Part shown: piece after piece, positions 1 through 64,000 of the stretch
Numbering within the stretch: position 1 is the first letter of the stretch
Layout: each line of letters opens with the position of its first letter
Assembly (NCBI GenBank): GCA_020852515.1
Contig: JADZAS010000016.1
Coordinates: 374,155 to 438,154, forward strand
Origin: Phycisphaerales bacterium
GTDB lineage: Bacteria > Planctomycetota > Phycisphaerae > Phycisphaerales > UBA5793
DNA length: 64,000 nucleotides
Direction of reading: 5' to 3'
The notes under the pieces: model-generated
The model's input: the letters and a program-made list of their open reading frames with translations, nothing else
Databases searched by the model: none
What the model was told of the DNA's origin: nothing
Program-made: the position numbers and the translations under genes

Positions 1-692
1 CCCGGCAGGGTGAAGCACTCAAGCAGCGCGCGCAGGCCCAGGCCGATCAGATTCTCAAACAGGCCCACGATGAAGCGCGTCAACTCGCCCAGAGCGCCTC
101 GAAGCGCGGCTATGAGGAGGGCTTGCAGAAAGGTTTGGCCGAAGGGCGCCGTCAGGGTCACGAAGCCGGGCAGAAGCAGGCGCTCGAAGAACGCCGTGCC
201 CAACTCGAGCAACTCGAAGCAAGGTGGGCTGAATCGCTCGCCGGCTTCACCGAGGCGCGAAAGGGCCTGCTCATCGAAGCCAGGCTCGATGTGCTCCGCC
301 TGGCGCTGGCGATCGCGGAGCGCGTCGTGTTCCGCACCGTCGAACTCGACCCGACCGTCATCGAAGACCAGATGGCCGAAGCGATGAGCCTGCTGGCGCG
401 ACGATCGGCCGTCGTCATCCGGGTGCACCCTTCTGACCTCGCGCATGCGCAGGAAGTGCTGCCGGCGCTGACTGCAAGGATGCATCAGTGCGAACACGCC
501 GCGCTGAGCGCCGATGAGTCGATCACGCCCGGCGGCTGCATCCTCGACGCAGGCACCACGACCATCGACGCGACCCTGGAGACGCAAGTCGACCGAATCA
601 TTGCGACGCTGCTGCCCGATGATCCGGGACTGCAGCAGCAGGATACGCGCGAATTTCCGCCCACCACCGACTCAGCCGATTCCGCATCATGA
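1..692 (+). CDS. fliH: FliH, flagellar export ATPase regulator (5' end cut by window edge)
   Basis: FliH binds the export ATPase FliI and couples it to the C-ring and export gate at the base of the flagellum. The reading frame (codons from base 3) is open to the window edge, so the N-terminus is missing and about 229 residues are visible. The visible start is rich in Gln, Ala and Glu with GxxxG-like spacing (EEG..KG.AEG), typical of the FliH helical stalk. The C-terminal half has the expected mixed domain (ALAIAERVV, then VRVHPSD and GGCILDAG motifs). The stop overlaps the fliI start as ATGA. The identification rests on this profile and on fliI following directly. Confidence 0.9.
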   Translation, partial: RQGEALKQRAQAQADQILKQAHDEARQLAQSASKRGYEEGLQKGLAEGRRQGHEAGQKQALEERRAQLEQLEARWAESLAGFTEARKGLLIEARLDVLRLALAIAERVVFRTVELDPTVIEDQMAEAMSLLARRSAVVIRVHPSDLAHAQEVLPALTARMHQCEHAALSADESITPGGCILDAGTTTIDATLETQVDRIIATLLPDDPGLQQQDTREFPPTTDSADSAS

Positions 693-2050
693 CGGTCCTC
701 GCTCCAGCCTGGTACATGCTCGATCGCCTCCAGACGAGGCAGATCAGCAGTTGCATCAGCAGCGTGCGCGGCCAGACGGTGACGACGCAACCTCTCAGCC
801 TGCCGGTCGGTGCGCTGGTGAGTATCGAGAGCCGTCGCGGCGCCACCCGGCCGACGTTTGGCGAAGTCATCGCCGCGGATCACGCTGGAACCATCATCAT
901 GCTCTTCTCGAGTGCGACGGGTCTGGGCCCGGGCGACCGCATCACCGCCGTGCAGACGGCGCCCACGGCGGCGCTGAGCGTCAACATGCTCGGCCGGGTG
1001 CTTGACGGCCTGGGCCGCCCGCTGGATGGCGCAGGGCCGCTGCGTGATGTTGAACTGAGACCGGTTTCGCCGCTGCCCATGTCCTCGCTTCACCGCGAGC
1101 CGATCACCAGCCCGCTGGCAACGGGCGTGCGAGCCATCGACGGCATGCTCACGGCGGGCAAGGGCCAGCGGCTGGGCGTGTTCGCCGGGCCGGGAGTGGG
1201 AAAGTCCACGCTGCTGGGCTCTATCGCCCGCAACACCCGGGCCGACGTGAGCGTCATCGCGCTCATCGGCGAACGCGGCCGTGAAGTGCGCGAATTCATC
1301 GAGCGCACGCTCGGCCCCGAGGGGCTGGCGCGGAGCGTGGTGTTCGTCTCGACCGGTGATGAGTCGCCGCTGATGCGCATCCGGGCCGCGATGATTGCGA
1401 CTGCCGCCGCCGAGTTGTTCCGCGACAATGGCGCGGATGTCGTACTCATCATGGATTCGATCACGCGACTGTGCCAGGCGCAGCGGCAGATCGGCCTGGC
1501 CGCCGGCGAGCCGCCCACGACTAAGGGCTACACTCCGAGCGTCTTTTCGCTGTTGCCGTCATTGCTCGAGCGAGCCGGCGCGATTGAGAACTCCGGCTCC
1601 ATCACCGGGTTCTACGCCGTGCTCGTCGAAGGCGATGACATGACCGAGCCGATCTCCGACGCGGCCCGCGGCATCCTCGACGGCCACATCTCGCTGACGC
1701 GAAAACTCGCCAATCGCGGCCACTATCCAGCCATCGACATTCTCGATTCGGTCAGCCGCGTCGCCGACTCCGTCTGCACCTCCACGCATATCCAGGCGCG
1801 GCGGATGATCGCGCGCCTGCTGGCCGTCTACGCCGAGATCGAAGATCTGATCAACATCGGCGCCTACGTGCGCGGCTCGAACCCCGAGTGCGACGTGGCG
1901 ATCGAACTCAAGCCCCGCATCGACGCGCTGCTGCAGCAGCCATCTTCGGACTCCGCCCCGTTTGAGAGCACCGCCGGCGCGCTGACTTCACTCGCGGTGG
2001 AGGCGGGGCATCTGCTCAGCCAGCGCCGCCCGCAGCAGGCGCGATCGTAA
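689..2050 (+). CDS. fliI: FliI, flagellum-specific ATPase
   Basis: FliI is the hexameric ATPase of the flagellar type III export machine; it helps unload chaperones and feed substrates to the FlhA/FlhB gate. The 453 residues match the usual family length. The Walker A loop GPGVGKST lies near residue 167, the Walker B strand is in VVLIMDSITR, and the family segments GERGREVREF and YPAIDILDSVSR are present. The ATG start sits inside the fliH stop (ATGA), implying translational coupling. FliJ follows 12 bases later. The F1-ATPase-like fold and the context leave little doubt. Confidence 0.98.
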   Translation: MTVLAPAWYMLDRLQTRQISSCISSVRGQTVTTQPLSLPVGALVSIESRRGATRPTFGEVIAADHAGTIIMLFSSATGLGPGDRITAVQTAPTAALSVNMLGRVLDGLGRPLDGAGPLRDVELRPVSPLPMSSLHREPITSPLATGVRAIDGMLTAGKGQRLGVFAGPGVGKSTLLGSIARNTRADVSVIALIGERGREVREFIERTLGPEGLARSVVFVSTGDESPLMRIRAAMIATAAAELFRDNGADVVLIMDSITRLCQAQRQIGLAAGEPPTTKGYTPSVFSLLPSLLERAGAIENSGSITGFYAVLVEGDDMTEPISDAARGILDGHISLTRKLANRGHYPAIDILDSVSRVADSVCTSTHIQARRMIARLLAVYAEIEDLINIGAYVRGSNPECDVAIELKPRIDALLQQPSSDSAPFESTAGALTSLAVEAGHLLSQRRPQQARS

Positions 2051-2062
2051 GGCACGCGAGCC

Positions 2063-2512
2063 ATGGCCCGTTTCCGATTCAATCTCGACCCGCTGCTCAA
2101 GCACCGCCAGCGCCTCGAGCGCGAGAAGCAGCGAGCCCTGGCGGTGCTGGAGCGCCGCCGCCTGGAGATCGAGGATCACATTCGTGCCATGCAGCAGCGC
2201 ATCGCCGACAACAAGTCCGAACTGAGTCGCAGCCTGATCGGCTCGGTCGACACGTCGGCCATTCGCAGCCAGGCGGCCATGTCGATGCAACTCGACGCGC
2301 AGACGCGCCGGCTGGTGGTGGTGCTCGCCGAGGTATACCGTCGAATCGATCGCGCGCGGGTGGAACTGCTTGAGGCTCGCACGCGAGCCAAGGCGATCGA
2401 GCGTCTTCGCGACCGCCGATATCAGGAGTGGAAGCAAGCGATCAGCAAGCGCGAGGCCGCGATTGTCGATGACCTGACGACGGTGCGAGCCGCATGGAGC
2501 ACGCCATCATGA
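2063..2512 (+). CDS. fliJ: FliJ, flagellar export stalk protein
   Basis: FliJ is a small coiled-coil protein that inserts into the FliI ring, like the gamma subunit of F1, and contacts FlhA. This 149-residue product starts with the typical F.FNLDPLLKHR pattern and is then almost entirely charged heptad-type helix (REKQRALAVLERRRLEIED), as expected. Sequence conservation in FliJ is low, so the call depends on length, coiled coil, N-terminal pattern and position after fliI. Its stop overlaps the next start (ATGA at 2509). Confidence 0.9.
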   Translation: MARFRFNLDPLLKHRQRLEREKQRALAVLERRRLEIEDHIRAMQQRIADNKSELSRSLIGSVDTSAIRSQAAMSMQLDAQTRRLVVVLAEVYRRIDRARVELLEARTRAKAIERLRDRRYQEWKQAISKREAAIVDDLTTVRAAWSTPS

Positions 2513-3231
2513 AGAAAGCGCTTTTTTCAGCCTTGTCGATCCTGGCCATTGCCCACCTCGTGGCGCTCGCCGGGTTCATCACGTTTCTGGGCGTCAGCGA
2601 TCGCCTTAGCCGCGACCGACTCGAGCAGATTCGCAGCATCCTGGCCGTGACCATCACGCAGCAGCAGGAGCAGACCGAGCAAACCAGGCAGGCCGAGCAG
2701 GAGGCCGCTGAGCAGGCGCGCCGGGAAGCGCAGACGGATGTGGCCAACGCCGGCGTCGAGTCGCGCAACGAGCACTTTCGCACGATGGAGCAGGCACAGC
2801 AGGAAATCGTGAATCGCGCACAGCGCGACGTCGAAGCCATCAACCAACTGATCGAACTCCGCCTGGCCGAAGTCGAGCGGCGCGAGGCTGAGCTGGCGCG
2901 CCGCGAGCAGGAAGTGCTCGACGCCATCGAGCGCGATCGGACGCTGGCAAAGGACGAGCAGTTTCAGAAGACGGTGTCGCTGCTGGCCGGTCTCAAGCCT
3001 GACGACCTGAAAGCCAAGGTGGACGTCTACCTTGCGGATGAGCGCTACGACTTCGTCGTGGATCTGCTCGAAGCGCTGCCCGCGCGCACCGCATCCAAAC
3101 TGCTGGCGCTGTACGCCGATCAGACGGACAACCGGCTGGCAGCGAATTTGCTCCTGCGCCTCAAGGACCGCGGCACTGGCGCCGCGCCTTTGGGGATCGG
3201 GGATGGAACTTCTTCAAACCAGCAGCCGTGA
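2509..3231 (+). CDS. MotE-like coiled-coil membrane protein (YlxF position)
   Basis: This 240-residue protein has an N-terminal transmembrane helix (about residues 5-28), then a long Gln/Glu/Arg-rich coiled coil (residues 35-150). A C-terminal FliG/MgtE-like helical segment includes LAGLKPDDLKAKVDVYLADE and LLEALPARTASKLLALY. That layout, and its place between fliJ and fliK, match MotE (YlxF in Bacillus), described as a chaperone for the stator protein MotC and related motility functions. The ATG at 2509 is preferred because it overlaps the fliJ stop; an in-frame ATG at 2494 would add five residues. The exact role in this organism is inferred. Confidence 0.75.
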   Translation: MKKALFSALSILAIAHLVALAGFITFLGVSDRLSRDRLEQIRSILAVTITQQQEQTEQTRQAEQEAAEQARREAQTDVANAGVESRNEHFRTMEQAQQEIVNRAQRDVEAINQLIELRLAEVERREAELARREQEVLDAIERDRTLAKDEQFQKTVSLLAGLKPDDLKAKVDVYLADERYDFVVDLLEALPARTASKLLALYADQTDNRLAANLLLRLKDRGTGAAPLGIGDGTSSNQQP

Positions 3232-4693
3232 GTTTGCCTGCAGCCTCGTGCCCGCGGCCGAGGCGGTTCCGTCGGCGCCCGCAGCGCGGTTGACCGAAAA
3301 CGCCGCCGATTTCGAGCATCATCTCGTCAACGCGTCGCGTCAACAGGCGCTCGCCGAGCCGGCGGCACGGCCTGAACCAGCCGCGCAGCCTCGACCCACA
3401 ACCGAGCAGGCTCAGGCGCCAGGGTCGGCCATCGCCGACGAGGAGATCGTTGCGCAGGAGGGCGAGGAACCCGCGCAAGTCGCGCAGGAATTGCCGCCTC
3501 GCGCCGAGTCCGCGGACGAGACGCCACCTGAAGCGGAGAATCAGCACGGACCGGAGCAGCCGCACTCCAGCGAGGACGATCAGCCCGTCGATCAGTCGCC
3601 CGAGCCGGCAGCGCCTGCTCCGCAGCGCGCCAGCGAGCAATCGAAGCCCGCCGCGCCCGCGGCACCTTCGCCGGATGGCTCCCAGCGGCAGCCGGCGCCG
3701 CCTGACGATTCGACGCGCTGTGTCGCGCCTGAAGCGCCGCAGTCCCATCAGCACCGAGATGCCTCGCTCAACATTGCACCGTCGCCTGAATCGGCCGAGC
3801 AGACTGTGCCGCAGCAGCGTCCGCCTGTGGTCTCCCGCAACGCGGCAGTTGCGAGCGGAGCCGCTGGCGGCGCACCAAGTCACACCGCCGACGGCTCTCG
3901 GTTTGCGGCGCCGCAGGCTTTCGAATTGTCCGCGTCAGAGAAGCGCGGCGCTACCGAGGAAGCGCCCGCGGTGAAGTCAACTCCGGGTTCGACCTCGTCG
4001 TCGACTGCCGCGCCGACTTCTCAGGGACAGGGAGCGAGTTTCCTTGACTTGCAACCTCAAGCGGCCACGGCGAGCAGCGGCCATGCTGCCAGCACCCCGA
4101 ACGGCAGCCCGACGACCGGCTCCACATCCTCCCCCGGCGCGCCGACTCCACCAGCCCCTGAACCGCGGCCGGACTCACTGGGCCCGCAGATTGTGCGCGG
4201 CGCGCTGGCGATGACGCGCACAACCGGCGGAGTGATGACCATGCGGCTCGAACCGGAAACTCTCGGCTCGCTGCGAATCCAGATGCAGTTGAGCCAGGGC
4301 CGCGTCGCCATCCAGTTTCACGCCGAAACGGCCGAGGCACGGGGATTGCTCAGCCAGCACGTGCAGACGCTGCGGCAGGCCATGGAGGCGCACGGCTTGA
4401 AACTCGATGCGGTACAGATTCACACGCTTGCCCGGTCTGGCTCTTCGGCTTCGACGGGCCAGGAACAGTCATCGCCACAATCGAATTCCAACAGCGGCGG
4501 CGACCAGTCCAACAAGCACGACGCCGGCGGACAGCAGAGCCGCGGCCACGCCGACACATCTGAGCGCGAGGCGCAATACCGACAGGCCGCGCGGCAGTTT
4601 GCCCGGCAGGCGCAGCGCCAAGCCGCGTGGAGCCAGCAGTGGAACACCGCCTCCGCCGCCGATCCAAGTCACGTGCCGGTCCAGGCATCCTGA
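3203..4693 (+). CDS. fliK: FliK, hook-length control protein
   Basis: FliK measures hook length and switches export specificity through FlhB. The product has 496 residues. The first ~330 are low-complexity, rich in Pro, Ala, Gln, Ser and Glu, as in the unfolded ruler part of FliK. The C-terminal Flg_hook domain is clear: MTMRLEPETLGSLRIQMQ, followed by RVAIQFHAETAEAR and LRQAMEAHGLKLDAVQI. A Gln/Ser/Asn-rich tail ends the protein. The ATG at 3203 lies inside the end of the upstream gene (29-base overlap). The frame is also open further upstream, but the product would then duplicate the preceding gene region, so 3203 is preferred. Confidence 0.92.
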   Translation: MELLQTSSREFACSLVPAAEAVPSAPAARLTENAADFEHHLVNASRQQALAEPAARPEPAAQPRPTTEQAQAPGSAIADEEIVAQEGEEPAQVAQELPPRAESADETPPEAENQHGPEQPHSSEDDQPVDQSPEPAAPAPQRASEQSKPAAPAAPSPDGSQRQPAPPDDSTRCVAPEAPQSHQHRDASLNIAPSPESAEQTVPQQRPPVVSRNAAVASGAAGGAPSHTADGSRFAAPQAFELSASEKRGATEEAPAVKSTPGSTSSSTAAPTSQGQGASFLDLQPQAATASSGHAASTPNGSPTTGSTSSPGAPTPPAPEPRPDSLGPQIVRGALAMTRTTGGVMTMRLEPETLGSLRIQMQLSQGRVAIQFHAETAEARGLLSQHVQTLRQAMEAHGLKLDAVQIHTLARSGSSASTGQEQSSPQSNSNSGGDQSNKHDAGGQQSRGHADTSEREAQYRQAARQFARQAQRQAAWSQQWNTASAADPSHVPVQAS

Positions 4694-4707
4694 GCAAGGA
4701 GATCATC

Positions 4708-5127
4708 ATGGAAATCCCGCCGACCTCACAATTGCCCGGCGCTTCGCGCACGCGCAACCGCTTCGAAGACCTCACCAGCGAGGACTTCATGAAGATCATG
4801 TTCACGGAACTGTCCAACCAGGACCCGCTTCAGCCGCAGGACACGCAGGCGCTGCTCAACCAGATCAACACGGTGCGCAGCATCGAGTCGAACGTCCAAC
4901 TGATGGACCAGTTGACGCAACTCGTCTCACAGAATCAGTTCGCCATGGCCGGCACGCTGGTCGGCAAGACCATCACGGGTCTGGATGAGACGTTCCTTCC
5001 CGTCCAGGGGCGCGTGAAATCCGCGGCGGTGGAAGGCAACCAGATCGTGCTCACGCTCGCCACCGGCGAACGCGTGCCGATGGACAACATCGAGAGCATC
5101 TCTGAAACCGAGGATCCTCTCGGCTGA
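4708..5127 (+). CDS. flgD: FlgD, hook-capping protein (short form)
   Basis: FlgD forms the cap under which FlgE assembles into the hook. At 139 residues it is shorter than the ~220-residue enteric form and lacks the C-terminal FLN/tudor region; short FlgD proteins of this kind occur in Bacillus-type clusters. The conserved N-terminal segment is obvious: DFMKIMFTELSNQDPLQPQD, then TVRSIESNVQL and MAGTLVGKTITG. The start at 4708 follows a strong AAGGAG site six bases upstream. The gene lies between fliK and the TIGR02530-type gene. Confidence 0.93.
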   Translation: MEIPPTSQLPGASRTRNRFEDLTSEDFMKIMFTELSNQDPLQPQDTQALLNQINTVRSIESNVQLMDQLTQLVSQNQFAMAGTLVGKTITGLDETFLPVQGRVKSAAVEGNQIVLTLATGERVPMDNIESISETEDPLG

Positions 5128-5146
5128 CCAGGATCGGGAGTGGACC

Positions 5147-5674
5147 GTGGCGAGTCGAACGGACATCCTGCGCCATCTCGAGCCGGTTTCGGCCCCCGCG
5201 GCGATCCGCCGCGCTGATGCCGCATCGCGACGCAGAGTCGGCGAGGCCGACTTCCGCACGCTCATCGCGACGGCTCAGGACGACATCCGCCGCACAAATC
5301 GGCCCGTGACGGTGGCGTCGGGGATTTCACTGACGACGGAACAGCATGGCCGCCTGGAGCGGGCCGCCGACGCTGCGCTCGCCCACGACAGCCGCACCGC
5401 GCTCGTGCTGCTCGACGGCCAGGCGCTGCTTCTGGACGTCCAGGGCCGAGAGGTGCACGAAGACCTGCGCGGCCAGCGGGAGTCGGAGCGCATCATCACC
5501 GACGTGGACACCGTTGTCGTTTCGCGGCTCGCGCCGGATAAGGACGGCCGTCCCGTTCACGACCTGATGCTGGGCCGACTTTCAGGGCGCCTCGGCGCCG
5601 GGGCCGTTTCAAAGTTGATTCAAGGCGACGAGCGCGATCCATCGCGCCGAGCGCACGACACCATCGGAGATTGA
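5147..5674 (+). CDS. Flagellar operon protein, TIGR02530-like
   Basis: A 175-residue protein with a GTG start. It matches what is known of the TIGR02530 'flagellar operon protein' family, which sits between flgD and flgE in Bacillus, clostridia and spirochaetes. Supporting features are an N-terminal segment with F..LI, then SGISLT.EQ..RLE.A...A, then a region equivalent to 'S.TALVLLDG.A.LLDV..R.VH'. The tail adds VVVSRLAPDKDG, possibly a short local extension. The biochemical role is unknown; the location suggests a hook assembly accessory factor. No membrane segment or signal peptide is visible. Confidence 0.75.
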   Translation: MASRTDILRHLEPVSAPAAIRRADAASRRRVGEADFRTLIATAQDDIRRTNRPVTVASGISLTTEQHGRLERAADAALAHDSRTALVLLDGQALLLDVQGREVHEDLRGQRESERIITDVDTVVVSRLAPDKDGRPVHDLMLGRLSGRLGAGAVSKLIQGDERDPSRRAHDTIGD

Positions 5675-5712
5675 CGCGGCCAGAACCGCGATTCCATCGG
5701 AGGAACAGAGAC

Positions 5713-7431
5713 ATGGCATCGACAACCGCGCTGCTCACCGGATTTTCGGGCATTCTCGCCAACAGCAAGATGCTCGACGTGATCGGCAACAACATCGCGA
5801 ACGTCAACACTGAAGGCTTCAAGTCCAATCGCCTGACGTTCGCGCCCACCTTCAGCCGCACGCTGGGCATCGGCACGGCGCCGACGGCACAGAGCGGCGG
5901 ATCGAACCCGAGCCAGATCGGCCTGGGCGTGAGCGTCGCCGGCACGCAGCGCAACATGAACAACGGTTCGATCAGCGTCACCGGCGTGAACACCGATCTC
6001 GCCATCGAGGGCGAAGGCATGTTCATCGTCAGCCAGGGCGCCGACACGTTCTACACGCGCGCCGGCTCGTTCCAACTCAACGCCCAGAATGAACTCGTCA
6101 CGACCTCGGGCGCGCGCGTGCAGGGCTTTGGCGTGGACAGCCAGTTCAACGTGCAGACCGGCACGCTGCAGGACATGACCATTCCCGTGGGCAACCTGAC
6201 GATCGCCGAAGCCACGCGCAACGTCTCGTTCAGCGGCAATCTCAACGCGGCCGGCGACGTGGGCACGACGGGGTCGATCATCACCTTCGATCCCATGATG
6301 GCCCTGGGAACGGCGGTCCCGCCGCCGGCCAATCCGCCCTTTGCCGACTCCACGACGCGCCTGGTTGATCTTGATGACGGCTCGGGCAACCCCATGTTCA
6401 CAAACGGCGATTCGGTTCTGCTCTCGGGTGCGGAGAAGAACGGCGCCCGGCTGCCCGACGCGACGCTCGCCATTGATAACACCACGACCATCGCCGACTA
6501 CATGGCGTTTCTTGAGGAGTCGCTGGGCATCGACACCTCCGTGCCGGGCGAACCGGGCGGCGTGACGATCGACAACACGACTGGCGTGATCACCATCGAA
6601 GGCAACATGGGCGAAGCGAACGATCTCACCGTCGAGAGCAGCAGCCTCTCCACCGTCGACTCGGGTGGGACCACGCTCGGCCAGCCGTTCACGACGACCA
6701 AGTCCGGAGAGTCGGCCGGCGAATCGGTGCGCACGTCCTTCCTTGTCTACGACTCGCTCGGCACTCCGCTGCAGGTGGATCTCACGCTCGTGCTGGAGTC
6801 GAAGGACTCCACGGGCACGACGTGGCGCTACTACGCCGAGTCGGCCGACAACGTCGGCGGCGACATCCGCGTAGGCACCGGGACCATGAGTTTCGGCACC
6901 GACGGCCAGGTGAGTTCGCTGCCGGACATCCCCATTTCGCTCGACCGATCGAACACCGGCGCGGCGACGCCGCTGGCCATGACGCTGTCGTTCGACGCGA
7001 ACGGCAACTCGGTCACCGCGTTCAGCGACACCGGAACGAACCTGGCGGCGGTGTTCCAGGACGGCTCGCCGATCGGCACGCTGGTGGACTACAGCATTGC
7101 GGAATCCGGCGTCGTCGTCGGTGCGTTCAGCAACGGCCTGATCCGCGACCTCGGGCAGATTGCGCTTGCGACGTTCAGCAACCCCGAGGGCCTGGTGGAC
7201 AAGGGCAACAACCTCTTCGCGACGGGCCCCAACTCGGGTTCGCCGGTCGTCGCCACGCCGCTGTCGTTCGGCGCCGGCCGGGTCATCAGCAGCGCCCTGG
7301 AGCTGTCCAACGTCGATCTCAGCGCGCAGTTCATCAACCTCATCCTTGCGTCCACCGGCTACTCCGCCTCGACGCGCATCATCACCACCGCCAACGACCT
7401 CATGCAGCAGTTGCTGCTGCTGGGCCGATAA
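5713..7431 (+). CDS. flgE: FlgE, flagellar hook protein
   Basis: FlgE is the building block of the flexible hook. The 572-residue product begins with the conserved rod/hook N-terminus (LLTGFSGILANSKMLDVIGNNIANVNTEGFKS) and ends with the matching C-terminal helix (LSNVDLSAQFINLILASTGYSASTRII). Both helices form the axial core, and the Gly/Thr/Ser-rich centre forms the surface domains. The central part is larger than in E. coli FlgE (402 residues), which is common. The ATG at 5713 follows GGAGGAAC; the open frame from 5671 lacks any such site. Confidence 0.97.
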   Translation: MASTTALLTGFSGILANSKMLDVIGNNIANVNTEGFKSNRLTFAPTFSRTLGIGTAPTAQSGGSNPSQIGLGVSVAGTQRNMNNGSISVTGVNTDLAIEGEGMFIVSQGADTFYTRAGSFQLNAQNELVTTSGARVQGFGVDSQFNVQTGTLQDMTIPVGNLTIAEATRNVSFSGNLNAAGDVGTTGSIITFDPMMALGTAVPPPANPPFADSTTRLVDLDDGSGNPMFTNGDSVLLSGAEKNGARLPDATLAIDNTTTIADYMAFLEESLGIDTSVPGEPGGVTIDNTTGVITIEGNMGEANDLTVESSSLSTVDSGGTTLGQPFTTTKSGESAGESVRTSFLVYDSLGTPLQVDLTLVLESKDSTGTTWRYYAESADNVGGDIRVGTGTMSFGTDGQVSSLPDIPISLDRSNTGAATPLAMTLSFDANGNSVTAFSDTGTNLAAVFQDGSPIGTLVDYSIAESGVVVGAFSNGLIRDLGQIALATFSNPEGLVDKGNNLFATGPNSGSPVVATPLSFGAGRVISSALELSNVDLSAQFINLILASTGYSASTRIITTANDLMQQLLLLGR

Positions 7432-7460
7432 TGAGTCGCCCCTGACGTCGGATCCTGCCC

Positions 7461-7661
7461 ATGATCGTTCTCACGCGCCTCAATAACAAGCCGTTCATCC
7501 TCAATGCGGAACTCATCCGCACGATCGAGGAGAATCCGGACACGACGATCATGCTCACCAACGGCGATCACATCATCGTGCGCGAGCCGATGGAGGAGGT
7601 CGTCGAGCGGGCGATCGAGTATGGGCGGCGGCTGCGCTCGCCGTTTCCGGCCCTGGACTGA
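7461..7661 (+). CDS. flbD: FlbD/SwrD family flagellar protein
   Basis: A 66-residue protein matching the FlbD family (SwrD/YlzI in Bacillus). The pattern is a start MI.LTRLN.KPF.LN.ELI..IEE.PDT.I.LTNG...IV.E...EVV.R.I.Y.R. SwrD is known to raise flagellar power by supporting stator function, which fits the gene's place between flgE and motA/motB, the order also seen in spirochaetes. Only a weak ribosome-binding site is visible, but the start is fixed by the family N-terminus. Such a small gene is easily missed. Confidence 0.92.
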   Translation: MIVLTRLNNKPFILNAELIRTIEENPDTTIMLTNGDHIIVREPMEEVVERAIEYGRRLRSPFPALD

Positions 7662-7769
7662 CGGCCCGTGCCGCGCCGCCGGTATGGGACTCAAGTCTCC
7701 TCTCGCCTCAGACGATACAACCGGCAGGACCGCGGTGCGCGGTCGGCTGACCGGTGAGGAGGCGCAGAG

Positions 7770-8552
7770 GTGGACATTGCGACGGTCTTCGGCCTCATTG
7801 TGGGCTGGGCGCTCACCATCCTGAGCATCGTCGTCGGCGGCAACGCGCTGGCCGCATACGTTGACCTGCCTTCGATCATCCTCGTGGTGTTCGGCGGCTT
7901 CTGCGCCGTCATCATCTCCTTTCCGATCACCGTCCTGACGTCGATTCCCCGGGTCGTCCTCAAGACGGTTTTCGCCAAGCCGCAGAATCCGGCCGAACTG
8001 ATCAAGAAGCTCGTCAGTTATGCAGAGATCGCACGCCGCGATGGCATCCTCAGCCTCGAAAGCATGACCAGCGAGATGGGCGACCCCTTCATCGTGCGCG
8101 CCATCGGGATGGCGGTGGACGGCACCGATCCTGAACTGATCGAGTCCATCCTCGAATCGGAAGTGGAGAACGAAACGGCCCGGCACCAGCAGGGCAAGTC
8201 GATGCTCGACGCCTACGCCAAGTATGCGCCCGCGTTCGGCATGATCGGCACGCTGCTGGGCCTGGTGGCCATGCTGCAGAACATGGATGACCCGTCGAAG
8301 ATCGGCCCGGGCATGGCCGTCGCGCTGCTCACCACCCTCTACGGCGCGCTCATCTCGAACCTCGTCTGCCTCCCGATGTCGGACAAACTCGCGCTGCGGG
8401 CCGGGGAGGAAGCGTTTATCAAACAGATCATCATCCGCGGGGTCATGAGCATCCAGCAAGGCGACAATCCGCGCATCGTCGAGCAGAAGCTCCTCACGTT
8501 CATCCCGCCTTCAAGCCGTCCCGCCGCCGACGAGAACCGCAAGGCCGCGTAA
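7770..8552 (+). CDS. motA: MotA/PomA stator subunit
   Basis: Inner-membrane stator channel protein (260 residues), with four predicted transmembrane segments and a large cytoplasmic loop that drives FliG. The sequence follows PomA, the Na+-type form, more closely than proton-type MotA: D.AT..GL..G then VGG, FV.RAI.M.VDG.DP, and the near-identical block GMIGTLLGLVAMLQNMDDP followed by MAVALLTTLYGALISN. The length is close to PomA (~254) rather than E. coli MotA (~295). A very good GAGGAGG site precedes the GTG start by seven bases. motB follows after nine bases. Confidence 0.95.
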   Translation: MDIATVFGLIVGWALTILSIVVGGNALAAYVDLPSIILVVFGGFCAVIISFPITVLTSIPRVVLKTVFAKPQNPAELIKKLVSYAEIARRDGILSLESMTSEMGDPFIVRAIGMAVDGTDPELIESILESEVENETARHQQGKSMLDAYAKYAPAFGMIGTLLGLVAMLQNMDDPSKIGPGMAVALLTTLYGALISNLVCLPMSDKLALRAGEEAFIKQIIIRGVMSIQQGDNPRIVEQKLLTFIPPSSRPAADENRKAA

Positions 8553-8561
8553 GGGCACGCC

Positions 8562-9335
8562 ATGGGCAAGTGCAAGTGTAAACCCAAACCCTGCCCCGAG
8601 GGTGTACCTGGCTGGATCGTGACGTATGGCGACATGATGTCGCTGCTGCTGTGCTTTTTCATTCTGCTCGCCGCGTTCTCGGAACTCAAGCAGGAGGAAG
8701 AGTACACTGTCGTGGCCCACAGCATCATGATGGCCTTCGGCTTCACGCAGGGCAGCGGCGGCGCGATCCCGACCGACCAGGCATCGATGCAATCCGTCGT
8801 CACCATGCTCAGCCAGGCCGCCAGCGCGCACGATCCGAAGTTCGCCATCAGCCAGAGCGACGTGCAGGGCGTGCAGGGCAAGCACACGACCGTCAAGACG
8901 GTGCGCGAAGGGCTCGTCTTCACGATCGGCGGCTCGAGCACGTTCGATCGCGAGTCAGCAGTGCTCAAGGACGAGGTCAAGGAAGAACTGCGCTCGATCG
9001 CCAGGCTCATCGAAGGCCGCAACAACCGCATCTTTGTCCGCGGCCACACGGACACCAAGCGGCTTTCGCCCTCGGCGCCGTGGAAGAACCTTTATGAACT
9101 CGGCTTCGCGCGGGCCGAGGCGGTCATGCTCTTCCTGACGGAGGAAGTCGGCATGCGGCAGGAACTTTTTCGCGTCGAATCCTGCGCTGACAGCGAACCC
9201 ATCAACGCCCGGGCCCAGGGCGGCGAGGCGTCGCAGGTGAACCGGCGCGTCGAGATCATTCTCAGCGAGAGCGTGGTCGATGACTTCAACCCCGACAGCG
9301 ATTACACCGACCCGTCCAACGCACGAGGAGGGTGA
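8562..9335 (+). CDS. motB: MotB/PomB stator subunit with peptidoglycan-binding OmpA domain
   Basis: Partner of the upstream stator subunit, 257 residues. A short Cys/Lys/Pro-rich leader (KCKCKPKPCPEG) is followed by WIVTYGDMMSLLLCFFILL, whose Asp (residue 24) is the ion-carrying residue of this family. The plug region FSELKQEEEYTVVAHSIMMA and the Cys-Pro leader resemble PomB of Vibrio, suggesting Na+ drive. The C-terminal OmpA/MotB domain anchors the stator to peptidoglycan (FVRGHTDTKRLSPS, LGFARAEAVMLFL, NRRVEIIL). It lies between motA and fliL, with four bases to the next start. Confidence 0.95.
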   Translation: MGKCKCKPKPCPEGVPGWIVTYGDMMSLLLCFFILLAAFSELKQEEEYTVVAHSIMMAFGFTQGSGGAIPTDQASMQSVVTMLSQAASAHDPKFAISQSDVQGVQGKHTTVKTVREGLVFTIGGSSTFDRESAVLKDEVKEELRSIARLIEGRNNRIFVRGHTDTKRLSPSAPWKNLYELGFARAEAVMLFLTEEVGMRQELFRVESCADSEPINARAQGGEASQVNRRVEIILSESVVDDFNPDSDYTDPSNARGG

Positions 9336-9338
9336 ACC

Positions 9339-9878
9339 ATGCCAGACGCCAAACACGACAAGTCCAAGCCCGCCGAAGCCGCCAGCGAGAGCAAAAAGTC
9401 GCCGCTCAAGGTGATCATCATGATCGCGGTCATCATGGTCATCGAGGCGGGCGTACTTCTGGGCGTGGCGATGTTCACGAGCACTCCCGCCGTCAAGGCC
9501 GACAGCGGGTTCGTCACGGAGCAGGAGGCGGCGCTGAACCGCATCGTCGAAGTGGCCATCGTGCATGATCGCTTTCCCAACAGCAAGCAGGGCATCCTCT
9601 ACCTGTATGACACGCAGATCACCGCGCGCGTCAAGGCGCGCCACGAGAAGGCCATCACGGAATTCGTGGAGGCCAACCAGGCGCTGATCAAGACCAGCAT
9701 CGCGGCGCTGTGGCGCAATGCTGAGCCGCGACACTTCGACGAGCCGCTGCTGAGCACACTCACGCGCCAGGCCACCGAGACGCTCAAAGAAATCATGCCG
9801 CGCGATCCGACGACCGGCGAGAGCCTGCTCGATGCGATTCTGCTCGAGGGCGTCACGCCCTACCGCGCCGGCATCTGA
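9339..9878 (+). CDS. fliL: FliL-like stator-associated membrane protein
   Basis: FliL rings the stator and raises torque. This 179-residue protein has a Lys-rich cytoplasmic start, one transmembrane helix (about residues 23-47, [20 protein letters not shown]) and a periplasmic domain. The domain ends with a FliL-like pattern, in which [17 protein letters not shown] leads to an end segment that would bear the FliL tail. Similarity to the classical FliL is moderate; position after motB and topology support the call. The start at 9339 has a GAGGAGG site seven bases upstream. Confidence 0.8.
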
Positions 9879-9976
9879 CCGCACCGCACCCGCCCGGGTC
9901 AACCCGTCAAGCGGCATATTTTGCGCTCAGCGCTGATCTTGCAGAGGCCGCGCGGATGCTGCCGATAACCGATGGA

Positions 9977-10000
9977 CTCCGCCTCCTTGTGGTGGCGGAG
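9977..10000 (+). promoter_or_regulatory. Inverted repeat covering the fliN ribosome-binding site
   Basis: CTCCGCC (9977-9983) can pair with GGCGGAG (9994-10000), leaving a 10-base loop. The right arm overlaps the GGAGG (9997-10001) that precedes the fliN ATG at 10010 by eight bases. In mRNA this would hide the ribosome-binding site. The hairpin is seen directly in the sequence; any control role is inferred. It lies where fliM would usually be found. Confidence 0.45.
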
Positions 10001-10009
10001 GCTAAGCGC

Positions 10010-10486
10010 ATGAACCACAATCGCTTCATCACGAGACACCCCGACCCGCCGGAGCAGCCGGGCGGCGAGCCGCACTCGCCCGATCCGCAGGGCGCCCCCG
10101 ATCCCCAGGAGGCCCTGGAATCGGCGCGCGAAGCGGTCGAGGAAATCTCGCAGGAGGCCACCGCGGCGACGACCGATCAATCCACGCTCGAACTGCCCGA
10201 GTTCGCCGGCTACGACGCCGAGCATCCCGTCAGCGGCATCGACCTGCTGGCAAAGGTGAACCTCAACGTGCGGATCGAACTGGGCCGCACGCGCATGCTC
10301 GTCGAAGATGTGCTGCGCCTCAACCAGGGGAGCGTCGTCGAACTCGACAAACTCGCGGGCGACCCGGTGGATGTCTACGTCAACGACCGCCACGTGGCCT
10401 GCGGTGAAGTGCTCGTGCTCAACGACACCTTCTGCGTTCGCATCAGCGAGATCTTCTCGCGCGGCGACGAAGGTGGTGACAACTGA
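10010..10486 (+). CDS. fliN: FliN, flagellar motor switch C-ring protein
   Basis: FliN forms the lower C-ring, with export and switching roles. The 158-residue product has a Pro/Glu-rich N-terminal extension (about 75 residues), then the SpoA domain. Key segments are [41 protein letters not shown] and [20 protein letters not shown], which are diagnostic for FliN. The ATG at 10010 has GGAGG at ideal spacing; an in-frame ATG at 9956 has no such site. The extension shows no FliM-type EIDALL motif for CheY binding. No fliM lies between fliL and this gene. Confidence 0.95.
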
Positions 10487-10585
10487 ACCCCAGCGCCGGT
10501 CCAGATGGATCGGTGCGACACGTCTTCAACCGTCCGGCGGAGCCGGGCCGCGATCCATGATCGCACAGCGCCAGGATGGCGAACC

Positions 10586-11257
10586 ATGAACCGACCACCC
10601 CACTGCCTTCGTCTGCTGCTCGGCCTTGTGGTCGGCCTGAGCGCGCTGCTCCAACCAGCGCCGACGCTGGCGGATCCCGTCACCGCACCTCCCCTGATTG
10701 AATCTCGCGACGATGCGCCCAGCGCCCCCGCACTCCCGCCGCGCACGTCCCGCTCAGGCTCGCGCGACCAGACCTCAGCCCGCTTTCCGCTGCAGGTTCC
10801 CGGAGGCACGTGGCGGACGATCGGCGCCCTGGCTGGCGTGATCGGCCTGATCCTCCTGCTGCGATCTGCAATGCTGCGGCTGGGCGGCAGCCCGCTCGGG
10901 CGAGCCAAGGCGCCAGCCGGAGTCGTCGAAGTGCTCGGCCGGTTTCCACTGGCGCGCGGCCAGACACTGCTACTCCTTAAAGTAGACCGGCGCATCCTGC
11001 TCGTCGCCCAGACGCCCCAAGGCCTCTCCACGCTCTCTGAGATCACGGATGCAGAGCAGGTTGCCTCGCTCATCGGACGCATTCGCAACGACCGCGGCGA
11101 CTCCTTCTCGCGCCAGTTCGAGCGGCTCATCACGCCGGTGCGGGACGAGGCCGATGCGGGTGAACCGTCACCCACCGTCATCGACCTGACTCGGTCGCGC
11201 CGGGTCGCGGCGGCCCGGCGCGTGGCCAGTATGCTCGCGGATGGAGGCCGCGCGTGA
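10586..11257 (+). CDS. fliO: FliO, flagellar export gate assembly protein
   Basis: FliO is a poorly conserved membrane protein that helps assemble FliP. The 223-residue product starts with a cleavable-looking signal (LRLLLGLVVGLSALLQPAPTLA), then a Pro/Ser-rich stretch and one transmembrane helix (TIGALAGVIGLILLLRSAML). A cytoplasmic FliO domain follows, with PAGVVEVLGRFPLARGQTLLLLKVDRRILLVAQTPQGLSTLSEI, the recognisable part of the family. The start at 10586 places the signal peptide at the N-terminus; the frame is open upstream to 10505 but without signal character. It overlaps fliP by GTGA. Confidence 0.88.
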   Translation: MNRPPHCLRLLLGLVVGLSALLQPAPTLADPVTAPPLIESRDDAPSAPALPPRTSRSGSRDQTSARFPLQVPGGTWRTIGALAGVIGLILLLRSAMLRLGGSPLGRAKAPAGVVEVLGRFPLARGQTLLLLKVDRRILLVAQTPQGLSTLSEITDAEQVASLIGRIRNDRGDSFSRQFERLITPVRDEADAGEPSPTVIDLTRSRRVAAARRVASMLADGGRA

Positions 11258-12144
11258 GACGACTGGCGCTGATCATGCTTGCACTGCTGGCGACGGTTCT
11301 GTTCGCGGCCGGCCCGGCGCTGGCGCAGGACGCCGCCCCGGCCGCCTCGATCACCGACCTGAACCCGGTCGGTGCGCTGGAAAGCGCATCAGAAGCCATT
11401 CCCGGATTCGAAGGCGGACTCAGCGGCGCGCTCAACGTGCTCATCCTGCTCACGGTGCTCACCATCGCGCCGTCGATCCTGATGATGTGCACGTGCTTCA
11501 CCCGATTCGTCGTCGTGCTCAGCCTCGTGCGCCAGGCGATCGGCACCGCGACGCTGCCGCCCAGCCAGATCATCGTCGGGCTGAGCGTGTTCATGACGAT
11601 TCTGGTCATGGAGCCCACGTTCACGCGCATGTACAACGAGGCCTACCTGCCCTACAAGCAGGGTGATCCCGACGTTCAAAGCCAGATCGACGTGTGGAAC
11701 CGCGCCAAGGACCCGCTGCGCGATTTCATGTTCGCCCAGATCGAAGCCGCCGAAAACTGGGATGGCGTGTACATGATCCTCGACTACCGCGGCGTAGACA
11801 CGTCGAAACCCGAGGAACTCACTTACGACGACGTAGACATGCTCACGCTCGTGCCGGCATTCATTCTCAGCGAATTGAAGGTCTCATTCCTCATCGGATT
11901 TCGCATCTACCTGCCGTTTCTCATCATCGACATGGTCGTGTCGAGCCTGCTGATCTCGATGGGCATGCTCATGCTGCCGCCGGTGCTGATCTCTCTACCG
12001 TTCAAACTGCTCCTGTTCGTGCTCGTGGACGGCTGGACGCTCATGCTGGGCAACCTGCTGCACGGAACGGTGGCGCACACGGAAACCTACTCCGCGCTGC
12101 TCCCGGCTCTGCAGCATGCGCTGGCGGCCGGCGGGTTCGCGTGA
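11254..12144 (+). CDS. fliP: FliP, flagellar export gate protein
   Basis: FliP forms the core of the export gate with FliQ and FliR. The 296-residue protein begins with a signal peptide ending near ALAQ, as is usual for FliP. Family motifs follow: LTIAPSILMMCTCFTRFVVVLSLVRQAIG, the loop PTFTRMYNEAY, AFILSELKVSFLIGF and the final GMLMLPPVLISLPFKLLLFVLVDGW. Transmembrane spacing is normal. The GTG start overlaps the fliO stop (GTGA). This is one of the best conserved genes in the window. Confidence 0.98.
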   Translation: MRRLALIMLALLATVLFAAGPALAQDAAPAASITDLNPVGALESASEAIPGFEGGLSGALNVLILLTVLTIAPSILMMCTCFTRFVVVLSLVRQAIGTATLPPSQIIVGLSVFMTILVMEPTFTRMYNEAYLPYKQGDPDVQSQIDVWNRAKDPLRDFMFAQIEAAENWDGVYMILDYRGVDTSKPEELTYDDVDMLTLVPAFILSELKVSFLIGFRIYLPFLIIDMVVSSLLISMGMLMLPPVLISLPFKLLLFVLVDGWTLMLGNLLHGTVAHTETYSALLPALQHALAAGGFA

Positions 12145-12168
12145 CGGGCGTGCAAGTGGAGGTGTCGC

Positions 12169-12420
12169 GTGGTTGATTTAGGAGTCGATCTGGTGCGTGA
12201 AGCGCTCTCGCAGGCGCTGCTCCTGGCCGCGCCGATCCTGCTGGCCGGTCTGGTCATCGGCCTGATCGTCTCGATCTTCCAGACCGTGACGCAGGTGCAG
12301 GAACAGACGCTGAGTTTCGTTCCCAAGATCGCGGGCATGATCCTCGTCGGCATCGCGATCATCCCGTGGATCATCAACGTGATGATCGACTACGCCACCG
12401 CCATGTTCACCGGAAACTGA
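12169..12420 (+). CDS. fliQ: FliQ, flagellar export gate protein
   Basis: FliQ has 83 residues and two transmembrane helices, and wraps the FliP/FliR core of the gate. The sequence shows the family motifs LVREALSQALLLAAPILLAGLVIGLIVSIFQ, TQVQEQTLSFVPKI and PWIINVMIDY. The GTG start has GGAGG six bases upstream. The length agrees with the family (about 89). fliR follows 12 bases after the stop. Confidence 0.97.
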   Translation: MVDLGVDLVREALSQALLLAAPILLAGLVIGLIVSIFQTVTQVQEQTLSFVPKIAGMILVGIAIIPWIINVMIDYATAMFTGN

Positions 12421-12432
12421 TGACGCCCCGCG

Positions 12433-13224
12433 ATGGATCTTCGTCCCCTCCTTCCCCACATCGGCCCGCTGCTGATCGTCCTCAGCCGCGTGACGGGTCT
12501 GTTCGTCTTCGCGCCGGTGCTGAGCAGTTCGATGATTCCCATGCGCATCAAGGCGCTGCTGGCCCTGGCGATCACCGCCGCGGCGTACCCGGTGCTCTAT
12601 CCGGCGATTGGCGCGCAGAGTCCGATCCCGCTACCGGTTTCGCTGCTCGAACTGGGGCCAATGATCGCGTTCGAACTGCTCGTGGGTGTGGCCATCGGCT
12701 TTCTTGCCTCGCTGCCGATGCTGTCCACCGAACTGGGCGGCCTGATCGTCGGTCAGCAGCTCGGCCTGGGGTTTGCCCGCGTCTACAACCCGGCGATGGA
12801 GTCGGATGCCGACGTAATCGGTCAGATGCTGTTCTACATGGCGCTGTGCGTCTTTATCGGCCTCGGCGGACTCGAGATCATCTTCTCGATGCTGCTCAAC
12901 ACGTTCGGCCGCATCCCGCCCGGCGAGTTCCGCATCACGGAAGACTTCGTGGCGCTGATCGCGGCGCTGCTGACCAGCGCGTTCGAGCTGGCGGTCCGCA
13001 TCGCGGCGCCCGTGCTCTGCCTCATCTTTCTCGAGTCGTTCGCGCTTGGCTTCATGAACAAGACCGCGCCGGCGTTCAACATTCTCTCTCTCGGCTTTCC
13101 GATTCGCATCATCCTCGGAACGATCGCGCTGATCGCGTCGCTCGGAGCCATCAACGAGGGTGTGCTCGACCAGACCGGCGACATGCTCAACGCGATGGCG
13201 GATTTCTTCAGAGTCACTCATTGA
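12433..13224 (+). CDS. fliR: FliR, flagellar export gate protein
   Basis: FliR contributes one copy to the export gate and resembles a fused FliP-FliQ unit. The 263-residue product is strongly hydrophobic, with the family blocks RVTGLFVFAPVLSSSMIP, LLVGVAIGFLASLPMLSTELGGLIVGQQLG, then FEL.VRIAAPVLC and the final AFNILSLGFPIRIILGTIAL. Length and topology are normal. It is followed by flhB after 17 bases, the usual order. No anomaly is seen. Confidence 0.96.
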   Translation: MDLRPLLPHIGPLLIVLSRVTGLFVFAPVLSSSMIPMRIKALLALAITAAAYPVLYPAIGAQSPIPLPVSLLELGPMIAFELLVGVAIGFLASLPMLSTELGGLIVGQQLGLGFARVYNPAMESDADVIGQMLFYMALCVFIGLGGLEIIFSMLLNTFGRIPPGEFRITEDFVALIAALLTSAFELAVRIAAPVLCLIFLESFALGFMNKTAPAFNILSLGFPIRIILGTIALIASLGAINEGVLDQTGDMLNAMADFFRVTH

Positions 13225-13241
13225 CCAGGTAACCACCAGCC

Positions 13242-14318
13242 ATGGCCGAACAGGACCTCGGCGAAAAAACCGAAGCCGCCAGCCCGCGCCGCAGGCGCGA
13301 AGCCAGGGAAGACGGCAGCATCGCGCGGTCTATGGATCTCACCGCGGCGATCTGCCTCTTCGGGGCCGTCATTCTTCTGCTCTGGCTCACTCCGCTGATG
13401 ATGCGCGATCTGACGATCTACCTGCGCGAAGTGCTTGAGGACAGCTCAAAAGACGTAGGCACGCACGGCTATGCGGGCGGGGATGAACTGGAGCGGGGCC
13501 TGAAGATCCTCGTCGCCGCGGCCGGACCGTTCGTCGGTCTCATGTTCATCGTCGGCTATCTCGCGGCGGTGTGGCAGGTCGGCTGGCTGTTCACCGCCAA
13601 GCCGCTGCGGCCGAGGTTCTCCAAACTCGATCCGATCGCCGGCTTCAAGAAATTTTTCAGCGCCCAGGCCGCCGGGCGGGCCGGCATGAGTTTCGGCAAG
13701 GTGCTGCTCATCCTCGCCGTCTCCGTCGCTTTCATCGCGCGGCGCTGGACGGATGTGCTCATGCTGCCGCGCTTCGAATTCGCGCAGGCGGCCGCCAAGT
13801 CAGGATGGTATCTCGTTGAACTGCTGCTTTGGCTGGCTGCGGTCCTCATCATTCTGGGCATCCTCGACTATGCCTTTCAGAAGTGGCAGTGGGAGCGGCA
13901 GAATCGCATGACCAAGCACGAAGTCAAGGAAGAAATGCGCATGACCATGGGCGATCCAATGGTCAAACAGAGGCAGCGATCGTTCGCTCGCAAGATCCTC
14001 AGCCAGCGCCTGAACCAGACCGTGCCCAAGGCTGACGTCGTCGTCACCAACCCCGAACACATTTCCATCGCGCTCAAGTGGGATCCGCAGACCATGAATG
14101 CGCCCAAAGTGCTGGCCAAGGGCACCGACTACATCGCCCTGCGCATCCGACAGATCGCCATCGCCAATCGCGTGCCGATCGTGGAGCGCAAGCCGCTGGC
14201 GCGCGCCATGTACCCCGTTGTGCAGGTCGGACAGGAAATCCCATCCAACTTTTTCCAGGCGGTCGCGGAAGTGCTCGCCTACGTGTACCGGCTCAACCGG
14301 AAACAGAAGGCGGGCTGA
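13242..14318 (+). CDS. flhB: FlhB, export specificity switch protein
   Basis: FlhB sits around the gate and switches substrates when FliK signals. The 358-residue protein starts with the usual GEKTEAASPRRRREAREDG, has four transmembrane helices, and then a cytoplasmic domain. The autocleavage motif, normally NPTH, reads NPEH here (within VVVTNPEHISIALKW). The Asn-Pro pair needed for cleavage is intact and only the third residue is changed. The end (VVQVGQEIPSNFFQAVAEVLAYVYRL) is typical. The gene lies in a tight run between fliR and flhA. Confidence 0.97.
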   Translation: MAEQDLGEKTEAASPRRRREAREDGSIARSMDLTAAICLFGAVILLLWLTPLMMRDLTIYLREVLEDSSKDVGTHGYAGGDELERGLKILVAAAGPFVGLMFIVGYLAAVWQVGWLFTAKPLRPRFSKLDPIAGFKKFFSAQAAGRAGMSFGKVLLILAVSVAFIARRWTDVLMLPRFEFAQAAAKSGWYLVELLLWLAAVLIILGILDYAFQKWQWERQNRMTKHEVKEEMRMTMGDPMVKQRQRSFARKILSQRLNQTVPKADVVVTNPEHISIALKWDPQTMNAPKVLAKGTDYIALRIRQIAIANRVPIVERKPLARAMYPVVQVGQEIPSNFFQAVAEVLAYVYRLNRKQKAG

Positions 14319-14358
14319 ATGCGCCGAGACAAAGCGCCACTGACAGACGGCAGGTGTG

Positions 14359-16515
14359 ATGGCTGACAGGGCCCTGGGCAATCCGGCATTGCGATTCAGC
14401 GGCAGCGCAGCGCGCTGGAAAACGCTGGCGGTACCCATGCTGTTCATCTGCATGATGGTCGTGCTCGTCGTGCCGCTGCCGCCGGCAATGCTCGACGTGC
14501 TCATCGCGGCCAACATCAGCGGCGCGGCGGTGATCCTGCTCACCGTCGTCTACATGGAGCGGCCGCTCGATTTCTCCGTCTTCCCGGCCCTGCTGCTGGG
14601 CACCACGCTCTATCGCCTGTGTCTCAACGTCGCCACCACGAGACTGATCCTCTCGGCGGATGTCAATTCACCGGCCGAGGCCGAGGGCGTCGCCGGCGAG
14701 GTCATCCGCGCCTTCGGCCGCTTCGTTGCCGGCGACTCGCCCATCGTCGGCACGGTCATCTTCTGCATCCTCGTCATCGTGCAGTTCGTCGTCATCACCA
14801 AGGGCTCGACGCGCATCTCCGAAGTCGCGGCCCGCTTCACCCTCGACGCGATGCCCGGCAAGCAGATGGCCATCGACGCCGACCTCACCGCCGGGCTCAT
14901 CACAGAATCCGAAGCGCGCGAGCGGCGCGAGACCATCATGCGCGAAGCCGACTTCTACGGCGCCATGGACGGCGCCTCGAAGTTCGTGCGCGGCGACGCG
15001 ATCGCGGGCATCATCATCACGTTGATCAACGTGCTCGGCGGCTTTGCCGTCGGCGCAATCTCCAAAGGCTGGAGCATCCGCGAAAGCCTCGCCGTGTTTA
15101 CGAAACTCACCATCGGCGACGGCTTGGTCTCGCAGATTCCCGCCTTCATCATCGCCATCGCCGCCGGCCTCATCGTCGCGCGCAGCGGCGCCAAGCAGGA
15201 CCTCGGCACCGATCTCACCAATCAACTCACGAGCAAGCCGCGCGCGCTCTACATCACCTCGGGCTTCCTGGTGCTGATGTCCCTCACCGGCCTGCCGCTC
15301 ATCCCCATGCTCTCGTGCGCCGCGGCGATCGCGGGCATGGGCTACGTTGTTTCGCGCGGCGTCGAGGCCGTCAGAGCCGAACGGCTCGCGAGTGAAGCCA
15401 GCGAATCAGCCAAGTCCAAGCCCGAGGCGCCGTCGCCCGACGATCTGCTCAAAGTCGATCTGCTCGAACTCGAAGTGGGCTACGGGCTGGTCCGCCTGGT
15501 CAATGAATCCGAAGGCGGCAATCTGCTCGAACGCATCTCGATGGTGCGCCGCCAACTCGCCGCGGAACTCGGCCTGATCCTGCCGCCCGTTCGCATCCGC
15601 GACAACTCGCAACTCGAAACGACCTCCTACCGCATCAAGATCCGCAGCGCGCAGGTGGCGGACGGGCAGACCTACCCCGGTTCGTGGCTGGCGATGGATT
15701 CAGGCGTAGCCCAGGGGCCGATCGACGGCGAGCCGACGAAAGAGCCGGCCTTCGGCCTCGACGCGTGGTGGATTCCCGAGCACCTCCGGGCGCGGGCCGA
15801 GGCTCAGGGCTACACCGTCGTTGACGCCACCAGCGTGCTCATCACCCACTTCACCGAGACGGTCAAGCGATACGCCGACGAACTGCTCACGCGCGAGGAA
15901 GTGAACAACCTGCTCTCGACGCTCAAGCAGCGGGCGCCCAAACTCGCCGAAGAAATCGTCCCGGACAAGGTCAAACCCGGCGAACTGCAGAAGGTGCTCC
16001 AGGCCCTGCTGCGCGAACGCCTGCCGATCCGCGATCTCGAAACGATTCTCGAGACGCTTGGCGACTGGATCGGCCACACGCGCGACACGGACGTGCTCGT
16101 CGAATACGTGCGCAACGGCCTGCGGCGGACGATCGCAGCGCAGTACACGACGGCCGACGAGCAGGGCCGGCCGCGCTTGTATTGCATCACGATCGACCCG
16201 CGGCTGGAAGACCTCATCGCGTCCTTTGTTGAGCGATCCGACGTGGGCACGACCATCACGATGCCGCCGTCGGTTTCGAATCGAATTGTGCAGTCGCTCG
16301 ATGCATCGCTCAAATCGCTGATCCATGCGGGGCGGCCGCCGGTCATCCTCACCTCGCCGCAGGTACGCGGCCCGTTGCGGCGGATCATCGAGCCGCACCT
16401 GCCGCAGGCGGCGGTGCTCGGGTTCAACGAAGTGCCGCAGGGGCTCGAAGTCGAATCGCTGGCGCTCGTCCAGCCGCCCGAGGTCAAACAGGCAAAGTCC
16501 GCGCCGGCCGCTTGA
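14359..16515 (+). CDS. flhA: FlhA, flagellar export gate protein
   Basis: FlhA is the nonameric ring of the export apparatus, using the proton motive force and docking chaperone-substrate pairs. The 718-residue product has eight N-terminal transmembrane helices and the FHIPEP-type loop (KGSTRISEVAARFTLDAMPGKQMAIDADL, then EARERRETIMREADFYGAMDGASKFVRGDAIAGIII), which identifies the family. The long cytoplasmic domain begins around residue 360 and includes VIDATSVLITH-like and LPIRDLETILE segments. ATG 14359 is preferred; the frame also offers GTG at 14356. Confidence 0.98.
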   Translation: MADRALGNPALRFSGSAARWKTLAVPMLFICMMVVLVVPLPPAMLDVLIAANISGAAVILLTVVYMERPLDFSVFPALLLGTTLYRLCLNVATTRLILSADVNSPAEAEGVAGEVIRAFGRFVAGDSPIVGTVIFCILVIVQFVVITKGSTRISEVAARFTLDAMPGKQMAIDADLTAGLITESEARERRETIMREADFYGAMDGASKFVRGDAIAGIIITLINVLGGFAVGAISKGWSIRESLAVFTKLTIGDGLVSQIPAFIIAIAAGLIVARSGAKQDLGTDLTNQLTSKPRALYITSGFLVLMSLTGLPLIPMLSCAAAIAGMGYVVSRGVEAVRAERLASEASESAKSKPEAPSPDDLLKVDLLELEVGYGLVRLVNESEGGNLLERISMVRRQLAAELGLILPPVRIRDNSQLETTSYRIKIRSAQVADGQTYPGSWLAMDSGVAQGPIDGEPTKEPAFGLDAWWIPEHLRARAEAQGYTVVDATSVLITHFTETVKRYADELLTREEVNNLLSTLKQRAPKLAEEIVPDKVKPGELQKVLQALLRERLPIRDLETILETLGDWIGHTRDTDVLVEYVRNGLRRTIAAQYTTADEQGRPRLYCITIDPRLEDLIASFVERSDVGTTITMPPSVSNRIVQSLDASLKSLIHAGRPPVILTSPQVRGPLRRIIEPHLPQAAVLGFNEVPQGLEVESLALVQPPEVKQAKSAPAA

Positions 16516-16522
16516 GACAGGC

Positions 16523-16552
16523 TTGCAAGAAGCAGGGTGATCGTGGTATGAT
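16523..16552 (+). promoter_or_regulatory. Predicted sigma-70-type promoter upstream of flhF
   Basis: TTGCAA (16523-16528), an 18-base spacer and TATGAT (16547-16552) lie in the flhA-flhF gap and would start transcription near 16559, about 65 bases before flhF. Both boxes are close to the housekeeping consensus in an otherwise GC-rich region. It suggests that flhF-flhG can be transcribed separately from the structural genes. Confidence 0.6.
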
Positions 16553-16624
16553 GGAGCGCAGCCGAAGGCGACTGGACACTGGCAGGAGGCCGACCCGATC
16601 TTCAGGCCTAGGAAGGGCGCGACG

Positions 16625-18214
16625 TTGAACCTTCGAACCTATCAGGCACTTTCACTCACCGAAGCACTGACGCGGATCAAGGCTGATCTCGGCGAGGACG
16701 CCGTCGTCCTCCATTCGCGCACATTCCGGCGCGGCGGCATGCTCGGGCTGGGCGGCCAACTCATCTATGAAGTCACCGCGTCTCCGCCGGCCCCGCGGGC
16801 TGAGGTGAAGCCCCAATCGCTCCAGCGCGCTGCCGCGATGCGCCGGCGCGACCTCGATCGGACCGTGGCCGATGATTCGGCTCGCACGGCGGCGATGGCC
16901 CTCGCCTTGGCCGAGCAGGCGCGCCGGCGGCAGCAGTCCGCCACGCCGCCACTTCCCGCCGATGCACCTTCGCCCGCTCCGCCAGTGACGCGCTTCTCAC
17001 GGCCGGGCATCGAAGTCGAACTCAGCCGCCCGCTGGTCGATGCTGCAGACGCTCCCGCCGCGCCGCAGCTGCCAAGGCCGGCCCCTCCTGTCCGACGGCA
17101 GGTCGCGCCGGCGCTACCGGCCGACCAGAAGACGCCCGGCCGGCCGCGCCAGGAGCCCGCTCCGCTGCCCGTGGCACGGCGGTATGTGCTGTCGCCCGAT
17201 GCGCCGGTGGCCTCGCCGCCCTCATCGTCCGCGCCCCCGCCACAAAGGCAACTGCCCCGATCCAACGGCAAAGCACCGGTCACCAAGGCTGCCCGCAGCG
17301 CCGAACCCCTTCACTCCGGTCGCGCGGAGACAGCGCTGCACGACGAACTCACCACACTCAAGCAGATGGTGGGCCAGGTGCTTCAACGGCAGTCGGGCAC
17401 CCTCCAGCCCGCCATGCCCGAGGCCCTGTTCAATGAGTACGTCAGCCTCATCCAAAACGAAGTGGCGCAGGAGATCGCGGATGAACTCTGCGACGTCGTT
17501 CGCCGGGAACTGTCCGAGGCCGACTTGAAGAACCCTCGCGCGGTGCGCGACGCTTTCCGCCGGCACCTCGCCCAGTATGTCCCCGTGGCGCCGGATTCGC
17601 TGCTCGTGGAGTCACACGACGGCCGGCCGCTGACGATCGCCTTGGTGGGCCCAACCGGGGTGGGCAAGACGACCACCGTCGCCAAGCTGGCCGCCGCCTT
17701 CAAACTCCGCCACGGCAAGCGCGTCGGGCTGATCACGACCGACACCTACCGGATCGCTGCGGTGGACCAGCTGCGGACCTACGCCAACATCATCGGCCTG
17801 CCGCTGAAGGTCGCGCTTACTCCCGACGAGATGGCCGAAGCCTGCGAATCGCTTGCCAACTGCGACGTGATCCTCATTGACACCGCGGGTCGCTCGCCCA
17901 ACGATGGTGCTCGGCTTGACGAGATCAGGGCGTTTGCCACGGCGGCAGACCCTCACGAGATCCATCTCGTCCTTTCCAGCACTTGCAGCGAACCGGCCCT
18001 CATGCGAACCATCGAACGATTCTCGACGGTCAAGACCGATCGCGTCATCTTTACAAAGACGGACGAAGCCGTGAGCCTGGGCGTCCTGATCAACGTGATG
18101 CGCAAGGCGGGCAAGGAACTCTCGTTCATCACCACCGGTCAGGAAGTTCCTGATCACATCGAGGCAGGCAGTCCGGAACGGCTCGCCGCTCTGGTGCTCG
18201 GGGAGAAGGGATAA
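16625..18214 (+). CDS. flhF: FlhF, SRP-type GTPase for flagellar placement
   Basis: FlhF is an SRP-family GTPase that marks the site, often the pole, where a flagellum is built. The 529-residue protein begins with the FlhF N-terminal block LRTYQALSLTEALTRIKADLGEDAVVLHSRTFRRGG. A long Pro/Ala-rich B domain follows (residues ~60-240), then the NG domain with G1 GPTGVGKTTTVAKLA near residue 342, TTDTYRIAAVDQLRTYA and DTAGRSPND. The TTG start is required to include the conserved N-terminus and has a GGAAGGG site. flhG follows two bases after the stop. Confidence 0.97.
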   Translation: MNLRTYQALSLTEALTRIKADLGEDAVVLHSRTFRRGGMLGLGGQLIYEVTASPPAPRAEVKPQSLQRAAAMRRRDLDRTVADDSARTAAMALALAEQARRRQQSATPPLPADAPSPAPPVTRFSRPGIEVELSRPLVDAADAPAAPQLPRPAPPVRRQVAPALPADQKTPGRPRQEPAPLPVARRYVLSPDAPVASPPSSSAPPPQRQLPRSNGKAPVTKAARSAEPLHSGRAETALHDELTTLKQMVGQVLQRQSGTLQPAMPEALFNEYVSLIQNEVAQEIADELCDVVRRELSEADLKNPRAVRDAFRRHLAQYVPVAPDSLLVESHDGRPLTIALVGPTGVGKTTTVAKLAAAFKLRHGKRVGLITTDTYRIAAVDQLRTYANIIGLPLKVALTPDEMAEACESLANCDVILIDTAGRSPNDGARLDEIRAFATAADPHEIHLVLSSTCSEPALMRTIERFSTVKTDRVIFTKTDEAVSLGVLINVMRKAGKELSFITTGQEVPDHIEAGSPERLAALVLGEKG

Positions 18215-18216
18215 CG

Positions 18217-19254
18217 ATGGCGGTGGCAGATCAGGCCCAGCGGTTGCGCGACCTCGTTCGCGGCGAGGCCGCCCGCACCGAAGCAGACGCCAAGCAGCAG
18301 GCGCCGACGGCGTCGCGTCCGGTGCGCTCTCAGCCGCCGACCGCCGCGCCGCCGCGCCCGGCCGCCGCGCCGTGCGGGCGGCAGGACGATGAAGCCACGC
18401 CGGCTCAGCCGCGCCCTAAAGCCCACGTCATCGCCGTGGCCAGCGGCAAGGGCGGCGTGGGCAAGACCAACGTAGCCGTCAACCTCGCGGTCGCACTGGC
18501 GCAGCTGCGAAAGAAAGTCGCGCTGGTGGACGTGGACATGGGCCTGGCGAACGCCGACGTGATCTGCGGCGTCAAGGCGCCCTACAACCTCGCGCACCTC
18601 ATCGGGCCGCAGAAGCGCAAACTCCGCGAGATCGCCGTCGATGCCCCGGGAGGCTTCAAACTCATCCCGGGCGCCAACGGCATCAGCGACATGGCGGATC
18701 TTCCGGCACCGATGCTCGATCGCCTGATCAACCACCTCACGCAGATTGAGTCGCAGTGCGATTTTGTCATCCTGGACACCAGCGCGGGCATCAATTCGGC
18801 CGTCATCGCCTTCGCGGGCATGGCCGATACCGTGCTTGTCGTCACGACGCCCGAGCCCACGGCCGTCACCGACGCGTACGGCCTGGTCAAGTCGGTGCTC
18901 AAGCGCACGCCGCTGGCGAATCTCTACCTGCTTGTGAACCAGGTTGAGAATGAACTGCAGGGCAAAGAGGTGCACCAGCGCATCGCGATGGTCGCCCGCC
19001 GCTTTCTCCAGCGCGAAGTTGGTTTTGCGGGCTCGATTCCGCTCGACCGGTCCGTGGGCGCGAGCGTACTCCGGCGCGTGCCCTTCTGTCTGGCGTATCC
19101 GAACGGGCGGGCATCGCTGGCGGTCGGGCACCTCGGCGCGGCGCTGGTTCGCCGCACGGCGAGGGCGGATGAACTCACCGGCCCGGGCCGCACCGGGTTC
19201 TTCGCGCGGCTGGGCAAGTGGTTCGCCGCGGCGCGCCGACCGGCCGCAACTTGA
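18217..19254 (+). CDS. flhG: FlhG (FleN/MinD-like), flagellar number ATPase
   Basis: FlhG is a MinD-type ATPase that limits flagellar number and stimulates FlhF. The 345-residue product carries the N-terminal activator motif DQAQRLRDLV (residues ~5-14), known to contact FlhF (DQAxxLR). A Pro/Ala linker follows, and then the ATPase core: deviant Walker A SGKGGVGKTN near residue 77, VDVDMGLANADV, and the switch segment FVILDTSAGIN. The basic end (FFARLGKWFAAARR) is a plausible membrane-binding helix. Only two bases separate it from flhF, so the pair is co-translated. Confidence 0.96.
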   Translation: MAVADQAQRLRDLVRGEAARTEADAKQQAPTASRPVRSQPPTAAPPRPAAAPCGRQDDEATPAQPRPKAHVIAVASGKGGVGKTNVAVNLAVALAQLRKKVALVDVDMGLANADVICGVKAPYNLAHLIGPQKRKLREIAVDAPGGFKLIPGANGISDMADLPAPMLDRLINHLTQIESQCDFVILDTSAGINSAVIAFAGMADTVLVVTTPEPTAVTDAYGLVKSVLKRTPLANLYLLVNQVENELQGKEVHQRIAMVARRFLQREVGFAGSIPLDRSVGASVLRRVPFCLAYPNGRASLAVGHLGAALVRRTARADELTGPGRTGFFARLGKWFAAARRPAAT

Positions 19255-19313
19255 CTTTTTCTTCCGTTTTTGTTGATCCGCAAGGCTGATCATCCGATAT
19301 CCACGGATACGCC

Positions 19314-19661
19314 ATGGCGGAACATTCCAGCCAGTTGCGAGAGCCGGTACCGCCGCCCGCGAGGGTCATTGCGGGGTGCTTTGGCATGTGTGCCTTTTCC
19401 ATCGCGATCGTCTGCGGAATTTTCGCGGCCAATCCGCCGAGCGTCGTGCTCTCGCGCGCGCTCATCGCGCTCTTTGGCGCCTATCTGATGGGTCTGGTTG
19501 CGGGCGAGATTCTTTCGTTCGCCATTCGCGATCACCTGCGCCAATACGTCGCCGACCACCCGATCCCGAATTCCGATATCTCACTTGATGACATTGTCGG
19601 CGAGTTGCGTGTGGATAAGTCCACCGAATCGAAACCGAACATCGCCGCGAAATCGGCGTAA
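19314..19661 (+). CDS. Small two-helix membrane protein, unknown
   Basis: I do not recognise this 115-residue protein. It has two hydrophobic segments (about residues 19-42, with FGMCAFSIAIVCGIFAA, and 48-72, with ALIALFGAYLMGLVAGEI). A charged cytoplasmic-type tail follows, with DHLRQYVADHPIPNSDISLDDIVGE. It lies 59 bases after flhG and 34 bases before the fliA promoter, in the same orientation, so a flagellar role or a role in fliA control is possible but unproven. The ribosome-binding site is weak. Confidence 0.7.
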   Translation: MAEHSSQLREPVPPPARVIAGCFGMCAFSIAIVCGIFAANPPSVVLSRALIALFGAYLMGLVAGEILSFAIRDHLRQYVADHPIPNSDISLDDIVGELRVDKSTESKPNIAAKSA

Positions 19662-19695
19662 GCGTAGTTATTTTGGGCAAAGTTGGCCGAAAGTC

Positions 19696-19723
19696 TTGCA
19701 GTAGGCGTCGAATAACTTATACT
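19696..19723 (+). promoter_or_regulatory. Predicted sigma-70-type promoter of fliA
   Basis: TTGCAG (19696-19701), a 16-base spacer and TATACT (19718-19723) form a strong-looking housekeeping promoter in an AT-richer patch. Transcription would start near 19730, about 60 bases before the fliA ATG. This gives the two sigma genes their own promoter, separate from the upstream cluster. Confidence 0.65.
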
Positions 19724-19732
19724 TAGCCCAAG

Positions 19733-19750
19733 CGGTCCAAGGACGGACCG
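19733..19750 (+). promoter_or_regulatory. Inverted repeat in the fliA leader
   Basis: CGGTCC and GGACCG flank six bases (AAGGAC) just downstream of the predicted transcription start of fliA. It could be an operator or a small leader hairpin; the sequence alone does not decide. Confidence 0.35.
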
Positions 19751-19790
19751 GCTGCAACGGACTGTGGCTCGAGGTCAGGGAGACGACCCG

Positions 19791-20618
19791 ATGACGAAGG
19801 TGAAAGCGTCCTCGCGCAAGGTTTCGCGCCGAGTTTCCGTATCGTCACTCGACGATATGCCCATCAACGAGGTCTGGCTCGAATACAAGAAGACCGGAAG
19901 CGAGACACTTCGCAACTGGCTTACCGAGCATTATCTGCACCTCGTCCGCTACAACGCCGAGCGCCAGCACGCCAAACTTCCCGTCGAGGTTGACGTCAAT
20001 GATCTCGTGCAAGCCGGGTTCTTCGGCCTGCTCGACGCCATCGACGCGTTTGATCTCGGCTACGGTGTGAAGTTCGAAACCTACTGCGCCCAGCGCATCC
20101 GCGGCGCCATCCTCGACGAACTGCGGTCGATGGACTGGGTGCCGCGCCTCGTCCGCTCGCGCACGAGCAAGATCGAGTCCGCCCGCAAGTCGCTCAAGGC
20201 CCGCCTCGGGCGCAACCCCGATCACCAGGAACTGGCCACGCACATCGGCGCCGACGAAGAGGAGATGAAGAAGCTCCTCAAGGACGGCCGGGCCGTGGGC
20301 GTGGTGAGCCTGAACCGAAAGTGCTTCGAGACCGACTCAAACAAGGACGTGCGTGAAATCGACGTCCTCGAAGATGAGACTCAGGCCAATCCGCTCTCTG
20401 AAACGCAGAAGGGCGACCTCAAGGACCTCATCACCAAGGGCCTCAGCCGCGCCGAACGACTCATCGTCGTCCTCTACTACTATGAGGAGATGACGATGAA
20501 GGAGATCGGCCAGACGCTGGACCTTTCCGAGTCGCGCGTCTCGCAGATGCACTCGTCTATTCTGGCTCGCCTGCGAGCGCAGATGCTTCATCGCGAGCGC
20601 GAGTTCTACGCCGGCTGA
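19791..20618 (+). CDS. fliA: FliA-type sigma factor (sigma-28/WhiG class)
   Basis: RNA polymerase sigma factor of the flagellar class, 275 residues. Region 2 is complete: VNDLVQAGFFGLLDAIDAFDLGYGVKFETYCAQRIRGAILDELRSMDWVPR, where the LDELRSMDWVPR part of region 2.4 is the usual sigma-28 sequence. Region 3 follows (ESARKSLKARLGRNPDHQELATHIG) and region 4 has the helix-turn-helix MTMKEIGQTLDLSESRVSQMHSS. ATG 19791 has AGGGAG eight bases upstream. An unusual insert between regions 3 and 4 (about residues 165-200, acidic) is shared in position with the next gene. Confidence 0.93.
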   Translation: MTKVKASSRKVSRRVSVSSLDDMPINEVWLEYKKTGSETLRNWLTEHYLHLVRYNAERQHAKLPVEVDVNDLVQAGFFGLLDAIDAFDLGYGVKFETYCAQRIRGAILDELRSMDWVPRLVRSRTSKIESARKSLKARLGRNPDHQELATHIGADEEEMKKLLKDGRAVGVVSLNRKCFETDSNKDVREIDVLEDETQANPLSETQKGDLKDLITKGLSRAERLIVVLYYYEEMTMKEIGQTLDLSESRVSQMHSSILARLRAQMLHREREFYAG

Positions 20619-20723
20619 TTTTGCTTTTTCCCGCCGCGACCTGCGGGGCGCGGCATTCTGCTGCGCCCTGCGCGCCCTGCGTCTCGTGCGCCGCCATGTC
20701 AAGTGAAGAACGGGAGGGTGTTC

Positions 20724-21548
20724 ATGACCGTTGCGATGATTCGCGAACGCGCCCGACGCACGTCAACGTCTGCAGATAGCCAGGAGCAGTCGATCGACTC
20801 CATCTGGCGCCGCTACAAGCAAACGCTCGACGAACCGACGCGCAACTGGCTGGTCGAGCGCTACTTCCCGCTCGTTTGCTCCCGGGCGGAGCGACTGCAC
20901 GCGCGGCTGCCCCGCGCGGTCGATCTCAGCGATCTCATTCAGCAGGGATCGTTCGGGCTGCTCGACGCCATCAGCGCGTTCGACCCGGATCACGGCGCCA
21001 AGTTCGAAACCTTCTGCATCCAGCGCGTCAATGGCGCCATGGTCGACTACCTTCGATCGATCGATGATGCGTCGCGCGGAGCGCGGACGCGGTACCGGAT
21101 GGTGCAGGAAGCCCGCCAGAAGTTCTTTGCCAGCCACGGCTACAACCCCACCGACCTCGAGCTGCTGCCGCTCCTCCATCCGCAGCGTAAGATGGCTCAG
21201 CGCATCCTCGATGGCAGTGCGCTCGTCAGGTGTACCTGCACGAGCGACTGCTGGCGTCCCACGGAAACCGATCGCGATGAGGAGCAGGCGTTCACGATCG
21301 AGGATGCGTCGCAGCCCGATGCACTGTCGGTCATGCAGAAGCGGGATATCCGAAACTTCATCACGCGCGGCCTGAGCCGGGTCGAGCGCCTCATCGTGGT
21401 GCTCTACTACTACGAGGAGCTGTCGATGAAGGAGATCGGCCACACGCTGGGCCTCTCCGAGTCGCGCGTGTCGCAGATGCACAAGTCCGTCCTCGCCAGG
21501 CTCCGGGCCCAACTCGGCCACCGCGAGCGCGAGTTGGTCGATGCGTGA
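20724..21548 (+). CDS. Second FliA-like sigma factor, divergent region 2.4
   Basis: A 274-residue paralogue of the upstream fliA product, clearly from duplication. Regions 2.1-2.3 (DLIQQGSFGLLDAISAFDPDHGAKFETFC) and the region 4 helix-turn-helix (LSMKEIGHTLGLSESRVSQMHKS) are well kept. Region 2.4 and the start of region 3 differ strongly: where fliA has DWVPR this protein has DDASRGAR, and region 3 is rewritten with a Cys-containing patch (VRCTCTSDCW). It should therefore recognise a similar -35 but a different -10 element, or act as a competitor. The start at 20724 has GGGAGG six bases upstream. Confidence 0.88.
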   Translation: MTVAMIRERARRTSTSADSQEQSIDSIWRRYKQTLDEPTRNWLVERYFPLVCSRAERLHARLPRAVDLSDLIQQGSFGLLDAISAFDPDHGAKFETFCIQRVNGAMVDYLRSIDDASRGARTRYRMVQEARQKFFASHGYNPTDLELLPLLHPQRKMAQRILDGSALVRCTCTSDCWRPTETDRDEEQAFTIEDASQPDALSVMQKRDIRNFITRGLSRVERLIVVLYYYEELSMKEIGHTLGLSESRVSQMHKSVLARLRAQLGHRERELVDA

Positions 21549-21633
21549 GGAGGTCGCCTCGAGACGAAACTGCGAGCCGTCGTAGCCGACGACGAATCCG
21601 CGATTTGCGGCCCGTGCGTCGTATGATCGACGC

Positions 21634-22125
21634 GTGACATCGCCCCCCCAACCCGCTACGGCGTACATCGCGCTGGGATCGAACCTCGGCGACCGCCGCG
21701 CGTTCATCGAGAGCGCCTTGGCAATGCTGGATGCGGACGACCGCACGAGGGTGATCAAGAGCAGTCCGCTGGTCGAAACCGCGGCGGTAGGCGGCCCGCC
21801 CGGACAGGGAGCGTTTCTCAACGCCGCATGCGAACTGCACACCGCCCGCTCGCCGCGCGAACTGCTCGACCTGCTGCTGGGCATCGAAGCGCAACTCGGG
21901 CGCGAGCGCCGAGAGCGATGGGGCCCGCGCACGATCGATCTCGACCTGCTGCTCTACGGCAACGCCGTCGTCGATGAACCCGGTCTGCGCATCCCGCACC
22001 CAAGAATGCACGAGCGGCAGTTTGTTCTTGAACCGCTTGCGATCATTGCCGGTGAGGTACGTCATCCGACTCTGGATCTCACGATGTCAGAGCTGTGCAG
22101 TTCATCCCGCTCACGGTCGGTCTGA
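21634..22125 (+). CDS. folK: FolK, hydroxymethyldihydropteridine pyrophosphokinase
   Basis: Transfers pyrophosphate from ATP to 6-hydroxymethyl-dihydropterin in folate synthesis. The 163-residue protein has the family start AYIALGSNLGDRRAFIESAL and the ATP/pterin-binding block RERRERWGPRTIDLDLLLYGN, with the closing PHPRMHERQFVLEPL. The GTG start is at the edge of a short gap after the sigma gene. It overlaps the next gene by 31 bases, so the two are probably co-translated although functionally unrelated. Confidence 0.95.
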   Translation: MTSPPQPATAYIALGSNLGDRRAFIESALAMLDADDRTRVIKSSPLVETAAVGGPPGQGAFLNAACELHTARSPRELLDLLLGIEAQLGRERRERWGPRTIDLDLLLYGNAVVDEPGLRIPHPRMHERQFVLEPLAIIAGEVRHPTLDLTMSELCSSSRSRSV

Positions 22126-23195
22126 ACACCGGTCAGCGCATACCATTGACCGCCGCACCGGCACTCTCGCCGTCTGACCTGAACGCGACCGTGACACCTG
22201 ACCGCGCCAAATCCGCCATCGGTATAGATAATCTCGATCAGCCGCTCCTGCCGCACATTCGGCGTGACGTGCTGACACTGCGCGCCGACCAGACGGTCGG
22301 AGAGTCGCTCGATGCACTCCGCAAGCGGGGGATTACGCAGACGATCATCTACTTCTACGTGCTCGACAACGACGATCGCCTCGTCGGCGTCGTCCCGACA
22401 CGGCAGTTGCTGCTTGCGAGCCCCACGGAACTGATCTCGGGCATCATGGACGGCAACGTCGTCTCTATCCCTGCATCCGCCAGTGTGCTGACCGCGTGCG
22501 AGTTCTTTGCGATACATCGATTCCTCGCCTGCCCGGTGGTCGATGACGAGAATCGGCTGCTGGGCGTGGCCGACGTCGATCTGTTCACCGATGAGGTCTT
22601 CTCCTTGGCCGAGCGCCGCGAAGCGGACGACCTCTTCCAACTCATCGGCGTGCACGTCGCGCTGAGTCGGCGCGGTTCGCCGTGGGCCGCGTTCAGAGAT
22701 CGTTTCCCCTGGCTGCTGTGCAACATTGCCGGCGGCACGCTGTGCGCGCTGTTGGCAAGCCTGTACGACTCGCTGCTCAACCAGGTCATCACCCTGGCGC
22801 TGTTTATTCCGGTGGTTCTGGCGCTTTCCGAAAGTGTGAGCATCCAGTCGATGACGATCACGCTTCAGAGCCTGCACGGCGGGCGGCTGAACTGGAAGCG
22901 AGCAGGCGTGGGCATCGGCAGAGAGTTCCTTACGGCCTCGCTGCTGGGCTCGGCGTGCGGGCTGGCGCTGTTCACAATTTCAGCTCTGTGGCGCGGAGAG
23001 ATGATCGTCGCGATGGTCATTGGCCTGAGCATCGCCGTGGCCATGGTCACCTCCTGCCTCGTGGGCGTGGCGCTGCCGATGGTCATGCGGGCGCTGCGTC
23101 AGGACCCGCGCATCGCGTCCGGGCCCATCGTGCTTGCAACCGCTGACGTCGCGACGCTTCTGTTCTATCTCAATCTCGCCGGTCTGCTGCTCTGA
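22095..23195 (+). CDS. MgtE-like divalent cation transporter lacking the N domain
   Basis: A 366-residue protein with two CBS domains (about residues 55-180: LDALRKRGITQTIIYFYVLDNDDRLVGVV and FLACPVVDDENRLLGVADVD) and five predicted membrane helices. The membrane part has the MgtE end motif DPRIASGPIVLATADVATLLFYL, with the Asp used in the Mg2+ pore. Classical MgtE (~450 residues) starts with a helical N domain that is absent here, and the GGN..TQ motif of helix 2 reads SESVSIQ. The substrate (Mg2+, perhaps Co2+) is inferred from the family. The GTG start lies inside folK. Confidence 0.8.
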   Translation: MQFIPLTVGLNTGQRIPLTAAPALSPSDLNATVTPDRAKSAIGIDNLDQPLLPHIRRDVLTLRADQTVGESLDALRKRGITQTIIYFYVLDNDDRLVGVVPTRQLLLASPTELISGIMDGNVVSIPASASVLTACEFFAIHRFLACPVVDDENRLLGVADVDLFTDEVFSLAERREADDLFQLIGVHVALSRRGSPWAAFRDRFPWLLCNIAGGTLCALLASLYDSLLNQVITLALFIPVVLALSESVSIQSMTITLQSLHGGRLNWKRAGVGIGREFLTASLLGSACGLALFTISALWRGEMIVAMVIGLSIAVAMVTSCLVGVALPMVMRALRQDPRIASGPIVLATADVATLLFYLNLAGLLL

Positions 23196-23218
23196 CCGAC
23201 CGGCCGCCGGGCCGCGAC

Positions 23219-24085
23219 TTAATCTTCAGGCGCATTGCTCGCCACGCGCGTGCGGAACTCATCCGTCAACCGGCGGCAGATGGGGCCGATGGCGCCGTCC
23301 CCGATGATCGTCTCGTCGATCTGCGAGACGGCGATGATCTCCGCCGCGGTGCCAGTGAGGAATACCTCGTCGGCCTGCTTGAGCTCGTCAAGCCGGAAAA
23401 GCCGCTCCTCGCACTTGATCTTGAAGTCACTGCACAGCGACCGCACGAACGCGCGCGTCACGCCCTTGAGCAGGCCGGCCGAGTCAGGCGGCGTGGCGAT
23501 CCGGCCATCCTTGACCATGAAGATGTTGTCGCCGGTGCACTCGGCCACGTAGCCTTCGTGGTTGAGCATGATCGCCTCGAGCACGCCCGCGTCGATCGCC
23601 TCGATCTTGGCGAGGATGTTGTTGAGGTAGTTGAGGCTCTTGATGCTGGGGTCCAGTGCCGCGGGAAGATTGCGCGGCCGGCGCGCCGTGATGACCTTCA
23701 TGCCGCTCTCGTAGAGGGCCGGCGGATACAACTCGATCGAATCAGCGATGATGAAGCAAGTCGGGTGCGGGCATCGGAAGGGGTTCAGGCCCAGCGTGCC
23801 CACGCCGCGCGTCACGACCACGCGGATGTAGGCGTTGCGCAGGCCATTGGCGCTGAGCGTCTTGCGCATGGCCTCGATCCACTGCTCATGGGTATAGGGC
23901 GACTTGAGCCGGATCGCCTCGGCCGAGGCAAAGAGCCGGTTGATGTGCGACGCGGCCTTGAAAATGCGGCCGTTGTAGGCGCGAATGCCCTCGAAGCAGC
24001 CGTCGCCGTAGAGCACGCCATGATCGAAGACGCTCACGACGGCCTGCTCGCGCGGCACCAGGTTCCCATCCATCCAGATCTGCAA
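23219..24085 (-). CDS. ilvE: Branched-chain amino acid aminotransferase (class IV)
   Basis: PLP-dependent class IV transaminase making or degrading Leu, Ile and Val. The 288-residue form starts IWMDGNLVPREQAVVSVFDHGVLYGDGCFEGIRAYNG, the IlvE hallmark. The PLP lysine lies in the segment DPSIKSLNYLNNILAKIEA, and LTGTAAEIIAVSQID is the usual end motif. I chose the TTG at 24085 because it gives the standard N-terminus, with GGAGG upstream; an ORF open to 24169 has no matching start. Its 3' end faces the transporter gene 23 bases away, without an obvious terminator. Confidence 0.93.
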   Translation of the reverse strand: MQIWMDGNLVPREQAVVSVFDHGVLYGDGCFEGIRAYNGRIFKAASHINRLFASAEAIRLKSPYTHEQWIEAMRKTLSANGLRNAYIRVVVTRGVGTLGLNPFRCPHPTCFIIADSIELYPPALYESGMKVITARRPRNLPAALDPSIKSLNYLNNILAKIEAIDAGVLEAIMLNHEGYVAECTGDNIFMVKDGRIATPPDSAGLLKGVTRAFVRSLCSDFKIKCEERLFRLDELKQADEVFLTGTAAEIIAVSQIDETIIGDGAIGPICRRLTDEFRTRVASNAPED

Positions 24086-24203
24086 GTGTCCGCCCTTTCC
24101 TCCTGAGCCCGCCGCCCGAAACCGGGGGTCGCGGTGCGCCGGCAGTATATGCCGTCCAGCCACAATCACCGGTTCCCTGGGCAGAATCAGGGCTGTCGCC
24201 CTG

Positions 24204-24236
24204 AAAAATGACGCCTGCCGCGTTCGGCGGCAGGCG
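24204..24236 (-). terminator. Rho-independent terminator of the kinase gene
   Basis: A perfect 10-base-pair stem (CGCCTGCCGC at 24212-24221 with GCGGCAGGCG at 24227-24236) and a five-base loop. On the minus strand it is followed by a five-T run (24204-24208). It lies 27 bases past the stop of the kinase gene. Confidence 0.8.
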
Positions 24237-24262
24237 GGGTAAAGACGGAGGTTGCATTCGGA

Positions 24263-26677
24263 TCAGTGAATGCTGCTGAGGCGGGCCAGGATCCGGTCGT
24301 CGATCTCCGACGTGGCGCACTGCGGCGTAAGCACCCAGGTCAGAATGCGGTCGCTCGAACCGCGGGACAGCCAGACGACGCAGCCGATGTCGGCCAGTTC
24401 ATCATCGCTGCCCAGGAGCGAACCGACGGCGACCTCGGCGTCGAGCACTTCGTTCTTCTCGATGTTCACGGGACCGACGCGGCTGACCTCGGTGCGGATG
24501 CGGGCGTCGAGCGTCGCCTCCTGAGCGCTGTCTTCGAGCGGTTCGAATCCGAGCGTCGTCAGCACCTGGGCGATCTGCGCCACGCGGTCGCGCACTTCGG
24601 CGCTGCGCAGATCCGGATGATCGTTGATGATCAGGTAGTGGTCGGGCAGACTTGCCACGGAAGCAGCCAATGCCGCGTCGCGTGCCTCGGCCGCCGGCGC
24701 TTCGGGCGCGCCGGGAATGTTGACCACTACGCCGTGCGTGGGGCTGATGGAGATGGAGCGGCTGCCATAGGTGAGCGCGTTGTCCATTCCCGATTCGATC
24801 GTCGCGGTCGCAGTCCGCATCCGCCGCGCTCCGCCCCACGTGATCATCGAAGCCAAGCCGATCACGCCGAGCACGGCGATGGCCGCAACGACCATCCCGC
24901 CGTTGATGCGTTCGGCGGGATGCTGGTACTGATGTCGGCGGGCGCGCGCCGTGCGACGGCGCTCCTGGGCCCGTGCCCGCGCTCGGGAGATCTGTTCAAA
25001 GGCGGAATGCCGCGGCCCGTCACCGAAGTTGATGCGCACCGCCTCGGGACCCGGCGTGACAACCGGACCGGCGGTGCCGGCGGCTTGATCGCCTCGCATG
25101 TCCTGCCACGCGCGGCGGACTTCCGAGCGAATCGTGTGTGCGGCCTTGCGGATCTCGTCCTTGGCCTCGTGCAGGCCGGCGATCCCGGCCATCGACGCCG
25201 TACGCGGCGTCACGTTGCCGATGCGCCCGGTCCACCAGTTGGCAACCTGAACGCCGGGCCGCCCATAATCCCCGCCGGCTCCGACGGCGCCGACCGCCGC
25301 AGAGGCAGCCGCGGCGCCTGGCATCGAGCCGAAGGAAGCGAACTGTGGCTGAGGCTGTGGCTCGGCCTGCTGGTCGGCAGCGCCGGCCGCCTTCATGCTC
25401 GGCAGTTCGATCGGCTTCATCGCCCAGATGTTGGGGTGACGACGAACGGCCTCGAGATCGCGAAGCATCAGCTCGGCCGATGCGTAGCGCTGGTTGTAGT
25501 CGGTCATGCCGCGCCGGACGATCCACTTGACCGCGTCGGGGCAGCGGCGCGTGACCGTGCTCAGGCCGCCGTGCGACGGGAACGTGCCCTCGAAGATGAA
25601 GTACATAACCGCAGCGGCGCCGTAGATGTCAAACCTGGCGCCGTCCACTTCGTGCACCTTGACGCCGCGCAGCGCCATTCGCACCATCTCGGGATCGCGG
25701 AAATACTCGGTGCCGTGCGTGGTGAGCGTCATCGCCGATCGCAGCGACGTCACCAGGCCGAGATCGACCACGTGCGCCTGGCCGGCGTGGACGACGATGT
25801 TCTCCGGCTTGATGTCCTTGTGCCACAGTCCACCGCGGTGATAGTGGTTGAGCGTGGCCACGACGTCTGACATGTAGCCGAGCATCTCGTGCAGATGCCG
25901 GTCCCCCAGGCCCTGCTCGCCCGAAGCGGCGTGGCACTGGCGGGCGAGCACGCCGAGGTTCTCACCCGGCACATAGGGCATGACGTAGAAGAAGCGGTCG
26001 TCCGTCAATTCGTGCTCAAGGATCAATCCGATCTGCCGGGCGCCTTCGAGGGCGCGCGATTCGCGAACGATCTGCGGCAGGCTCGAACCGTCGGCAATGG
26101 CGAACGACTTGATGACGACGCGGTCGGGGCAGTCTCCCATTTGCCGCGCGATGCGCTCGCGCTTGGCGGGAGAGGGCTCGGCGACGTACAGGCGACCGCC
26201 GCTGCCCCCGCCGGGCAGTGAACCGACAATCGTGTAGCCGTCGAACTGGCCGGCGCGGCGGCTGGGCCGCTCGCGGCCCGGAGACTCGGCGACCGCGGCA
26301 GGCACGCGCTGCTCGATGCCCTCAAGCATCGACCCCAGGCCGATGAGGCGCAGCGGGTGACCGATGCCCACGCGATACACGCATGAGGCCATCGTCTTGA
26401 GTTCGCGCTGGACGTTGGCGCCAAAATGGGCACTGGCCGACCACCTTCCGATGATCACATTGAGCACGCTCAGCGTGGCGAAGACGATGGCGGCGGGAAC
26501 GGCGCCGATGAAGCGGAAGATGTCGCGGAACATGCCGCCGATGAATTGCCCGAGGTGGGCCAGCAGAAAGCCGATGCCCTTGAAGATCGGCACGATGATG
26601 AACATGACGATGCCCGTCAGGAGCACAGCGCCGACCAGCGCTGCGATCACTGCCACGATGGGTCCAATTGCTACCAT
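24263..26677 (-). CDS. Membrane Ser/Thr protein kinase paired with an ECF-type sigma factor
   Basis: An 804-residue Hanks-type kinase. Two N-terminal membrane helices (about residues 5-75) precede the kinase domain (about 145-430), which has a glycine-rich loop (SLPGGGSGGRLYVAE), VVIKSF with the ATP lysine, and the catalytic loop HKDIKPEN near residue 287. The metal-binding DFG reads DLG. A Pro/Ala/Gly-rich linker follows, then one more membrane helix (about 605-630) and a C-terminal periplasmic-type domain of ~170 residues with no family I recognise. It lies 24 bases downstream of the sigma gene. Co-regulation with that sigma factor is the likely role. Confidence 0.88.
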   Translation of the reverse strand: MVAIGPIVAVIAALVGAVLLTGIVMFIIVPIFKGIGFLLAHLGQFIGGMFRDIFRFIGAVPAAIVFATLSVLNVIIGRWSASAHFGANVQRELKTMASCVYRVGIGHPLRLIGLGSMLEGIEQRVPAAVAESPGRERPSRRAGQFDGYTIVGSLPGGGSGGRLYVAEPSPAKRERIARQMGDCPDRVVIKSFAIADGSSLPQIVRESRALEGARQIGLILEHELTDDRFFYVMPYVPGENLGVLARQCHAASGEQGLGDRHLHEMLGYMSDVVATLNHYHRGGLWHKDIKPENIVVHAGQAHVVDLGLVTSLRSAMTLTTHGTEYFRDPEMVRMALRGVKVHEVDGARFDIYGAAAVMYFIFEGTFPSHGGLSTVTRRCPDAVKWIVRRGMTDYNQRYASAELMLRDLEAVRRHPNIWAMKPIELPSMKAAGAADQQAEPQPQPQFASFGSMPGAAAASAAVGAVGAGGDYGRPGVQVANWWTGRIGNVTPRTASMAGIAGLHEAKDEIRKAAHTIRSEVRRAWQDMRGDQAAGTAGPVVTPGPEAVRINFGDGPRHSAFEQISRARARAQERRRTARARRHQYQHPAERINGGMVVAAIAVLGVIGLASMITWGGARRMRTATATIESGMDNALTYGSRSISISPTHGVVVNIPGAPEAPAAEARDAALAASVASLPDHYLIINDHPDLRSAEVRDRVAQIAQVLTTLGFEPLEDSAQEATLDARIRTEVSRVGPVNIEKNEVLDAEVAVGSLLGSDDELADIGCVVWLSRGSSDRILTWVLTPQCATSEIDDRILARLSSIH

Positions 26678-26701
26678 GGCTCCGGCCTCCGCACTGCTCG
26701 C

Positions 26702-27433
26702 TCAGAATCGATCGGTGATCCGATTCATCGGCGACTGCAACTGCTGGTGATAGATCTCGCTCAGCGCGTTATCGAAGAGTTCATCATCCTGGTACAGGCC
26801 CGCCTCTTCGGCCTCGCGCGCTTCTTCATCGGTAAAACTGAACGTGGCCACAGTCTCCGCCAGCCTCCGCCGCAGACTCTGGCGCACCTTGGCAAGGTGT
26901 CGGCTGACCGTCGGCTCGGAGATGCCCAATTGCGACGAGACGTCCTTGCCGCTCATGCCGTCGAAGACGCGCATGCGGTAGACCTGGAAACTGACAAAGT
27001 CGGAATCGCTCTCAACTTTTCGCACCGCAGCCTCGACCTTGGCGCGAAAGACGCTTCGCTCGTAGGTTTCGTCGGCTTCGAGGACGGCGGAGTTTCCCAT
27101 GAAAGACTCGTCGAGGCTGATGCCCCGGCTGCCGCCGCCTCGCTTGAGCGCGCCGCGCCGGTCCATCTCGTCGCCCAGCGTGTGGCGGGCGATGCTCAGC
27201 AGCCAGGTGCTGAACCGCGCCCCGCGTGCCGGGTCATAGCGATCGATGGATTTGGAGAGTGCTGCCAGCGTCTCCTGGCTCAGGTCGCGCACCGTTTCCG
27301 CCCCAACCTTGCCCCGGCCCCACTTGGCCAGTTGCGCCTGCAGCACCGGGCCGAACACCTCCCAGAGTTCGAACCAGGCGGCGTCATCTCCCGAGCGGAG
27401 GCGGCGAACGAAGTTGGTCGTCAGCGCGTTCAT
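26702..27433 (-). CDS. ECF-like RNA polymerase sigma factor
   Basis: A 243-residue sigma-70 family protein with regions 2 and 4 only. Region 2 is LSQETLAALSKSIDRYDPARGARFSTWLLSIARHTLGDEMDRR; region 4 is FDGMSGKDVSSQLGISEPTVSRHLAKVRQSLRRRL, a helix-turn-helix. It has an extra C-terminal tail of ~45 acidic residues (TDEEAREAEEAGLYQDD...), longer than a typical ECF. It is transcribed just ahead of the membrane kinase, the arrangement of planctomycete kinase-linked sigma factors. ATG 27433 is chosen; the frame also has GTG at 27442. A divergent gene (uvrD) lies 194 bases away. Confidence 0.88.
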   Translation of the reverse strand: MNALTTNFVRRLRSGDDAAWFELWEVFGPVLQAQLAKWGRGKVGAETVRDLSQETLAALSKSIDRYDPARGARFSTWLLSIARHTLGDEMDRRGALKRGGGSRGISLDESFMGNSAVLEADETYERSVFRAKVEAAVRKVESDSDFVSFQVYRMRVFDGMSGKDVSSQLGISEPTVSRHLAKVRQSLRRRLAETVATFSFTDEEAREAEEAGLYQDDELFDNALSEIYHQQLQSPMNRITDRF

Positions 27434-27627
27434 ACCCTTCACCGTCCTTGTTCCGCTTTGGGGGGCCGCAGTTTCACAGGCGGCGGGATACCGAACTTTG
27501 CCCTATCATCCTGCGGGGCCTTGAGCAACTCCCGCATTATAAGGTGCCACCGATCCTCTCCGCGTCAAATCCGGCGGGCCCAAATAGCCCGTCGTGCGAG
27601 TCACGCCGCCCCTGGTACGATTGCCCG

Positions 27628-30057
27628 ATGTCCACACCCGCCTCCGCCGACACATCTCTCCCGACCGATTCTGACGCCGACCCGCTTCTGCACGGCCTGA
27701 CCCAAGCCCAGGCCCAGGCCGTGCTTCACACCGAGGGCCCGCTGCTGGTCCTGGCGGCGGCCGGTTCGGGAAAGACTCTGACGATCACCCGTCGGGTGGC
27801 GCACCTCATCGCGCAGGGCAACCCGCCGTGGTCGATCCTGGCGTTGACGTTCACCAACAAAGCCGCCACCGAGATGCGCGAGCGGATTGAGCGGCTCATC
27901 CCGCCGCAAGCCGGCACCGCCCGCGGGCTGGTGATCAGCACGTTTCACGCCTTCTGCGCCCGACTTTTGAGGCGATACGCCGAGCGCGTCGGCCTGAGCG
28001 GCAACTACACAATTTATGACGCGAGCGACCAGAAGGCCGCGATCAAGGATGCGCTCGATCGCCTCGATCTCTCTCGCAGCAACTTCCCGCCTGATGCGAT
28101 GTCAGCTCGCATCAGCAACGCCAAGAACGCCATGCAGCGCGTGCAGGACGTCCGCGCCGCGGGCGGCGATTTCTGGACGAAGCAGTTCGCGCGCGTGTAC
28201 GAGGAGTACGAAAAGACGCTGCGGCAGAACAACGCGGTGGACTTCGACGACCTGCTGCTGCATATCGCGACCCTGCTGCGCGATGATGCACAGGTGCGCG
28301 AAGAACTGCGCAACCGGTTCCGGCATGTCCTCATTGATGAGTACCAGGACACGAACCATGCCCAGTTTCTCATCGCCGACGGCCTCGCCGCCGGCCACCG
28401 CCGCATCTGCGTCGTGGGCGACCCTGACCAATCAATTTACGGATGGCGCGGGGCGGACATCTCCAACATCCTCGAGTTTCAGGAGCACTATCCCGAGGCA
28501 CAGGTTGTCAAGCTCGGCGAGAACTTCCGCTCGACTGCGCCCATTCTCCACGTCGCCGACCATCTCATCAAGCACAACGTCAGGCGCAAGGACAAGCCGC
28601 TGTTCACAAGGCGCCACGGCGGCGAGAAGCCCATCGTGATGACCTGCATCGACGAGCATCACGAAGCCGAGTTCGTCGCCAACTACCTCGATTCGATGAA
28701 CCGCGAGCACGGCCTGACCTGGAAGGACATGGCCGTGTTCTACCGCACCAACGCGCTGAGCCGAAACATCGAAGCGGCGCTGCGCGAGCGGCAGATCCCT
28801 CATGTGCTCGTGCGCGGCACGGCCTTCTACGACCGCAAGGAAATCCGCGATGCGCTCGCCTATCTCCGCGTCATTCTCAATCCAGGCGACAGCGTCTCGC
28901 TCAAGCGCATCATCAACGAGCCGGCGCGCGGGATCGGCAAGACGACGGTGAACCGCCTCGAACAGTTCGCCGCCGAACACCAGATCACCCTCGTCGACGC
29001 GATCGGCCGCTGCCGCGAAATGGCTGACCTCAACGCGCGCGCCATCGGCGCGCTCGAGCGCTTCGGCCGGCTCCTCGAATCGTGGCGCGGCGAGAGTTCG
29101 TTCATGGGCATGGAAACCGTCGGCGAACTGGCCGAACTCGTTCGCCGCGTCGTGACCGATTCGGGCATGGAGGCCGCCCTGAACGCCGGCAAGAGCGAGG
29201 AAGACGCCCAGCGGCTCGACAACCTCAATGAACTCGTCACGGCCGTCGCCGAATTCGAAGAAAAATTTGCCAGCCAGCAGGCCGGCGGCGCCGACGCCAT
29301 GACTGATCCGTTCGGGTTTGAAGTCGAGACATTTTCAGTCGCCGCGCAGGAGCCGCCGCTCATGGCGCGTCTCCGGGCCTATCTCGAACAGGTCGCGCTC
29401 GTGTCCGATGTCGAAGCATTCGATCCGGACGCCGGGGCTGTCACGCTCATGACCCTGCACGCAGCCAAAGGGCTCGAGTTTCCCGTCGTCGTCATGATCG
29501 GCCTTGAGGAAAACCTGCTCCCGCACTCGCGCAGCCGTGAGAGCGACGCCGAACTGGAGGAAGAACGCCGGCTGGCGTTCGTCGGCATCACCCGCGCCAA
29601 ACAGCGCCTCGTGCTGACTCACGCGACGGTGCGGTCGTGGCGCGGCCTGCGCGAGCCGACCATCATGAGCCGGTTCCTCGGCGAACTGCCCGAAGACGGC
29701 ATCGAATGGCACGGGCGCGAGCAGGCGGCGCGCCACCACGGCGACTTCGAGGCCGAATCGGAATCAGGCTGGCCCGGGCGGCGAAGCGGGTTCGGTTCAC
29801 AGAGCGGCAGGCGCGAGCGCAGCGAGTTCGATGATGCGGAAGAGGTCCGCAACGTCAAGCAGTGGACGCAACAGCGAACCGCGGACGACGCCGGCGGCTT
29901 TCCCGCAGGCTGCCGCGTCCGCCACCCGCAGTTCGGCGACGGGCAGGTCGAGTCCGTCACCCGCACCGGCCGGCACACCCGCATCCGCGTTCGATTCCGC
30001 GATGTGGGCACCAAGACACTCATCGCCGAGTACGCGCGGCTGGAGCGGTTGTCGTAA
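27628..30057 (+). CDS. pcrA: UvrD/PcrA-type SF1 DNA helicase
   Basis: ATP-dependent 3'-5' helicase for DNA repair and replication-fork maintenance. The 809-residue product has every SF1 motif: Walker A AAAGSGKT near residue 42, motif II in HVLIDEYQDTNHAQ, motif III VVGDPDQSIYGWRGA, motif V TLMTLHAAKGLEF and motif VI LAFVGITRAKQRLVL. It ends with the Tudor-like module GCRVRHPQFGDGQVESV, which binds RNA polymerase in UvrD/PcrA. The frame runs open upstream to 27226 across the divergent promoter region, but 27628 gives the standard start. PcrA versus UvrD cannot be separated here. Confidence 0.94.
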   Translation: MSTPASADTSLPTDSDADPLLHGLTQAQAQAVLHTEGPLLVLAAAGSGKTLTITRRVAHLIAQGNPPWSILALTFTNKAATEMRERIERLIPPQAGTARGLVISTFHAFCARLLRRYAERVGLSGNYTIYDASDQKAAIKDALDRLDLSRSNFPPDAMSARISNAKNAMQRVQDVRAAGGDFWTKQFARVYEEYEKTLRQNNAVDFDDLLLHIATLLRDDAQVREELRNRFRHVLIDEYQDTNHAQFLIADGLAAGHRRICVVGDPDQSIYGWRGADISNILEFQEHYPEAQVVKLGENFRSTAPILHVADHLIKHNVRRKDKPLFTRRHGGEKPIVMTCIDEHHEAEFVANYLDSMNREHGLTWKDMAVFYRTNALSRNIEAALRERQIPHVLVRGTAFYDRKEIRDALAYLRVILNPGDSVSLKRIINEPARGIGKTTVNRLEQFAAEHQITLVDAIGRCREMADLNARAIGALERFGRLLESWRGESSFMGMETVGELAELVRRVVTDSGMEAALNAGKSEEDAQRLDNLNELVTAVAEFEEKFASQQAGGADAMTDPFGFEVETFSVAAQEPPLMARLRAYLEQVALVSDVEAFDPDAGAVTLMTLHAAKGLEFPVVVMIGLEENLLPHSRSRESDAELEEERRLAFVGITRAKQRLVLTHATVRSWRGLREPTIMSRFLGELPEDGIEWHGREQAARHHGDFEAESESGWPGRRSGFGSQSGRRERSEFDDAEEVRNVKQWTQQRTADDAGGFPAGCRVRHPQFGDGQVESVTRTGRHTRIRVRFRDVGTKTLIAEYARLERLS

Positions 30058-30075
30058 CGCCAGATAGACTTGTGC

Positions 30076-31614
30076 GTGCCCGAGATCGTTCTCACCACCC
30101 TCAACGCGCGCTACGCCCATGCGTCATTCGGGCTGCGCTACCTCATGGCGAACCTCGGCGACCTGCACGACCGCGCCGCCCTGCTCGAGTTCGACATCAG
30201 CCAGCGCACCACCGACATTCTCGAAGCGATCCTCCGCGAGCAGCCGCGCATCGTCGGCATCGGCGTCTACATCTGGAACGCGGCCGAGTCGCTCCAACTG
30301 GTTGCCGACCTCAAGCGAGCCGCGCCGCACATCACCGTCATCCTCGGTGGACCTGAAGTCAGTTACGAAACCGATCAGCAGCCGATCATCGCGCTGGCTG
30401 ACTACACGATTACGGGTGAAGCCGATCTTGCCTTTGCAGCGCTGTGCGGGCGGGTTCTGGGCGGGCAGCGGCCGCTGCTCAAGGTGATCCCCGCGGACCT
30501 GCCCGAGTTCGATCTGCTCGAACTCCCCTACGACCTTTACGACGAGCGCGACATCGCGCATCGCGTCATCTACGTCGAAGCCAGCCGCGGCTGCCCGTTC
30601 AAGTGCGAGTTCTGCCTCTCCTCACTTGACGTACCGCTGCGCCAGGCGCCGCTTGAGCCGTTTCTGAGTGCCATGCAGTCGCTGCTCGATCGCGGCGTGC
30701 GGCAGTTCAAGTTCGTCGATCGCACATTCAATCTGAATCTCAAGGTGAGCCGCGCGATTCTCGATTTCTTCCTGCAGCGTTACGAGCCGGGGCTGTTCCT
30801 GCACTTTGAGATGATTCCCGACCGGCTGCCCGAAGCGCTGCGCGCGCCGATTCGCGCATTCCCGCCGGGCGCGCTGCAATTTGAAGTCGGCATTCAGACG
30901 CTCAACCCGGCGGTCGAAGAACTCATCAGCCGCCGCCAGGAACACGATCGCATCGTCGACAATCTCGCGTTTCTCTGTGATGAAACAGGTGTGCACGTGC
31001 ACGCGGATCTCATCGTCGGCCTGCCCGGCGAAGACGTGGAGAGCTTCGCGGCCGGGTTCGACTGGCTCGTGGCGATGCGGCCGCAGGAGATCCAGGTGGG
31101 CATGCTCAAGCGGCTGCGCGGCACGCCAATCGTGCGGCACGACCAGGCGTGGCAGATGGTCTACGGCGCCGCGCCGCCGTATGAAGTCCTGCAGACGAAA
31201 CTCATCGACTTCGAAGGCATGCAGCGCCTGCGCCGCTTTGCGCGCTACTGGGACATGATCGCCAACAGCGGCAACTTCATCGAGACATTGCCGCTCATCT
31301 GGGGCAAGAGCAGTCCCTTTGCAGGGTTCATGTCGCTCAGTGAGGCGCTGCACGCGGCGGAAGGTCGGGCTCACGGCATCTCGCTGCACCGACTCGTCGA
31401 ACTCGTCTGGTCATTCCTCATCGATACGCGCGACCTGAACCCAGCGGAAGTGGCGCCGAAACTGTGGCGCGATTACACGCGCGGCGGCCGGTCCGATGTC
31501 CCGGTCGTGCTGCGAGGACATCTGAGCGAGGAAGAGCGCCGGGCAGTCACGCGGCCGACCGTTGACGCACCTGCGCGGCAGGCGCGGCACGTCGTGGCGC
31601 GTCAGTCGGAATAG
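30076..31614 (+). CDS. B12-binding radical SAM protein with DUF4080-type tail
   Basis: A 512-residue radical SAM enzyme. The N-terminal ~140 residues are a cobalamin-binding fold (LTTLNARYAHASFGLRYLMANL, then IVGIGVYIWN and VILGGPEVSYE). The radical SAM core follows with the iron-sulphur motif CPFKCEFC near residue 175 (CxxxCxxC) and LHFEMIPDRLPEAL. The C-terminal part matches the DUF4080 arrangement (GLPGEDVESFAAGFDWLVAMRPQEIQVGMLKRLRGTPI). The substrate is unknown; methyltransferases and ring-forming enzymes share this layout. GTG 30076 is preferred; TTG 30070 is also possible. Confidence 0.85.
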   Translation: MPEIVLTTLNARYAHASFGLRYLMANLGDLHDRAALLEFDISQRTTDILEAILREQPRIVGIGVYIWNAAESLQLVADLKRAAPHITVILGGPEVSYETDQQPIIALADYTITGEADLAFAALCGRVLGGQRPLLKVIPADLPEFDLLELPYDLYDERDIAHRVIYVEASRGCPFKCEFCLSSLDVPLRQAPLEPFLSAMQSLLDRGVRQFKFVDRTFNLNLKVSRAILDFFLQRYEPGLFLHFEMIPDRLPEALRAPIRAFPPGALQFEVGIQTLNPAVEELISRRQEHDRIVDNLAFLCDETGVHVHADLIVGLPGEDVESFAAGFDWLVAMRPQEIQVGMLKRLRGTPIVRHDQAWQMVYGAAPPYEVLQTKLIDFEGMQRLRRFARYWDMIANSGNFIETLPLIWGKSSPFAGFMSLSEALHAAEGRAHGISLHRLVELVWSFLIDTRDLNPAEVAPKLWRDYTRGGRSDVPVVLRGHLSEEERRAVTRPTVDAPARQARHVVARQSE

Positions 31615-31720
31615 GACCTGCTCATCCCGCCCTGCCCTGGACTGCATGATTACCGCAGAGACCGCTGAGTACGCATTGAGATCCGATAAGGTGGCGCCGA
31701 TGAGTCACGCGCCCCATCGC

Positions 31721-31761
31721 AAAAACACACCGGCCCGGGAACGAGTCCCGGGCAGTGTGTT
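31721..31761 (-). terminator. Strong terminator of the coiled-coil gene, possibly bidirectional
   Basis: AACACAC..GCCCGGGA (from 31724) pairs with TCCCGGGC.GTGTGTT (to 31761) around a short loop, giving a stem of about 15 pairs with one small bulge. Read on the minus strand it ends in a run of T (31725-31721). It lies about 75 bases past the stop of the minus-strand coiled-coil gene. A second small hairpin (GGCCGG / CCGGCC, 31808-31828) is nearer the stop. Confidence 0.75.
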
Positions 31762-31837
31762 CGACGGAGACGGATCGGATCAGGCGACGGAGTCTCGCCG
31801 GATGATCGGCCGGAGGGGTATACCGGCCGGTTGCGGG

Positions 31838-32812
31838 TCAGTTGCCACCCTGCGGAAGAGCAGCCACGGTTTCACCGGCGTCGTCGGCTGGGGCCGGGTC
31901 AGGCGTCGATTCATCGACCACGATCGGGGCGACGGGGAAGGCGGCTTTCGTCGCCGAGTGCGTGATCGAGAAGGGGTCAGCCTTGATATTCTCGAGGGCG
32001 ATGCGGCCCAGGGCCTCCTTCTCGTAGTCCCGCTCGACCGCCCGCTTGCTCAGGGCTTCGAGCATCGCCGCCTGCTCGCTCTGCACGGCAGACAGCCGAT
32101 TCACGATCTGGTCCAGATTGCAGACGTTCCAGCGGTCGCTGTCCGTCAGCATTTCCTCGCGCTCTTCGAGTGATTTGGTGATGGACTCGTTGCGCTCGAT
32201 CGAGGCGATCTGCCGTTCGATCTGGGCCGTCTTGGCCTGGAACTGGGCGTATTCATTCTGCAGTTCATCCAGCTGAGCCGTCATGCGGTCGCGCTGGCCA
32301 AGCAGGAGTTTGAGGTCACGCTCGTTGACGGCGAGGCGTTCGCTGTAGTTCATGGCCGTCTGCTGGATCGTCGCCGCCTTGGAATAGGCCTGCTCGACGC
32401 TCAGGTGCTGGCCCTGGAACTTGACGAGCACCGGGCGGTCGCCGTACGACGCCTGCTGCACGTAACTGGCCTTGTCCACCAGGCTCCGCAGCGAAGCGAG
32501 GTCCGACTGGCCGGTGGCGATCATCCGCTCGGCCACGTCGCGGTCGCGCTGCACAGCGCCGATCTCGGCGTCGATCTCAGCGAGGTTGCGGATCGTTTCG
32601 CGGATCTTCTCCGGGTACTCCTTCTGCAACTGCTTGAGTTGATAGCGGATCAGCGTGGGGTCCTCGACATTGCTGTCGAACCACGAGATGAAGTGGTGCT
32701 GGATCTGGGCTGCCCCAGCCATGACGCGCTGAGGACCGACCAGCAGAGTCAATCCGCCGACCGCCAGACCCCCGATGAGAGCCGTTCGAAAGATGGTTTT
32801 GCCGATGTACAT
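31838..32812 (-). CDS. Coiled-coil membrane protein, unknown (PspA-like features)
   Basis: I do not recognise the family with certainty. The 324-residue protein has one N-terminal membrane or signal helix (FRTALIGGLAVGGLTLLVG, residues ~7-27). From residue ~45 to 270 it is almost all helical coiled coil (QLKQLQKEYPEKIRETIRNL, then QRDRDVAERMIATGQSDLASL). The segment VEDPTLIRYQLKQL recalls the VEDP..L start of PspA/ESCRT-III-like proteins, but this is a weak analogy. The C-terminus is acidic and Pro-rich. ATG 32812 has GGAAAGG eight bases upstream. A strong terminator follows, so it is a single-gene unit. Confidence 0.7.
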   Translation of the reverse strand: MYIGKTIFRTALIGGLAVGGLTLLVGPQRVMAGAAQIQHHFISWFDSNVEDPTLIRYQLKQLQKEYPEKIRETIRNLAEIDAEIGAVQRDRDVAERMIATGQSDLASLRSLVDKASYVQQASYGDRPVLVKFQGQHLSVEQAYSKAATIQQTAMNYSERLAVNERDLKLLLGQRDRMTAQLDELQNEYAQFQAKTAQIERQIASIERNESITKSLEEREEMLTDSDRWNVCNLDQIVNRLSAVQSEQAAMLEALSKRAVERDYEKEALGRIALENIKADPFSITHSATKAAFPVAPIVVDESTPDPAPADDAGETVAALPQGGN

Positions 32813-33306
32813 GGCTTGATCCTTTCCCACTGCTGACGAGGCGTGGATGTGTACGTGTGGTCGTCAGCAAGTTGTTGGGCGGCCGGGGAACAGGATTTCA
32901 GGCCGGACCGGGGATTTTTCACGGCAGGCCCATCCGGCCCCAGACCGCCGTCGCCATGGCCGTTCTCGGGCTGAAAACGGCGTTCCGCCGCCCCGCCCAA
33001 CCCGCCAGTCCAGTGTGGTCTTTCGCCGCTGCGCCGGCCAGAGGCCCCACCACGGCCGTCCGCCGCGACGGCCCGGCGATGATGGCACCCGCGGCGCGTG
33101 GATGTCGTGGTGGCTCAGAACGCCCGCCGAGGTCGATGAAGTTCACGCATTGGCCAGGAGGCTGGCCATGATGATCACCCGGCCGCCGAAAACGAGCCAT
33201 GGCATGTGCGCGAGTTCCACCTCCAGCACCCCGACGGCCACAAGTTCCGCGTGAGCGCGCCGGTGGAGTGCGAGTGATCTGGCCGATCGGCGATCAACCG
33301 TTAGAA
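32813..33306. other. Gene-poor stretch between two minus-strand genes
   Basis: No intact gene is seen in these ~494 bases. Bases 33079-33277 hold a decayed VOC-type gene end (separate entry). The rest is GC-rich, with no clear terminator or promoter. Confidence 0.5.
33079..33277 (+). pseudogene. Remnant of a VOC/glyoxalase-family gene
   Basis: Conceptual translation gives a VOC-type end: frame 1 reads GTRGAWMSWWLRTPAEVDEVHALA. After a shift by one base around 33155 (a missing C in GGCCAGG) it continues QEAGHDDHPA and then EPWHVREFHLQHPDGHKFRVSAPVE before a stop at 33275. The REF.L.HPDGH.FRVS pattern with its metal-binding Glu is typical of glyoxalase/bleomycin-resistance proteins. No VOC-like N-terminal half is visible upstream, so this is probably a decayed gene and not only a single sequencing error. 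Confidence 0.55.
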
Positions 33307-34698
33307 CTACGGGCCATTGCTGTCCACAACGATGTCGGCGAACTCGTACCTGCCCGACCAGTAGAGCGTCGAGTCGATGTCGGCAAGAGCGCCGGCGGGA
33401 TCGCCTTCGATGATGAGGGTCCAGCGGTGGACCATTGGTATTGCTGGTGGAGTCGGTTGGCTCGTAATGGTCACGGGTACTCGCCAAGGCGGCGAGGCGA
33501 GGCGCGGGATGTATTCCCACACGCTGGCCGGCCGGTCCGGCGAAATCCACATTCCTGATCCGCTGCCAACCTGCTCGCCGTCGCAGTACAGCGTAAGCGT
33601 GATGGCAAACGCCGCAGACCCGAGCGCCTCGCCGAACTTCGGATCGGCGTCCATGTCAAACAAGATCTCCACCTTTCCAGAGGGCAGGTGCCTGAGTCGA
33701 GGACTGAGCGTCGCAATCAACTCAGCGGGAACTTCCCGTGCTTGAAGCCCATGATTGTTCGAGGCCGAGACCGTCGTGATCACTTGCTTCTGGCGACCAA
33801 TCTCCTCCCAAGTGTTCGCGGAGTCGTGGTAGCGCTCCATAATGAACTCGTATTCCACCGCACCAGTCTGCTCGGCGACGCCGATCGATCGGCTTGACGG
33901 TAAGGGGATAACTGAGTCGATGATCCGGTACGACTCGACATAGCGCTGAAAGCCGGGAGTCAGGGCATGCGCGGTCAGCCGGTAGCCGTCATTGAAAATC
34001 GCGAGTTGCGGGTGGAAACGCGCCGTGACCGTCGCACCCAAGGGCCACGCACTGCGTGTCTCCACGTGGACATACCACGAATCCTCGAGTTGCCGCATCT
34101 GCTGATCGGTGAGCAGTCCCCTTTCGTAGGCTGACTGCAGAATACCTACGGCGGGTATCTGCCAATCCGGGGCTCCGAGTTCCGGACCGTACTTGACGCG
34201 CAACGCCTTGCGTACGAGCCAGAGTTCCTGCCAGTGCATCACTCCATCGCCGGCGGACTGCAGCACGGGCACCCTCGGGAGGAACAGAAGATCCGTTCGG
34301 TAGCCCAGTTCGACGAGCAAGGGCGAGTCGTGACCGAACGGAAGGCCCGGGTCCGGCTCCTCCGGCGCGACGAGCGCAATCAGCACCGTCGTGGGCACGG
34401 CGGCGACCCAGCCTCGCTTCTGGATCGCCTCGACGCGATACACGAGATGCGACGCCGTCAGCAGCGCGAAGACGACCATCGAGTGCAGCAGGGCGCGGCG
34501 GAAGCGGATCAATCGCATCGGTCGAGAGGTGTCATGCCCGCATTCCGGGCAGCGCGGAGCGGCGCCGCCGCGCAGGTCGTAGCCGCAGGACTCGCAGTAG
34601 AGTCGGAAGCGCCGACGCCGCCACACGCGCCGGCCGACAAACCACCCCGCCCACGCCAGAGCAGCGCCGAACAAGATCCAGGATGTGACGAGCCACAT
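33307..34698 (-). CDS. Zinc-ribbon membrane protein, paralogue B of a tandem pair
   Basis: A 463-residue protein of unknown function. An N-terminal membrane helix (WLVTSWILFGAALAWAGWFV) is followed by a short zinc ribbon (CESCGYDL...CPECGH, residues ~35-57), a second membrane helix (LLHSMVVFALLTASHLV) and a ~350-residue extracytoplasmic-type domain of beta character. The first ~107 residues are nearly identical to the product of the upstream gene (34698-36113); the rest differs but keeps matching blocks (VEYEFIMER, WTLIIEGDP, STLYWSGRYEF). Its ATG shares one base with the upstream stop (TGATG), so the two are co-translated. Confidence 0.8.
   Translation of the reverse strand: MWLVTSWILFGAALAWAGWFVGRRVWRRRRFRLYCESCGYDLRGGAAPRCPECGHDTSRPMRLIRFRRALLHSMVVFALLTASHLVYRVEAIQKRGWVAAVPTTVLIALVAPEEPDPGLPFGHDSPLLVELGYRTDLLFLPRVPVLQSAGDGVMHWQELWLVRKALRVKYGPELGAPDWQIPAVGILQSAYERGLLTDQQMRQLEDSWYVHVETRSAWPLGATVTARFHPQLAIFNDGYRLTAHALTPGFQRYVESYRIIDSVIPLPSSRSIGVAEQTGAVEYEFIMERYHDSANTWEEIGRQKQVITTVSASNNHGLQAREVPAELIATLSPRLRHLPSGKVEILFDMDADPKFGEALGSAAFAITLTLYCDGEQVGSGSGMWISPDRPASVWEYIPRLASPPWRVPVTITSQPTPPAIPMVHRWTLIIEGDPAGALADIDSTLYWSGRYEFADIVVDSNGP
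34373..34695. repeat. Direct repeat copy 1 (5' part of paralogue B)
   Basis: These 323 bases align without gaps to 35782-36104, at about 95% identity counted by eye (roughly 17 differences). They encode the membrane helix, zinc ribbon and second helix of the zinc-ribbon paralogues. Outside this block the two genes are strongly diverged. Confidence 0.85.
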
Positions 34699-36113
34699 CA
34701 CTTGCCGCTCTCCACGCGCTCGACGGGGATATTCCTGAACTCGTGTTTTCCGGCCCAGTAGGAGGTAGATTGAAAGTCGCGCAGGGCGAGGATGGGGTCG
34801 CCTTCGATTTCCAACGACCAGTCCGAATGACCAGCTTTGCGGGCTCGCTCCAGCAATTCGTTGTCCAGGTCGTATTCGATGATCCACTCATCGCGATCCA
34901 CTGAGTTCTTCCACGGAAGGCGGTTTGACCACCAGCCGATGCTCTCGCCAACAAGCTCGCCATTCAGTTTCAATCGAATCCGAACGGCGAAGGTGCCGGC
35001 ACCGACGGCGTCGATCAGCGATCGGTTCCGGACAAAGTTGAGATAGACGAGACAGGACTCTGAGCCGGGAAGCGGACTCTCAATGATCTTCATACGAACG
35101 CCAATCCCCGCAACCACCTCATCGGCGATCAGGATGGGATCAAGAAGCGGTGTGTCTGCGGGCACGACCGTCGTGACGGTGCGGATTTCTCGACTCAGCT
35201 CCCGCCAGGGATGTTCGGTACCATCGCGTCGCTGAATGATGAACTCGTATTGAACTGGCCCGAGCGATTCGGCCATTCCAAGCACATCGGTGTAGTCATT
35301 CCAGTCCGGATAGGTTCCACTTGAAGTGCCCGTTGGACGAAATGAAGCCAAATGCCGGTGCGGCTCGAGAGGATGTATCTCAAAATCGAATCGCCATCCG
35401 CTGTCTATCGACAACACACCAAAGTCAGCCCGCATCTCCACCCCCTCAGGCCATTGGGGACGAGTACGAAGGTCCAGAACGACAACATCGAGTATGCGAC
35501 GGAGCTGGTCGCGCGTTGCGGCGTCGGCAGACTCCGCCGCATTCAGCAGCCACTCGGCGCTCATCTGCCAACAGGTGGGTGTATCAAAAAAGGTGAACTC
35601 CGTTTTCAGGGCCATTTCGATGGCGCACCACCACTGCCATCTCGCCATCGGGTACTCCGGACCATGCACACTGCGACGCTGAGCGTCTGGCGCAGCATCG
35701 GCGCGCTGCGCCCGGAAGGACAGCACCTCCTGCACAAGCACTGATCCTTCGTAGTCAGTAGATCCACGCTCGAACGGCAGCAGCGCAATCAGCACTGTCG
35801 TCGGCACGGCGGCGATCCAGCCTCGCTTCTGGATCGCCTCGACGCGATACACGAGATGCGACGCAGTCAGCAGCGCGAAGACGACCATCGAGTGCAGCAG
35901 GGCGCGGCGGAAGCGGATCAATCGCATCGGTCGAGAGGTGTCATGCCCGCACTCGGTGCAGCGCGGAGCGGCGCCGCCGCGCAAGTCGTAGCCGCAGGAC
36001 TCGCAGTAGAGTCGGAAGCGCCGACGCCGCCACACCCGCCGGCCGACAAACCACCCCGCCCAGCCCAATGCAGCGCCGAACAGCAACCAGGATGTGACGA
36101 GCCAGAGCACCAT
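34698..36113 (-). CDS. Zinc-ribbon membrane protein, paralogue A of a tandem pair
   Basis: First gene of the pair, 471 residues, unknown function. The layout is the same as its neighbour: membrane helix, CESCGYDL...CTECGH ribbon (the Pro of CPECG is Thr here), second membrane helix, then a large diverged domain. Shared blocks in the C-terminal part are VQYEFIIQR, the TVTTVV segment and SLEIEGD.. STSYWAGKHEF. The near-identical 5' third against a diverged 3' part points to gene conversion or to strong constraint on the membrane/zinc module. The start ATG is at 36113. Confidence 0.8.
   Translation of the reverse strand: MVLWLVTSWLLFGAALGWAGWFVGRRVWRRRRFRLYCESCGYDLRGGAAPRCTECGHDTSRPMRLIRFRRALLHSMVVFALLTASHLVYRVEAIQKRGWIAAVPTTVLIALLPFERGSTDYEGSVLVQEVLSFRAQRADAAPDAQRRSVHGPEYPMARWQWWCAIEMALKTEFTFFDTPTCWQMSAEWLLNAAESADAATRDQLRRILDVVVLDLRTRPQWPEGVEMRADFGVLSIDSGWRFDFEIHPLEPHRHLASFRPTGTSSGTYPDWNDYTDVLGMAESLGPVQYEFIIQRRDGTEHPWRELSREIRTVTTVVPADTPLLDPILIADEVVAGIGVRMKIIESPLPGSESCLVYLNFVRNRSLIDAVGAGTFAVRIRLKLNGELVGESIGWWSNRLPWKNSVDRDEWIIEYDLDNELLERARKAGHSDWSLEIEGDPILALRDFQSTSYWAGKHEFRNIPVERVESGK
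35782..36104. repeat. Direct repeat copy 2 (5' part of paralogue A)
   Basis: Partner of 34373-34695, offset by 1409 bases, same orientation and no gaps. See copy 1 for what it encodes. Confidence 0.85.
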
Positions 36114-36414
36114 CGCATTGTCCGCGCAACGGGCTTCGGGGCAACTGGCCGCGTCGTAACAACCGCTCCAGCTCGGCGCGGGCGCGCAGCGATCCTCGGC
36201 TCCTGACGGTCACAGGCCGTCTGGGCGGCTCTATTTTTCGGACTTTCTCATCCGTTTCGGCCGGTTTTTCCCCGGCGGACAACAGCGGGCACACTTACCG
36301 GCCCTCGAATCCGACAACTTGTAGGATTTTTCTCAGATTTGTGCTACTACAACCTGTCGGACTCCGTATAACTCCACCGAATCCACCGCGACCTGCATCC
36401 GGAGACCGGCCGAG
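36114..36414. other. Divergent intergenic region, zinc-ribbon pair / blaI-like gene
   Basis: These 301 bases hold no gene. They separate the minus-strand zinc-ribbon pair from the plus-strand blaI-like gene, and should contain both promoters. The only structured element noted is the paired operator at 36311-36360. Confidence 0.6.
36311..36360 (+). promoter_or_regulatory. Paired BlaI-type operator half-sites
   Basis: CCGACAACTTGTAG (36311-36324) and CTACAACCTGTCGG (36347-36360) are reverse complements of each other apart from two central bases. They are 22 bases apart. Each resembles the TACA..TGT dyad bound by BlaI/MecI/CopY repressors. The block lies 55-104 bases before the blaI-like start, where a promoter is expected, so autoregulation is likely. 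Confidence 0.6.
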
Positions 36415-36888
36415 ATGGTTGAACCGAGCAAGCCAATCAGCGATGCGGAACTCGAAGTCCTCAAGCAGTTGTGGGACAGCCAGGGCGGCGCCACCGTCCG
36501 CGCCCTCCACGAGGCGCTCCGCTCGGCCGGCCGCGACTGGGCCTACACCACCGTGCAGACGCTGCTCCAGCGCCTCGAAGAAAAGGGCTGCATCCGCAAG
36601 GACGCCTCGGAGCGGGCCCACGTCTTCAAGGCCGCCGTCTCGCGTGAAGACCTGCTGGGCAGCCAACTCGATGACCTCATGCAGCGGCTGTGCGAGGGCC
36701 AGGCCTCTCCCCTGCTGCTTTCGCTCGTCCAGCGGCGCTCGCTGTCGTCGCAGGACATCAGCGAACTGCGCCAACTGCTCAAACAGATGGAGCACGAGTC
36801 GCCGCGCGACGAGGCGGCCGCGCCGCCTTCGCCGGCCCGGCTGCGCAAGCGCCGTCGGCGCGGCGGGCGCGATGAGCCGCGCGCCTGA
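36415..36888 (+). CDS. BlaI/MecI-family transcriptional repressor
   Basis: A 157-residue winged-helix repressor. Segments typical of the family are ISDAELEVLKQLWDSQGGATVRALHEAL, then DWAYTTVQTLLQRLEEKGCIRKD and the dimer helices (LLSLVQRRSLSSQDISELRQLL). The C-terminus carries an Arg/Lys-rich tail (RLRKRRRRGGRDEPRA), which could add DNA contact. It is followed 57 bases later by an M56 peptidase gene, the standard repressor-protease pairing of bla/mec-type systems. Here the output is unlikely to be beta-lactamase, because none is nearby. Confidence 0.93.
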   Translation: MVEPSKPISDAELEVLKQLWDSQGGATVRALHEALRSAGRDWAYTTVQTLLQRLEEKGCIRKDASERAHVFKAAVSREDLLGSQLDDLMQRLCEGQASPLLLSLVQRRSLSSQDISELRQLLKQMEHESPRDEAAAPPSPARLRKRRRRGGRDEPRA

Positions 36889-36945
36889 GCGAACCACAGT
36901 TCACACGTCGGGGTGGGAGCCACGAAGAGAGAGCGGAGTCGAACC

Positions 36946-39900
36946 ATGCTTGAGTGGATCGTTGAAAACACCGTGATGGCGCTGGTCCTGGCCGCAGGCG
37001 TGTGCATCGCCTGCCGACTGTTCAAAGCCCGGCCGGCCGTGTGCCACTTCCTCTGGGTGCTCGTGCTGGTGCGCCTCGTCGCGCCGCCGGTGTCGATCAC
37101 GCACTGGCCGCCCGAGCCGATGCGCGATCGCATCAGCGGCTTCGTCGATTCGCATTCGACGCAGATCGCGTCTCAATTTGCACATTACCTGTCTCTTTCG
37201 GGAGGAGCGCTGCATGCTGACAACCGCTCCGTCAGCGCAGGTTCCGCAGCGCCGGTTCAACCCAACCCCATTGAACCGGCGCTGCTCCCGGAAGAGCAGA
37301 CCGCGCCAGCCGCTGCGGCCGCGTCGCCGCAGCCGCTGGCAGACTCCTCTTCGTCCGAGCCGGCTTCGCGGATCGCCCCCACCGCGCAGCCTTCGCCGCC
37401 GGCAGAGTCGAATGCCGTTCAATATGCCACGAACGCGTGGAACAGCGATCCGAAGGCTCAGCCGACTCAGCCGGATGAAGCCGAGTCAGCCGAGCCGATG
37501 GCGTCTGAAATGACGCTCGCGGAAATGAAGCGCGAGCAGGTCGCGTGGAAAGATCTCTACGCCGACAAGAAGTTGCTCCGCGCCGCGGCCGGCGACGCGG
37601 ACGGCTCGATGACCCTGCCGCCCTGGGCCGCGCGCTCGCTGCGCACTCTGGGTCTGGCCCTGCTGGCGATCTGGGCCGTCGGCGCGCTGGTCGCGCTGGC
37701 GATTCACATCCGGCGCATCGCCCGCTTCCACGCGGCAGCGCGGCAGGCGCCGATGGCGCCGCGGTGGCTGGCAGACCGAGTCGATCGACTCGCGGATGAA
37801 CTGGGACTCGCCGCGCCGGCGGTGCGGACGATGCGCGGCCTGAGCTCGCCGGTGATCTGGGGATTCGGCGCTCCAACGCTGCTCTGGCCGACGGGCGACG
37901 CCGCGCTGGCCCAGCACGATGCGCAGCGCTGCGATGGCATCGTCGTCCACGAACTGGCCCACCTGCGCCGCCGAGACCACTGGCTGGCGTGGTTTGAGGT
38001 CTTCGCGGTCTCGCTGCTCTGGTGGCATCCGCTGGCGCACCTGGCGTGCCGCCGGCTGCACGAGTACGCCGATCTCGCATGCGATTCGTGGGTCGTGTCG
38101 ATGCTCCCGACGCATCGCGGGCTCTACGCGGCGTCGATCGTGGACCTGATTGAACAACTTTCGACGGCTCCCCGGGCAGCGTTGGCGCTGGGGGTGGGGA
38201 CTTCGTCACGTCGCTCCCTGGTTGAAAGGAGACTCATCATGATCGTGAAAGAACGGACGGTGTGCCGGCTGTCGCCCGCGGCTGCTCTGGCCGCATTGCT
38301 GGGCGTGGCGGCGCTGGTGCCTTCGTGGGCCGGTGGCGCTTCGGGTTGGCTCGCGCCCCCGACTGAAGTCAGCATCGATCCGGCCATCGCGGCCGAACAC
38401 GGCGATCTGATCCGTGAGGCCATTCTCCAACGCCGCGCGGAAACCTTCTACAACACCAAAGACTGGCAGCGCGCCGCCGGCGCCTACGAAGCGATCCTGC
38501 AGGCCCAGCCGGACCATTCCCATGCCGCGAGTCGCCTGTCGTACTGCCTCATGGCCATGGGCGAACTCGACCGCGCTCAACAACTCCTCGAGCAGCAGAT
38601 CGAAAAGAGTCGCGAGCCGGCGATCGCGCACTACAACCTGGCCTGCGTGCTCGCGCGCCGGGGGCAGACGAACGCGGCTTTCGAACAACTCACCGCCGCC
38701 GTGAAGTACGGCTTCGATCAACTCGAACTCGTCAACACGGATTCCGATCTCGACGCCCTGCGCGACGATGACCGCTTCCGCGCCTTCGCCGGCGACGTGA
38801 ACTTCGTCGATTCGCTTCAGAAGCAGGGCCAGCAGGCCATCAACGAGGAAGACTGGGCCGCGGCGGCGGTCCACTTCGGCAAACTGGCCAGGCTCGCGCC
38901 CAATGACGGCCAGGCGCAGCACATGCTCAGTTACGCCAGTATCCTCGCCAGCCGCGACGCCGACAGCGACGCCCGGCGCGATGAGTATCTCGCGACGGCC
39001 CGCGCCGCCCAGGCGCGGCAGATCGAACTCGATCACCTCCCGGCCGTGGGCCACTACAACGCGGCGTGCGTGGATGCGATTCAGGGCCGCGTCGATTCGG
39101 GGCTGGATCATCTGGCCGCGTCGATCAATCTCGGCTTCCGCGACTTCGAACTGGTGCGCGGAGACCCCGATCTCGACGGGCTGCGCGGCAACAGCCGATT
39201 CAACGACCTCGTCGCCTCAGTCGAGAGCGCGCCGCGGCCCAAACAGGAGATCGCCGATGCGATCGAGGCCGGCGACTATCAGCACGCGGCGAAACTGCTC
39301 CAGGCGGCCGGCAAGATGGCCGATCAGAATGGCGATCTCTCGTGGTCGCTCGGCTATGCCCAGTTCGGCGACGGTGAATATGCGCAGGCGGAGCAGTCGT
39401 TCCTTCGCGCCCTGCAGCGCGGTCACGACGCCGGCGACGCTGTCTACAACCTCGCGTGCTGCGCGGCCCGCCAGGGCCGCACCACTGCGGCGCTGGGCTA
39501 TCTCGAAGCGGCGGTGCACGCGGGATTCCTCGACGCCGAGCACATGCAAGGCGACGACGATCTCGCCTCGATCCGCGACGAGAAGCGCTTCGAGGACATC
39601 ATCAACCTCGCCAACGATTCGCGCATCCTTGAGAACTTCGGCGCTGCAGACTGGAATCACCTCCTGAGCCAGTCCGAGAAGCAGATCGCCAAGGACTCGA
39701 CCAACGGCGGCGCGCACCTGCGGCAGGGATGGGCCCTGCTGCGCCTGGGCCGCTACGAAGACGCCCGCGCGGCCTTCGCGCGGCAGAGCGAACTGGGCTT
39801 TGCCCCGTCGATCGCCTCGTACAACATCGCCTGCTGCGAAACGGCCCTGGGCCGGCACGACCGGGCCATCGAGGTACTCGCCCAGCTCGCGACGCAGGAC

Positions 39901-40110
39901 CACGGCGGGATCCTCAACGCCGCATTCGTGAACTCCGATCCCGATCTGAAGGCTCTGCACAACCATCCACGCTTCAAGGAGATCGTCGCCGCGTTCGAAA
40001 AGCACGATGAGCAGATGGAAAAGACCGTGCACGTCGAGAGCCACGACGGCTCGCACGAGGTCCACTGGGAAGTGACAAACGAAGCCGAGCACGACGAGCC
40101 GGCCCGCTGA
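36946..40110 (+). CDS. BlaR1-type M56 membrane metallopeptidase with TPR-like tail
   Basis: A 1054-residue sensor protease. The N-terminal part has membrane helices (residues 5-25 and 33-58), a Pro/Ala-rich loop and another helix near 235. The M56 zinc site is VVHELAHLRRRDHW near residue 335 (HExxH) with the third ligand in HEYADLACDSW near 372. In place of a penicillin-binding sensor it has a long helical tail (residues ~490-1045). This contains four repeats of a TPR-type unit, each with YN.AC, GF and then a D.DL..LR...RF end. It presumably cuts the upstream repressor on a signal sensed by the tail. ATG 36946 is chosen. Confidence 0.88.
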   Translation: MLEWIVENTVMALVLAAGVCIACRLFKARPAVCHFLWVLVLVRLVAPPVSITHWPPEPMRDRISGFVDSHSTQIASQFAHYLSLSGGALHADNRSVSAGSAAPVQPNPIEPALLPEEQTAPAAAAASPQPLADSSSSEPASRIAPTAQPSPPAESNAVQYATNAWNSDPKAQPTQPDEAESAEPMASEMTLAEMKREQVAWKDLYADKKLLRAAAGDADGSMTLPPWAARSLRTLGLALLAIWAVGALVALAIHIRRIARFHAAARQAPMAPRWLADRVDRLADELGLAAPAVRTMRGLSSPVIWGFGAPTLLWPTGDAALAQHDAQRCDGIVVHELAHLRRRDHWLAWFEVFAVSLLWWHPLAHLACRRLHEYADLACDSWVVSMLPTHRGLYAASIVDLIEQLSTAPRAALALGVGTSSRRSLVERRLIMIVKERTVCRLSPAAALAALLGVAALVPSWAGGASGWLAPPTEVSIDPAIAAEHGDLIREAILQRRAETFYNTKDWQRAAGAYEAILQAQPDHSHAASRLSYCLMAMGELDRAQQLLEQQIEKSREPAIAHYNLACVLARRGQTNAAFEQLTAAVKYGFDQLELVNTDSDLDALRDDDRFRAFAGDVNFVDSLQKQGQQAINEEDWAAAAVHFGKLARLAPNDGQAQHMLSYASILASRDADSDARRDEYLATARAAQARQIELDHLPAVGHYNAACVDAIQGRVDSGLDHLAASINLGFRDFELVRGDPDLDGLRGNSRFNDLVASVESAPRPKQEIADAIEAGDYQHAAKLLQAAGKMADQNGDLSWSLGYAQFGDGEYAQAEQSFLRALQRGHDAGDAVYNLACCAARQGRTTAALGYLEAAVHAGFLDAEHMQGDDDLASIRDEKRFEDIINLANDSRILENFGAADWNHLLSQSEKQIAKDSTNGGAHLRQGWALLRLGRYEDARAAFARQSELGFAPSIASYNIACCETALGRHDRAIEVLAQLATQDHGGILNAAFVNSDPDLKALHNHPRFKEIVAAFEKHDEQMEKTVHVESHDGSHEVHWEVTNEAEHDEPAR

Positions 40111-40177
40111 GTCGCAACCGCGCCTGCATGCAGGTCCGCCACCGCCCCCGGCCGGACCTGCTCATGGAGGAGAGAGA

Positions 40178-40209
40178 AACCGGGCGCCGCGCGGCGCCCG
40201 GTTCTTTTT
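40178..40209 (+). terminator. Strong Rho-independent terminator after the M56 gene
   Basis: AACCGGGCGCC (40178-40188) pairs perfectly with GGCGCCCGGTT (40193-40203) across a four-base loop, and a T-rich run (to 40209) follows. It lies 68 bases past the stop and ends the blaI/M56 transcript. Confidence 0.9.
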
Positions 40210-40250
40210 CTGAACCGTCGCGCCGATCTTGTGCGAGCCGCTGATTCGGT

Positions 40251-40279
40251 CGTTCCAGTGCTGCACCGCACTTGGAACG
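40251..40279. other. Hairpin in the 40111-40341 gap
   Basis: CGTTCCAGTGC and GCACTTGGAACG pair around a six-base loop, with one unpaired base. There is no T-run, so it is not a classical terminator. It lies between the M56 terminator and the end of the minus-strand zinc-ribbon gene. Confidence 0.35.
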
Positions 40280-40341
40280 GATGCACCGGACATCGAGATT
40301 GACGCCGCAAAAACCTCGTTGCGTAAATCGAGCCCACTCGC

Positions 40342-40914
40342 CTATTCCGATTCTCGCCGCCAGAGTACCGTTGTGTTGGCCGCAAATGCCGGGAATGCCA
40401 CCTTGTGCCACCAGCCCTCATCCCGAAGAGCGAAGTGCTGGGGTAGTGCACGAGTCAGTTCGGCAAACCCGACCATCTCTTCATCGACTTCAAGGCGCTC
40501 TACCCGGCCGGCCACCTCGTATTCGAAGAGGAGACAAACACGTTCATAGGCAAACACATCGATCTTGTACGCCGTGATGCACCTGGTGCACGCGAACGGA
40601 ACCTGGGTGATTCTGCCTCTCGGCGATTCATATTGCAACTCAGTCGACCGAACCTCGATCCTCCCGCGCTTCCAGTTTTCGAGAGTGTGTCGTTGGGCGC
40701 CGCATTCCGGACACCGGTCTCCCTCCAATCCGTGCAGGTCGTATCCGCACTGACGGCAGGTGCGCCCCATGCTCTCTATTGCTTCTCTCATGGCCGCAGA
40801 TTGCTTGCGCCAGAAGTCGGGATGACGCTTGAGGAACCACCTTTCGATATACTCCCAAAGCACCACCGCCACAATCACGGCAAGTACGAGCAGGATGATT
40901 ACAATCCAGTCCAT
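40342..40914 (-). CDS. Zinc-ribbon membrane protein, unknown
   Basis: A 190-residue protein of unknown function. It starts with one membrane helix (DWIVIILLVLAVIVAVVLWEYI), then a basic helix and the zinc ribbon CRQCGYDLHGL...CPECG near residues 52-72. A soluble C-terminal part of ~110 residues has no recognised family. The ATG at 40914 is given; a GTG at 40929 that shares one base with the upstream stop is also possible and would add five residues. It is the last gene of the minus-strand run from 45.5 kb. Confidence 0.75.
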   Translation of the reverse strand: MDWIVIILLVLAVIVAVVLWEYIERWFLKRHPDFWRKQSAAMREAIESMGRTCRQCGYDLHGLEGDRCPECGAQRHTLENWKRGRIEVRSTELQYESPRGRITQVPFACTRCITAYKIDVFAYERVCLLFEYEVAGRVERLEVDEEMVGFAELTRALPQHFALRDEGWWHKVAFPAFAANTTVLWRRESE

Positions 40915-40928
40915 GCAGCAGTCCCGCA

Positions 40929-41357
40929 CTATTGATGATCAGGCGCAGGCGGATCACACTGTTGTTCCGATCCGCACTCCGGACATCGCTCGTGCTTCAG
41001 ACCGCGCAGGTCGTAGCCGCACTGGCGACAGGCGTTGGGCGGCGGCGGATATTCCTGCAGGAGCCGGTCCGCCAGCGGAACCATGATGATGAACGTTACA
41101 ATCGTGCCGAGGATCGCGGCGCTATCGGCCACGGTCTGCCACAGGACGATGCCCAGCACGATCGGCGGCAGGTAAACCATGCACCACACCAGCCACGCCG
41201 CGCGATAGCGCATCATCTCGCAGGTCCAGGGCAGAAAGGCGATGCCGACCAGCGGCGCTCCGCACGGCCCGCCGACGAAAAGCAGCAGCGAGCCGAAGAT
41301 GTTCGCCAAGAGAATGAACGCCGTGCTCGAGTACCGCGGCGGGTCGCTGACGTTCAT
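40929..41357 (-). CDS. Zinc-ribbon membrane protein, unknown
   Basis: A 142-residue protein with about four hydrophobic segments (TAFILLANIFGSLLLFVGG, LVWCMVYLPPIVLGIVLW, ILGTIVTFIIMVPL among them). It ends with a zinc ribbon, CRQCGYDLRGLKHERCPECG, near the C-terminus (residues ~110-130). Unlike the other zinc-ribbon proteins in the window, the ribbon is at the C-terminal end. It lies 33 bases after nuoH and its stop overlaps or abuts the next start. Confidence 0.75.
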   Translation of the reverse strand: MNVSDPPRYSSTAFILLANIFGSLLLFVGGPCGAPLVGIAFLPWTCEMMRYRAAWLVWCMVYLPPIVLGIVLWQTVADSAAILGTIVTFIIMVPLADRLLQEYPPPPNACRQCGYDLRGLKHERCPECGSEQQCDPPAPDHQ

Positions 41358-41390
41358 GAGGATGGCGACTCTCCCGCTGCGGAAGCCTGA

Positions 41391-42626
41391 TCATGCCTGC
41401 GGAGCGTGGAACCGCGAGCCGAGCAGGCGGACCTTTTCATTGCTGCTGCGGGTTCTGGGCAACATCGGCTGCGCGAGGTAGATGACTCCGCCGATCACGA
41501 TGTTCATCGCCAGCATCCACCACCACTGGGTCAGGCCGAGGTAGACCAGGACCGAGGTGCCCACGAGCAGCAGCGCCGAGAGCGGAATGAGCATCCTCCA
41601 GGCGAGATTCATGAGCTGGTCGTAGCGAAAACGCGGCAGCGTCCAGCGGATCACGATCATAAAGGTGATGAGCAGGCCCACCTTGGCGGCGAAGACGATC
41701 ACCTTGAGCAGCACCGCGATCAGCCCGCCCGCAACCGGCTGCGGAACGAAGGGGAACAGGTGCCAGCCGCCGAGAAACAGCACGGTAAAGATCGCGCTGC
41801 TCGTGATCATGTGGCCGTATTCGGCGAAGAAGAACAGAGCCCACTTCATCGCCGCATACTCGGTGTGGTATCCGCCGACGAGTTCCTGCTCGGCTTCAGC
41901 GAGATCGAAGGGCGCGCGATTCGCCTCGGCAAGCATCGAGACGAAGCAGATGACCGCCGCGAGAGGATGCGCGATGAGGAACCACGCCCCGGCCGTCTGC
42001 GATTCGATGATCACGTCGGGCCGCAGCGACCCGCTCGTGAGCAGCACGATAAGGATCGCCACGCCCAGCGGGATCTCGTAGCTGATCATCTGGGCGCCGG
42101 CGCGCAGGCCGCCGAGAAAGGCGTACTTGCTGTTGGAGGCCCAGCCGCCGAGCACGACGCCGTACACGCCGATGCTGGCCGTGGCGATGACGTAGACGAT
42201 GCCGACACTCACGCTGCCCGCCGCGGCGACGTTCACGCGCGCGGGTTCGATCACCGCCCCGCCGATGATGGGCAGCCAGCCCCAGAGCGTCATGCCCGGG
42301 AAGTTCCACTGCCCGCCCCACGGCACGATCGCCCAGCCGATCAGCGCGGGGATGATGATGAACGCCGGCGCGAGGATGAACAGGCGGCGATCGACCTGGC
42401 CGGGGGTGTAGTCTTCCTTGAAGAAAAGCTTCAGCCCGTCGGCCAGCGGCTGGAGAAGCCCGGCGGGGCCGACGCGGTTGGGGCCGATGCGGTCCTGAAT
42501 CCACGAGACGACCTTGCGCTCCCACAGGATCAGGTACGCAATGACGCCCTGGATCGCGCCGAAGACGACGAGACAGACGATCACGCTGACAAAGACCTGG
42601 GCCGGAATCGAATCGACGTGCGGCAT
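41391..42626 (-). CDS. nuoH: NuoH, NADH-quinone oxidoreductase membrane subunit
   Basis: NuoH (ND1) is the complex I subunit that forms much of the quinone site and the heel of the proton path. The 411-residue protein has about eight helices and the signature blocks ERKVVSWIQDRIGPNRVGP, FFKEDYTPG, LAEANRAPFDLAEAEQELVGGYHTEY and IRWTLPRFRYDQLM. The length is slightly above the usual 320-340 because of extra terminal residues. No other nuo gene is seen in this window; it lies between mannose-1-phosphate guanylyltransferase and a zinc-ribbon gene. Confidence 0.95.
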   Translation of the reverse strand: MPHVDSIPAQVFVSVIVCLVVFGAIQGVIAYLILWERKVVSWIQDRIGPNRVGPAGLLQPLADGLKLFFKEDYTPGQVDRRLFILAPAFIIIPALIGWAIVPWGGQWNFPGMTLWGWLPIIGGAVIEPARVNVAAAGSVSVGIVYVIATASIGVYGVVLGGWASNSKYAFLGGLRAGAQMISYEIPLGVAILIVLLTSGSLRPDVIIESQTAGAWFLIAHPLAAVICFVSMLAEANRAPFDLAEAEQELVGGYHTEYAAMKWALFFFAEYGHMITSSAIFTVLFLGGWHLFPFVPQPVAGGLIAVLLKVIVFAAKVGLLITFMIVIRWTLPRFRYDQLMNLAWRMLIPLSALLLVGTSVLVYLGLTQWWWMLAMNIVIGGVIYLAQPMLPRTRSSNEKVRLLGSRFHAPQA

Positions 42627-42701
42627 GGAAGGGCAATGCTAACCGCCGCCCGGCCCGGCTCAACTGAGGCGAATTCCGCCATTGAAGTCGACGCCCACCG
42701 C

Positions 42702-43778
42702 CTACTGCACGCGCCGGTCCACCATTCCGGCGATCATCTTGACCTTCTCGGCCTGAGAAGCCGGCACGACAAGCGTCGCGTCGGCGGTGCGGACGATGAT
42801 GAGATTCTCGCAGCCGATTGCGGCGATCGTGTGGGTGGGGTCGTCGCTCAAGGCGGTGACGCCGCGCGAGTCGATGGTGCGCAGCAGCGCGTTGGTCCGG
42901 TTGCCGCGTTCGTCGGCGGCCAGGGTCTGCGCCAGCGCCGGCCAACTGCCAATGTCGAGCCAGTTCACATCGAGCGGCACCGCGCAGACCAGGTCACCCG
43001 CCTCGCGCGACAGCGGCTCCATGACGCCGAAGTCCACGCTGATGCGCGGCAGCGTCGGGTACACGCGGGCGAGCACTTCGGCCTGCTGCGGCGTACCCCA
43101 CGTCCGACCGATTTCGGCCACGCCGGCGGCAATCTCCGGCTGATGGCAGCCGAGCGCCTCCAGAAAGCCGCGCGCCGAGAAGACGAACATCCCGCTGTTC
43201 CAGCCGTAGCGGCCGGACTCGATGAAGGCGCAGGCCCGCTGCTCATCGGGCTTTTCCGTAAACGAGGTCACCCGGCACGCGGGCGCAAAGCCATCGATGA
43301 CCTCGCCCTGCTCGATGTAGCCATAGCCCGTCGCCGGATACGTCGGCGTGACGGCAAAGACGACGGCTCGCTGCGGGTGAGTTTCCACGAGCGCCAGCCC
43401 GAGTTCGAACGTGCGCGCGAAGCGGTCGATCGGGTCGATGAGATGGTCCGCCGTCAGCACGCCGAAGACTGCGTCCGGATCGCACGTTGAGAGAACCGCA
43501 GCGCTGAGCGCGATGGCTGCGCACGTGTCGCGCCCCTGCGGCTCGGCAATGTACCGGTCCGTGCTGACCAGCCCTGCGTCGAGCACGGCCGCACGCATGG
43601 ACTCTCCGGCGCAGATGTAGAGTCGGTCCGGGTCGACCAGCGCCTCACCGCGGCGCACGGCGAGTTCGAGCAGGCTGCGGCCATTTACGAGCGGCAGCAG
43701 TTGCTTAGGCCGGTCAGCCCGGCTCATGGGCCACAGCCGCGTCCCCGAGCCGCCCGCGATGATGACAATGTACCGCAT
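42702..43778 (-). CDS. manC: Mannose-1-phosphate guanylyltransferase
   Basis: Makes GDP-mannose from mannose-1-phosphate and GTP for glycan synthesis. The 358-residue product has the nucleotidyltransferase start IIAGGSGTRLWPMSRADRPKQLLPL. The family blocks YIAEPQGRDTCAAIALSA, LTADHLI, FTEKPD and WNSGMFVF follow, then SVDFGVMEP and LDVNWLDIGSW. It lacks the C-terminal phosphomannose isomerase domain of bifunctional forms, so it is the short monofunctional type. The upstream gene ends seven bases before the ATG. Confidence 0.94.
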   Translation of the reverse strand: MRYIVIIAGGSGTRLWPMSRADRPKQLLPLVNGRSLLELAVRRGEALVDPDRLYICAGESMRAAVLDAGLVSTDRYIAEPQGRDTCAAIALSAAVLSTCDPDAVFGVLTADHLIDPIDRFARTFELGLALVETHPQRAVVFAVTPTYPATGYGYIEQGEVIDGFAPACRVTSFTEKPDEQRACAFIESGRYGWNSGMFVFSARGFLEALGCHQPEIAAGVAEIGRTWGTPQQAEVLARVYPTLPRISVDFGVMEPLSREAGDLVCAVPLDVNWLDIGSWPALAQTLAADERGNRTNALLRTIDSRGVTALSDDPTHTIAAIGCENLIIVRTADATLVVPASQAEKVKMIAGMVDRRVQ

Positions 43779-43785
43779 CAGTGAC

Positions 43786-44061
43786 TCACAGTTCCGTCAG
43801 ATCGCCTTCCTGCTCGATCTTCTCATCCTCATAGGGCGCGGTAAGGCGGCGGTAGAACTCCTGCTGCACGCAATTGAGCAGACCCACCACTTCGTTGTGA
43901 TCGGCGTACCGCATGGCGTTGCCGTACACGCGATTGATGAGCAGACTGATGACGTAGTTCATGTGGCCCGGCCGAGCCATGCGATCTTTGGGCACGAGGC
44001 GGGCGAGTTCGTCGATGGCGCTCTGGTACTGAGCGCGATCCTTGCGAGCGATATAGGGCAC
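43786..44061 (-). CDS. Small DUF6899-like protein
   Basis: A 91-residue soluble protein. The start (PYI....R..Y...IDELA), the middle GHMNYVISLLINRVYGNAMRYADHNEVVGLLNCVQQEFYRRL and the end APYEDEKIEQEGDL fit what I recall of the DUF6899 family, whose function is unknown. The gene begins with GTG and has GGAG at good spacing. It sits between ruvA and the guanylyltransferase gene, in the same direction and only 7-21 bases from each, so they are co-transcribed. Confidence 0.7.
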   Translation of the reverse strand: MPYIARKDRAQYQSAIDELARLVPKDRMARPGHMNYVISLLINRVYGNAMRYADHNEVVGLLNCVQQEFYRRLTAPYEDEKIEQEGDLTEL

Positions 44062-44082
44062 CGGGTCTCTCCTCTGCGTGAT

Positions 44083-44712
44083 TCAGCCCGTCTTGATCCG
44101 AAACGCCGCGGTCACCAGCGCCTGGGCGTCGGCGATCTCCGGTTCCAGCGTCAGAGCTCGATCGATCCATTGAACCGCCAGGTGGCGCGGCTCGCCGAGG
44201 CGGATGAGCACGGCCAGCGCATCATGGGCCACAGCGCTGCGGCCGGCGTCCTTCACCTCGGCCGTCGAAGCTGGCGCGCCGCCGGCCAGCAGCGGCCGCA
44301 CCTTTTCGTGCAGTTCGGCGACGATGGTCTCGGCGCTCTTGCGGCCGATCTCGGGCAGAGTCTTGAGCGTGTCGAGATCGCGCGCCGCAATCGCAGCGAC
44401 GATGGTCCGCGTCGGCAGGGCCATCGCCCGCAGCGCCTTGCGGTTGCCGATGCCTTTGACCAAGATGAACAACTCGAAGAACTCGCGGTCGAGCGCCGTC
44501 GTGAAGCCGATGAGACGGGGCAGCATGGTCGTTCCCTGCCCTTGCGCCTCGAAGTAGTGGAACGTGTCGAAGGATGCGCTCTGGCCGATGCGGCCGTGCA
44601 GGCTCTGCAGGTCCGAGGCGGGGACGAACAGTTCGTAGACCATCGGCCCGACGCGTAAGTGCACGCACGGCCCCTCAACGGCCACGATCTCTCCTTCAAT
44701 GCGGACGATCAT
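44083..44712 (-). CDS. ruvA: RuvA, Holliday junction-binding protein
   Basis: RuvA binds four-way junctions and loads RuvB for branch migration. The 209-residue product starts MIVRIEGEIVAVEG and has the OB-fold block, HYFEAQG, GFTTALDREFFELFILVKGIGNRKALRAM and the helix-hairpin-helix DTLKTLPEIGRKSAETIVAELHEKV. The C-terminal domain that contacts RuvB is short but present. ATG 44712 is fixed by the family start; it overlaps the acyltransferase gene by 17 bases. ruvB and ruvC are not in the window. Confidence 0.94.
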   Translation of the reverse strand: MIVRIEGEIVAVEGPCVHLRVGPMVYELFVPASDLQSLHGRIGQSASFDTFHYFEAQGQGTTMLPRLIGFTTALDREFFELFILVKGIGNRKALRAMALPTRTIVAAIAARDLDTLKTLPEIGRKSAETIVAELHEKVRPLLAGGAPASTAEVKDAGRSAVAHDALAVLIRLGEPRHLAVQWIDRALTLEPEIADAQALVTAAFRIKTG

Positions 44713-45493
44713 GTGGAGACATCGTAGGGCAGGCGGGGCTCGCGTCGCCGGATTTGGGCGGCGGCTGCATGGGATCGTCGGCGATTGCGTCGCTGGTCGG
44801 CCAGCCCGACATGGAGGCGATGCAGTCGCGGATCCGTCGCGTGATCTCGTCGGCGTCGTTGATGTCGTCAAAGCGCATGATCGGACCGAACTGCACACGG
44901 GCCCGGCCGCGCGTATAGAGGCTGGCCATCGCGTTATCCACCTTGGGCGTGCCGCTGATCCAGACGGGCGCCACGGCCGCACCGGATCGCGCCACGAGGA
45001 ATCCGACGCCGCTGTGGAATCGCCGGAGCATTTCAGGCGGTCGTTCGATGCCGCCTTCGGGGAAGATGCCGATGACCCCGCCTCCACGGAGGTGGCGCAG
45101 GGCCTCGCGCGTTGAGGCGAGGTCTTTGCCATCGCGCTCGACGAGGATGATTCGGCCGTAGCGGGTGAACCAGTCCACCGCGCCGCGGTTCATCTCGCGC
45201 ATCATCATCCACCGGACTTCGAACGGGCAGCCGGCCTGGAGGAGAATCGGGTCTGCCGCGCCGGTGTGGTTGGAGACGAGCAGCAATGGGCGACCAGCCG
45301 CTTCCAGCGCTTCTCCGCCGACGTACCGAGCCCGATGCACGAGCCGCGCGAAGAGTCGAAACGCGATCCAGACGAGCACACCTGACCAGGTCGGCCTTGG
45401 ACAGCGGCGCCGCAGCGCATCGAGTTGCTGGGCGGCGCCGACGCTCAGCGCGACGGTCAGGAGAACCAACGGCACCACCAGTTCGACTCGCAT
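44696..45493 (-). CDS. PlsC-type 1-acylglycerol-3-phosphate acyltransferase
   Basis: A 265-residue membrane acyltransferase, likely for phospholipid synthesis. The N-terminal helix (LVVPLVLLTVALSVGAAQQL) is followed by the catalytic motif NHTGAADP (NHx4D) near residue 75 and the substrate motif FPEGGIERP near 145. The later block VAPVWISGTPKV is typical of the family. ATG 45493 is preferred to the GTG at 45496. It opens the minus-strand run ending at 40.3 kb. Its exact acyl donor and substrate cannot be read from the sequence. Confidence 0.88.
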   Translation of the reverse strand: MRVELVVPLVLLTVALSVGAAQQLDALRRRCPRPTWSGVLVWIAFRLFARLVHRARYVGGEALEAAGRPLLLVSNHTGAADPILLQAGCPFEVRWMMMREMNRGAVDWFTRYGRIILVERDGKDLASTREALRHLRGGGVIGIFPEGGIERPPEMLRRFHSGVGFLVARSGAAVAPVWISGTPKVDNAMASLYTRGRARVQFGPIMRFDDINDADEITRRIRDCIASMSGWPTSDAIADDPMQPPPKSGDASPACPTMSPHDRPH

Positions 45494-45496
45494 CAC

Positions 45497-45855
45497 AAGC
45501 AGAGAATCGGCAGCCGCCGGCCGAAGTCAACCCCCGCCGGGCTGCAATGACGGCCTGACGCAGCAAATCCCGCCAGACGGTGGCGATCGGCGCATCCGGG
45601 ATGGCGGCGGCGCCGACGGGGCCGCCTCTCAATCCAGATCGCTCCGGTGCATGGTGCACCGTTTCCTTCGCGGACCCGGCTCGTCGCGTGACGATTCGGG
45701 TCCATTTTTCTGCGCACCATCCGCCCCGGAGGATTACGATCACTTGAGCCTTTCGGGCTGCGCGGCTAACCTGTCGGAGTTTAGAGCCATCCCACCGAAA
45801 CCCGCCATGCAAGCGGACCGTCCCATGCCTGCAACGCCCCCCAACAGGGAGACTC
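45497..45855. other. Divergent intergenic region upstream of carB
   Basis: No gene is seen in these 359 bases between the acyltransferase gene and carB. There is a perfect small palindrome (CGGTGCA / TGCACCG, 45645-45661). A possible carB promoter lies at 45744-45772 (separate entry). No pyrimidine-type leader was recognised. Confidence 0.55.
45744..45772 (+). promoter_or_regulatory. Possible carB promoter
   Basis: TTGAGC (45744-45749), a 17-base spacer and TAACCT (45767-45772), ending 83 bases before the carB ATG. The match to the housekeeping consensus is moderate. Confidence 0.4.
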
Positions 45856-48800
45856 ATGCCGCGGCGCTCTGATATCCGTACGATCCTGATCATCGGCTCC
45901 GGTCCCATCGTGATCGGACAGGGTTGCGAATTTGACTACTCCGGAACACAGGCGTGCAAGGCCCTCAAAGAAGAGGGCTACCGCGTCGTGCTGGTCAATT
46001 CCAATCCCGCCACCATCATGACCGACCCGGGCTTCTCGGACCGGACCTACATCGAGCCCATCACCCCCGAGGCTGTCCGCAAGATCATCGCCAACGAGAA
46101 GCGGCTGGGCAATCCCATCGACGCCCTGCTGCCCACTCTCGGCGGGCAGACCGCCCTCAACTGCGCGTGCGCCCTCTACGACAACGGCACGCTTGACGAG
46201 TTCGGCGTCGAGATGATCGGCGCCACCCGAGAGGTCATCCACCGCGCGGAAGACCGCGAGCAATTCCGCCGAACCATCGAAGCCATCGGACTCGAGCAGG
46301 CCCGGGCGCGGACCGTAACCGACATGGACCAGGCCCGCGAGTTCATGGCCGAGGTCGGGCTGCCGGCGATCATCAGACCCGCCTTCACCCTCGGCGGCAG
46401 CGGCGGCGGCATCGCCTACAACGTCGACGAGTTCGAGGAAATCGTCCGCCGCGGCCTGGACGCCTCGCCCATCGGGCAGGTGCTCATCGACGAATCGCTG
46501 CTGGGCTGGAAAGAATTCGAACTCGAAGTCGTCCGCGACAAGGCCGACAACGTCGTCATCGTCTGCGGCATCGAGAACATCGATCCCATGGGCGTGCACA
46601 CCGGCGATTCGATTACCGTCGCGCCGATCCTCACACTCACCGACAAGGAATACCAGCGGATGCGCGATGCGGCCATCGCCATCATCCGCGCCATCGGCGT
46701 TGAAACAGGCGGCTCGAACATCCAGTTTGCCACCAACCCGCAGACCGGCCGCATGATCGTCGTCGAGATGAATCCGCGTGTGTCGCGATCCTCGGCCCTG
46801 GCGTCCAAGGCCACGGGCTTTCCCATCGCCCGCATCGCCACCAAACTCGCGATCGGCTACACGCTCGATGAACTGCGCAATGACATCACCGGCACGACCA
46901 GCGCGTGCTTCGAGCCGACGATTGACTACGTCGTGACGAAGATGCCGCGCTGGACGTTCGAGAAGTTCCCCGAGGCGGATGAGACGCTCACCACGCAGAT
47001 GAAGAGCGTCGGCGAAGCAATGGCGATCGGCCGCACGTTCAAGGAGAGCCTGCAGAAGGCGATCCGGTCGATGGAGGTCAAGCGCTTCGGGCTGGGCCTG
47101 GACAAGAACGACAAGTGGCTCGAGGCGGCTCGCGCCATCGAGCACAACCGCCAGCTCTCGCTGGACATCAACAGCCCGACGGGGCTCGCGGCGGACGGCT
47201 CGCCGCTCGTCTGGCCCATCGACCTCGAAAAACTGCGGCGCAAACTCGGCGTGCCGAGCCAGGGCCGGCTGTACTACATCCGCTACGCGATGAAGATGGG
47301 CTGGACCGACGATCAGATCCACGACCTTACGCGCATCGACCGCTGGTTCCTCGATCAGATCCGCCAGCTCGTTGAGTTTGAGGATCTGCTCTGCTCGTAT
47401 TCGACGCTTGAACAGGTGCCGCGCGAAGTCATCGCCGAGGCCAAGCGGCTGGGCTATTCCGATCCGCAACTGGCCAATCTCTACATCGGCGACATCTCCA
47501 CGCCGTCCATCATGCGCGTGCGCGAGCACCGCCAGCGCCTGGGCATCGAGCCGGTGTACAAACTCGTAGACACGTGCGCCGCCGAGTTCGAAGCGATCAC
47601 GCCGTACTACTACTCGACGTACGAGACGCCGTTCCAACGCAGCGAAGGTGATCGACGCTCAGCTTTGGCGAAGGCTGGGGGTTGCGATGACGAAATCCGC
47701 ATCAGCGACCGGCGCAAGGTCGTCATCCTCGGCGGCGGCCCCAACCGCATCGGCCAGGGGATCGAGTTCGACTACTGCTGCTGCCAGGCGTCCTTCGCCA
47801 TGCGCGAGATGGGCTTCGAGTCGGTCATGATCAACTCGAATCCTGAAACCGTCTCAACCGATTTCGACACCTCGGATCTGCTCTTCTTCGAGCCGCTCAC
47901 GCTCGAAGACACGCTCAACGTCATCGAGCGCCTCAACGGCCGGCCGCTGGGCGGGCACGGCACCGATGAACTCGGCCGCAACGGGTTGGTCCACGGCGTG
48001 ATCGTGCAGTACGGCGGCCAGACGCCGCTCAACCTCGCACACGGCCTGCTCGCCGGAGGAGCGCCGATCATCGGCACCAGCGTCGATTCGATCGATCTCG
48101 CCGAGGATCGCGACCGCTTCCGCGACCTGCTCAACCGGCTTGGCCTCATGCAGCCGCGCAGCGGCATCGCCCGGAGCATCGATCAGGCCGTAGAGATCGC
48201 CGGCCGCATCGGCTATCCCGTGCTCGTGCGCCCGAGTTATGTGCTGGGCGGACGCGGCATGGAAATCTGCGACGACCAGAAGTCGCTGCTGGGCTACATG
48301 GCCAAGGCCGTGGTCGCCAGCGACCTGGCCAACGCGCCCATTCTCATCGACCAGTTCCTCGACGACGCCTTCGAGGTGGATGTCGATGTCATCGCCGACT
48401 ATTCACACGAGCGCGAGGGCGGACGAGCGCTGGTCTGCGGCGTGATGGAGCACATCGAACAGGCCGGCGTGCACAGCGGCGACTCCGCCTGCACCCTGCC
48501 GCCCTACAGCCTGCACCCGCCGATCGTCAATCGCATCAAGGCCGTTTCGCGTCAACTGGCCGAGGGCCTGCGCGTGCAGGGGCTGATGAACGTTCAACTT
48601 GCCGTCAAGGAAAACAGCGAACTCGGCGATGAGATCTTCATCCTCGAAGTCAACCCGCGCGCCTCGCGCACTGTGCCGTTTGTCAGCAAGGCCACGGGCG
48701 TTTCCTGGGCGCGCGCCGCCGCGAAGATCATGGCCGGCGAGACGATCGACGGCCTCAACCTCGCCGAAAACACCAATCCGCGCTTCATCTCCGTCAAGGA

Positions 48801-49401
48801 GTCCGTCTTCCCCTTCAAGAAGTTCCCGGGCGTCGATGTCATCCTCGGCCCCGAGATGCGCTCGACTGGGGAAGTCATGGGGATCGATCGCGACTTCGAA
48901 CTCGCTTACGCCAAGGCGCTCATGGGCGCCGGGGTGTTCCTGCCGACCGAGGGCAACGTCTTCATTTCCGTGCGCGAGAGCGACAAGGAAGCGATCGTCG
49001 ATCTGGTTCGCAAACTCAAGGCCCTGGGATTCGGCGTCTACACCACCAGCGGCACGAACAAAGTGCTCACCGAACACGGCATCGAGACGAAAGTGCTGCG
49101 CAAGATCAGCGAGGGCGTGCGGCCCAACGTGCTCGACATGATCAAGAACCGCGAACTGCAGATGATCATCAACACGCCGACGCGCAAGGGCGCCAAGACC
49201 GACGAAGGCAAGATTCGCGCGGCCGTGGTCCGCCAGGGCATCCCCATGGCAACGACGCGCACGTGCGCCGCGGCAGTGGTCCGCGCCATCGAGGCGCTGC
49301 GCGCCTCGCAGTGGCGCGTTTCGGCGCTGCAGGATCATTACCCCACCAACTCGACGGCTCCGACGATCCGCAAACCGGCTGAGCGCGTCGCCGCCCGCTG
49401 A
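45856..49401 (+). CDS. carB: CarB, carbamoyl-phosphate synthase large subunit
   Basis: Makes carbamoyl phosphate from ammonia, bicarbonate and two ATP for arginine and pyrimidine synthesis. The 1181-residue protein has two homologous halves, each starting with the ATP-grasp signature: [17 protein letters not shown] near residue 15 and [17 protein letters not shown] near residue 627. Between them are [14 protein letters not shown], the conserved oligomerisation region and [19 protein letters not shown], the allosteric MGS domain near the end. It is about 100 residues longer than E. coli CarB (1073), from several small inserts around residues 430-620 and 690. The start has GGGAG upstream. carA is not adjacent. 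Confidence 0.97.
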
Positions 49402-49414
49402 GCCGCCGCACTGC

Positions 49415-50974
49415 TCACCTGCCGGCGCCGATGCCCAGAGGCTTGACCGAAATGCTCGGATCTTCGATCGTCCCGCTCACGTAGTACTTGACGAGCCGAT
49501 CGGTAATGCCGCCGAGCACCGCGCCGATCTTGCCCAGTCCCTTCTGCACCTTCTCCATCGGTCCGGCGTTCACGGCCAGCGACAGCCGCTGGTCGTAGTA
49601 GATCCGACCGTCGCCGCGCGCGACGATGAGCGGCGAGACGAGTTCAAACTCGCTGATCTCAAGACGATCCGGTTTGAAGTCGTAATCAACCTGCGCCGCA
49701 TCGCTTCCGGAATCGCTGTCGCCGCCGAATGGAGATGAGATCGCGCGCGTCAGATCGGAGATGACGGGCAGGTTCACCAGCCGCCCTTGTTCTACCGTGA
49801 GGTCACCGCTGCCACTGATCGATTCGAGCGGCGAAAGCGCGCTCGTTCGCACCTGGCCGGCGGCGCTGAGGATTCCATCGTACTTCGGCGGCGCGTCGCG
49901 GCCGGTCGTTGCAAGGGTCTGGCGCAGGTTAATCTGCGCAGCGCTGTACGTGAGGTTCACGCTCATGATTTCGTAGAGGTTGGCCGTCGCCTTGGCGCTG
50001 GCGCTGCCTGAAAGAAGATCAGCCATCGCGTCCAGACTCACCGTCCGGTCCGCCATGGCTGCCTTGAGACGCACCTGCTTCACCGGCAGCACGCTCTCGC
50101 CGAACGAAGCAAACGCATCGCTGAGGGTCATTTCGAGCCACGCGTTGCCGCCGGACAGATCAGATACCGGAAAAGTGCCCCCGCCCGCCGCTTCGAGTTG
50201 GCCGCGCAACTCGTAGCGCCGCACCAATGTCTGCAACTGCGGCGGCAGCGACTCGTACTGCTCCTGCTCCAGCCGCATCGACACCTCCAGGCGCGCCAGA
50301 TCGAGCAGCATCGAATCGAGATTGGCCCGCCCGTCGAAGTCGATTTCGAGTTGCGGCGCACGGCTCATCGAACCGTTGAGCCCGTACCAGCCTGGGTCAT
50401 CCTCATCGGGGGCGGTGTGCAGCGTCAGCGTTACGCCATGCAGCACCATCGGCTCCTCATCGCCACTGCTGTGATACTCGATGCGTCCGTCGCGGATGTC
50501 GATCTCGCGCATGACGAGCACTTCGCTCAGGCGGTACGGCTCGGGCACGGCATCGAGCCCCTCTTCAGCCACCGCCGAATCGACCAGATTGCTCCACCCA
50601 ACCAGCTCACCTTCTGCATCCTGACGGAAGTGCAGGCATGGTGAATCGAGCTGCACCCGTGCGATCTGCACCGGCTCATTCAGCCGCGGCGTGCGGGCCA
50701 GCGTCAGTTGCAGGCGATCGACCTGCACGAGCGGCTGCCCCGCAGCGCCGGTCAGTTTCAGCCCGTCGAGCACGACCGTCGCCGGCGCCTGGTAGTCCAG
50801 CCGGTCGAACTCGGCCGTGGCCGTCAGATGCGATTCGATGATGCCCACCACGCTACGGCCGACCCAGTTCTCAAGTTGGCCCGAACCTTCGCGGCCGACC
50901 GAGCGGTACAGCACGTATCCGCCGGCGCCGATCAGAACGACCAGCGCCGCACCGATGATCAGGAATCGTCGCAC
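49415..50974 (-). CDS. AsmA-like membrane-anchored protein
   Basis: A 519-residue protein with one N-terminal membrane helix (FLIIGAALVVLIGAGGYVLY). The rest is periplasmic beta-rich sequence in the AsmA/TamB style: VVLDGLKLTGAAGQPLVQVDRLQLTLAR, LSGSGDLTVEQGRLVNLPVISDL, and the AsmA-C type segment FELVSPLIVARGDGRIYYDQRLSLAVNAGP. Such proteins act in lipid or outer-membrane biogenesis in other bacteria. The GTG start has GGAGG ten bases upstream. The gene downstream of carB is convergent with it. Confidence 0.75.
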   Translation of the reverse strand: MRRFLIIGAALVVLIGAGGYVLYRSVGREGSGQLENWVGRSVVGIIESHLTATAEFDRLDYQAPATVVLDGLKLTGAAGQPLVQVDRLQLTLARTPRLNEPVQIARVQLDSPCLHFRQDAEGELVGWSNLVDSAVAEEGLDAVPEPYRLSEVLVMREIDIRDGRIEYHSSGDEEPMVLHGVTLTLHTAPDEDDPGWYGLNGSMSRAPQLEIDFDGRANLDSMLLDLARLEVSMRLEQEQYESLPPQLQTLVRRYELRGQLEAAGGGTFPVSDLSGGNAWLEMTLSDAFASFGESVLPVKQVRLKAAMADRTVSLDAMADLLSGSASAKATANLYEIMSVNLTYSAAQINLRQTLATTGRDAPPKYDGILSAAGQVRTSALSPLESISGSGDLTVEQGRLVNLPVISDLTRAISSPFGGDSDSGSDAAQVDYDFKPDRLEISEFELVSPLIVARGDGRIYYDQRLSLAVNAGPMEKVQKGLGKIGAVLGGITDRLVKYYVSGTIEDPSISVKPLGIGAGR

Positions 50975-50980
50975 AATCTT

Positions 50981-51391
50981 TCATCCTCCCGCCGCGCGCC
51001 GCGCGGCAATATACCTCACAATCTCCATGCCGTCGAACACCCCCATGATCAACAGCAGCCAGCCGGTGATGTTGTTCAGGCCCAGTTCGATCAGTCCCCA
51101 GACTCCGGCGGCGGAGAGCAGCACGGCCGCCAGCGCGATCACCAGCAGGCGCACGATTTCACCAACGCGCGGTGAAATGAACACCACGGCGATCGTCAGC
51201 GCAAAAGCGATGGCCAGGACGCGGAGAGTCCACATGGCGAACTGCGAGGCCGGAGACGTAGTGATCCAGGTCAAACCAAAGCCGAACAGGCCGAAAATCG
51301 CCGCACCGAGCACCAGCGAGCCGATCGACTCGCCCTGGAACGCCGGGCGCTGCGCAGACGGGGCCGCTGTGTCGTAGGGATCGACCACCAT
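50981..51391 (-). CDS. Small membrane protein, unknown
   Basis: A 136-residue protein with about four hydrophobic segments (GSLVLGAAIFGLFGFGLTWI, FAMWTLRVLAIAFALTIAVVF, VRLLVIALAAVLLSAAGVWGL and ITGWLLLIMGVFDGMEIVRYIA). No family is recognised. The short Pro/Gln-rich N-terminus is cytoplasmic in type. The ATG at 51391 has GGAG upstream; its stop lies six bases before the AsmA-like gene's GTG, so the two form one unit. Frame upstream of 51391 is open but lacks a better start. Confidence 0.75.
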   Translation of the reverse strand: MVVDPYDTAAPSAQRPAFQGESIGSLVLGAAIFGLFGFGLTWITTSPASQFAMWTLRVLAIAFALTIAVVFISPRVGEIVRLLVIALAAVLLSAAGVWGLIELGLNNITGWLLLIMGVFDGMEIVRYIAARRAAGG

Positions 51392-51431
51392 GGTGAACGG
51401 TACTCCTTTCCGCGGCCGGCGCCGTGCGGCT

Positions 51432-52649
51432 TCACCTGAATTCGGAGATCGCCACCGGCCGTTTCTGCCGCGCCGAGACGATTGCCGCTTCAAGCACGCA
51501 CTGCGTCTTGTACGCGTCTTCAAAATCGGGCATGGGAACTTCCGGTTTTTTTCCAGCGAGCATGCGCACGATGTCGGCCGCCTGGTTGACGAATCCGTGC
51601 TCGTAACCGAGCACGTGGGCGTCCGGCCACCATGCAGCGGCGTACGGGTGCTTCGCGGCGTCGGTGCACATGATCGTTGTCCAGCCGCGCGTCGTGGCAT
51701 CCGCGGTGGCGTCGTAGAACTCAAGTTCGTTCATGCGCTCGAAGTTGAACCGCAGGGCGCCGCGCTCGCCGTTGACTTCAATCGTGTTGCGGTTCTTGTT
51801 GCCGGTGGCGAGGCGGGTTGCTTCGAAACTGGCGACGGCGCCGCGCTTGAATCGCGCCAGGAACAGCACCGCATCATCGACGGTCGAGCGGCCCGTGCGC
51901 CCCTTTGCCGCTTGCGGCTTCGCGGCGCCCTTCGCGGCGCTGCCCTTGATCGCCGCCCCCACGCCCTCGGGAATCAATCGCTGCTTGATGAACGTCTCCT
52001 CGATCGCGCCAGCGACCTCGGTTATCTCGTCGTCGGTGATGAACCGGGCCATGTCGATGATGTGGGCGTTGAGATCGCCGTGCGCGCCTGACCCGGCGAC
52101 GCTGCCCTTGAAGCGCCAGACGAGCGGCGTGTCGGGCCCGCCCCAGTCCTGTAGATAGGCCGCGCGGACGTGGTAAATCCGCCCGAGCCGGCCCGAGGCG
52201 ACCAGTTGGTGCGCCAGCGCGACCGCCGGGCAGCGGCGGTAGTTAAACCAGACAAACGTTTTGCACTTGCGCGCCTTGCGGGCTGCGTCGCGCATCTGCC
52301 GCGCCTCGGCGAGCGTTCCCGCCAGCGGCTTTTCGCACGCCACGTGCCTGCCCGCCTCGAGCGCGGCAATCGACTGCTCGGCGTGCATGTCGTTTGGCGT
52401 GCCGACGTCGATGAGATTGACCTGCTCATCCGCGATCAGTTCGCGCCAGTCGGTCAGCGCGTTGCGCCAGCCCCAGCGCTGGGCAAAATTCGGCGTCTCC
52501 ACCCGGTCGCGCCCGCACACCGCGTACATCTCGACAGAAAGCGGCAGATCGAAAAAGCGGCCGACCTTGAGCCACGCGTTCGAATGGGCCCGGCCCATGA
52601 ACTTGGTGCCGATGAGTCCGACCCGGACCGCCCCGCTGCCTCCACCCAT
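51432..52649 (-). CDS. Gfo/Idh/MocA-family oxidoreductase
   Basis: NAD(P)-dependent sugar or polyol oxidoreductase, 405 residues. The Rossmann start VGLIGTKFMGRAHSNAW and the block LIDVGTPNDMHAEQSIAALEAGRHVACEKPLAGT, with the catalytic-type Lys in EKPL, define the family. The C-terminal domain has GDLNAHIIDMARFI. A short Ala/Lys insert (SAAKGAAKPQAAKG) near residue 245 looks like a local low-complexity loop. Many such paralogues occur in planctomycetes and the substrate cannot be inferred. ATG 52649 has GGAG at eight bases; ATG 52655 is also possible. Confidence 0.9.
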   Translation of the reverse strand: MGGGSGAVRVGLIGTKFMGRAHSNAWLKVGRFFDLPLSVEMYAVCGRDRVETPNFAQRWGWRNALTDWRELIADEQVNLIDVGTPNDMHAEQSIAALEAGRHVACEKPLAGTLAEARQMRDAARKARKCKTFVWFNYRRCPAVALAHQLVASGRLGRIYHVRAAYLQDWGGPDTPLVWRFKGSVAGSGAHGDLNAHIIDMARFITDDEITEVAGAIEETFIKQRLIPEGVGAAIKGSAAKGAAKPQAAKGRTGRSTVDDAVLFLARFKRGAVASFEATRLATGNKNRNTIEVNGERGALRFNFERMNELEFYDATADATTRGWTTIMCTDAAKHPYAAAWWPDAHVLGYEHGFVNQAADIVRMLAGKKPEVPMPDFEDAYKTQCVLEAAIVSARQKRPVAISEFR

Positions 52650-52694
52650 GCCCATCGCTCCTTCCAGACGTGCAGAGGCAGTGTATCCCCTCGC

Positions 52695-53324
52695 CTACAG
52701 AGCATTCTCCTCCCAGTCGCGCGGATCCGTCGCCGGGCGACTCACGCGATAGGCGCCGCCCATCCACCGGTTCAGATCCGCCAGCCGGCAGCGAGTCGAG
52801 CAGAACGGAAACGTCTCGGTTTCGGGGGCCACTTCCATCTGGCAGATCGGACACGGCTTGGCTCGAGTCGCGCCCGGCGCCGCATCGCCGCGCGGCTGAA
52901 TTGTGATGAGCCGCTCCTCATCTCCGCGATGTTCGAGCGTGATGTCGAGGTGATCATGCGGCAGCACGCCCGCCACGCGCTCGGGCCATTCGAGGGCGAT
53001 GACCGCATCGTGCTTCTCGACGAGTTCATCCCAGCCGATGCTCTCGAGTTCATCGCTGCCTCGCAGGCGGTAGGCGTCGATGTGAATGAGCACGCGCGGC
53101 CGCAGATCCTGCTTCGATTCGTATTCGTGCATGATGACGAACGTCGGGCTGCTCACGACGGCGGGATCAATTCCCATGCCGCGCGCCAGGCCGCGCACGA
53201 AGCACGTCTTACCCGCGCCCAGCTCGCCGCGCAGCGCGATCAGTTCGCCGCCCTTGAGCGTGCGCGCCAGGTCGGCGGCGATGCGCATGGTGTCTTCAGC
53301 GCTGTGCGAGAGTTGTTGCGTCAC
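52695..53324 (-). CDS. tsaE: TsaE-YacG fusion: tRNA threonylcarbamoyl ATPase plus gyrase-inhibitor zinc domain
   Basis: A 209-residue two-part protein. Residues ~1-150 are TsaE, the ATPase needed for t6A synthesis in tRNA, with Walker A GELGAGKTCFVRGLARG, SSPTFVIMHEY and the WPERV end. Residues ~160-209 match YacG, a small zinc protein that inhibits DNA gyrase: CPICQM then PFCSTRCRLADLNRWM, keeping all four zinc Cys. In E. coli these are separate genes. The GTG start overlaps the thiL stop (GTGA). A frameshift artefact is unlikely, because the frame is unbroken. Confidence 0.88.
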   Translation of the reverse strand: MTQQLSHSAEDTMRIAADLARTLKGGELIALRGELGAGKTCFVRGLARGMGIDPAVVSSPTFVIMHEYESKQDLRPRVLIHIDAYRLRGSDELESIGWDELVEKHDAVIALEWPERVAGVLPHDHLDITLEHRGDEERLITIQPRGDAAPGATRAKPCPICQMEVAPETETFPFCSTRCRLADLNRWMGGAYRVSRPATDPRDWEENAL

Positions 53325-54229
53325 GTCGCCGCTCCGTGTTCCCAGCCGAGGCTTGAGCCGTCAATCACGTCGCCGCCCGCGCGCACGACGATCGCCGGCT
53401 CGTCCGCCGCCCGGCTCCTTGCGGCGCCCACGCGCGTCAGCCCTACGCCGGCCAGTTCGCCCGGCAGCTCCACGCCGGCCTGCACCGTGAAGCACAATTC
53501 GTAGTCTTCGCCGTCGCTCATCGCGCGGCGCCAGTCGCAGCCGGGCGAGCACGGCACTCGTGCGGCGTCGATCTCGATCTGCACGCCGGACATTTCGGCA
53601 ATGTGGCCCGCGTCGCGCCCAAGGCCGTCGCTGATGTCAATCATCGCGTGCACGTCGAATCGCTCCGCCAGTGCCAGCGCCAGTTCGATGCGCGGCTCGA
53701 AGGTCAGGTGACGCCCGCTCCCGTCGGCGGCAACGCTCCCGCCAAGTCGTCCGGTGACGTAAACAGCATCGCCTGGCCCGGCGCCGCTGCGCCGAATCGC
53801 CCCGCGCGGCCCCGGCCGGGCGAGCACCGTCACGCTGCACATCAGCGGTGCCTCCGCCATCGAGATGTCGCCGCCGATGAGCGGGCAGTCGTACTGCTCG
53901 GCGGTGGTCCGCATGGCTTCGAAGAGTTCCAGCGCCTGCGACTCCTGCCAGTCCAGCGGCAGCACGACAGCCGCCAGCGCCGCCACCGGCCGGGCCGCCA
54001 TGGCCGCGATGTCGCTGAGGTTGCGAGTGATGGCTTTGCGGCCGATGAGATGCAACGGCGTCAAATCGAGCGTGAAATGCCGGCCGGCGACGATCTGATC
54101 GACCGCGGCCAGCACCTCGGCGCCGTCGATGCGGACCATCCCCATGTCATCGCCCGGCGGGATCAGCACGCGCGCATCAAGAGCCGCGTTGTGCTCGTAC
54201 ACACGGGATAGCAGGCGGAATTCCTTCAC
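53321..54229 (-). CDS. thiL: ThiL, thiamine-monophosphate kinase
   Basis: Phosphorylates thiamine monophosphate to the active cofactor. The 302-residue product has the ThiL/PurM fold motifs: RVLIPPGDDMGMV near the start, VDQIVAGRHF, then KAITRNLSDIAAM and LPLDW, YDCPLIGGDIS, YVTGRLGGS, and the active-site block DISDGLGRDAGHIAE. It ends with the YELCFTV segment. The GTG at 54229 fits the family start; the frame is open further upstream without a suitable start. It overlaps tsaE by four bases. Confidence 0.92.
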   Translation of the reverse strand: MKEFRLLSRVYEHNAALDARVLIPPGDDMGMVRIDGAEVLAAVDQIVAGRHFTLDLTPLHLIGRKAITRNLSDIAAMAARPVAALAAVVLPLDWQESQALELFEAMRTTAEQYDCPLIGGDISMAEAPLMCSVTVLARPGPRGAIRRSGAGPGDAVYVTGRLGGSVAADGSGRHLTFEPRIELALALAERFDVHAMIDISDGLGRDAGHIAEMSGVQIEIDAARVPCSPGCDWRRAMSDGEDYELCFTVQAGVELPGELAGVGLTRVGAARSRAADEPAIVVRAGGDVIDGSSLGWEHGAAT

Positions 54230-54288
54230 GTCCTGCAATTCTAGCCGTTCAACGCGCAGGCCCTGCCTCGGGAGTCGCAGCTCCGATC

Positions 54289-56091
54289 CTACTTCACCAC
54301 CACCGCCCGCGGCGAGATGAGCAGCACGCGGCGCTCGCGGAGTTGCATCAGTGCATTGAGCGAATCGCGGATCTGCTCCCATGCCCCTTCGCCCACGAGC
54401 GTTCTGATCGCTTCGACGTTGATGAGCGGCGAGGCGGCCTGCGCACGAGGCGAGTGCACGCCGCCGGGCAGCATGGACTCGAGCATCTCTGGGATGCTCT
54501 GCGGGCCCGGGTAGGTCATCACGTCATAGGCGCCTTCGCTGAGGCCGCACTTGGCCGCGAGCATGCCGATGGTCTGGTCGAAGTCGGCGATGCCGTCGGC
54601 CATGCCGTTGCCAATCGCCTGCCTCCCGGTGAACAGGCGGCCTTCGGCGATCTTCGAGAGATCGACCTTGTTGCCACGACCCGCCGCGACCCGCGAAGTG
54701 AACAAGTCATAGATCTTCTTCATCTCGGCCCGGACCATCGCCCTCTGGCTGTCGTCCCACGGCTGCGTGCTGCTCATGAGCTGCGCGTGCGGGCCGCGGG
54801 CGCGGGCGGTGACGCCGATGTTGATCTTCTCGAAGAGGCCGCCGGTGACGATCTTGCCGCCGACCACGCCGATGGAGCCGACGATCGATGCGGGATCTAC
54901 GTAGATGCGATCGCCGCCGACGGCGATGTAATAGCCACCCGACGCCGCCATCGACCCGACGGAAACGAACACCGGCTTGTGCTCGGCGAGGCGGCGCAAG
55001 CCCTGCCAGATGATCTCAGAAGCGATCGCCGAGCCGCCGGGCGAATCGATGCGCACGACGACTCCCTTGATCAGGTCTTCATCTTCGATCCGCTTGAGCG
55101 CTTCGCGCACGGTGCGGCTGCCGACGCTGGCGCCGCCAAACAGGCCGCCTTCGGTTGACTCGCCATCCACGATCGGCCCGTCGATGTGCACGACCGCGAC
55201 GGTCGGCCGGGTGGGCGTGTGGTCCGGCTCGCTCATGAGCATCGCCATCATCGCGAAGGGATTGGTCATGTCCATTTGCAGTTCGTCGGTCTCCGGGCCA
55301 AGATCGAGCGTGACGCGATCGGTGCCGCACTGGCTGGCCACGTGATCCTTGAGATCGAGGATGTCGAGGTGGGTGTCGATGAGTCCAAGCGAGCGGGCCT
55401 GCTTGGCGTCCGCCGACCAGCCCTCGTCGAGCACGCGCTGCCACTGGGCGTCATCGAGGTGGCGCCCCTCGCGAAGCCGTTCGCCCATCTGGGCCCAGAG
55501 GTCGTCGAGCAGCGCATCGATGTTCTGCGACCACTCAGGGCTGGCGCTGCTGCGCGCCATCTGATCGGCAGCGCCTTTGTAATCGCCCACCTGCACCATG
55601 TCGGCCTGGAGCCCGACCAGGCCGAGCGCATCGGCGAGATACAACTCTTCGCTGTAGAGGCCGGGAAAGCTGACGGCGCCGCCCGTCTGCATGATCACCT
55701 CGTCGGCGCTGGCGCCGAGCAACAGCTCCATGGGGCCGTAGTTCTCGCTGAAGACGTGCACCCTCTTGTTGGCGGCCCGGACATCGTCCATCGCGGCGCC
55801 CAGTGCGAGCACCTGCGAGAAGCCACACTGGAAGTCCTTGAGGTGAATGACCAGCGCCGCGATGTCGTCGCTCTCTGCCGCGTCCTGGATCATCGCCGTC
55901 ATGTGCCGGACCGTCGGCTCGACGTCGGCGCCAAAGAGCCACGCAAGCGGCGAGGGCTGCTCGACGATCGGCCCGTCAATGACGATCCAGCCGATGCGCT
56001 GATCCTGCCGGGCCAGCGCCGTGGCGGGGAGCGCGGCCGCGATGAGAATCAGAGTAACCAGTGACACAAACCAATGACGGGGCGTGGACAT
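54289..56091 (-). CDS. sppA: SppA-type signal peptide peptidase
   Basis: Membrane serine peptidase of family S49, degrading cleaved signal peptides. The 600-residue length fits the double-domain (E. coli type) form. An N-terminal signal or anchor (SLVTLILIAAALPATALA) precedes domain 1. Its GDYKGAAD block holds the general-base Lys (residue 172), and domain 2 holds the nucleophile Ser in SMAASGGYYIA (residue ~384). Other family segments are VVVRIDSPGG and GSIGVVGGK. ATG 56091 has AAGGAG upstream. It follows rpoN on the same strand after 104 bases. Confidence 0.93.
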   Translation of the reverse strand: MSTPRHWFVSLVTLILIAAALPATALARQDQRIGWIVIDGPIVEQPSPLAWLFGADVEPTVRHMTAMIQDAAESDDIAALVIHLKDFQCGFSQVLALGAAMDDVRAANKRVHVFSENYGPMELLLGASADEVIMQTGGAVSFPGLYSEELYLADALGLVGLQADMVQVGDYKGAADQMARSSASPEWSQNIDALLDDLWAQMGERLREGRHLDDAQWQRVLDEGWSADAKQARSLGLIDTHLDILDLKDHVASQCGTDRVTLDLGPETDELQMDMTNPFAMMAMLMSEPDHTPTRPTVAVVHIDGPIVDGESTEGGLFGGASVGSRTVREALKRIEDEDLIKGVVVRIDSPGGSAIASEIIWQGLRRLAEHKPVFVSVGSMAASGGYYIAVGGDRIYVDPASIVGSIGVVGGKIVTGGLFEKINIGVTARARGPHAQLMSSTQPWDDSQRAMVRAEMKKIYDLFTSRVAAGRGNKVDLSKIAEGRLFTGRQAIGNGMADGIADFDQTIGMLAAKCGLSEGAYDVMTYPGPQSIPEMLESMLPGGVHSPRAQAASPLINVEAIRTLVGEGAWEQIRDSLNALMQLRERRVLLISPRAVVVK

Positions 56092-56195
56092 GCCGGCTCC
56101 TTGCTCGGACGGAGTTCTGGACGTGCCGCCGCCGAAGCGTGCGGACACGAATTGTAGTGGGATTGAGGTCAGCGGTTCCGGCCGCGGGGCTGCGT

Positions 56196-57695
56196 TCAAT
56201 AGGTCTTTCGCATCTTGGCTGCGGGAATGCCCAGCTGGTCGCGGTACTTGGCGACGGTGCGGCGGGCGATGGTGATGCCGCGCTCCTTGAGCGCCGCCGC
56301 CAGTTTGTCATCGCCCAGCGGCTCTCGCTTGTCTTCGGCGTCGATGATTTCTTTGAGATTCTGCTTTACGGCGTCCCAACTCATGTCCTCGCCGGATTCG
56401 GTCTCCGTGCCCGACGAGAAGAACTTGCGCAGGGGCAGCACGCCGCGCGGCGTCTGGATCCACTTGCCGCTCACGGCGCGCGAAATCGTCGCCACGTGCA
56501 CGCCGAGTTGTTCGGCCACCTGCGACATGGGCAGCGGCTTGAGCGCTGCCGGGCCCTGGTCGAAGAAATCGCGCTGATGCGCGACCACGACGCGAATCAC
56601 GCGCAAAAGCGTGTTCTTGCGCAGGTCGATCGCCTCGATGAGCCAGCGAGCGTTGCGCACGTTCGAATCGACGAATTCTCGCGTGGCCTTCTCGACCTTT
56701 TCGTCCTTGAGCATCGCCGCGTAGCGCGGGTTGATGCGCAGGCGCGGCAGGCGGCCGTCGAACAGCATCGCCACGTAATCGTCCGCCTCGTCGTCGTACT
56801 CGACGATGGCGTCGGGGATGACAACCTCGGGCGACTCGCTGACCAGTTGCCGCCCCGGCCTCGGGTCCAGATGCCGCAGCCCTTCGAGCCCCGCCTTGAC
56901 CTCGTCGATCGTCAGCCCCGTGGTCTCGGCGATCCTTGGCAGGCGGTTCTGTTCGATGTCGGACAGATGATTGAGCACGAGAAGCCGCTCGACTTCAAGA
57001 TCAACGCCTGGATTCTCTCGCTCCAGCGCATCGATCTGAATGAGCAGGCATTCGCGCAGGTTTCGAGCGCCGATTCCGGCGGGCTCGAGCGTCTCCTGCA
57101 GGACGGGCAGCGCCTCTTCAAGCAGTTCGAGCGTGATCCCCGGCGGTGCCTGGCCCAGCACCGTCTCCATCTCGACGCGGAGGTAGCCGTCGTCGTCGAT
57201 GAAGCCGATGAGCTGCTCGCCGGCGAGCAGGTGCCGCTCATCGACGTCCGACAACGCCCACTGGCTGAGCAGTTGCGCTTGCAGGCTCTCGCCTCGCGCC
57301 GCGGTGTTGGCCATGGCCGCCATCTTGCCGTCGGGTTCGCCATCCTGGCGCGGGCGGCGGTATGAATCGCCGAACTGGTCGTCGAGCACATCGCGGTATT
57401 CGTTGGTCAGGCGGTTGAGCCGATCAAACCCCTCGCCGGCGTTTGCATCGTCGGTGACCATGGCTCGCTCGCCCTCGGCGGCGTCGCGATCCTCATCGCG
57501 CTGCTGCTCGGCCAGCGACATGCCGTCTGCCGTAGGCTCGTCGATCTCCAGCGCGATGTTGCCTTCGAGTTCCTGCTCGATCCGCTCCTCGAGCGCCGGG
57601 GCCGCCAGTTGCAGGATCTCCATGGATTGGATCATCCGCGGCGACATCTTCATCTGCTGGCTGAGGCGAAGATGTTGGGAGGTTTCAAATCGCAT
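56196..57695 (-). CDS. rpoN: RpoN, sigma-54 RNA polymerase factor
   Basis: Sigma-54 recruits polymerase to -24/-12 promoters and needs an activator ATPase. The 499-residue protein starts with the region I glutamine-rich type sequence (LRLSQQMKMSPRMIQSMEILQLAAPALEERIEQEL). It continues with the core-binding domain and ends with the RpoN box ARRTVAKYRDQLGIPAAK, diagnostic for the family. A DNA-binding segment (PLPMSQVAEQLGVHVATISRAVSGK) precedes it. Many flagellar systems use sigma-54 for mid-class genes, so a link to the cluster at the start of the window is plausible but not shown. Confidence 0.97.
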   Translation of the reverse strand: MRFETSQHLRLSQQMKMSPRMIQSMEILQLAAPALEERIEQELEGNIALEIDEPTADGMSLAEQQRDEDRDAAEGERAMVTDDANAGEGFDRLNRLTNEYRDVLDDQFGDSYRRPRQDGEPDGKMAAMANTAARGESLQAQLLSQWALSDVDERHLLAGEQLIGFIDDDGYLRVEMETVLGQAPPGITLELLEEALPVLQETLEPAGIGARNLRECLLIQIDALERENPGVDLEVERLLVLNHLSDIEQNRLPRIAETTGLTIDEVKAGLEGLRHLDPRPGRQLVSESPEVVIPDAIVEYDDEADDYVAMLFDGRLPRLRINPRYAAMLKDEKVEKATREFVDSNVRNARWLIEAIDLRKNTLLRVIRVVVAHQRDFFDQGPAALKPLPMSQVAEQLGVHVATISRAVSGKWIQTPRGVLPLRKFFSSGTETESGEDMSWDAVKQNLKEIIDAEDKREPLGDDKLAAALKERGITIARRTVAKYRDQLGIPAAKMRKTY

Positions 57696-57773
57696 GGCGG
57701 GCTGTTTTCTGGCTGGGAACTCGATGCTCCATCGCTCGGGCCATCGTAGCGCCGAGGCTGGCGCGTTTGAACG

Positions 57774-58406
57774 TCACTCAACCCCCTGGCGGCCGATGAT
57801 CGCGTCCGCGAGCACCGCCTTGCTCGCGTATTCGATCTGCGAGCCGCTGGGCAGGCCGCGCGCCAGGCGGCTCAGTTTCACGCCCCGGCTCTTGAGTTGT
57901 TCGGCCAAGTACAACGCCGTGCCGTCGCCCTCCAGGTTCGGGCTCAGGCCGAAAATCACTTCCGCGATCCGCACGCCGCACGCGTTGCCTGCGGGGTCAT
58001 CCACGCGCTTGAGCAGCGCGCCGACCGTGAGATCTTCGGGTTCGATACCATCGAGGGGCGCGATGTGGCCCAGCAGCACGTGGTAGCCGCCGCGGTACAT
58101 CCCCGTCTGCTCGAGGCTGATAAGGTCCTTGGGCTGCTCAACCACGAGTACGGTCTGGTGCTCGCGCCGCGGATCGCTGCAGATCGGGCACGGATCGCGG
58201 TCGGCGAGGTTGTAGCAGATCGAGCAGTGCTTCACGTGCGTCTTGACGTCGCTGATCGCCTGGGCGAGTTTCATCGCCGTCGCCCGATCGCTCTTGAGCA
58301 CGTGAAAGGCGAGGCGCTCAGCGCTGCGCCGCCCGATGCCGGGCAGGTTGGCGAACTCATCGATGAGCCGCACCATCGAATCGGGATACGGGCCGCTTCG
58401 GTCCAT
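57774..58406 (-). CDS. recR: RecR, recombination mediator protein
   Basis: RecR works with RecF/RecO to load RecA on gapped DNA. The 210-residue product has a helix-hairpin-helix (NLPGIGRRSAERLAFHVL), the four-Cys zinc site CSICYNLADRDPCPIC, and a Toprim domain (VLVVEQPKDLISLEQTGMYRGGYHVLLGHI...LDGI). The length is normal. ATG 58406 is chosen. In most bacteria recR follows dnaX and ebfC directly; here it lies on the same strand but a secreted-protein gene of opposite direction separates it from them. Confidence 0.96.
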   Translation of the reverse strand: MDRSGPYPDSMVRLIDEFANLPGIGRRSAERLAFHVLKSDRATAMKLAQAISDVKTHVKHCSICYNLADRDPCPICSDPRREHQTVLVVEQPKDLISLEQTGMYRGGYHVLLGHIAPLDGIEPEDLTVGALLKRVDDPAGNACGVRIAEVIFGLSPNLEGDGTALYLAEQLKSRGVKLSRLARGLPSGSQIEYASKAVLADAIIGRQGVE

Positions 58407-58581
58407 GGGCCATTGTATTCGCAGCCTTGCGCCCGCCATTGGCCGGCGGCCACTTCGCTTCAATTACCGGCCCTTGCAGGCAGATTTTCGTCACTTCGGG
58501 GTGCCGTTCCCTCTCTGGGGCTCCCGCCGCGCGTTAGAATGTACCGCCACCTTCGGTTCACCGTCTCGAGAGGAGAGAATC

Positions 58582-59622
58582 ATGCGGATCTGCTATCTCA
58601 ATCGCCTGGCGCTTGCTGCCGCCACCACCCTCACCCTTGGCATCGCCGGCAGCGCCCTGGGCCAGCTGAGCGAGTACTACCTTCACTCCGGCGACCAGGA
58701 CACGTTCACCGTCGTCCAGAATGGATCGATCCTGCGGCAGTGGAATCTCGCCCCCGGCACCGATCGCTACCAGTATCCGATGGTCGTTCGAGACACGGTT
58801 CGCACCATGGGCGCGGACGTCGGCGACATCGGCGCCGACTACAGCCTGACAGGCGTCGATCTCGGCCCTCGCTATACCCATCCCGAAGGCACATCGCGCT
58901 GCTGGGACGGCGCGACCGACGGCACGCACAACTACTCCATCGACACCGCCGGCGTGGTCTGGCAGTTCGATGGCGACTGGACCAATCCGCTGCGCCTCTT
59001 CACCGCCGGCGGCATCGGCGCCCTGGCCTATGACACCGAGAACGACACCCTCTGGGTCGGCACGTTTTCAGGGTCGAATCTCACGCAGTACGACCTGAGC
59101 GGGAACATCATCAGTTCATTCACCACCGGCCACACCAAGAACATGGCCGTCGCGATCGACCCGGCCGACGGCACGCTGTGGATTCACGATCGAAATCGCC
59201 AGGGCACCCTCGAACAGTGGTCGCGCAGCGGTTCGTTGCTCAACACCGTTGTCGTGCCGGGCCTGGAAACGCAGAACGCGCTCGCGGGCGAGTTCCAGTT
59301 CGGCGGCGGCGGCTACTCGCTCTCGCTCAGCGGCCAGTGCCCCGGCACCATCCGCGTCACATGGAACAACGCGCCGCCGCAGACGCAACAGGGCATTGTC
59401 TTTGCGCGCAACACCGGCTCGTTCGTGATTCCCAACGGCCCGTGCCAGGGAACGCAACTGGGCCTGGGGACGAGCCAACTGCAACTCGTCAATACGGTCG
59501 CCACGGGCAACGGCTCAGGAAGTGTGAACGGTCAGGCCGGCACCGGCGCCTGCGGCGGGTACCTGCAACTCGTCGCAGTGGAGAGTCCATGCGAGACGAG
59601 CAACGTGGCTCAGTTGCCGTAA
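58582..59622 (+). CDS. Secreted beta-propeller-like protein, unknown
   Basis: A 346-residue exported protein. The signal peptide (LALAAATTLTLGIAGSALG, cut near residue 27) is followed by repeats of the type LWVGTFSGSNLTQYDLSGNII and AIDPADGTLWIHDRNRQGTLEQWSRSGSLL, reminiscent of a WD/NHL-like propeller. The C-terminal ~110 residues, with paired Cys (GQCPG and GACGG), look like a planctomycete surface-protein module. The start has AGGAGAG. It lies on the plus strand inside a minus-strand DNA-repair block and has its own terminator. Confidence 0.75.
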   Translation: MRICYLNRLALAAATTLTLGIAGSALGQLSEYYLHSGDQDTFTVVQNGSILRQWNLAPGTDRYQYPMVVRDTVRTMGADVGDIGADYSLTGVDLGPRYTHPEGTSRCWDGATDGTHNYSIDTAGVVWQFDGDWTNPLRLFTAGGIGALAYDTENDTLWVGTFSGSNLTQYDLSGNIISSFTTGHTKNMAVAIDPADGTLWIHDRNRQGTLEQWSRSGSLLNTVVVPGLETQNALAGEFQFGGGGYSLSLSGQCPGTIRVTWNNAPPQTQQGIVFARNTGSFVIPNGPCQGTQLGLGTSQLQLVNTVATGNGSGSVNGQAGTGACGGYLQLVAVESPCETSNVAQLP

Positions 59623-59655
59623 CCGGCAGCAACACCGGATAAATGAAAGGCGCAC

Positions 59656-59688
59656 AGACCCGCGGACTCGATCCGCGGGTCTTTGTTT
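59656..59688 (+). terminator. Terminator after the secreted-protein gene
   Basis: AGACCCGCGGA (59656-59666) pairs with TCCGCGGGTCT (59672-59682) around a five-base loop, followed by TTGTTT. It may also serve ebfC on the opposite strand, which ends at 59711, though the T-run on that side is weaker. Confidence 0.85.
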
Positions 59689-59710
59689 GCGCTTTCTATG
59701 TGTCGAGACC

Positions 59711-60094
59711 TCACTCCCCCAGCAGGCCGCCGAGGTCGGCGCCCGGGTCGATGGGCAGGCCGAGTTCGCGGGCGCGGCGGGACATCTCATCCGCCGCCAT
59801 GCGCTGCGCCTTCTCCATCGCCGCGTTGATCGCGCCGGCGATGAGGTCTTCAGCCATCTGTCGATCCGCGTCGCTGCCTGCGTCGATGAGGGCCGCGAAC
59901 ATCGCCGGGTCGATTTGGAGCGACGCCACGCGCATGGCGCCGGTAACGGTCGCCTTGACGGCGCCGCCGCCGGTTTCGGCTGAAGCCTTCATCGTCTTGA
60001 GTTTGTCCTGCACCTGCTTCATCTGCTCGCGCAACTGGCCGGCGTTGCGCAGCATGCTCGACAACTGCCCGAGATTCTTGAACTGGTCGAACAC
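59711..60094 (-). CDS. ebfC: YbaB/EbfC nucleoid-associated protein
   Basis: A small DNA-binding protein of the EbfC family, 127 residues. The family pattern is present: helical start LGQLSSMLRNAGQLREQMKQVQDKLKTM, the core GGGAVKATVTGAMRVASLQIDPAMF and the end helix (LIAGAINAAMEKAQRMAADEMSRRARELGLP). It lies just downstream of dnaX on the same strand, the usual pairing. The start is GTG with GGGAG at good spacing. Confidence 0.92.
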   Translation of the reverse strand: MFDQFKNLGQLSSMLRNAGQLREQMKQVQDKLKTMKASAETGGGAVKATVTGAMRVASLQIDPAMFAALIDAGSDADRQMAEDLIAGAINAAMEKAQRMAADEMSRRARELGLPIDPGADLGGLLGE

Positions 60095-60127
60095 GAGATT
60101 CTCCCGCAGCGCCGTGCGCTGAATGAG

Positions 60128-61807
60128 TCACTTTGATTTCCGCGGCGCGGGCTTCACATCCACGATGCGCGCGTCGAGAAGTTCCATCGCTTTGCGCACG
60201 ATCGGAATCTGCGCAGCCTGGGCGAACTGCGACGAAGACGGCAAGGCCGGACCGGGTCCGTGGCCGTTGGCGGCCGCCGCGGCGCTGGCGATCAATTCGA
60301 TGCGTACGGGCCGGCCCAGCGCCGAAGCGAAGATCTTCTCGATCGCGCCCAGGCAGGTCCGCGCGTAGGCGAGCAGCGAGCCGTCGTTGAGCGTGAGGCT
60401 GATCGACGGCCCATCGAGGCGCTGATCCCAACTCAGCGCATCGACCACCGGGCCGAGGCGGGCATTCCCATGCGCCTCTTCCACCACCTGCCGCCACACC
60501 TGCTCAGGATCGACATCTACGCGAGCGGCGGTCGGCGGCGGCGCCTCGGGCTCACTCGGGACCGGCGAGGCGGCGCTCCTGGCAGCCGTCGCAGCCGCCA
60601 GTTCGCTCAGTTTCGGCGGCGGTTCAGCGCGCTGTGGACTTTTTTTTTGAGTGGCGCCCGCGCTGCCAGCGCCGCTGAGGCGCCCGTCTCCAGCCGGGCT
60701 GCCCTTGAGCAGCGCCGCGGCGTCGGCGAACTTTTCGCTCAGCGCCAGCCGCACCACCGCCGCATCGAGCAGCGCCCGTCCCGTCACGCTCGACTTGATT
60801 GATCGCTGCACATTTTCAAGAAGCGCGATCATGTACACGAGGCCCGGTGCGTCGAAGCGGCCCGCCTGCGCTGCGATTTCCTCGCGTTCATCATCAGCCA
60901 GTTCGAGCAGTTCGCTCTCCACGCCGCACGCGCACGCGAGCATGAGCAGCCGCAGCCGATCGATGACGATCTCGATGAACTGATCGGGCGAGACGCCGCG
61001 ATTGAGCATCTCGTTCATCTGATCCAGCGCCGCAGCGGGCTGGCCATCGGCTACGGCCTCGACGAACTGGTGCACCAGCGCCTGGTCGGGCAGGCCGAGG
61101 GTCTCAGCGAGCATCTCGACCGTGATCGTCTTCTCGCCCTCGGAGAGCAATCGATCGAGCAGGCTCAGCGCATCGCGCATCGAGCCGTGCCCCAGCCGCG
61201 CCACCTGCAGCACCAGGCGTTCATCGGCCTTGACCTTCTCGCTTTTGAGCACCGCCCGCAGGTGCTCGGCGATGCGCTTGGTGGGGATCATGCGGAAGTC
61301 GAACCTCTGGCAGCGCGATTGGATCGTCGCCGGCACCTTGTGCGGCTCGGTCGTGCAGAGGATGAACTTCACGTGAGAGGGAGGCTCCTCCATCGTCTTG
61401 AGCAGCGCGTTGAACGCCTCGCGCGTGAGCATGTGCACTTCGTCGATGATGTAGATCTTGTACGGGCAGCGATTGGGACGGTAGATGCTGTTGGCGATGA
61501 GATCGCGAGCCTCATCCACGCCGCGGTTCGAGGCGCCGTCAATCTCGATGACATCGATGTCGCCGCCCTGCATGATCGCCTTGCCGATCGCCTCGGCGTC
61601 GGTGAGTTCGGGTGTGACGTTGAGCGCCTTGGCGAAGATGCGCGCCATCGAGGTCTTGCCCACTCCGCGCGTGCCGGTGAAGAGATAGGCGTGGGCGACG
61701 CGGTCGGACTCGATCGCCCGACTGAGCGTGCGCGCAATCGCCTCCTGCCCGATGACTTCATCAAAGTCCTGGGAGCGATACCGGCGAGCGAGAACGGTGT
61801 AGGCCAT
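60128..61807 (-). CDS. dnaX: DnaX, DNA polymerase III clamp-loader subunit gamma/tau
   Basis: DnaX forms the clamp loader of DNA polymerase III. The 559-residue product starts LARRYRSQDFDEVIGQEAIARTL, has Walker A GTRGVGKT at residues 45-52, the DEVHML box and SRCQRFDFR. The region where DnaX normally carries a Cys4 zinc module (after ...KALN) has no cysteines and is shorter. After the clamp-loader core (~residue 370) comes a Pro/Ala-rich linker and a tau-type tail (to 559). A run of nine A residues lies in the linker (60640-60648). ebfC follows 33 bases after the stop. Confidence 0.95.
   Translation of the reverse strand: MAYTVLARRYRSQDFDEVIGQEAIARTLSRAIESDRVAHAYLFTGTRGVGKTSMARIFAKALNVTPELTDAEAIGKAIMQGGDIDVIEIDGASNRGVDEARDLIANSIYRPNRCPYKIYIIDEVHMLTREAFNALLKTMEEPPSHVKFILCTTEPHKVPATIQSRCQRFDFRMIPTKRIAEHLRAVLKSEKVKADERLVLQVARLGHGSMRDALSLLDRLLSEGEKTITVEMLAETLGLPDQALVHQFVEAVADGQPAAALDQMNEMLNRGVSPDQFIEIVIDRLRLLMLACACGVESELLELADDEREEIAAQAGRFDAPGLVYMIALLENVQRSIKSSVTGRALLDAAVVRLALSEKFADAAALLKGSPAGDGRLSGAGSAGATQKKSPQRAEPPPKLSELAAATAARSAASPVPSEPEAPPPTAARVDVDPEQVWRQVVEEAHGNARLGPVVDALSWDQRLDGPSISLTLNDGSLLAYARTCLGAIEKIFASALGRPVRIELIASAAAAANGHGPGPALPSSSQFAQAAQIPIVRKAMELLDARIVDVKPAPRKSK
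60640..60648 (-). promoter_or_regulatory. A9 slippage site inside dnaX
   Basis: Nine consecutive A residues on the coding strand, codons 387-390 (CAA AAA AAA AGT). Adding one A, or a -1 frameshift, leads to a TGA five codons later (about 394 residues). Losing one A leads to a TGA after about 399 residues. Both products would be gamma-like, without the tau tail. Thermus makes gamma by transcriptional slippage at such a run. Confidence 0.6.
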
Positions 61808-61939
61808 GGAACCCTATTGAAGGGGCCAAACCCCGAGTGGGCAAAAGTTGCCGGAAAGATCGCCATCCATCCTCCTCCAAGGGCCGAAACCACTCGCCGC
61901 GCCCGCGCCGGGTTCGACCGCAGACGGCTCGTTCTCAGC

Positions 61940-62371
61940 TCAGCGGCTGATGGCGTGCTGCCGGCGTGCCTTCCACAGTACCACACCGAATGGCAGCCAC
62001 CAGATCACGTCGTTGAAGAGGATGAGCCAGCCGAACGTCCAAGGGAACTCGCCCTTGACAGCATACACGACGAAGCCGATCGGGCCGAACACCTTTCCCA
62101 GCAGTCCCACGAGTACGAGCGGCCAGTGGCGCAGCGGATTGGCCGAGGCGATGAGGTAGCCGATGCCGTACACGCCGATGACCATGCCAAGGCATTGCCA
62201 GACCTGCGGCCAGTTCGGCCGCGCCAGGCCCATCAGGTCGAACGCGGTGTTGGGCGACAGCAGCGCGCTCAACCCCCACGCGATGTTGTAAACACCGGCT
62301 GCGATCAGCGCCCAGCGCATCCACCCAGCCGGCCGGGATGGCCCCACGTCTTCACGCATGGCGTTGAGCAT
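61940..62371 (-). CDS. Four-helix membrane protein, unknown
   Basis: A 143-residue protein with about four membrane helices (WMRWALIAAGVYNIAWGLSAL, WPQVWQCLGMVIGVYGIGYLIA, HWPLVLVGLLGKVFGPIGFVVYAV and WTFGWLILFNDVIWWLPFGVVLW). The family is conserved in planctomycetes and cyanobacteria and is sometimes labelled alkyl hydroperoxide reductase without any peroxidase motif. That label should be avoided, since no redox Cys pair is seen. The start is uncertain: 62371 or 62359. The longer ORF to 62413 overlaps a terminator. Confidence 0.75.
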   Translation of the reverse strand: MLNAMREDVGPSRPAGWMRWALIAAGVYNIAWGLSALLSPNTAFDLMGLARPNWPQVWQCLGMVIGVYGIGYLIASANPLRHWPLVLVGLLGKVFGPIGFVVYAVKGEFPWTFGWLILFNDVIWWLPFGVVLWKARRQHAISR

Positions 62372-62410
62372 ATCGCCGCCGCGTCGCGCGAGCTGTGGCG
62401 GGCCACACAC

Positions 62411-62464
62411 CAAAAGCGACCGCCGCCGTGCGCTGCTTGTGGCGAGCGAGCGACGGCGGCGGTC
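62411..62464 (-). terminator. Terminator of the secreted FG-GAP gene
   Basis: GACCGCCGCCGT (62418-62429) pairs perfectly with ACGGCGGCGGTC (62453-62464). On the minus strand it is followed by a four-T run (62415-62412). It lies 37 bases past the stop of the FG-GAP gene. Confidence 0.8.
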
Positions 62465-62500
62465 TGGAAGGAGGAACGTGGATGAAGTCGCGTGGAGTTT

Positions 62501-64000
62501 CTACTGGGTGATCTGAGATTCGACGGGCCGGCTCTTGACGCTCCACGCGCCGCCGGGGCCGCGCCGGATCACGGCCTGCGTGAACACCGGCGTGCCGAGC
62601 GGCGCGCCTCCTGGAATGCTCAGGCGAAGCGAGGCCACGCCGGAAGCGTCCGCTCTGGCCGAGTCGATGATCGTCAGCGGGTTGCGCAGATCGAGGCACA
62701 GACCACCGAGTTGCGGCGGGCAGGCGCCTTGGCCGAGGCCGCGCGTGCTGTAGAGGAAGTGCACCTGCTCGCCGGGCACGGCCCCCTGCGCGTGGAGCGT
62801 CGCCGTCTGCCCGCGGCGGAGCGGCGTCTGTGAGAGGATGATGTCATAGTCCGACGGCGCAACGCCACGGAAGATGCTCACGCCGGGGTACCACCAGCGG
62901 CCGTTGTCAACCTGGCAGAGCACCGCCAGATCGACGGTGCCATCGCCGTCAAAGTCGCCGGTGATCATGTCAAAGGCATCCTGGCCGACGCCCAGGCGCA
63001 TGAGCCGGTCGAAGGCGCCGTTGCCGACGCCCTTCCAGTAGGAGACGTCCTGCGCGCTGAAGTTCGCGGTGAAGGCGTCGATCTCGCCGTCACCTTCGGC
63101 GTCGCCGAAGTAGAGGCCAGCGGTGTGATCGGCATAGCCGTATGAGCCGTGGTACGTATCGAGGATGTGGAAGTCACCGTTGCCCCGGTTGCGCCGCACG
63201 CCCAGGCCCGTCTCATCGAGGTTGTAGATGGTGGCGAAGTCGATCGAGGCGTTGCGGTCGAAGTCGGCGGCGCCGAAGGCGCGCACGCCACGACCGGCCG
63301 GAACCTCGAACGACGCCTGGAAACGACCGTCTCCGAGCCCGAAGGCAACCGTGGCGCTGCCCTGCAGGCCGGAGTCAGTGAGCAGATCGGGCCAGCCGTC
63401 GCCATTGAAGTCACCCATGCCGATCTTGCGGACGAAATCGGTCGTGGTGTTGCGCACCGGCGCATTAAACGAACCGGTGCCTCGATTGATCGCGACATTG
63501 ACTTCGAAGAATCCGCTGAACACGACGTCGAGGGCGCCGTCGGCGTTGACATCCCAGAGGTTCATGTCCCCTTCGACGTACGCGGACGTGATGAACTGCA
63601 TCGCTCCAAACGAGCCGTTGCCGCTGTTGAGCCGGGCGCGGATGGCGCCGGTGCTGTCGCGGAAAACCAGATCGAGTCGGCCGTCGCCGCTGATGTCGGC
63701 AAGGCGCACGACAGTGGGATAGGTTGACGCGCTGTAGGTTTCGATCGCGGCGAAGCTGCCGTCGCCTTGGTTGCGGCGCACGGTGATGCCGTGCTGCTCG
63801 GCGAAGTCCGCGCGGAAGCCGGCGACGAGATCGAGGTCGCCGTCGCTGTCGATGTCGCCCGCCAAAAGGTTCGTCGGAAAGGCCGGCGAGAGGCCCGGGC
63901 TGGTCATGTCAATGACGGGCGGCTGGATGAACGTGCCGTCGCCGGGGTTTTCGTAGACACATGCGCCCATCGACTCGGAGCAGACCACGACAACCTCCAG
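62501..64000 (-). CDS. Secreted FG-GAP/VCBS-type protein (5' end cut by window edge)
   Basis: The frame is open at the window edge, so the N-terminus and any signal peptide are missing; 499 residues are visible. It consists of repeated beta-propeller blades with calcium-type motifs (GDIDSDGDLDLVAGF, ADISGDGRLDLVFRD, GDFNGDGWPDLLTD, GDFDGDGTVDLAVL), the FG-GAP/VCBS pattern. The C-terminal ~110 residues hold a distinct module with CPPQLGGLCLDL, similar in style to the end of the secreted protein at 58.6-59.6 kb. This is a common architecture in planctomycete surface proteins. The ligand is unknown. Confidence 0.88.
   Translation of the reverse strand: MEVVVVCSESMGACVYENPGDGTFIQPPVIDMTSPGLSPAFPTNLLAGDIDSDGDLDLVAGFRADFAEQHGITVRRNQGDGSFAAIETYSASTYPTVVRLADISGDGRLDLVFRDSTGAIRARLNSGNGSFGAMQFITSAYVEGDMNLWDVNADGALDVVFSGFFEVNVAINRGTGSFNAPVRNTTTDFVRKIGMGDFNGDGWPDLLTDSGLQGSATVAFGLGDGRFQASFEVPAGRGVRAFGAADFDRNASIDFATIYNLDETGLGVRRNRGNGDFHILDTYHGSYGYADHTAGLYFGDAEGDGEIDAFTANFSAQDVSYWKGVGNGAFDRLMRLGVGQDAFDMITGDFDGDGTVDLAVLCQVDNGRWWYPGVSIFRGVAPSDYDIILSQTPLRRGQTATLHAQGAVPGEQVHFLYSTRGLGQGACPPQLGGLCLDLRNPLTIIDSARADASGVASLRLSIPGGAPLGTPVFTQAVIRRGPGGAWSVKSRPVESQITQ

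Follow-up and report, generated by a model that had tools for sequence, protein, structure and literature searches.

An A9 run just past the clamp-loader core of a Phycisphaerales dnaX gene as a probable slip site, in a class where recoding mechanisms appear to be interchangeable

The dnaX gene of the 64-kb stretch of Phycisphaerales DNA analyzed here (hereafter the window) carries nine consecutive adenines soon after the region encoding the clamp-loader core, which raises the question of whether one gene delivers two proteins, the tau subunit of DNA polymerase III and a shorter, gamma-like form. The gene (60128-61807, minus strand, as are all dnaX features below) is a single open reading frame of 559 codons, whose zero-frame product is the full-length, 559-aa tau. 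Its N-terminal part was recognized by TIGR02397 (dnaX_nterm, 389 bits) and by PF13177, PF22608, and PF12169 over residues 3-366, and these NCBIfam and Pfam matches place clamp-loader domains I-III, common to the long and short forms, at residues 1-366 (60710-61807). Domain III (Pfam DNA_pol3_gamma3) ends at residue 366, and the A9 run starts in codon 387, about 20 codons later. This candidate slip site (60640-60648) reads tttttttttg on the plus strand from position 60640, corresponding to the sense codons ACT CAA AAA AAA AGT CCA (residues 386-391), and encloses the in-frame heptamer A_AAA_AAA, while A_AAA_AAG is absent. An additional A, or a -1 shift of the ribosome, is predicted to lead to a TGA five codons past the run (60624-60626) and a gamma-like product of 394 aa ending in ...QKKKSTAR; the loss of one A would lead to a TGA ten codons past the run (60607-60609) and a product of 399 aa ending in ...QKKVHSALNRRRN. 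A preliminary description of this DNA had put the run at exactly this position, just after the core, and had claimed that both one-base slips soon reach a stop; both product sizes were reproduced when we recomputed them from the sequence.

What the short forms would lack is the tau-specific tail, i.e., the 170 residues after the run (60131-60639), consisting of a linker and a C-terminal domain. The folded part of this tail (60161-60511) was modelled with AlphaFold2 (mean pLDDT of 83). DnaA domain I (4tps, E 0.003) as well as the C-terminal domain V of E. coli tau (2aya, E 0.026; 5fku_E, E 0.029) came up as weak hits when the model was searched with Foldseek, so that it appears to resemble the DnaA-domain-I/tau domain V fold. 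Pfam gave a single weak match for the tail, below the cut-off (PF23007, E 0.0045). As to its surroundings, the usual dnaX-ybaB-recR cluster (57774-61807 of the window) is interrupted by a plus-strand open reading frame (58336-59622) encoding an apparently secreted protein of 428 aa, located between ybaB (59711-60094) and recR (57774-58463).

The run is hardly a matter of chance, as had also been suspected from a first reading of the window. It is the sole A/T run of at least nine nucleotides in the window, where 0.0185 would be expected from base composition, and pattern searches for such runs in the whole genome of 4.72 Mb found only three, the other two falling outside any convincing gene. 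Furthermore, AAA accounts for 16% of Lys codons and CAA for 17% of Gln codons in five genes of the window, and the core of dnaX itself uses AAA once and AAG 12 times; under local codon usage, the probability of spelling Gln-Lys-Lys-Ser as an A9 run is about 0.002. Comparable figures were obtained in relatives: the only run of at least nine in genome G020 is the one in dnaX, no such run is present in the 2.8-3.6 Mb of each of five short-site relatives (G006, G007, G011, G012, and G028), and 400 kb of dnaX-region sequence from 129 genomes contained three runs of at least nine outside the slip sites.

We then compared dnaX genes sampled from the order (60 genomes), the class (60 more), named planctomycete records, and elsewhere in the phylum. 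Conservation in close relatives, proposed earlier as a check, was borne out: all four genus mates have A9 or A10 at these codons, and past the run their -1 frame meets a stop after 4-5 codons and their +1 frame after 10. Tract length and frame are stable across the genus, with an in-frame compensation for the A10 of G003. At the level of the order, a long A-run or a heptameric slip site was found in 60 of 60 genes (59 relatives plus the window gene) at about codons 368-412, in the form of A7, A8, A9, A10, A12, G_GGA_AAA, or C_CCA_AAA, bearing in mind that homopolymer lengths in draft assemblies can be off by one. A9 or A10 is also present in most other families of Phycisphaerae and in some Planctomycetia (Gemmata, Schlesneria, and Aporhodopirellula); the cultured species Aporhodopirellula aestuarii (L108) has A10. 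Across these genes, the A-runs start in all three codon phases, which indicates that the nucleotide run is conserved and not the peptide that it encodes. The site is absent from four of five genomes of family f8, from f17, from two of four genomes of f19, from one f15 genome, and from most other lineages of the phylum. As several Phycisphaerae families do without the site, the need for a short form is not universal; the site-less Phycisphaerae are apparent losses of the two-product system. Their DnaX proteins (G062, G112, G171, and G166 in f8, G071 in f17, G122 and G132 in f19, and G069 in f15) are about 470-500 aa long.

Some further genes stand apart. The linker of one dnaX gene (L104) contains runs of C25 and C14 at about codons 404-414, past its A10 run, which are either an assembly artefact or a hypervariable tract. 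In the AT-richer family f66 (G253, G302, G331, G233, G345, G370, and G287), A8/A9 or G_GGA_AAA occurs in the tail region of dnaX at varied positions (codons 379-443), and these may or may not be slip sites. Outside the phylum, a Bacteroidetes (L116) and an Ignavibacteria (L163) metagenome-assembled genome carry A9 just past the clamp-loader core of dnaX; cases from Chlorobi are already described in PMC3711429.

The frame of the tau tail relative to the core differs between relatives. In the window genus, tau lies in frame 0, while in G005, a member of the same family, the zero frame stops eight codons past A9 and +1 holds the tail. About 45 genes share this kind of layout, their zero-frame product being gamma with the tau tail out of frame. 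An iterative profile seeded with the window tail retrieved 118 of 123 planctomycete tails, in all three frames, with E values from 1e-43 to 6e-5, and by this similarity the out-of-frame tails are taken as true tau tails. In such genes gamma would be the default product and slipping the only route to tau. Automatic annotation of these species will probably take dnaX for a truncated gene or a pseudogene. At long runs tau is found in frame 0, -1, or +1, and at short sites only in 0 or -1. G033, with tau in frame 0 by homology, is an outlier in which neither alternative frame closes early. In genus g3 (G006, G011, G015, and G019, i.e., L058, L054, L066, and L064), the site reads G_GGA_AAA GCC TGA, with a stop one codon past the -1 slip site, an SD-like sequence upstream, a hairpin downstream, and a tail frame of only 69-78 codons in -1; it looks like an E. 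coli-type frameshift site with the default product reversed.

The planctomycete dnaX genes in which a site was found, 129 in total, were divided into 99 with long runs (A9-A12) and 30 with short sites (A7/A8, G_GGA_AAA, or C_CCA_AAA), the boundary between A8 and A9 having been chosen after the data were seen, though A8 occurs in just two genes of the set. The A7 and heptamer sites are all in X_XXY_YYZ phase, and the short sites end in AAA (A_AAA_AAA, G_GGA_AAA, C_CCA_AAA), never in A_AAA_AAG. The classes differ in the frame that a -1 ribosomal shift would not use: in genes with tau in frame 0 or -1, the median distance to the first +1 stop is 3 codons for long runs and 57.5 for short sites (p 9e-15), with the same direction in 5-6 of 6 phylogenetically independent pairs. 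In most long-run genes, every frame other than that of tau ends a few codons past the run. Of the 74 long-run genes whose tau lies in frame 0, 61 have stops in both other frames within about 12 codons, where 7.6 would be expected from the genes' own cores. When the protein was kept fixed and synonymous codons were resampled, the figures were 62 of 76 versus 9.1 expected (z 22.7), and this excess indicates that closure is selected at the nucleotide level. Within the window genus alone, conservation of the residues could account for both stops as a side effect; it is the wider class that supplies the strong statistics.

Stimulatory signals are divided in the same way. Anti-SD pairing peaks about 10-16 nt upstream of short sites (mean -5.7 kcal/mol versus a flat -2 at long runs), and the downstream fold has a shuffle z of -2.11 at short sites versus -0.19 at long runs (p 8e-9); E. 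coli dnaX gave z values of -2.84 (SD) and -2.57 (hairpin) in the same pipeline. Treated as binary traits in phylogenetically independent pairs, the SD and hairpin were not significant (6 pairs, low power), hence the strength of both signals rests on the whole set. Slippage of RNA polymerase, being two-way, would need both alternative frames closed, whereas one-way ribosomal -1 shifting would need stimulators and be indifferent to the +1 frame, and the data follow this division. The third frame, closed at long runs and open at heptamers, also offers a simple test between the mechanisms that uses nothing but sequence. The tRNA complement was considered as a cause of switching between mechanisms and rejected, as 15 of 16 relatives, drawn from both classes, were found to have tRNA-Lys CUU (at the cut-off used, G055 had only UUU). 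The presence of tRNA-Lys CUU fits the absence of A_AAA_AAG sites, and the window genome itself has both tRNA-Lys UUU and CUU.

The window gene fits the long-run, Thermus-like class of transcriptional slippage, with both alternative frames closed and no stimulators: no SD-like sequence was detected upstream of its A9 (-2.6 kcal/mol, z 0.1 versus the gene's own core), no hairpin downstream (shuffle z -0.2 and 0.13), and no Rfam match around dnaX. We therefore regard the A9 run, with a probability of roughly 0.8, as a programmed slip site through which dnaX would yield tau (559 aa) and a gamma-like protein of about 394-399 aa, most likely by slippage of RNA polymerase. The polymerase would slip on A9 as it does in Thermus thermophilus dnaX, producing mRNAs with 8, 9, 10, or more A's, and translation of the out-of-phase mRNAs would stop at the nearby TGA codons, giving the short forms; ribosomes slipping by -1 at A_AAA_AAA may contribute some of the 394-aa product as well. 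Thus, the suggestion that the run could yield a short gamma form by slippage gains from the retention of the site in relatives and from the closed alternative frames, while slippage itself, its efficiency, and a gamma-like action of the short form in the clamp loader are predictions from sequence.

If instead the 394-aa form arose in the manner of E. coli dnaX, from ribosomes shifting to -1 at A_AAA_AAA, with RNA polymerase slippage playing a minor part, then the zero-frame heptamer and the -1 stop after five codons would be explained, and this would agree with the clear use of -1 sites with SD-like sequences and hairpins in sister families and with the SD-like sequences found upstream of the run in genus mates G002 and G003. 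However, the window gene lacks both an SD-like sequence and an unusual downstream structure, and its +1 frame is closed as well, which a -1 shift does not need and which the short-site genes do not have (the medians of 57.5 versus 3 codons above), so we consider this explanation unlikely. Phase variation, in which replication slippage at the tract would switch the dnaX frame in the DNA itself, could draw on the high mutability of homopolymers of 9-10, on the occurrence of both A9 and A10 within the genus, and on the different default frames of relatives. Yet it appears the least probable of all, given the constant tract length and frame in the genus with the compensated A10 of G003, the early closure of all non-tau frames past the run together with the hairpins and SD-like sequences at short sites, which are marks of recoding at the mRNA level, and the fact that short A7 and G_GGA_AAA sites are poor contingency tracts.

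That the run merely encodes linker lysines, with no programmed second product, is scarcely more credible. The linker that holds the run is indeed poorly conserved, and linkers rich in lysine are common; but the gene uses AAG elsewhere, the phase of the run, and hence the encoded peptide, varies between genera, G_GGA_AAA or C_CCA_AAA stands in for the A-run in some genes, and the tau tails of the approximately 45 out-of-frame genes could be produced only by slipping. We consider this reading largely refuted.

A quick IQ-TREE phylogeny of 142 DnaX cores, from which the slip site was excluded, required at least 17 changes of site class (long, short, none) and 25 of tau frame by fewest-changes counting; many inner branches are weak, so that these counts are approximate, and the latter may shift by about one with the frame label of G033. 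It seems quite probable that Phycisphaerae dnaX has changed repeatedly between RNA polymerase slippage (A9-A12) and ribosomal -1 frameshifting (A7, G_GGA_AAA, C_CCA_AAA), each time with matching changes in whether the third frame is closed and whether an SD and a hairpin are present, that the default product (tau or gamma) has been swapped independently, and that what is kept is the two DnaX forms and not the mechanism. There is a long-standing debate over the need of bacteria for a short gamma form of DnaX. The maintenance of two forms despite many changes in mechanism and default frame would be strong, if indirect, evidence that both are selected, with gamma having a presumed function in these bacteria. 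It also constitutes a natural experiment in which close relatives can be compared to follow how a gene moves from slippage during transcription to frameshifting by the ribosome.

Among known systems, the closest is Thermus thermophilus dnaX, for which transcriptional slippage at A9, mRNA heterogeneity, and products in a 1:1 ratio were reported (Larsen et al. 2000, as cited in PMC1088944 and PMC5009743). Like the window gene, it has a sense-strand A9 past the clamp-loader core, encodes tau in the zero frame, and has near stops in both other frames; both organisms also have two tRNA-Lys species, which in Thermus have been linked to slippage (PMC5009743). The two belong to different phyla, and the Thermus products were measured, whereas those of the window gene are predicted. 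E. coli dnaX uses a -1 ribosomal frameshift at A_AAA_AAG with an internal SD and a hairpin (PMC5009743). It is the same gene with the same two products (predicted ones in the window), but the window gene has A9 without an SD-like sequence or hairpin, and the E. coli layout of SD-like sequence, heptamer, and hairpin recurs in sister families of the window genome. Of the two parallels drawn in the preliminary description, that with Thermus is therefore apt, while that with E. coli fails for the window gene and holds for its sister families. The third system is the two-ORF dnaX found by GeneTack, with tau obtained by recoding in 17 genes, nine of them with A10 (Antonov et al. 2013, PMC3711429). 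Its architecture, with gamma in the zero frame and the tau tail out of frame, is shared with the approximately 45 planctomycete genes, unlike the window gene, which has tau in the zero frame of one ORF; that paper favours transcriptional slippage for its poly-A cases, whereas the planctomycete short sites carry signals of ribosomal frameshifting. We found no paper on dnaX recoding in planctomycetes in the open-access literature searched, and earlier mention of some cases is possible. Slippage of the Thermus type, frameshifting of the E. coli type, and two-ORF dnaX are already described (PMC1088944, PMC5009743, PMC3711429), and what looks new in comparison with them is that mechanism and default product have apparently been exchanged again and again inside a single bacterial class.
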